Shown here piece by piece: positions 1 through 20,799 of a stretch of DNA of 20,799 nucleotides. The position numbers and the translations under genes were made by a program. The notes beneath the pieces were generated by a model. The model saw only the letters and a program-made list of their open reading frames with translations. It was not told where the DNA came from and made no database searches. The stretch's first letter is position 1; every line of letters begins with the position of its first letter. Origin of the DNA: a virus; IMG/VR virus record IMGVR_UViG_3300002161_000042, positions 503 through 21,301 of that record. One strand, 5' to 3'.

Positions 1-16
1 CACGGCGCTGATACAT
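1..16 (-). CDS. Possible 5' end of the next leftward early gene (partial)
   Basis: An ATG lies one base beyond the TAG stop of the DUF1376 gene, with a purine-rich stretch (GAAGAGAAG) a few bases before it. Only five codons, reading MYQRR, are inside the window. The spacing matches the tight gene packing of this operon, so a further gene (perhaps a replication gene, since DUF1376 genes usually sit beside those) is plausible. The product cannot be identified. Confidence 0.25.
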
Positions 17-17
17 C

Positions 18-335
18 CTAACTTCTCTTCTTACTCTTGGCAAGCCGCGCTTTAGCCGCCCTGCCCTCCAGCTCCTTCCTGCGGTCTACCTCTTCCTTGA
101 GAGCGTAGTTGACGTATCCCTCTGGAGTCGGGTGAAAAAAATCCTGTAAGACGGGTTCTATGCAGTCCCAATCGAGTCCTACTAGCGTTTCAATTTCTGC
201 ATGGTCTAGGGGCAACGGCCCTTCCTTCAGGTAGTAGATGTCAATCATCCGCCTGAAAGCTAGATCCTCAGCGTCTGGAAGATGCTCTGTCAAGCGCAGG
301 TAGTGCTCAACGTTAAATTTGTACCAGTCCATCAT
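18..335 (-). CDS. DUF1376 (YdaU-like) protein
   Basis: This 105-residue protein matches the DUF1376 pattern: an N-terminal WYKFNVEHYLR-type segment, the EDLAFRRMIDIYYL helix at about residues 23-36, and a charged lysine/arginine-rich C-terminus. DUF1376 (YdaU) proteins are small phage and prophage proteins found next to replication initiators and DnaC-type helicase loaders. Their molecular role is not established. Some family members carry an extra C-terminal extension, so this is a short form. The start overlaps the upstream stop as ATGA and has GGAGGA before it, inside the end of the upstream gene, so translation is probably coupled. A second ATG follows immediately and could also be used. 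The family assignment is fairly sure; a replication role is inferred from context only. Confidence 0.75.
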   Translation of the reverse strand: MMDWYKFNVEHYLRLTEHLPDAEDLAFRRMIDIYYLKEGPLPLDHAEIETLVGLDWDCIEPVLQDFFHPTPEGYVNYALKEEVDRRKELEGRAAKARLAKSKKRS

Positions 336-511
336 TCCTCCGGGATGTCACGCCATTCGGCTTCGATGACATAAGTCGTCTCGTCTTTGAAACCCTCTTG
401 GATCCACTTCTGCTGGAGAACCTGTATCGGCTTCTCGTTCATAAAGGTGTGATCAAGCTTTTCGGTTTTCACTCGTTTAACAAGTCTCAGCTCTGCTGTC
501 GGCTTCCACAT
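332..511 (-). CDS. Small early protein, paralogue of the 65-residue protein at 2210-2407
   Basis: This is a 59-residue protein of unknown function. I chose the ATG that begins MWKPTAELRL. It sits two bases after the upstream stop and has AAGGA at a good distance; a TTG two codons upstream would add only two residues. It aligns along its length with the protein at 2210-2407: PTxxLRxV near the start, VLQQxW in the middle and EWRDxPxEE at the end. The pair therefore looks like a duplication within one operon. There are no membrane segments or cysteines. The conserved tryptophans and the EWRD motif suggest a small folded domain, but no function can be assigned. Confidence 0.75.
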   Translation of the reverse strand: MWKPTAELRLVKRVKTEKLDHTFMNEKPIQVLQQKWIQEGFKDETTYVIEAEWRDIPEE

Positions 512-513
512 GA

Positions 514-696
514 TCAATCCTTATAGAGGGGAATCCACGATGCGGGCAGGTTCTTGCCATCCATACGATATCTCCCAGAGACCGGGTGATACCAACAGAA
601 GGGTGTTCGGCTTGCTTTGGCTTTCTCCATCTCGATGATCTGGTCAATGGCGTTCCGAGCAATCATCGCTAAGTCGGAGGTTAGTTGATCAGTCAT
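514..696 (-). CDS. Hypothetical early protein, 60 aa
   Basis: The first half (about residues 6-30) is probably helical. The second half contains PFCWYHPVSGRYRMDG and ends WIPLYKD. The WxPLY ending resembles the WSPLYTAP segment of the next protein upstream, a motif common in small phage proteins of unknown function, so the two may be distantly related. The ATG overlaps the upstream stop as ATGA. Function unknown. It is kept as a gene because it tiles exactly between its neighbours on the same strand. Confidence 0.7.
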   Translation of the reverse strand: MTDQLTSDLAMIARNAIDQIIEMEKAKASRTPFCWYHPVSGRYRMDGKNLPASWIPLYKD

Positions 697-1085
697 GAGT
701 TCTTAGCCTTGAGCTTGGCTTCGATGTACCGGACAAGTTTTTGATTAGGTATTCGTCCGCTGCCAATTTCTTTCCATTCAATCCACCGCTCCACCTCATC
801 GACATCCTCATCCGTCAGCCCTTGCCACTGGCGCGGTGCGGTGTAGAGCGGACTCCACCCATTGATCGGCCCCGGTGCGAAACTCTCGCTTTCCCATGTG
901 CGCGTTTCCGGGTTCATCCACGACGGGTCGACCCACGCCACCGGCTCCTGCTCTGGCTGCGCCAGCCTCTCGCGCAGGGCGGTGGTGGCATTGTCAATTG
1001 CCTCTAGCGTGTTATCGGCAAAACACGCAGGTCGTGCTGTGTCCAGCGCCTCCAGCGCCTGCCTAAACAATTCACGATCCATCAT
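693..1085 (-). CDS. Hypothetical phage protein with EPVAW...PLYTAP motif
   Basis: This 130-residue protein is of a recognisable but uncharacterised phage type. An N-terminal helix is followed by an EQEPVAWVDP segment at about residues 45-54, then WSPLYTAPRQWQGLTDEDV and a C-terminal acidic/basic helix. Proteins with the EPVAW...PLYTAP arrangement are frequent in phages and prophages of Proteobacteria; no biochemical role is known to me. The ATG overlaps the upstream HNH stop as ATGA, with GGGAGG five bases before it. A second ATG follows directly. Confidence 0.75.
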   Translation of the reverse strand: MMDRELFRQALEALDTARPACFADNTLEAIDNATTALRERLAQPEQEPVAWVDPSWMNPETRTWESESFAPGPINGWSPLYTAPRQWQGLTDEDVDEVERWIEWKEIGSGRIPNQKLVRYIEAKLKAKNS

Positions 1086-1570
1086 GCCAGCCTCCCGAGG
1101 ATTTCATTCTTGGCTGCGAGGTAAGCCGCGTGGGCCTGCTCTGGCGTGTCGTAGGTGCCAAGGTTTCGCTTCTTCTTTGCAATGCGAATCTCTGCCCGCC
1201 AGCCTGAGCCGTTGCGTGACACTCCAAGAAAGCCAGAGCTATTCGTGCGATACGGGCGGCGGACGTTCAGCAGGTTCAGCGGATGTTCAACGTCCCGCAG
1301 ATTGGCAATCCTGTTGTCGTCTTTCACGCCGTTGATGTGGTCAATGGAATGCTCGGGCCAACCGCCGTGGCAATACAGCCATGCCAGTCGATGTGCCTTG
1401 TAAGCCTTCTCGTTGATCGTGATGATGGTGTAGCCATGAACATCTTTAGCTCCAGCCATCTTACCTGCCTTGCGGTGGCCAGCGTCATTGCGCCACGTGA
1501 ATACGCCCGTTTCAAGGTTGTAGTCAAGCAGGCTCAAAACATCCTGCTGCATTAGTTCTCTGTCAGTCAT
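1082..1570 (-). CDS. HNH endonuclease with C-terminal AP2 DNA-binding domain
   Basis: This 162-residue protein has two recognisable parts. Residues 57-93 form an HNH_3-type nuclease core with H60, the D77-H78 pair in SIDHING, N86 and N90. Residues 113-158 form an AP2/ERF-like DNA-binding domain (GFLGVSRNGSGWRAEIR, then LGTYDTPEQAHAAYL). The combination is typical of free-standing phage homing endonucleases, which cut DNA lacking the gene and so promote their own spread. All expected HNH residues are present, so it is probably active. Unusually for a mobile gene, both ends overlap the neighbours by four bases (ATGA), so it is built into the operon's translational coupling. A role in phage DNA processing instead of homing cannot be excluded. 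Confidence 0.9.
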   Translation of the reverse strand: MTDRELMQQDVLSLLDYNLETGVFTWRNDAGHRKAGKMAGAKDVHGYTIITINEKAYKAHRLAWLYCHGGWPEHSIDHINGVKDDNRIANLRDVEHPLNLLNVRRPYRTNSSGFLGVSRNGSGWRAEIRIAKKKRNLGTYDTPEQAHAAYLAAKNEILGRLA

Positions 1571-1794
1571 GATGTATATCCATCCTTAACAACTTTGTGC
1601 AGTGCCTCAGTCAGCGCACCGATCAGTTGCAACCTGTCTTGTGTCGGGCTGCTCTTGATCTTGAACTGCCCACGATCTTTCCAGAACAGCACAACGATTG
1701 CTGTGTCTGGGTTTTCGTCGATAGCTTCATAGAGTATTTCCGCTGCGGCCTCTTTGTACTTGTCTGTAATCGCTACTGGCTGTAGTTTGGTCAT
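1567..1794 (-). CDS. Hypothetical early protein, 75 aa
   Basis: This small protein has an N-terminal helix, a central hydrophobic strand (TAIVVLFWKD, about residues 31-40), a second strand (GQFKIKSS) and a C-terminal helix (RLQLIGALTEALHKVV). The strand-strand-helix order suggests a compact alpha/beta domain. Similar short proteins occur among phage early genes, with no known function. The start overlaps the upstream stop as ATGA and has GGGGAG four bases before the ATG. Confidence 0.7.
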   Translation of the reverse strand: MTKLQPVAITDKYKEAAAEILYEAIDENPDTAIVVLFWKDRGQFKIKSSPTQDRLQLIGALTEALHKVVKDGYTS

Positions 1795-2213
1795 TTCTCT
1801 CCCCTCGCTCTGATTGCTGCCTCGATCTCAACGCTTCCGCCATGTCTAGCCACAATCTCAATACACTCATCAATAGCTTTGTTCCAGATCGCAACAGCTA
1901 ACGCCGTGTAAGCGTTGCGTGGCCCTTCGACGCACAAATCCATATTGAGATGCGTGACGTTGCCGTCTTTGTCCACTCGTGCCCATTCTTGTGCCGGTTG
2001 TCTAAATGAAAATGCAGTGCTCTCTGATCCGGGGGTAACACCGATGCCATCAGTCATGTTGATCCGCATATACTCAACAGGTTCTCCCATTACCAGCGGT
2101 GCAGACTTAACTTGTGGTGGAGTACCAATACCGACATTCCCGTCGGCGTGGTAAGTTAAATCAACCCTCTCCCACTCAATGGCTTCTTTGCCATCTTTAA
2201 TTACATTGCTCAT
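1791..2213 (-). CDS. Hypothetical early protein with C-terminal AIRARG module
   Basis: I place the start at the ATG reading MSNVIKDG (140 residues). It has GGAGG seven bases upstream and forms an ATGA overlap with the upstream gene; a longer frame of ten more codons would lack such a signal. The middle contains FSFRQPAQEWARVDKDGNV. The C-terminal part (about residues 100-140) runs through a helix with ECIEIVARHG and ends IEAAIRARGEK. That ending is shared with the protein at 2412-2642 and more distantly with 2828-3049. Function unknown. Confidence 0.7.
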   Translation of the reverse strand: MSNVIKDGKEAIEWERVDLTYHADGNVGIGTPPQVKSAPLVMGEPVEYMRINMTDGIGVTPGSESTAFSFRQPAQEWARVDKDGNVTHLNMDLCVEGPRNAYTALAVAIWNKAIDECIEIVARHGGSVEIEAAIRARGEK

Positions 2214-2407
2214 TTCTCTTCCTCCAGCGGCACATCGCGCCATTCACCGGGTGCGCCGTTAATCCAATGAACGTACTGACTGTTGTCCTCCCACCATTGT
2301 TGCAGGACGCGGATCTTCCCAGCCTCGTAAGTCGTTTCAGGGTCATATCCAAATAGCGGCATACGAATCTCTCGTTCAACGAACCGCAGCTTGTTGGTTG
2401 GTGTCAT
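2210..2407 (-). CDS. Small early protein, paralogue of the 59-residue protein at 332-511
   Basis: The start is set at the ATG reading MTPTNKLRFV, giving 65 residues. It lies four bases after the upstream stop and has AGGGGG ahead of it; the upstream extension of the frame only reads through the end of the neighbouring gene. The protein shares PTxxLRxVxR, IRVLQQWW and GEWRDVPLEEE with the protein at 332-511. Its C-terminus carries the GGAGG used by the next gene, and the stop overlaps that gene's start as ATGA. Unknown function; small soluble acidic protein. Confidence 0.75.
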   Translation of the reverse strand: MTPTNKLRFVEREIRMPLFGYDPETTYEAGKIRVLQQWWEDNSQYVHWINGAPGEWRDVPLEEEK

Positions 2408-2411
2408 TTCT

Positions 2412-2642
2412 TCACCCCCTTGCTCTGATTGCAGCAGCACAATCAAGTGCCACACCTAGCACCATGTTTGATGGTTTGTTTGCGATCTCATCGCACACCT
2501 GAGCACAAGCAGATCGCTCGGCAGCGGCGACAAGAGCGGCGAAGCGTTCAACGATTAGCGCATACGGTTCTTCCGTCAGATCGTTGACGTACAGATGTAG
2601 TCCTGCCTCCCGCGCCATCCTGATGATGTCATCTCTATTCAC
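2412..2642 (-). CDS. Small early protein of the CAQVC...AIRARG family
   Basis: I chose the GTG that reads (M)NRDDIIRMAREAG, giving 76 residues. GGAG lies seven bases before it, and members of this phage protein type begin the same way. The longer ATG form would start inside the upstream gene. The order is an N-terminal helix (DDIIRMAREAGL), a short strand, a long helix with ERFAALVAAAERSACAQVC and a C-terminal CAAAIRARG. This architecture is common in phages of Proteobacteria but uncharacterised. The spaced cysteines in ACAQVC and LDCAA might bind metal or pack together, but this is speculative. Confidence 0.75.
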   Translation of the reverse strand: MNRDDIIRMAREAGLHLYVNDLTEEPYALIVERFAALVAAAERSACAQVCDEIANKPSNMVLGVALDCAAAIRARG

Positions 2643-2838
2643 GTTTCTTCTCCGCTTCCATTTCACGAAGATCCATCGCTGCGTCGGCTACGCCATGCCA
2701 GTCAGATCGGGCAACCATGACTTGCAGGTAATCAATCAACACTTGTCTCTGTGTTTCATACTTCTGATAAACACTTATCGCTGAGGGGTGCGAGGCGTGC
2801 CAAAGTACGTTTCCATCTTCATCTTCTCTACGAAACAT
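2635..2838 (-). CDS. Hypothetical early protein, 67 aa (WHGVADAAMDLREME type)
   Basis: The N-terminal third is polar (MFRREDEDGNVLWHAS). The rest is one long helical stretch, RQVLIDYLQVMV followed by SDWHGVADAAMDLREMEAEKK. The DWHGV.DAAMDLRE segment recurs in small phage early proteins without assigned function. The start overlaps the upstream gene by 11 bases, with AGGAG in front. The last codons overlap the GTG start of the next gene. Confidence 0.7.
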   Translation of the reverse strand: MFRREDEDGNVLWHASHPSAISVYQKYETQRQVLIDYLQVMVARSDWHGVADAAMDLREMEAEKKRE

Positions 2839-3049
2839 GACGGCTCCTGATAGCGTCTATTACGTCTTCTAAGGCGTACTTCACCTTGTCATCCCAAAGC
2901 TTCGCCTGAGCCTCTACAACCTGAGCACAAGCCTCTCGCTCCTCTCTGATGATCTCTACGCATACTTCTAAGATCGCTTGATAAAGGCTAGGAAACGACT
3001 CCGGCGTAATCCCTACCTTCTGAAGCTGCTCGAACACACTCGACTTCAT
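2828..3049 (-). CDS. Small early protein with EREACAQV...AIRSR module
   Basis: This 73-residue, largely helical protein is probably a divergent relative of the protein at 2412-2642. Both have a long helix with (E)R(E/S)ACAQV followed 25-30 residues later by AIR(A/S)R. The first 25 residues (FEQLQKVGITPESFPSLY) differ. The ATG overlaps the stop of the Cro-like gene as ATGA, so it is the second gene of the leftward operon and probably co-translated with the regulator. Function unknown. Confidence 0.7.
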   Translation of the reverse strand: MKSSVFEQLQKVGITPESFPSLYQAILEVCVEIIREEREACAQVVEAQAKLWDDKVKYALEDVIDAIRSRHVS

Positions 3050-3255
3050 CTCAACTCTCCAAAAAGATCCGGCCTGAGATCGGAACGACGAACCTGACCG
3101 TTCGTTAATTGCTCAATCGCCTTCGCTAACTCCGCACTACAGACCCTCCGGTTAGAGATGATCTGACTCATCCATGTCCTTGAAATTCCTAACTTCTCCG
3201 CTAGATCAGCCTTCGATCCCCGCGGCTTTCCTACAAAGTATTCAACTAGTTTCAT
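3046..3255 (-). CDS. Cro/YdaS-like helix-turn-helix regulator
   Basis: This 69-residue protein consists mainly of one helix-turn-helix domain. Helix 2 lies at about residues 15-22 (KADLAEKL), the turn at GIS, and the recognition helix at about 26-34 (RTWMSQIIS). RRVCSAELAKAIEQLT and a C-terminal RPDLFGELR follow. The tail matches small Cro/YdaS-type phage regulators. It is the first gene leftward from the control region, which contains palindromic operator candidates, so it most likely represses its own promoter and the divergent one. I use the ATG five bases after AGGAGG; a GTG directly upstream is too close to that site. No separate CI-like repressor is visible in the window. Confidence 0.85.
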   Translation of the reverse strand: MKLVEYFVGKPRGSKADLAEKLGISRTWMSQIISNRRVCSAELAKAIEQLTNGQVRRSDLRPDLFGELR

Positions 3256-3273
3256 CACTTCCTCCTATGCTGC

Positions 3274-3290
3274 CAAGTTACACTAACTTG
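3274..3290. promoter_or_regulatory. Operator candidate O1 (7-3-7 perfect inverted repeat)
   Basis: The sequence CAAGTTA-CAC-TAACTTG is a perfect 7-base inverted repeat around a 3-base centre. It overlaps the -35 of the rightward promoter and the -10 of the proposed leftward promoter, an ideal position for one dimeric regulator to control both. The Cro-like protein encoded next to it is the natural candidate to bind it. Confidence 0.65.
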
Positions 3291-3303
3291 CTAAGATGTG
3301 CAA
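3275..3303 (-). promoter_or_regulatory. Candidate leftward early promoter
   Basis: Read on the minus strand, TTGCAC (4 of 6 to TTGACA) is followed after 17 bases by TAACTT (only 3 of 6 to TATAAT). The -10 lies within O1. The predicted start would be about 15 bases before the Cro-like ATG, leaving room for its AGGAGG. The -10 is weak, so the exact promoter is uncertain, although some promoter must lie here. Confidence 0.35.
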
Positions 3304-3316
3304 GGGGGTGTATGAT
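3288..3316 (+). promoter_or_regulatory. Rightward early promoter
   Basis: TTGCTA (4 of 6 to TTGACA) and TATGAT (5 of 6 to TATAAT) are separated by exactly 17 bases, the optimum for the main bacterial sigma factor. The -35 overlaps the right arm of O1 and the expected start point lies in O2. The first rightward gene begins about 25 bases further on, after an AAAGGAG ribosome site. Confidence 0.65.
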
Positions 3317-3329
3317 CAAGTTCCACTTG
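3317..3329. promoter_or_regulatory. Operator candidate O2 (5-3-5 inverted repeat)
   Basis: CAAGT-TCC-ACTTG begins directly after the -10 box of the rightward promoter and covers the expected start of transcription. It shares the CAAGT/ACTTG half-sites with O1 but with a shorter gap, so a protein may bind it with different affinity or geometry. Another CAAG at 3301-3304 pairs with the CTTG at 3287-3290, adding a possible third site. Confidence 0.5.
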
Positions 3330-3345
3330 TAGAAAGGAGCGACTA

Positions 3346-3519
3346 ATGAGCGACGATTTTGTGTGGATACCGGCGGCAGCGACAGACGTAGGAAAGAGGA
3401 TCAGGAAGGAGTGGGAGAAGCTAGGTCAGCTTCCGCCTGATCAGGATCCGAAGATCTTGGAAAACCGCAGGAAAGTTTTGGAGTATGGGAAATGCGAGCC
3501 GACGAATTTCATCAAATGA
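3346..3519 (+). CDS. Hypothetical early protein, 57 aa, first gene of rightward operon
   Basis: The ATG follows AAAGGAG at a spacing of six bases and lies just downstream of the rightward promoter. Translation gives MSDDFVWIPAAATDVGKRIR, a basic central helix with KEWEKLGQLP, and an ending of ILENRRKVLEYGK...TNFIK. The protein is small, soluble and rich in charged residues; no domain is recognised. The end overlaps the next gene by 28 bases. Position next to the operators suggests an immediate-early product. It is shorter than 60 codons and easily missed by automatic calling, but the promoter, ribosome site and open frame agree. Confidence 0.75.
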   Translation: MSDDFVWIPAAATDVGKRIRKEWEKLGQLPPDQDPKILENRRKVLEYGKCEPTNFIK

Positions 3520-3743
3520 TGTTGGATCGCCAGAGAGAAGTAGAGGAAGCCGTAGAGAGAGCCGAACGTGGAGAAGCAACTACCGAAGATTGGAAGCTGA
3601 TCCGTTACGAATGTGGACTAAGGAGTAATCATGCTAATAGCGAGAGCAACACAAACCAGCACCTTCAAGCCCGTACCCCCGGGATCACACTTGGCAAGGT
3701 GCTACCGTATCATCGACCTAGGAACGCAGAAGACAACCTTTAA
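3492..3743 (+). CDS. Hypothetical early protein with ERGEATTEDWKLIRYECGL segment
   Basis: The first 45 residues form a charged helix (DEFHQMMLDRQREVEEAVERA) followed by TTEDWKLIRYECGL. Short phage proteins of this kind usually stop soon after that segment. Here the frame runs on for another 39 residues, overlapping the next gene by 113 bases in a different frame. That tail (HANSESNTNQHLQ...) has no protein-like pattern. Either a natural read-on has occurred or a base change removed the original stop. Start: ATG with GGAG eight bases upstream, inside the preceding gene. Function unknown. Confidence 0.6.
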   Translation: MRADEFHQMMLDRQREVEEAVERAERGEATTEDWKLIRYECGLRSNHANSESNTNQHLQARTPGITLGKVLPYHRPRNAEDNL

Positions 3744-4242
3744 CGGTGAATCTAAGTTCATCAAGAAGGTCATGTTCCAGTTCGAGGTTCACTCAGAAGA
3801 TGACGACGGCCCCCTTAAAACCGACAAGGGCGAGCCGATGTCAATCTCGAAGAACTACACCCTATCGCTGTCTGAAAAAGCCGTTCTACGGGCTGATTTA
3901 GAAGCTTGGCGGGGCCGTGAGTTCACCAGAGAAGAACTACAAGGCTTTGAACTGAAGAACGTCCTCGGGGCTTGGTGCCTGATCACCGTTACTAGGGCTA
4001 CAGGTAACGACGGCAAGGAATACACCAACATCACCGCGGTGTCTCCAGTACCTAAAGCGATGAAACAAAACCTTCCTACGCCTTTCAATCAGGTAGGAAT
4101 CTTCTACATCGATGACCCGGATATGGAGATGTTTGAAACCCTGTCTGAGCGGATTCGACAGAAGATCACAGAAACCCCCGAGTGGAAGTCCCGCGGGAAG
4201 TCTATGCCGCTTGAAGATGATTCGTCTTCCATCCCCTTTTGA
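3631..4242 (+). CDS. Putative single-stranded-DNA-binding-like phage protein
   Basis: This 203-residue protein belongs to a conserved phage early-gene type. Visible segments are FKPVPPGSHLARCYRIIDLG near the N-terminus, a strand-rich centre (KVMFQFEVHSE, MSISKNYTLSLSEKAVLRADL), AWRGREFTREEL, and LGAWCLITVTR...YTNITAVSPVPK. The strand-rich core fits an OB-like fold. The last residues are acidic and end DDSSSIPF. Bacterial SSB proteins also end in an acidic tip finishing IPF (DDDIPF in E. coli), which recruits repair and replication enzymes. Placed beside a RecB-type nuclease, an SSB-like role is the best reading, but the fold is inferred from pattern alone. Start: ATG with AAGGAG five bases upstream. 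Confidence 0.65.
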   Translation: MLIARATQTSTFKPVPPGSHLARCYRIIDLGTQKTTFNGESKFIKKVMFQFEVHSEDDDGPLKTDKGEPMSISKNYTLSLSEKAVLRADLEAWRGREFTREELQGFELKNVLGAWCLITVTRATGNDGKEYTNITAVSPVPKAMKQNLPTPFNQVGIFYIDDPDMEMFETLSERIRQKITETPEWKSRGKSMPLEDDSSSIPF

Positions 4243-4251
4243 GGAGCACCT

Positions 4252-4413
4252 ATGTACTCAACCCTAGTGGTTCATACCAGCGAAGTCCCCCGCATTCTGG
4301 CTATGTTGAATGCGCCTAAGCCTGTAGTGAAAGAGGCCAAGCCTGTAGTTAAGGCAGCTCCTAAGAAGCGCCGCGGTCGTCCGCCCAAAGCTAAACCTGT
4401 AGTGGCGGCATGA
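4252..4413 (+). CDS. AT-hook microprotein, 53 aa
   Basis: The ATG follows GAGGAG at five bases and lies nine bases after the SSB-like gene. The first 21 residues (MYSTLVVHTSEVPRILAMLN) may form a short helix. The rest is a histone-tail-like run of Lys, Pro, Ala and Val with three KPVV repeats and a clear AT-hook, KKRRGRPPKAK, at about residues 38-48. AT-hooks bind the minor groove of AT-rich DNA through the RGRP core. The protein is strongly basic and likely binds phage or host DNA. The stop overlaps the next start as ATGA. It is too short for many gene callers; I am confident that it is real. Confidence 0.8.
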   Translation: MYSTLVVHTSEVPRILAMLNAPKPVVKEAKPVVKAAPKKRRGRPPKAKPVVAA

Positions 4414-4616
4414 TGGAACTTCGGCGGATTGAGTTCTATGGCCTTTTTGGGAAGGTCGGTCACCTTGATTGGGAACACGGAACCCTAGTCTTTGAAGGTG
4501 ATCTGGATCAATCCGCCGAAGCCTTTCTAGATCACCTCAACAAAGTCCTGTCAGACAGGCTCCACCAAGCCTATCTAAACGGATGGAATGACGCCCTCAA
4601 GGAAAAGATCAATTGA
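4410..4616 (+). CDS. Hypothetical early protein, 68 aa
   Basis: Two beta-like stretches (LRRIEFYGLFGKVGHLDW and GTLVFEGD) lead into a long C-terminal helix (SAEAFLDHLNKVLSDRLHQAYLNGWNDALKEK). No known domain is recognised. It starts in an ATGA overlap with the AT-hook gene, with a second ATG immediately after, and it lacks a strong ribosome site, so it probably depends on coupled translation. Its stop overlaps the TTG start of the nuclease gene. Confidence 0.7.
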   Translation: MMELRRIEFYGLFGKVGHLDWEHGTLVFEGDLDQSAEAFLDHLNKVLSDRLHQAYLNGWNDALKEKIN

Positions 4617-5368
4617 TCGCTAAAGACAAGTTTGTTAGTGAGGCCGGACATTGGTATACGAGAGACGGTAGCCCTGCCTACACTATCACCTCGAACGACG
4701 GCAAAGAGCGCCATACGACCCTGAGAGACGCTAGAAAGCTCAACCTAGTACCTTCGGTCACTACGATCTTAAATATCGCAGCCAAGCCCGGTTTAGAGCT
4801 TTGGAAGCAACAGCAACTCCTGTTAGCTGCCCTCACCCTTCCCAAGGTCGATAGTGAATCCGAGGATGACTATATTGACCGGATCATTCGTGACTCGAAG
4901 GAACAAGGGAAAGCCGCAGCGGATGCCGGGACTGATATACACGCCTCGATAGAGAGCTTCTACCTCGGCAAACCTAGAGCCTCCCACCTCTCTCATGTCA
5001 AAGGTACGGTTGACGCCCTTCTTAAAAGCTTTGGCCGACAGTCTTGGGCCGCGGAAAAGTCTTTTGCTCATGAACTCGGGTACGGCGGTAAGTGCGATCT
5101 CCATTGTCCCGATATTGTCGTAGACATCAAGACTAAAGAGTTCGGAGATCCCTCGAAGGTAGAAGCGTATGACGAACACATCATGCAGCTAGCCGCCTAC
5201 CGAATGGGTCTAGGGATGCCAGAGGCTCGCTGTGCGAACGTATTTGTCTCCCGCTCTATCCCGGGCCTAGTGAAAGTCATCGAACACTCAGAAGACGACA
5301 TCAAGAAAGGCTGGAAGATGTTCGTCTGCCTTCTCAACTACTGGCAACTATCTAAAGGCCATCAATGA
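4613..5368 (+). CDS. RecB/Cas4-family PD-(D/E)XK exonuclease
   Basis: This 251-residue protein carries the full RecB-nuclease signature: GTDIH with H110, GGKCDL with D162, VVDIKT with D171-x-K173, and the QxxxY motif MQLAAY (Q192, Y196). These residues bind the metal ions and cut DNA in phage exonucleases and Cas4/AddB enzymes. The protein has no helicase part. With the SSB-like gene two genes upstream it may make recombination substrates, degrade host DNA or process replication ends; no annealing protein (Beta, Erf or RecT) is visible. The start is a TTG in a TTGA overlap with the previous gene, with AAGGA upstream. VSEAGHWYTRDG is the usual N-terminal sequence for such phage proteins, which supports this start. 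Confidence 0.85.
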   Translation: MIAKDKFVSEAGHWYTRDGSPAYTITSNDGKERHTTLRDARKLNLVPSVTTILNIAAKPGLELWKQQQLLLAALTLPKVDSESEDDYIDRIIRDSKEQGKAAADAGTDIHASIESFYLGKPRASHLSHVKGTVDALLKSFGRQSWAAEKSFAHELGYGGKCDLHCPDIVVDIKTKEFGDPSKVEAYDEHIMQLAAYRMGLGMPEARCANVFVSRSIPGLVKVIEHSEDDIKKGWKMFVCLLNYWQLSKGHQ

Positions 5369-5577
5369 AAACCATCAACGCCTACCAGACCTCAGACGGA
5401 ACGATCTTTGAAAGCCTCGAAGCGGCAGAACGTCATGAGAAGTTCCTCGACAACCGCGCTGAGATCGAAGAGTTCATCGAAAGCGATCTGAACCCCTACA
5501 AATCTATCGCTCAACGGTCTATCGCTCGAAGCACCGTCGTCAATTGGACACTATGGAGTTCAAAGAATGCTAAGTGA
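5365..5577 (+). CDS. Hypothetical early protein, 70 aa (AYQTSDGTIFES type)
   Basis: The protein starts with two strands (TINAYQTSDGTIFES), then an acidic helix (LEAAERHEKFLDNRAEIEEFIES), and ends with RSIARSTVVNWTLWSSKNAK. This arrangement is recurrent among small proteins of tailed phages, without a known activity. It overlaps the nuclease stop as ATGA and its own end overlaps the next gene by 11 bases. Confidence 0.75.
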   Translation: MKTINAYQTSDGTIFESLEAAERHEKFLDNRAEIEEFIESDLNPYKSIAQRSIARSTVVNWTLWSSKNAK

Positions 5578-5776
5578 AGACATGATCAAACAGGTCTTCT
5601 TCTATACAGAACACAAAGGAGGCCCGGTAGGTGAAGTCGATATCATCGATTTCGCTAGGAAGATCGAAGCCGTTCTTACCCCGACCATCAAGCTACAAGA
5701 ACATCAACGATGCGTGAAGATTGTGTCGGAATTGAACTCTGAAGTCGGAAAGAAGCTTCACAGTCTAAGACCATAA
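5567..5776 (+). CDS. Hypothetical early protein, 69 aa, last of rightward operon
   Basis: A small soluble protein with EDMIKQVFFYTEHKG, a central VDIIDFARKIEAVLTP and a C-terminal helix ending LNSEVGKKLHSLRP. The segment HQRCVKIVSELNSEVG resembles the (E)RCxxIVxxLNSEVG ending seen in small phage proteins of the same general class as the CAQV proteins of the leftward operon. No function can be given. Its TAA overlaps the A-run that forms the T-tract of the opposing terminator. Confidence 0.7.
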   Translation: MLSEDMIKQVFFYTEHKGGPVGEVDIIDFARKIEAVLTPTIKLQEHQRCVKIVSELNSEVGKKLHSLRP

Positions 5777-5799
5777 AAAGACGGCCCCCGAGAGGGCCG
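5775..5799 (-). terminator. Rho-independent terminator of the leftward late operon
   Basis: On the minus strand a perfect 6-bp GC stem (CGGCCC / GGGCCG, loop of six) is followed by TCTTTTT. It lies 24 bases after the stop of the last late gene. On the plus strand the same hairpin has no T-run after it, so it should mainly stop leftward transcription and keep late transcripts out of the convergent early operon. Confidence 0.8.
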
Positions 5800-5822
5800 C
5801 TGGTGCCGGAGAGTCACCGAAA

Positions 5823-6899
5823 CTATTGCAAACCTATGTCTTCAGGCTTAGGGAAACGTCTAACCCCACCCATCCCCCCGAAAGCCTGTTGATACCTTTG
5901 AGCATATTCTGGATCTGTTTCCATCAAGCGTTGATGCTCTTGGTAGCCCCTAACTAGGGGAGGAACCGCCATCATCGTAAGCCCTACAGGGGGGTTAGCA
6001 AGGGACGTAACAGCACCTGTAGCACTCAACCCCGCAAGAGCTTGTTTGAGCCGATCCGCTTGCTCGCCCTTGCGCTGTTCAATGACAATATCTCCAATGT
6101 CTAGCCCAGCAGAACCAAGAGCAACTGGCGGCGCTGCGTACTTCAAAGCCGTTCCTAAACCCCTCATAGGGGCGCTCTGCATCATGTTTCTAAACAGACT
6201 GGAGACCTCTTCTAATCCGCTCGCTATAGCAGAGGGTCTTGGCCGCTGGGTTGCACCTACCTGTCCTTCAGGCCCGCGGGGGCCGATAGTCTGAGCCGAT
6301 TCGGTTCTAGGAAACACCACACCCGATGGCGTTGATGTCATCCCGGGTGCGCCAGCAAGCACCCCCTTTGCCCCCCGCTCTACAACCCCCTGTTGTTGCA
6401 GGGTTTGCAAAAGTCTCTCTTGTTCTTTTGCTGCGGCAGCTTGTTGAGCAGTCTCCAGATTAAACCCCTGCATCCTCGCTCGACCAGTCGCCCCCTCTTC
6501 CGTGGTGCCTTGAAGAATTCTCTGAGCATTAGGAGCTAACTGAGGAGGCGTTGCCGTAGGAGTGGTGCCAAAAGGACTGGTACTTGCCGCCCGAGCACGC
6601 TCCTGTTCAGCAATCCTAGCCCTTTCTCTAGCGCCTTCTAACCTACCAGCAGCGGCCATAGCGCCCCTGCCAAGCAACTGAGCGCCTGATGCTGTAGCTC
6701 CAATACCTGCCCCTACCCCACCATAAAACATCCGTTCTTGACGCTCTTCCCCCGAAGTTACCGGAGGGGGAGGGGGGGCAGGATCAAATTGGTTTCTCAG
6801 AGGAGGCAGCTTCTTGATTGCAGCCGCCATCTCTTCCCTAGTCATGCCATCAGGCAACTCAACCGGGCCATAGCCTTCGACCTCAACAATGACTGGCAT
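5823..6899 (-). CDS. Putative virion (internal) protein, 358 aa
   Basis: The N-terminus (MPVIVEVEGYGPVELPDGMT, then REEMAAAIKKL) is a short domain often seen at the start of phage and environmental virus virion proteins. A proline run (about residues 40-47) follows, then a Gly/Ala-rich stretch (YGGVGAGIGATASGAQLLG, about 59-77) and a long Ala/Gln/Glu-rich helix (about 80-185). A more hydrophobic part lies near residues 250-320 (LKYAAPPVALGSAGLDIGD; TSLANPPVGLTMMAVPPLV). The C-terminus is basic and ends EDIGLQ. Low-complexity helices with glycine-rich hydrophobic patches fit internal virion proteins released with DNA in short-tailed phages, but no homologue is recognised. It is the last gene of the late operon and starts in a TAATG junction with GGAG upstream. 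Confidence 0.65.
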   Translation of the reverse strand: MPVIVEVEGYGPVELPDGMTREEMAAAIKKLPPLRNQFDPAPPPPPVTSGEERQERMFYGGVGAGIGATASGAQLLGRGAMAAAGRLEGARERARIAEQERARAASTSPFGTTPTATPPQLAPNAQRILQGTTEEGATGRARMQGFNLETAQQAAAAKEQERLLQTLQQQGVVERGAKGVLAGAPGMTSTPSGVVFPRTESAQTIGPRGPEGQVGATQRPRPSAIASGLEEVSSLFRNMMQSAPMRGLGTALKYAAPPVALGSAGLDIGDIVIEQRKGEQADRLKQALAGLSATGAVTSLANPPVGLTMMAVPPLVRGYQEHQRLMETDPEYAQRYQQAFGGMGGVRRFPKPEDIGLQ

Positions 6900-8815
6900 T
6901 ATTCACTCCACTGCCCGGTAGACGGGTTGTATCTCAGCCGTGGCTGCGTTCCGGAACCTTGCGGCGCAGAAGCACCCGGAACTCTCAACCTGTTGCCGCT
7001 AGCAACCTTCATGAGATCTTCGTCGTACTGTTTAAGTCTGTTTTGATACCAATCAGACTTTTTGAAGGTTCTTACATCCTGATTGGAGTCTTCAAACTTT
7101 CTTGCGACATCCTTATCAAACTGACCCCTCAAGGTGATCATGTCCGATTTAATCCGAATAGATCCGGGGATGTCTTCTTTGTTGATGCCTGATTGAGCGA
7201 ACAACCCCTGCTCATAATTAGACACAGCACCTTTAGCGTACTGCGACATCTTGATCTGAGCCTCAACCATCAACTGAAATGCTACTTGAGCTTTAGCTTG
7301 CTGCTCAGGAGACAAACCTAGATTACGAATGATGGTTTGAACTTCAGGAATACCAACCGCGATCCTTCCCCCGGGGGTGGTAACCCCTATCCCTTGCTCT
7401 ACAAGCCTAGCAGCAGCAGACATCAACTTGTCATTGCTCAAGATGCCAAAGATTGCATTAGCGTCAGGAGCATCGGCATATTGACGGAAGATTGAGGCAC
7501 GCCGCATAGCCTCTGAAGCATCGTCTGAAGCTTCAAGGATTTTGTTTCGCTGCTGTTCATTAAACTCAACCCGCTTTTGTGCCGTCAGCTTTGCCATTTC
7601 CGAGTCAAGTGCTTGTTCTTGTATAGACGGAACTCCTAGCCTTACCGGAGCGCCGCTAGGAGCTACTGCACTAGGCGCTCCAGCAGGAGCGGCACCGCTT
7701 GGCGCGGGGCTAGGAGCAGCAGCACCGGGGACGCCGCTAGGCGCACCACTAGGAACCCCGCTTGGGCCAGCAGCCTCTCCGGTGTACTTACTAGCCTCTC
7801 GCAACACTTGTGGGCTGTTAATCCCATATTGAGTAATCAGCCTGCCGATCTCAAACGCTGCCTGTGCAGGAATTTCATACGACCCGTATGTCCCGTCAGC
7901 CCTTGGAAGATTGATTTTGGTCTGATTGGCGGATTGCCCACGCTCTGCGCCCGCTCGCGCTCCGGCTTCTCCACCGGCCAGTTCCGTTGAACTAGGTAAG
8001 TTTGCAACAAAAGCTTCAACCGGCGCATTGCTGCCCATCGCAGTAGCTATACGAACGATCTCTTTAGGAATCTTCTGGGGGCCGCGAGAGGTAGAAACTT
8101 CTACTACATCTCCAGTTGGAACGTAGAAGATACGACCAGATGCTTTATCAAATATGGCATTGTCTCTATAGATATACCGATCCTTTTGCATCTCATTAGC
8201 TTCTTTTACTGCCGTTGCGTAGGAAACATTTGGCTCCTTCATCCTTAGTTGGATGTGAATGGCTGGATCTAAAAAAGCGCGATTAGCTGGCGTTATTTGA
8301 AAACTTGCGGCGTTTTCAAATCCAGCAGGAGGTGCTATTCCTGTCCCCTGTTGTGCAGGACGCCTAACGCCCTCGGTTGGCGCTTCCAGCCCAACAGGAG
8401 CGGCGTCTCGTTCTGAGACAACGGCAGGTTGAGCCTGAGAAGCGCCTATTCCGAAATCTCGCTGAAGTCCTTCTCGGTAATCACGCTCTCGTTGCCGTTG
8501 CTGTTCTAAAGCTATTCCCCTCTCAGCCAAACCCAACTTAGCCTGAGCGAGTTCTTGCTCCGTCTTTGCTTCTGCCTCTTCCGCGACTCTCATCTTGCCA
8601 GCAGCAACCCCTAGAGATTCCCCAAAGGAACCCGTTCTCCCGGGGCTTAAAAAGCCCTCAGCTAGAGCTAACATCGTCGGATCAAACATACGGTTCTGGC
8701 GAGCTTCTAGAGACTTGTTGAGCCTCTCTAGAGCATCTTGATATGCCTTGTTAGCGGCAATTGCGGAGGAGTCACCCCCCGGGATAAATACCAGCCCACC
8801 TTTAGGTTCAGCCAT
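6899..8815 (-). CDS. Putative virion (internal) protein with Pro/Ser/Gly/Ala linker, 638 aa
   Basis: I start at the ATG reading MAEPKGGLVF, two bases after the upstream stop; the GTG five codons earlier would overlap that gene. Residues about 15-115 are helical and charged (YQDALERLNKSLEARQNRM, a long run with EAEAKTEQELAQAK). At about 345-390 lies a linker made of repeated PSG(A/V)P units. The C-terminal third is again helical (PEQQAKAQVAFQLMVEAQIK, then YAKGAVSNYEQGLFAQSGI). The protein sits between other virion proteins. Its helical, linker-joined build suggests an internal or ejected protein with two helical bodies. Function inferred from position only. Confidence 0.65.
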   Translation of the reverse strand: MAEPKGGLVFIPGGDSSAIAANKAYQDALERLNKSLEARQNRMFDPTMLALAEGFLSPGRTGSFGESLGVAAGKMRVAEEAEAKTEQELAQAKLGLAERGIALEQQRQRERDYREGLQRDFGIGASQAQPAVVSERDAAPVGLEAPTEGVRRPAQQGTGIAPPAGFENAASFQITPANRAFLDPAIHIQLRMKEPNVSYATAVKEANEMQKDRYIYRDNAIFDKASGRIFYVPTGDVVEVSTSRGPQKIPKEIVRIATAMGSNAPVEAFVANLPSSTELAGGEAGARAGAERGQSANQTKINLPRADGTYGSYEIPAQAAFEIGRLITQYGINSPQVLREASKYTGEAAGPSGVPSGAPSGVPGAAAPSPAPSGAAPAGAPSAVAPSGAPVRLGVPSIQEQALDSEMAKLTAQKRVEFNEQQRNKILEASDDASEAMRRASIFRQYADAPDANAIFGILSNDKLMSAAARLVEQGIGVTTPGGRIAVGIPEVQTIIRNLGLSPEQQAKAQVAFQLMVEAQIKMSQYAKGAVSNYEQGLFAQSGINKEDIPGSIRIKSDMITLRGQFDKDVARKFEDSNQDVRTFKKSDWYQNRLKQYDEDLMKVASGNRLRVPGASAPQGSGTQPRLRYNPSTGQWSE

Positions 8816-8817
8816 GA

Positions 8818-9846
8818 TCAAACACCCCACTCAACCTGAACCGGGTTGCCTTGCGGGTCATAGTACGAATAGGTCTGCCGATCAAAGTAAACCGGCGTCC
8901 CCGATTCGTTCGTTCCGCCAGTAAACTCCGTTGGGTCTACTTGATAAGAAGATGGCAATCCGCCGCCTCTGCCGCTGATTCCAGACAGAATGCCTTGAAT
9001 AACATTGGCCCCCGGAGACCCCGACTTCATTGATCCAAGCACAGACATCAATCCTGAAATCTGAGCAAGATCAGACAATCCATACGCGCCAGCTTTCGGG
9101 CCAGTGAATGTAGTCGTCTCAGACTGAGGTATCGTAAAGCCCCTCAACAGACCTTGAGCCTGCGTTGCAGTCTTCATAGGAGCATCTAGTAGAGCTTGGT
9201 TGTAAGCCTGCTGAGTCGCGCCCGCTTTCTCAATCGCACCCGTCTCAGCCAACCCAAGATCCTGAGCTAGCTTCGAGATGTTCGCCTGAGTCTTCGCGGC
9301 TTCGGTCTCAAGACCCATCTCTTTGAGAGCAGCATCTACCGCGGTCTTATAGCCCTCAGACAAGGCACCGTACTGCTGGCCTGTAAGGGTCTTAGAAGCC
9401 TCTGCAAGCCCTTGTCCGAGTGCTCCAGCATACCGCTGAGACCCCAACTGTCCAGAGCCAACCATCCCCGCTTTAAGAGCTGGCAGGATGTTCCTTCCTA
9501 CGTTCTGCTCCGCAAGACGCGCCATCTCTTGAACGACGTTCTGCGTAAACGGGTTCATGAACTGATTGATCTTGTCAGGCGTAATCCCCTGAGCAGTCTC
9601 AGCAATGTTCGCAGTCGCCGCACTCAACCCCGGCTGATAAGCACCAGCAGCCTCCGGAGTCATCCGGTAAGCCTGCATCTGCATAGGATCCAATCCAGCA
9701 ATCATCTGCTGGGGGGTTCTACCCATCGCAGTCTGCCCAGCTTGCGCTAGACCAGACAGATAGTTCGTGTAATACCCCGGGGCTTCCTGAGCACGAGTCG
9801 TCGTCTCTGTAATATTAGGAAGCGGTGCGCCTTGTAGGAATGCCAT
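8818..9846 (-). CDS. Putative virion (internal) protein, Ala/Gln-rich, 342 aa
   Basis: Mostly helical and rich in Ala, Gln and Gly. Notable segments are NPFTQNVVQEMARLAEQNV (about residues 97-115), a glycine-rich turn (GSGQLGSQRYAGALGQGLAE), and long helices with EMGLETEAAKTQANISKLAQ. The C-terminus (about 300-342) is different: polar and aromatic, with TPVYFDRQTYSYYDPQGNP. This kind of protein is common beside tail genes in environmental short-tailed phages and is presumed to be an internal or DNA-transfer protein. Start: ATG with GAGG six bases upstream, three bases after the stop of the giant gene. Confidence 0.65.
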   Translation of the reverse strand: MAFLQGAPLPNITETTTRAQEAPGYYTNYLSGLAQAGQTAMGRTPQQMIAGLDPMQMQAYRMTPEAAGAYQPGLSAATANIAETAQGITPDKINQFMNPFTQNVVQEMARLAEQNVGRNILPALKAGMVGSGQLGSQRYAGALGQGLAEASKTLTGQQYGALSEGYKTAVDAALKEMGLETEAAKTQANISKLAQDLGLAETGAIEKAGATQQAYNQALLDAPMKTATQAQGLLRGFTIPQSETTTFTGPKAGAYGLSDLAQISGLMSVLGSMKSGSPGANVIQGILSGISGRGGGLPSSYQVDPTEFTGGTNESGTPVYFDRQTYSYYDPQGNPVQVEWGV

Positions 9847-9849
9847 GAT

Positions 9850-12800
9850 TTACCTCTTCACCATTGCAAGATATTCCAGCGGAGATTTACTTGCTGGCGG
9901 GATTTTCTTTAATGAACCACCGCGCTTGTGAGCACGAATCTGTTCTCTCATCTTATCTAGCATCTTAGCCCCGGCTTTATTAGAACCGTTACCTAGAGCC
10001 GCCACCGTCTCAGCATCAAAGACGTATTCCCCATCTGCAAGCATCGCAGGGATGTCATCCGATTGACCATCCCCCGGGCCTTGCACATAAGCGCCTTTCC
10101 TGAAATCCATTCTTGGCTTACCCGCATAGTGTACGACTGGAAGCCCTCCAGAAGCCATCAGAGGCGTTATAAGCCCCCCTGTAGCTACCATAGCCTCTTC
10201 CTCATCCTGTAACCCAAGGACTGAAGCCACTTCATTGGGTTCACCATAACTAAAGTACGGCATGGCTCTTTCCTGTTCTTCCTGTTTCGGTTCTTGTTCC
10301 GGCTGAGTCAAACCTATTTGCTTTTGGAATGCAGCTAGAGGACTTACAAACTCATCCTTAGTAGCCTCCCCAGTCGTCAATCCTTTTAACGGCGGCAAAG
10401 CCGTTGTAGTCGGAGCAGTGCCCAAAGCCCCCAACCCGCCTAATATTCCGGCTCCGGCAGCTCCACTGAAAATTGAAGTTCCAAGATTAAGAAGAGACCG
10501 TTGCCTGCCGGTTTCCTCTGCTTGTTTCCTCGCCTCTTCGTCAAGCTTCTTTTGTTCTTCTGCTAGTTTTCTTTGTTCTTCTTCAGCCTTGAGTCGATCT
10601 TGTTCGGCTTTAGTAAGAGCAGCAATTTGCTTTTCTAATTCCCCGGCTTGTTTTTGGGCTTCGCCCTGATACCTCTCAATGACCGAATAGATGCCTGTAG
10701 CGGGACTAGATTCGTTTTCAGGGGTATCGGGATTGTCAGCAACACTAGGTTTGCCAACCGTTGTAGATACTGTTCTATCTACATCAGCAGGAGATGCAGA
10801 AGCTGGCAACAACGAAAGCGCAGTATTAACAACGGCTTTAACGTCAGAAATACTAAGGCCGGGGTTTTCTGACATAACGTCAGCAAAAATTCTTCTAACG
10901 TCTTCCTCAGAAAGCCCCGCGGGGAACTTAATCTCTGACACGATCCCGCGAACCTGCTCTTCCGTTAATGACGGCTGTGTAGACACCCCTGCACCGCTAC
11001 CAGTGCCCGTCCCAGTGGCGGTACTTGTTGCAGCCCCTGTACCCGTAGCGGCTTCGGTAGAAACACCCGTCCCTGTGGCCGCACCCGGCACTACATTAGT
11101 TGCCGTCCCAGTGCCTGTTGCAGCGCCTGTATCTACAACTGTTGAGCTACCTGTTCCTGAAACAACGTTTGTCGGAGTACCTGTAGCGCCACTATCGGCA
11201 ACAACACCAGTATTAACCTGAGTAACGACAGGCCCAGAGGGAATTGACGGCGGGGTGTAACGGGGAAATTCTTTCGGCCACGTTATCGGCGGGCCTGAAT
11301 CATCAGGAGGTATATAGCGCGGTGGCTGAGTTGGTACAACCGGCAGTTCGGGCGGGACATATATAAGAGGTGGTTCATTGCGAGGGGAAGGGGTATCACC
11401 TTTTGGCTTTGTTTGCTCGGTCGTTATATCCGGTTGAGTGACGACAGGCGCAGGAGGGATTGACGGCGGGGTGTAACGGGGAAGTTCTTTCGGCCACGTT
11501 ATCGGCGGGCCTGAATCCGGCGGGGGCGTATAGCGAGGCGGTTGAGGTGCAACAACCGGCAGCGTGGGCGGCACATAGACAAGAGGCGGTTCATTGCGAG
11601 GAGAGGGTCTAGTAACATCTCCCGCTGGGGTAGATCCACCAACCTGCGTAACCGTTGTAGAAGCGTCACCCGTAGATTTCGTGTCGCTCTGCGTAGCCGC
11701 AGTATCTGCCGCTTTCGGTTGGATATTAGTTGTATCAACCTTCAACGGCTCTGTCGGCTTAGTATCTAACGGGGGCACATCAACCGGCTTAACAGGAGTT
11801 ACATTAACGGGTTTTGGAGGCGTTACATCAACAGGCTTAGTTTCCGTTTTAGCTACCAGACTAGTATCAGCGGGTATTTGTGCGGGGACTTGCAATGCCT
11901 CAGCAGACTTGGCTGCATCCGCCGCCACCATTCTAGTTTGAACTTCTGTCTGTATATCCGGCGGAAGCTCAGTTAAATCAATGATGACCTTGGACTCGTT
12001 GTCCATAATCTTTTGGCGACCATCAGCAAACAAAAACAAACTGAACCCGTTGTTCATGTCATAGGTCGTCGTTCCAGTCCCAGTATCAACGGCTGCTACA
12101 GAAAATGGCACAAACCCTAATGACTCCCCCGCGCCTTTGCCAAAGAAAGTTGATCCACCCGTCTCAGGCGGCGTAGTAGATGTTCCAACGCTAACAACAC
12201 CAGCCTTTTGATCATCCGTCACACCAGTTTTAGTAACATCCGCAGTTTTTTCACCAGAAGACTCCCCTAGATCGGTAGGCTTAACAGCGTTGCCTCGGAG
12301 CATCTCAGCAAAATTCGGGTTCTTAGCTTGTTCGTTTACTAGGGTCTCTTCAATGATGTCATCAGAGATCCCGGCATCACGCATCCGCTTAACGACTGCA
12401 TCAAGACCTTCAATTTCTGATTGCAGCCAAACCTGCGTATGTCCCGGCTGTAATGCTCTTTTGAATCGATCTGGCTCTTCAACCGCATCCGTCGCAATCT
12501 GTCCCGACGATGCTACTTGCACAAAAGGAGCGATTTGTCCAGAACCAATCAAATCAGATTGTCGTTGAATCTCATCCGCTAGCGGGTCTGCACTTGACAA
12601 CTTTTGCAGACTCATCGGAACTTCACCCGGGATAAACCCCGGAGCTAGTTGTCTTGTAGGCTGGTTAGGATCAGAGATAAAGCTTTCCCGACGAATCGTC
12701 GGCCCCATGTCAGGAGGCCCAACGGCCCCCATCGCCGGATCTAGCGACGGGATCGTTCTGGGAGCCTCATTAGCAGATCCAAAGTCCTCCGGCTGTGCGG

Positions 12801-14298
12801 CAGGAGTAGGCGTACTGGCTGATCCAAAATCTTCAGGTTGTGCAGCAGTCGGTTGTTTTAATGTGGCCGCAAAGTCGGACTGAGCCTGTGATACAGCCCT
12901 TTTAACTAACTCTTGGTCTAAAGGCTTGCCAGATATTAACGACCCAATAGTCGTTGTTACTAAAGCCTGCTGGCCCGGAGTCAGATCAACAAACTTCTTC
13001 CCACCAGATTCAAATTGCGAAGTTCCAAGCGTTACCGCCCCTTGAAGAGTCGCAGCAGAAATCTTGTCACTCAAACTGCCTTCGGTGTTCAACCCAGCCT
13101 GAATAGCCTGAGTGACCGCACTCTTGATCTTTGGATCCTTAACATCACTAAACCCCGGGATACTGTCTGAAATCAGATTAAAAGCTTCCCCGGTAGCGGC
13201 ACCTAAACCCGCGGCTGTCACATCTTGACCAACCACCGCCGCTCTGGTCATCGCGGAACCAATAGAGGTTGCAAACTTCTGCCCAGCAGGGGAGTCAAAA
13301 ATCCCCTTGGCTGCATCTCCTATCACATCACCAAGTTGCGCCCCTAACAGCGTCCCCGCGCTCGCTAACACCCCTTGTTTAATGTCTCCCGTTAATACGG
13401 AAGTCAGAACACCTGAACCAATAGCCCCCAGCGTGGCAGGAGCTAACGCGGCAGCAGCGGCTTGACCAATAGCCATCTCTGCTACAAACGCACCAATTGC
13501 TTGACCAATCCCCGGAATAGCCAATGACGCTATAGCTACAAACGGGGCAATGTCTTTAACATCAAAGTCCGAACTTGACGGCCCCGGCGTTGAATAGAAC
13601 ACCGGTATTCCGTTGACCATCGAAATGTTTAACGATGTGTTTTTGCCAGCAAAAGACCCACCAAAAATATACTGCTCATCCGTAGGAGCAATTGTTGAGT
13701 TAGCGTATATGTACGACGCATCGTGACCTGAGTTGAGAGGTTGACCACTGTTTTTGTTATACAACTGCTTGCCGGTAACAACGCCGTCTTCTTTTATTTC
13801 TCTTTCACCAATATCGGCTACGTCTCCGATGCCGCTCCGTACAAGCAACTCTGCCATGTACCGAGTTGCGGCATCAATCCCGCCCATGTCACCAATAGAG
13901 CCTGTGTAGTATTTTTCCGTACCAAAGTTTTTGCGTTGTTCTGAAATCTGTTGAGCAACATTGTTAATTGCGGCAATACTTAATCGAGCACCATCAGGAG
14001 ACTCTGTATATAGTTCTGGCAACTCCGTGTTGACAAACCAGTTTGGATTAGTTGACAGAGTTTCCATCAACTTTAAGGTTGTATACCCAGATCCAGTAAC
14101 ACCTTCCGGCTTAGGAAAGAATTTGTCATACGCGCCCGTACTTGCAGCAGAAGTGGCGTCTACAAATCTTTGAGCTATCGTTAAATCGGTATCGTCTACG
14201 CGACCGTCTTTATTGAGGTCTCCGTATTCATAACCTCTATGACGGAAATTGTTCCGAAATCGATAGATCTCTTCTCTAGGAGGGCCAAAGATTTGCAT
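9850..14298 (-). CDS. Giant modular virion protein with dockerin-like calcium loop, 1482 aa
   Basis: Domains in order: (a) residues 26-48, GDLNKDGRVDDTDLTIAQRF, one dockerin type I/EF-hand loop with calcium ligands D27, N29, D31, D35 and D38; (b) an unknown domain to about 240; (c) a Gly/Ala-rich hydrophobic region at about 245-345 (VAIASLAIPGIGQAIGAFV, then LGAIGSGVLTSVLTG) that could insert into or cross membranes; (d) repeats of AAQPEDFGSA near 485-510; (e) a Thr/Pro/Lys-rich stretch with PVDVTPP-like units and a duplicated proline-rich block at about 898-1026; (f) Thr/Gly/Ala low complexity at about 1040-1100; (g) a coiled coil at about 1203-1270; (h) a C-terminal domain from about 1385 with GPGDGQSDDIPAMLADGEYV, a segment recurrent at the ends of large phage tail and virion proteins. 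Size and layout fit an ejected, tape-measure-like or internal virion protein. No lytic enzyme domain was recognised. Start: ATG with AGGA seven bases upstream. Confidence 0.7.
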   Translation of the reverse strand: MQIFGPPREEIYRFRNNFRHRGYEYGDLNKDGRVDDTDLTIAQRFVDATSAASTGAYDKFFPKPEGVTGSGYTTLKLMETLSTNPNWFVNTELPELYTESPDGARLSIAAINNVAQQISEQRKNFGTEKYYTGSIGDMGGIDAATRYMAELLVRSGIGDVADIGEREIKEDGVVTGKQLYNKNSGQPLNSGHDASYIYANSTIAPTDEQYIFGGSFAGKNTSLNISMVNGIPVFYSTPGPSSSDFDVKDIAPFVAIASLAIPGIGQAIGAFVAEMAIGQAAAAALAPATLGAIGSGVLTSVLTGDIKQGVLASAGTLLGAQLGDVIGDAAKGIFDSPAGQKFATSIGSAMTRAAVVGQDVTAAGLGAATGEAFNLISDSIPGFSDVKDPKIKSAVTQAIQAGLNTEGSLSDKISAATLQGAVTLGTSQFESGGKKFVDLTPGQQALVTTTIGSLISGKPLDQELVKRAVSQAQSDFAATLKQPTAAQPEDFGSASTPTPAAQPEDFGSANEAPRTIPSLDPAMGAVGPPDMGPTIRRESFISDPNQPTRQLAPGFIPGEVPMSLQKLSSADPLADEIQRQSDLIGSGQIAPFVQVASSGQIATDAVEEPDRFKRALQPGHTQVWLQSEIEGLDAVVKRMRDAGISDDIIEETLVNEQAKNPNFAEMLRGNAVKPTDLGESSGEKTADVTKTGVTDDQKAGVVSVGTSTTPPETGGSTFFGKGAGESLGFVPFSVAAVDTGTGTTTYDMNNGFSLFLFADGRQKIMDNESKVIIDLTELPPDIQTEVQTRMVAADAAKSAEALQVPAQIPADTSLVAKTETKPVDVTPPKPVNVTPVKPVDVPPLDTKPTEPLKVDTTNIQPKAADTAATQSDTKSTGDASTTVTQVGGSTPAGDVTRPSPRNEPPLVYVPPTLPVVAPQPPRYTPPPDSGPPITWPKELPRYTPPSIPPAPVVTQPDITTEQTKPKGDTPSPRNEPPLIYVPPELPVVPTQPPRYIPPDDSGPPITWPKEFPRYTPPSIPSGPVVTQVNTGVVADSGATGTPTNVVSGTGSSTVVDTGAATGTGTATNVVPGAATGTGVSTEAATGTGAATSTATGTGTGSGAGVSTQPSLTEEQVRGIVSEIKFPAGLSEEDVRRIFADVMSENPGLSISDVKAVVNTALSLLPASASPADVDRTVSTTVGKPSVADNPDTPENESSPATGIYSVIERYQGEAQKQAGELEKQIAALTKAEQDRLKAEEEQRKLAEEQKKLDEEARKQAEETGRQRSLLNLGTSIFSGAAGAGILGGLGALGTAPTTTALPPLKGLTTGEATKDEFVSPLAAFQKQIGLTQPEQEPKQEEQERAMPYFSYGEPNEVASVLGLQDEEEAMVATGGLITPLMASGGLPVVHYAGKPRMDFRKGAYVQGPGDGQSDDIPAMLADGEYVFDAETVAALGNGSNKAGAKMLDKMREQIRAHKRGGSLKKIPPASKSPLEYLAMVKR
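11222..11605 (-). repeat. Tandem repeat, 216-bp period, two copies of about 168 bp
   Basis: Bases 11222-11389 and 11438-11605 are close copies offset by exactly 216 bases (72 codons), so the reading frame of the 1482-residue protein is kept. Each copy encodes a block with SPRNEPPL, PPRY, SGPPITWPKE and PRYTPPSIP. The 48 bases between the copies are not repeated. The proline-rich block probably forms a stiff extended linker. Differences between copies are mostly single bases, suggesting fairly recent duplication. Confidence 0.85.
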
Positions 14299-14300
14299 CT

Positions 14301-14555
14301 TTATGTCCTTGGATTCACTGCTGATAGAAGCGCAGCAGCCCAGTCAAACCAGTCATCAAAGTCATCCGTATTAGGAATGGCTTCGTTTGTAAACACATCA
14401 ATCGCCTTCAACCCGTCACCCCAAAGCTTCCAGTCCGTATTGGCGTCTGGAATAGCTAGTTGCTGGGCAGCATACTGCTCAACCATCAGGCACGCCCAAG
14501 ACTCAAACGTATGAAACCTCGGGTCGTATACAAGAGGTGATTCGGTACTAGCCAT
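14301..14555 (-). CDS. Small conserved late protein, 84 aa (Trp-rich)
   Basis: I choose the ATG reading MASTESPLVYDP; a TTG two codons earlier gives little change. The protein has several tryptophans: FESWACLMVEQY, DWKLWGDGL and FDDWFDWAAALL. A compact helical protein with W-x-x-W motifs and the ending DWxxWA is recurrent between the tail nozzle gene and the internal virion genes in related environmental phages, as far as I recall. It may be a small neck or tail component, or a chaperone for the giant protein next to it. Weak ribosome site (AGAGAT). Confidence 0.65.
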   Translation of the reverse strand: MASTESPLVYDPRFHTFESWACLMVEQYAAQQLAIPDANTDWKLWGDGLKAIDVFTNEAIPNTDDFDDWFDWAAALLSAVNPRT

Positions 14556-14566
14556 TAGCAAGATCT

Positions 14567-16798
14567 CTAGTAGCCACGCTGATCCCCAATGTCCGCGTTC
14601 AACACAACTTTCCCTAATTGATAATCACCACCAGCAACGTTAGAGACAAACCTTAACCTCAGCTCTCTCCGCTGTTCCTTCATATCAATCTTGTTCGTAG
14701 TTGAGTCAAAGGTGTACGGGCCAGTCGTTGAATCATCACTCTGTGCATACGGCCTCCCTGTGATGTACAACTCCATCTCACCCTCAAGAAGGAAGTCAGG
14801 CTCAACCCTCTCTAACCGCAGCCACTTGTTTATCCCTTCCATCGCCGGTTGACTCGGGCCTCCCGATACCCACCCAAGATCGTTCGTCTCGAAGTAACTC
14901 TCAATCGCCTCTACATTCTGCCCGTCAATCGAATCTACCCCGATCTCATGCTGATAGATCTGGATTCGATCAGGAGGCAAAGAGAACGTAAGACTCACCG
15001 CGCCAGTCCCCGTAGCGGCAGCACTCATCTCAATCGCCTGAGCATAGATGGCCGTCACAGGGATCGAAAACCCCGACCCCGTTCCGCCTAGATTCGTATT
15101 GCTCGCAGACAGTACATCCCCAATCTCATAAGCCGCTCCGCGAAGAACAATCGTTACTGATGCGACCTGACCACCCACTACGCCAATATCAGCAGTAGCA
15201 CCATATCCAGAACCACCAGTAAGAGGAACATTGACGTAAGACGCGCTTACATATCCAGACCCCGGCGTGATCGCTCCTAACGTCTTCAGGTTAGAACTCG
15301 TGATCGCTACAACCGAAGCTCCCGTAGGAATGTTAGAACCAGAAACAACCTGCCTCAAAGCTACTTGAGTGTTGTAAGTGTCTAGAAAGATGAAATCACT
15401 TCCGCTCGTAATGTTCATCGTCTGAGTAAAGATCACCGTCTCTGGGAGCGTGTTCCACCCAGCCATGACAGGAAACGCAAACACTTGGGAGAAATACCCG
15501 GCAGACCTTCTAGCCCCTAGAGCCTGACCCGCGTCATACCAAGTCTGTTCACGGACGTTGTAAACAATCGCATCCGTACACTCGGTCGCGTTCCCTCTAG
15601 GATAGAACCACCAGATCTCTCCGTATCGAGGAACCTTAGTTACCCAAACCTTCTGTCTCTGACTGTAGTTCAGATTGTCAAAGAACCAGTTCTGGTTCAT
15701 CGAGTTCGGGATCTCTTTGACCGTCCCGTTATAAAGAAGGAACCTATCAACCCCGCACCAGTAATAGATGCCGTCATACTCAATCACGCACTGACTCGAC
15801 ATGATCGAAGTCTGCGAAGAGATAATGTCGTACCGCCAGAACGTCGGAGTAGCAAAGTTCGCCGTCCCCGGGACACCTAGATTTGTAGGCGCATATGACA
15901 CCCTAACTAGGGAATCCAAACTCCAAAAGAGTCCAGACGGAGAGTTAGAGCCGCCTCGAACCGGCAACCCTTGTACGATCTTCCCTGTTGCTACGTTGAC
16001 TGAGTTAGCATCACTAGACACCCAGTCATCCGTATTGCCAGCAGCGCAGTTCCTAAGCAGCCCGTTGTTCCCGTATACGAACAAGTACGGATGAAGCGAA
16101 ACCACCCCGCCAGACACTTCTACGTTATTGTTGAACGTAGCAGTCACCGTTGCAGAGGCTGTTGCATTGTTCGACATCGTGACCGTCGTACCAACAACTG
16201 AAACCACCGTAGTATTTACAGGGATCCCTGCCCCGGTAATCGTCTGCCCAGCACCAATCAAAGGGTTTGATACCGCTAACGTAAGAGTCGGGCTGAGGTT
16301 GGTCGTCGTTACTGAATCAGTAAACACGCCAATCTGACTCATCGTCGTGCCGGTAATGTTTCCAATCAAAACCGGCGTGTCATTGTCCGAGTCAATCGCC
16401 TGTAGGTTCTGACCGGGATGAGCAACAATTGTCTGAACCCCGGAACCTCCAACATCATAAAACCCGTCAAACTGCCAGAGGTTAAGCGGAGAAGCAGTGA
16501 AGTTCGATAGAGAGAACTCTCCAATGCCCGCCCCAACCCCATTATCATCAATGGTCAGAACTTCCAGCCCGTTGTTATAACCAGAAAAGATAGAAGTAAA
16601 GGCGTTCTGAGCGTTCACCCAGATGCCTCTAGATGGCCCAAACATCTGATCTGAGATAACCCTGTATCCCAGCATCTTCCTCGGGCGACCTCGTTGAAAC
16701 CTTACCCAACGTCCATCGTTATAGAACTGCTTGTCGAAAAGAGTTCCATCCCTCTGAATACCGGGTTTGGTATCTAAAGCAAAGACTTTCTGCGTCAT
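14567..16798 (-). CDS. Tail nozzle/hub-like protein with inserted beta modules, 743 aa
   Basis: The body is beta-rich and has blade-like segments typical of the tail nozzle/hub proteins of short-tailed phages (P22 gp10 or T7 gp12 position): VEVSGGVVSLHPYLFVYGNN at about 226-245, FWSLDSLVRVSYAP, CVIEYDGIYYWCGVDRFLLY at about 337-356 and RYGEIWWFYPRG at about 391-402. Two regions look inserted. One at about 162-224 contains ITGAGIPVNTTVVSVVGTTV. The other at about 462-605 contains a Gly-rich unit (ITPGSGYVSASYVNVPLTGG to SGFSIPVTAI). Both are module types found in many phage tail proteins and may bind cell-surface sugars. It follows the adaptor and fibre-like genes in transcript order, which supports a tail role. 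Start overlaps the upstream stop as ATGA. Confidence 0.65.
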   Translation of the reverse strand: MTQKVFALDTKPGIQRDGTLFDKQFYNDGRWVRFQRGRPRKMLGYRVISDQMFGPSRGIWVNAQNAFTSIFSGYNNGLEVLTIDDNGVGAGIGEFSLSNFTASPLNLWQFDGFYDVGGSGVQTIVAHPGQNLQAIDSDNDTPVLIGNITGTTMSQIGVFTDSVTTTNLSPTLTLAVSNPLIGAGQTITGAGIPVNTTVVSVVGTTVTMSNNATASATVTATFNNNVEVSGGVVSLHPYLFVYGNNGLLRNCAAGNTDDWVSSDANSVNVATGKIVQGLPVRGGSNSPSGLFWSLDSLVRVSYAPTNLGVPGTANFATPTFWRYDIISSQTSIMSSQCVIEYDGIYYWCGVDRFLLYNGTVKEIPNSMNQNWFFDNLNYSQRQKVWVTKVPRYGEIWWFYPRGNATECTDAIVYNVREQTWYDAGQALGARRSAGYFSQVFAFPVMAGWNTLPETVIFTQTMNITSGSDFIFLDTYNTQVALRQVVSGSNIPTGASVVAITSSNLKTLGAITPGSGYVSASYVNVPLTGGSGYGATADIGVVGGQVASVTIVLRGAAYEIGDVLSASNTNLGGTGSGFSIPVTAIYAQAIEMSAAATGTGAVSLTFSLPPDRIQIYQHEIGVDSIDGQNVEAIESYFETNDLGWVSGGPSQPAMEGINKWLRLERVEPDFLLEGEMELYITGRPYAQSDDSTTGPYTFDSTTNKIDMKEQRRELRLRFVSNVAGGDYQLGKVVLNADIGDQRGY

Positions 16799-18051
16799 GA
16801 GAACAGTCCGCCAGAAATGCCACCTGTCGTCCCAGAACCAAACGTGCCCGTACCATTAACGGTCAACCCGGTTCCCGTTAACCCAAACATCGGCACTTGC
16901 TCAATTGAAATGCCAAACTCGCCTGAATTGGGCCTGTAAATACCTGTGTCCGTTTCTGAAGCAAAGTTCAACGCCGGAGCCGCCGCGGTTCCATCCACCA
17001 GCGATACATTCACCGCTCCAGCAGCAATCGTCGAAGCATTCAGCAAGTTGACCGAATCACACAGCAAGATCACCTGTTGCCCCGCAGGAATCGTCGCTAC
17101 AGCACCCCCCGCAGCACCTGTCTGAAAGGTGATCTGATACCCCGACCCACCACCGTCAGTCTGATTAGTGATGTAGTAAACCTGAATCGTCTGAGGAAGG
17201 TTGACCGTCACATTCCCCGTTAGAGTCCCGGTGTACTTCTGTACGACGTTCGCTGCCTCAGAAGCAGTAAGCGTGTACGTCCCATTAGTAACCGCTTTTG
17301 TTAGCTGGGTGAAGTTGAACTGCGTACTCCTGCCCAAGCCAATCGTGTACCACGCGGAACCAGAGGATATGACTACCGCCGAATCAGCAGGCTGCATTGC
17401 CAAAGAAGCCGCGGCGTTAATCAAATTACCGCCACTAGGACTGACTGTCAGCGTCCCCGTACCCCCGTTCCTAACTAGCAGGAACCAGTCTTCTCCGACC
17501 GTTGAGGCACCGGGAAGGGTCAGGGTGCCACTACCCCCCGTCCAGACGTATGCAGAGGCTCTATCGCCGTCTACAGCCGTATAGTTAGAGGAGAATGTGG
17601 TGACGTTGTACGCTTGGTTGAGCGTCGATCCAATCGCTTTAAGACCAAGCCCCGCCAACACCGCGGCATCAGCGTTACTCGTCCCCACTCCAAACGCAAT
17701 CAACCCCCAAGTACCTGCGGTGGTGGCGTTAGTGGTGATGTAGACGTACTTGGCTTCCCCCGCGGCAATTGTCGTGATCGTGTTGCCGTCATAGTCCGCT
17801 AGGGTGAAAGTATTCGCCCCAACGTTCCTAACTAGGGAATCCTCACCAACTGAGGCTTGATTTGCAGGAGGCATCCTCAACGTCAAGCTACCAACAGTAG
17901 CCGTAACGTTCATGATCCTCGCTACATAATCATTCGTCGCTGACCCGTTGATCGGCCAACTTAACGTGGTATTCGCTGACAGCGTTACAGCACGAAACGA
18001 AACGTCCGTCGGCTGGATCACATTTCCCGTAAAGGGGCTTAAAAAGCTCAT
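16795..18051 (-). CDS. Beta-rich tail fibre/appendage protein with repeated modules, 418 aa
   Basis: Three related beta modules are visible, at about residues 19-118, 150-240 and 250-345. Each has a strand pattern like GTLTLP..., a VGEDxxLVRN turn in the first two, and a final strand such as GSAWYTIGLG or GTWGLIAFG. The last part (about 355-418) has APALNFASETDTGIYRP, the SxTDTGIYRP motif common in phage tail fibres just before a beta-helical or trimerising end, then a glycine-rich tip ending GGLFS. The protein has no enzymatic motif. It sits between the adaptor and nozzle genes, so it is probably a tail-attached fibre or appendage. The start overlaps the upstream stop (ATGA), with AGGGAT before it. 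Confidence 0.7.
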   Translation of the reverse strand: MSFLSPFTGNVIQPTDVSFRAVTLSANTTLSWPINGSATNDYVARIMNVTATVGSLTLRMPPANQASVGEDSLVRNVGANTFTLADYDGNTITTIAAGEAKYVYITTNATTAGTWGLIAFGVGTSNADAAVLAGLGLKAIGSTLNQAYNVTTFSSNYTAVDGDRASAYVWTGGSGTLTLPGASTVGEDWFLLVRNGGTGTLTVSPSGGNLINAAASLAMQPADSAVVISSGSAWYTIGLGRSTQFNFTQLTKAVTNGTYTLTASEAANVVQKYTGTLTGNVTVNLPQTIQVYYITNQTDGGGSGYQITFQTGAAGGAVATIPAGQQVILLCDSVNLLNASTIAAGAVNVSLVDGTAAAPALNFASETDTGIYRPNSGEFGISIEQVPMFGLTGTGLTVNGTGTFGSGTTGGISGGLFS

Positions 18052-18680
18052 GAATCCCTCGCTATCGCTTGACGGTCACCAATACGGGAAACATCCTCTG
18101 TCTTCAGCGTGTTTACAATCGCAGAATACTGCTGCTGCCACATCGGAATCCGCTCATCGTTCTTCAGGAACGGCATCGCTTGTAAAAGAGACCCGTACAG
18201 AAGAGCCTGTGGTGCGTATTGAGTGAACCAGTTAGACTGATTAGAGGAGTCCAATGGCTGAACCCTCTCGTAATACAAGACCTCATACGCATAGTCATCG
18301 TCCGGAGTCGGAGCAATCAACCAGTGCGTATAGTCGTAATCACAATAAAATAGAGGAACGTCTGTGTCCGCAGGGTCAGGCCAATACTCCCTCAGATACT
18401 CATACTTCCTGAGAAGAATCGGACTCCTCTGACCACCTACAGTGACGTTCATTGAGACGGTCTTTCTCCAACGAGCAGGCTTGTCAATGATGGCTTCACC
18501 TAGAACCATCGTGCTCGTCACTACCGTAAGATTCCCTAAGAATTTAAGATCAGCGGCTAATACTTGCTCCGCAAGACCGATAAAGGTAGGAATCCTTTCA
18601 ATCGTGGCCGTGTCCGTCCTCTCCAGATACTTTTCAATATCTGTGACCAGATTGTCATAGGTCATCATGTAAGCAGGCAT
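18048..18680 (-). CDS. Head-tail adaptor-like protein, 210 aa
   Basis: A mainly helical N-terminal half (TYDNLVTDIEKYLERTD, then IPTFIGLAEQVLAADLKFLG) is followed by a strand-rich segment (STMVLGEAIIDKPARWRKTV), YEYLREYWPDPADTDVPLFY, HWLIAPTPDDDYAYEVLYYE and a C-terminal helix with FLKNDERIPMWQQQYSAIV. This pattern matches adaptor/neck proteins that join portal to tail in short-tailed phages (the P22 gp4, T7 gp11 position; SU10-type adaptor). I start at the ATG in a TGATG junction with AAGGTG upstream; two GTG codons precede it. Confidence 0.7.
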   Translation of the reverse strand: MPAYMMTYDNLVTDIEKYLERTDTATIERIPTFIGLAEQVLAADLKFLGNLTVVTSTMVLGEAIIDKPARWRKTVSMNVTVGGQRSPILLRKYEYLREYWPDPADTDVPLFYCDYDYTHWLIAPTPDDDYAYEVLYYERVQPLDSSNQSNWFTQYAPQALLYGSLLQAMPFLKNDERIPMWQQQYSAIVNTLKTEDVSRIGDRQAIARDS

Positions 18681-19072
18681 CACCACACCTTTTTCTTAAT
18701 AGACTCAGGCTGCGGGACATACTGCTTACCTTGCCGCATCCCCTCGCGCTTTGCTCGCGTTGTGGCGGCGTATTCCGAAGCGGTTAGCTTCTCTCTTGCT
18801 CGCCGGGGGAGATAACGCTCACCCGTAGCCTCAGAACCCTGCGTAGATGGCTTTCCAGATCGAGTACCCCAATCTTCCTTAGACCATCTAGATAACGAAT
18901 TGTCCGCCTTTTTTGGCCCTTTGTAACCACCCCCGGAAGATTTGTACTTCTGAGTGGCTAACTGTGCCTTCCTAGCTGACCATTGCCCCGGGCTACCACC
19001 CTTCCCAGAAGCTTTGACTTGAGAAACAATTCTCTTCCACTTCTCAGGATTGGACTTGACCGCGGAACTCAT
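18680..19072 (-). CDS. Basic DUF5872-like protein, 130 aa
   Basis: A strongly basic protein in two parts. Residues 9-50 contain PEKWKRIVSQVKASGKGGSP and GQWSARKAQLATQKYKSSGG. Residues 58-125 contain SLSRWSKEDWGTRSGKPSTQ followed by GERYLPRRAREKLTASEYAA and TTRAKREGMRQGKQY. The WxxxxWGTxSGKPS...ATGERYLP signature is that of DUF5872, seen in diverse large viruses and phages and of unknown function. High Lys/Arg content suggests nucleic-acid binding, perhaps packaged in the virion. Starts in an ATGA overlap, with AAGG seven bases ahead. Confidence 0.75.
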   Translation of the reverse strand: MSSAVKSNPEKWKRIVSQVKASGKGGSPGQWSARKAQLATQKYKSSGGGYKGPKKADNSLSRWSKEDWGTRSGKPSTQGSEATGERYLPRRAREKLTASEYAATTRAKREGMRQGKQYVPQPESIKKKVW

Positions 19073-19290
19073 TTATCTACCTTGTTGTCCAACTTATCAA
19101 AGATCCTAGCTAACATACTTTTGATATCTGCGATATCTGCTCTGTAGTCGTCTCTAGTGACATACTGAAGAGGCAAGTCAGCAATCCGATCCTCTATTCG
19201 GATGATCGAGCGCGAAAGGGAGTTGAGAATCCAACCCCCAAACGCGCCAGCAACACCAAAACCGATGTTGATCAGGATCTGTGGATCCAT
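19069..19290 (-). CDS. One-TM coiled-coil protein, possible holin or lysis accessory, 73 aa
   Basis: The start is the ATG reading MDPQILINIG, with TGGAG six bases upstream; it forms a TGATG junction with the preceding micro-ORF. Residues 4-24 (QILINIGFGVAGAFGGWILN) form one transmembrane segment rich in glycine. The rest is a charged coiled-coil-like helix (RSIIRIEDRIADLPLQYVTR, then DIADIKSMLARIFDKLDNK). One TM plus a short soluble helix is compatible with a small holin, antiholin or membrane anchor. Similar proteins occur in environmental phages near lysis and tail genes; none is characterised to my knowledge. The 3-TM holin nearby makes an accessory role more likely. Confidence 0.65.
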   Translation of the reverse strand: MDPQILINIGFGVAGAFGGWILNSLSRSIIRIEDRIADLPLQYVTRDDYRADIADIKSMLARIFDKLDNKVDK

Positions 19291-19352
19291 CAAAAACTCC
19301 ACGAAGTCTTTGGTTTGACCTTCTTCATAGCTTTATGAACCCACAGTTCCAT
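19290..19352 (-). CDS. Possible 20-residue basic micro-ORF
   Basis: The ATG has GGAG five bases upstream and lies two bases after the stop of the 48-residue gene. The frame encodes MELWVHKAMKKVKPKTSWSF and ends in a TGATG junction with the one-TM gene. It is rich in lysine and aromatic residues. The ribosome site and the exact junctions on both sides suggest that it is translated, either as a peptide or to couple translation of the next gene. At this length it could be chance. Confidence 0.45.
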   Translation of the reverse strand: MELWVHKAMKKVKPKTSWSF

Positions 19353-19354
19353 GA

Positions 19355-19501
19355 TTACTCCGTTCCGCCAACCTTCTCGGCTTCGGGGGCCGCTGCCTGC
19401 TGAACGCCTGCGATGAGATTAGCTACCTCAACATAGGGCCGACTCCCAAGATACTGAAGGATGGCATTGATAAGACTTACAGGTACATTGATCGTTTCCA
19501 T
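19355..19501 (-). CDS. Small late protein, 48 aa
   Basis: The ATG has GGAG six bases upstream. The frame reads METINVPVSLINAILQYLGS, then RPYVEVANLIAGVQQAAAPE and ends KVGGTE. The first 35 residues form a short strand and amphipathic helices around a conserved-looking QYLGxxPYxEVAxLI pattern, as in small phage proteins of unknown function. It fills what otherwise would be a gap of more than 200 bases between the endolysin and the one-TM gene and matches its strand. It is below the usual length cut-off. Confidence 0.7.
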   Translation of the reverse strand: METINVPVSLINAILQYLGSRPYVEVANLIAGVQQAAAPEAEKVGGTE

Positions 19502-19516
19502 TTGACTCTCCGTTAT

Positions 19517-19531
19517 CGGGGAAGACCCCCG
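19517..19531 (-). other. Short GC hairpin after the endolysin stop
   Basis: CGGGG and CCCCG form a 5-bp stem with a 5-base loop directly after the endolysin TAG. There is no T-run, so it is not a normal terminator. It may slow RNA decay or polymerase, or simply be chance; it lies just before the ribosome site of the 48-residue gene. Confidence 0.3.
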
Positions 19532-20005
19532 CTATGATTTTGCCATATACATGGCTTTTTCATCTTTTCTTCTTGTTACTAACCCCGGAAGCACCTTCCC
19601 CGCCGACAGGTTCCACTTCAAGAACTCCTCAGCCGCCCCCTCAAAATCGCCCCGGTTATGTTTGGCCCGAAGGGTAGACGCCTGAAGGTTCCCTAGTCCA
19701 ACATTGAAAGCGAACGAAGTGAGTGCCAGATGGCGATTGCTAAGATCATCCACAGTACATAGTCGGCGTACCCCCGCCAGAAACCGCGCCAGATCCTGCT
19801 GGAGAATGCTGTCCACCTCTTCATCCGTCAGCCTCCGATCCCAACCGGCAGGAATGGCGAGGCCAAGTCTTCCATCAAACGGTACGCTAATGTGGCGAGG
19901 ATCGATGACGTGACCAACACCGACAGTCCACAGACGAGCAGGGCAACGGTAAGGCTCATGCCTGACTCCTTCATGATGCCGGAGCATCTTTAGTAGATCG
20001 TTCAC
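19532..20005 (-). CDS. Endolysin, T4-lysozyme-type muramidase (GH24)
   Basis: This 157-residue enzyme cleaves the glycan strands of peptidoglycan at the end of infection. The catalytic set follows the E-8aa-(D/C)-5aa-T pattern of P21/P22-type endolysins: E12 in HHEGV, C21 in PYRCPA, T27 in LWTVGVGH. Usual length is 145-180 residues. Later family features are visible too (LTDEEVDSILQQDL, then ALTSFAFNVGLGN and LPGLVTRRKDEKAMY). There is no N-terminal membrane or signal segment, so it needs a holin to reach the wall. The start is a GTG in a GTGA overlap with the holin gene; an internal ATG six codons later would remove part of the first helix. Confidence 0.9.
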   Translation of the reverse strand: MNDLLKMLRHHEGVRHEPYRCPARLWTVGVGHVIDPRHISVPFDGRLGLAIPAGWDRRLTDEEVDSILQQDLARFLAGVRRLCTVDDLSNRHLALTSFAFNVGLGNLQASTLRAKHNRGDFEGAAEEFLKWNLSAGKVLPGLVTRRKDEKAMYMAKS

Positions 20006-20508
20006 TTTTTAGCGAACGCCTGTGACCCGAACCAGAAACTGATGATCGACGCCCAGATGATCTGAGTATCAGCATCCCACAGGTTAGCAATCACCTCAGC
20101 AAACGGGGTTCCAAGGTGCCACGCATACGTCGCACCGAAGATGTTGATGAAACAGAGCAGCGCAAACATCCCGTAAGTGATGACGGGACGAACTAAGGCT
20201 CTTGCATTGATGACCCACCTCGATGCGCCTTCCCCGATAGCAATGTCGTGAGCGTACAGAGCTTGCTTCTCTTGTAGAGCGATCTGCTGAGTCGAGACTT
20301 CTGCGTTGATCGTAAGCTGATCCGTCCTAATTTCCTCGACCCTAGCCTGCGCCTCAAACCCGGCCTTCCTGAGTTCCAGTTCCCGCTCGATCTGCATCTG
20401 AGCCAGTGCAATCTCGTGCTTCTTGTCAGACTTGTCTTGGAAGAAGTCGAGGAGCTTGGGCAAGCCCCCAGCGAGAAAGGACAGCAGGGTTGTGAATAAC
20501 GTAATCAT
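20002..20508 (-). CDS. Holin of the 3-TM (GTA-release) type
   Basis: This 168-residue membrane protein has a hydrophobic N-terminus (residues 1-22, LFTTLLSFLAGGLPKLLDFF), a long charged helix or coiled coil (about 25-90), then two C-terminal membrane segments (about 108-130, ITYGMFALLCFINIFGATYA; and about 148-164, IIWASIISFWFGSQAF). This order and the WASIISFWFGSxA ending match the 3-TM holin family known from gene transfer agents and phages. It would open the inner membrane for the endolysin encoded directly downstream (4-base overlap). The start ATG overlaps the stop of the 24-residue membrane peptide gene as ATGA. Confidence 0.85.
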   Translation of the reverse strand: MITLFTTLLSFLAGGLPKLLDFFQDKSDKKHEIALAQMQIERELELRKAGFEAQARVEEIRTDQLTINAEVSTQQIALQEKQALYAHDIAIGEGASRWVINARALVRPVITYGMFALLCFINIFGATYAWHLGTPFAEVIANLWDADTQIIWASIISFWFGSQAFAKK

Positions 20509-20579
20509 CTAGCGATCTCCGAAAGGGCCAACATTACAACGGCAATCAACAGAACGATGATGCCGAAGATGTACTTCAT
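20505..20579 (-). CDS. 24-residue single-TM peptide, lysis-linked micro-ORF
   Basis: The frame encodes MKYIFGIIVLLIAVVMLALS and ends EIAR: a single hydrophobic segment with a basic residue at each end. Both its start and its stop form exact ATGA overlaps, with the gene before it and the holin after it. This two-sided coupling is the main evidence that it is a gene, since it is far below normal length limits and its ribosome site is weak. It could modulate the holin (antiholin-like) or act as a tiny membrane protein. No family recognised. Confidence 0.65.
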   Translation of the reverse strand: MKYIFGIIVLLIAVVMLALSEIAR

Positions 20580-20799
20580 TGCAGATTAAACGTCAGGTTT
20601 TTGTGCCGTGGGTAAGTCACCACCTTCTCCCCTTCTGGGCACTTGTACTTGATCGTTGCCAGCAAAGTAGCCTTCCCCGGCGCAGGTGTTTCTTTCAGCG
20701 TCAGGTAATAGGTAAAGGTATCAATGTCCGGGCCAGCAGGCCCAGAGAACTTGGGGTTTGATGACACCGCTTCTAAAACTACGCCTTTGCCATCTCTAA
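20576..20799 (-). CDS. Hypothetical late protein, 5' end cut by window edge
   Basis: The frame stays open to the right edge of the window (RDGKGVVLEAVSSNPKFSG...), so the gene very likely starts outside; a GTG at 20767 is a possible but poorly supported internal start. At least 73 residues are visible. The segment DIDTFTYYLTLKETPAPGKA followed by LLATIKYKCPEGEKVV is strand-rich, like a small beta domain. It precedes the lysis genes in transcript order. Function unknown. Confidence 0.6.
   Translation of the reverse strand, partial: RDGKGVVLEAVSSNPKFSGPAGPDIDTFTYYLTLKETPAPGKATLLATIKYKCPEGEKVVTYPRHKNLTFNLQ

Follow-up and report, generated by a model that had tools for sequence, protein, structure and literature searches.

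A 24-codon single-helix gene exchanged between phage lysis cassettes, with a possible role beside the holin

The window is a 20,799-nucleotide stretch of viral DNA (G000:C1:503-21301), taken from a virus record of 21,301 bp, of which it forms the right-hand part. Near its right-hand end a very short gene shares bases with both of its neighbours. The features of this region are listed below.

20576..20799, minus strand: upstream gene of type A, of which the window has just the 3' part; contig L009/L096 carries all 150 aa
20576..20579, minus strand: ATGA overlap of the tiny gene with the upstream type A gene
20505..20579, minus strand: tiny gene, 24 codons from ATG to TGA, encoding a single transmembrane helix, MKYIFGIIVLLIAVVMLALSEIAR
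20517..20520, minus strand: GGAG, likely ribosome-binding site of H1, within the Ser/Ala-Glu codons of the tiny gene and 8 nt before the H1 ATG
20505..20508, minus strand: ATGA overlap of the tiny gene with the gene of the 168-aa holin-like protein H1
20002..20508, minus strand: H1, 168-aa holin-like protein, phrog_6637 (unknown function), predicted to be all-helical
19532..20005, minus strand: endolysin, T4-type lysozyme (PF00959), GTGA-coupled to H1

A preliminary description of this DNA had reported a 24-residue single-transmembrane frame held between two ATGA overlaps, and both junctions read as ATGA again on re-examination. The ATG of the tiny gene (20579-20577) shares bases with the TGA of the upstream frame (20578-20576), and its own TGA (20507-20505) shares bases with the ATG of H1 (20508-20506). 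The encoded peptide has one hydrophobic segment, with a 17-residue Kyte-Doolittle maximum of 3.11. The upstream gene is incomplete in the window because the contig ends there; a longer contig, L009, is identical to the window across 3,700 nt and gives the gene order B - A - tiny gene - H1 - lysozyme, in which B is a further membrane-protein gene before A. L009, L094 and L096 are one contig from the same virus as the window, and L009 is therefore not independent evidence. A spanin (i-, o- or unimolecular) was rejected as an identity for the peptide, which at 24 aa contains neither a soluble domain nor a lipobox and, in the window, has no cysteine. Frameshift fusion with the upstream gene was also rejected, since no slippery site conserved at the junctions was found by eye.

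Other minus-strand genes of the window have features of their own. A 77-aa protein (19069-19302) matches phrog_462, labelled "lipoprotein", yet it lacks cysteine and looks like a membrane anchor followed by a coiled coil. Between this gene and the lysozyme gene lies a short open reading frame of about 48 aa (METINVPVSLINAILQYLGSRPYVEV..., by eye; about 19357-19503). A 1,482-aa protein (9850-14298) contains long Pro/Thr/Val-rich repeats and has a weak dockerin-like match (E 0.012) that falls below the cut-off.

The lysozyme N-terminus, MNDLLKMLRHHEGVRHEPYR, is not hydrophobic and so lacks a signal-arrest-release helix; a pinholin working with a signal-arrest-release endolysin was rejected on this ground. 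A lysozyme of this kind, without an N-terminal hydrophobic segment, would be expected to depend on a holin forming large holes. This is probably H1, because it is translationally coupled to the lysozyme and its family appears to be remotely related to TeaA-type holins. The possible relation runs through a second holin-like family, H2, which is homologous to TeaA of phage ICP1 (37% identity across residues 1-157, E 4e-20), a protein whose holin role is experimentally supported (PMC7182436). The family profiles of H1 and H2 align in hhalign at E 9e-5 and probability 59, over 22 columns only; 2 of 31 H1 members match phrog_1544, the PHROG of H2, and one matches a PHROG labelled holin. No Pfam holin match was obtained for H1. 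Its AlphaFold model, for which only the window and IMG/VR rows served as input, is all helical and not reliable (pLDDT 72, pTM 0.31), and a viral fold search with this model returned nothing at E 0.001. The earlier designation of the gene as a holin is thus very probably correct, on the strength of the lysozyme coupling and the apparent remote family relation. H1 cassettes carry a GH24-type lysozyme, and H2 precedes a second, different endolysin that looks by eye like a GH108 muramidase.

Relatives of the tiny gene were collected from IMG/VR with peptide-profile searches, which enlarged the member set, and with an HMM scan of small open reading frames in the collected loci (membership at E below 0.01). 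These scans gave 46 nucleotide variants encoding 36 peptides with the consensus MNYIFGIIVLLxAVLMLALAEVAx. A transmembrane segment is present, with a 17-residue hydropathy maximum of about 2.4-3.3 in members of at least 23 aa. A pattern search that placed no requirement on neighbouring genes, with hits filtered for an uninterrupted frame, found family members only, each of them either in a cluster of this type or where a contig ends; the tiny gene was found only in lysis cassettes. A few copies are shortened to 16-20 aa and have lost part of the helix beside a retained holin (L234 2942, L236 239, L216 2942, L253 2534), possibly through decay or possibly as a minimal working length. A copy in L026 is longer, at 31 aa, and L200 holds two copies. 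A tblastn search of 50,697 isolated-phage records gave no match at E 10, a weak test for 24 aa, and PHROGs gave no match to the peptide, again a weak test at this length, antiholins sharing no common sequence. In bacterial genomes 10 pattern matches were found and 0 confirmed, so no host or prophage link can be drawn. The tiny genes form an apparently new family of ultra-short lysis-cassette peptides that would belong to a known kind, the small membrane regulators encoded in holin operons.

Selection on the peptide was estimated with the two ends of the gene kept apart. Codon 20 is GCG in 33 of 34 variants and codon 21 is GAG in all 34, with hardly any synonymous variation, and these two codons (GCGGAG, Ala-Glu) look as if they double as a Shine-Dalgarno site for the gene that follows. 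The near-invariant C-terminal Ala-Glu thus does not reflect protein constraint alone, and for this reason the helix region, codons 2-18, was judged separately. Among 11 variants less than 85% identical, dN/dS over these codons is 0.20 (95% interval 0.10-0.34; mean pS 0.66), a value that is only rough because synonymous distances are near saturation. None of 300 column permutations gave a ratio as low, and the other reading frames contain stops or show no such pattern. The helix codons are under purifying selection and the tiny open reading frame is a real gene family. A chance reading frame is ruled out by conservation and dN/dS, which agrees with the earlier judgement that chance origin was improbable; the frame and its hydrophobic sequence are kept in dozens of other contigs.

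The same codons bear on the idea that the mini-gene is a translational coupler or spacer that passes ribosomes on to the holin gene, supplies its Shine-Dalgarno site and encodes a functionless peptide. The ATGA at both ends and the near-invariance, even at synonymous sites, of a likely ribosome-binding site at codons 20-21 are what such a device would show, but constraint on the protein extends over codons 2-18, outside the ribosome-binding site, where synonymous sites have diverged. In addition, relatives lacking the tiny gene join the upstream gene to the holin gene directly through ATGA and a GGAG-like site, so that a coupler is not needed, and we consider this explanation improbable.

The tiny gene is exchanged as a module. 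Three types of gene lie on its left: A codes for about 150 aa, B for about 169 aa including a C-terminal helix, and C for about 135-157 aa. On its right lies one of the two diverged holin-like genes, H1 or H2, each with its own endolysin. All six of the six combinations were found with the tiny gene between them. In all contexts tabulated it begins within the TGA of the upstream gene, by ATGA in these combinations, and its junction to the next gene is ATGA or TGATG. Between L109 and L132, identity is 25% in the left gene, 95% in the tiny gene and 97% in the right gene; between L096 (the virus of the window) and L132, the corresponding values are 87%, 79% and 21%. These are natural swaps, in which unrelated DNA replaces one flank while the tiny gene and the other flank stay. 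Since the swap boundaries fall at the two ends of the tiny gene, the DNA itself could be retained as a homology patch for lysis-module exchange. This is very improbable, as synonymous sites diverge freely (pS about 0.6) under a conserved peptide, the opposite of what a patch would need.

Modularity also bears on whether the peptide could work with one of the membrane proteins encoded upstream (A, B or C) instead of with the holin, for example as an accessory of an unrecognised envelope-disruption complex. Some cassettes separate the tiny gene from the holin gene by another gene (B-tiny-A-H1, tiny-C-H1), which puts it after B and ahead of A, or ahead of C, and it is ATGA-coupled to the upstream gene whenever that gene is of type A, B or C. 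However, the tiny gene is kept beside left genes that are unrelated to one another, and also beside ones that are gutted: on that side L155 has only a short stub of gene A, and L162 a gene B with an internal deletion, with the tiny gene and its overlaps intact in both. The association of peptide sequence with the left neighbour (p 0.21) is weaker than that with holin type (p 0.06), neither being significant. A partnership with the upstream proteins is accordingly judged unlikely.

The distribution of the tiny gene among holin relatives was counted at loci with enough upstream sequence. Of the close H2 relatives 48 of 48 have it, a figure that describes this clade and not H2 holins at large because the H2 query came from a contig bearing the tiny gene, and of the close H1 relatives 13 of 25 do, L009 being one of the 13. 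Among more distant relatives it is present in 5 of 30 for H2 and 0 of 44 for H1. The preliminary description had held that a frame broken in relatives that keep the holin would speak against a regulator. This is partly what was found, since 12 of the 25 close H1 relatives lack the frame and a few copies are shortened, yet 13 of the 25 keep it. Close relatives with nearly the same holin and no tiny gene point to an optional accessory and not an obligate partner. In loci without it, A, B or C usually leads directly to the holin gene, or other small membrane proteins occupy the slot. A hydrophobic segment is present in 41 of 53 unique upstream-slot proteins for H1 and 25 of 36 for H2, type A falling slightly under the cut-off used. 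Before more distant H1 holins (many of L041-L077) the slot holds a protein of 58 aa that has one helix and a tail of charged residues (MANVATTKLVWWILIGVAICIVVGVTSMAYVETLYMRAQLKQEMKELRKLKRELKESK), and L073 has a relative of this protein before a type A gene.

The anatomy of the junctions suggests how the peptide might be made and act. Ribosomes ending the upstream membrane-protein gene would restart at the ATG of the tiny gene and then at that of the holin gene, whose Shine-Dalgarno site would lie within the tiny gene, so that translation of the two would be coupled. The product would be a bare single transmembrane helix made together with the holin, which most likely enters the inner membrane, where it would modulate or aid the assembly of the holin in the role of a small subunit, antiholin-like or co-holin-like, thereby tuning lysis time; it would be an optional accessory, swapped as a unit between cassettes. 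With modest confidence we favour this reading, a translated, mobile, single-helix micropeptide of the lysis cassette that modulates or assists the holin. The unit is conserved and shuffled before hole-forming proteins and so probably helps to set or aid the moment of host burst. The earlier proposal of a very short holin regulator, antiholin or lysis timer is plausible to this extent: the gene is real, it lies in a holin-endolysin operon next to the holin, where an antiholin gene would be expected, and its position and modular exchange fit. Its presence beside two strongly diverged holins, together with the intervening gene in some cassettes, makes a contact with one particular holin harder to argue for; the pairing with both holins and the occurrence at two positions leave room for a less specific action on the membrane. 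Members of the family might, more tentatively, be 23-24-residue mobile lysis regulators that work with more than one holin lineage, possibly twice per operon as in L200, and would then be among the shortest phage proteins controlling host lysis.

Another explanation is a self-acting membrane depolariser, in which helices oligomerise, leak ions and help to trigger the holin in the manner of a pinholin. The peptide is a bare hydrophobic helix with some Gly and Ala residues, and small single-helix peptides can be toxic alone, as with BSPM4 ORF52, which is lethal on expression (PMC11657625), and with DinQ (PMC3567139). However, the cassette offers no signal-arrest-release endolysin that could use a pinholin, and a full-size holin-like gene is always nearby, so that a depolariser seems rather improbable here and modulation or assistance of the holin remains the preferred reading.

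Tested phage systems provide partial parallels for a holin modulator. In ICP1 the gene directly upstream of teaA, arrA, is supported by experiment as an antiholin gene whose loss leads to rapid lysis (PMC7182436), so that for one phage a regulator encoded just ahead of a holin of this type has been tested. As in ICP1, a small membrane-protein gene directly precedes the TeaA-homologous holin H2; however, ArrA has 151 aa and several hydrophobic segments and bears no visible resemblance to the 24-aa peptide, which also precedes another holin lineage. ORF52 of BSPM4 (64 aa, one helix) binds and restrains its own holin and delays lysis (PMC11657625). Both it and the tiny peptide are small single-helix phage membrane proteins without known domains, ORF52 being functionally tied to a holin, whereas ORF52 has a soluble part, is encoded away from the holin gene (orf52 versus orf37) and has been tested experimentally. 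Tiny, conserved phage reading frames that gene callers miss, as this family is, are also collected in catalogues of small-gene predictions (Fremin et al. 2022, as cited in PMC11323111). Lysis regulators this small easily escape notice, since no homology gives them away and gene callers set their minimum length higher. KdpF and CydX are small single-helix operon subunits of roughly 30-40 aa that accompany a larger membrane protein. The tiny gene likewise encodes a helix and shares its operon with the gene of a larger membrane protein, whereas KdpF and CydX belong to bacterial enzyme complexes and the analogy is one of design only.

Comparison across this family clearly shows a 24-codon gene that is under selection and is exchanged between phage lysis cassettes, and it gives a minimal, testable model of how one helix could adjust the timing of a holin. 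It would be worth searching phage operons for further gaps locked by ATGA. A second, unrelated tiny membrane open reading frame of 29-31 aa (e.g. MNEDEKDVAALGFVIAIAGFAICVLLAVIWN) adjoins the type C gene upstream in L270 (about 1370-1462) and L272 (about 2055-2150), and the tiny-helix theme at these junctions may therefore be wider.
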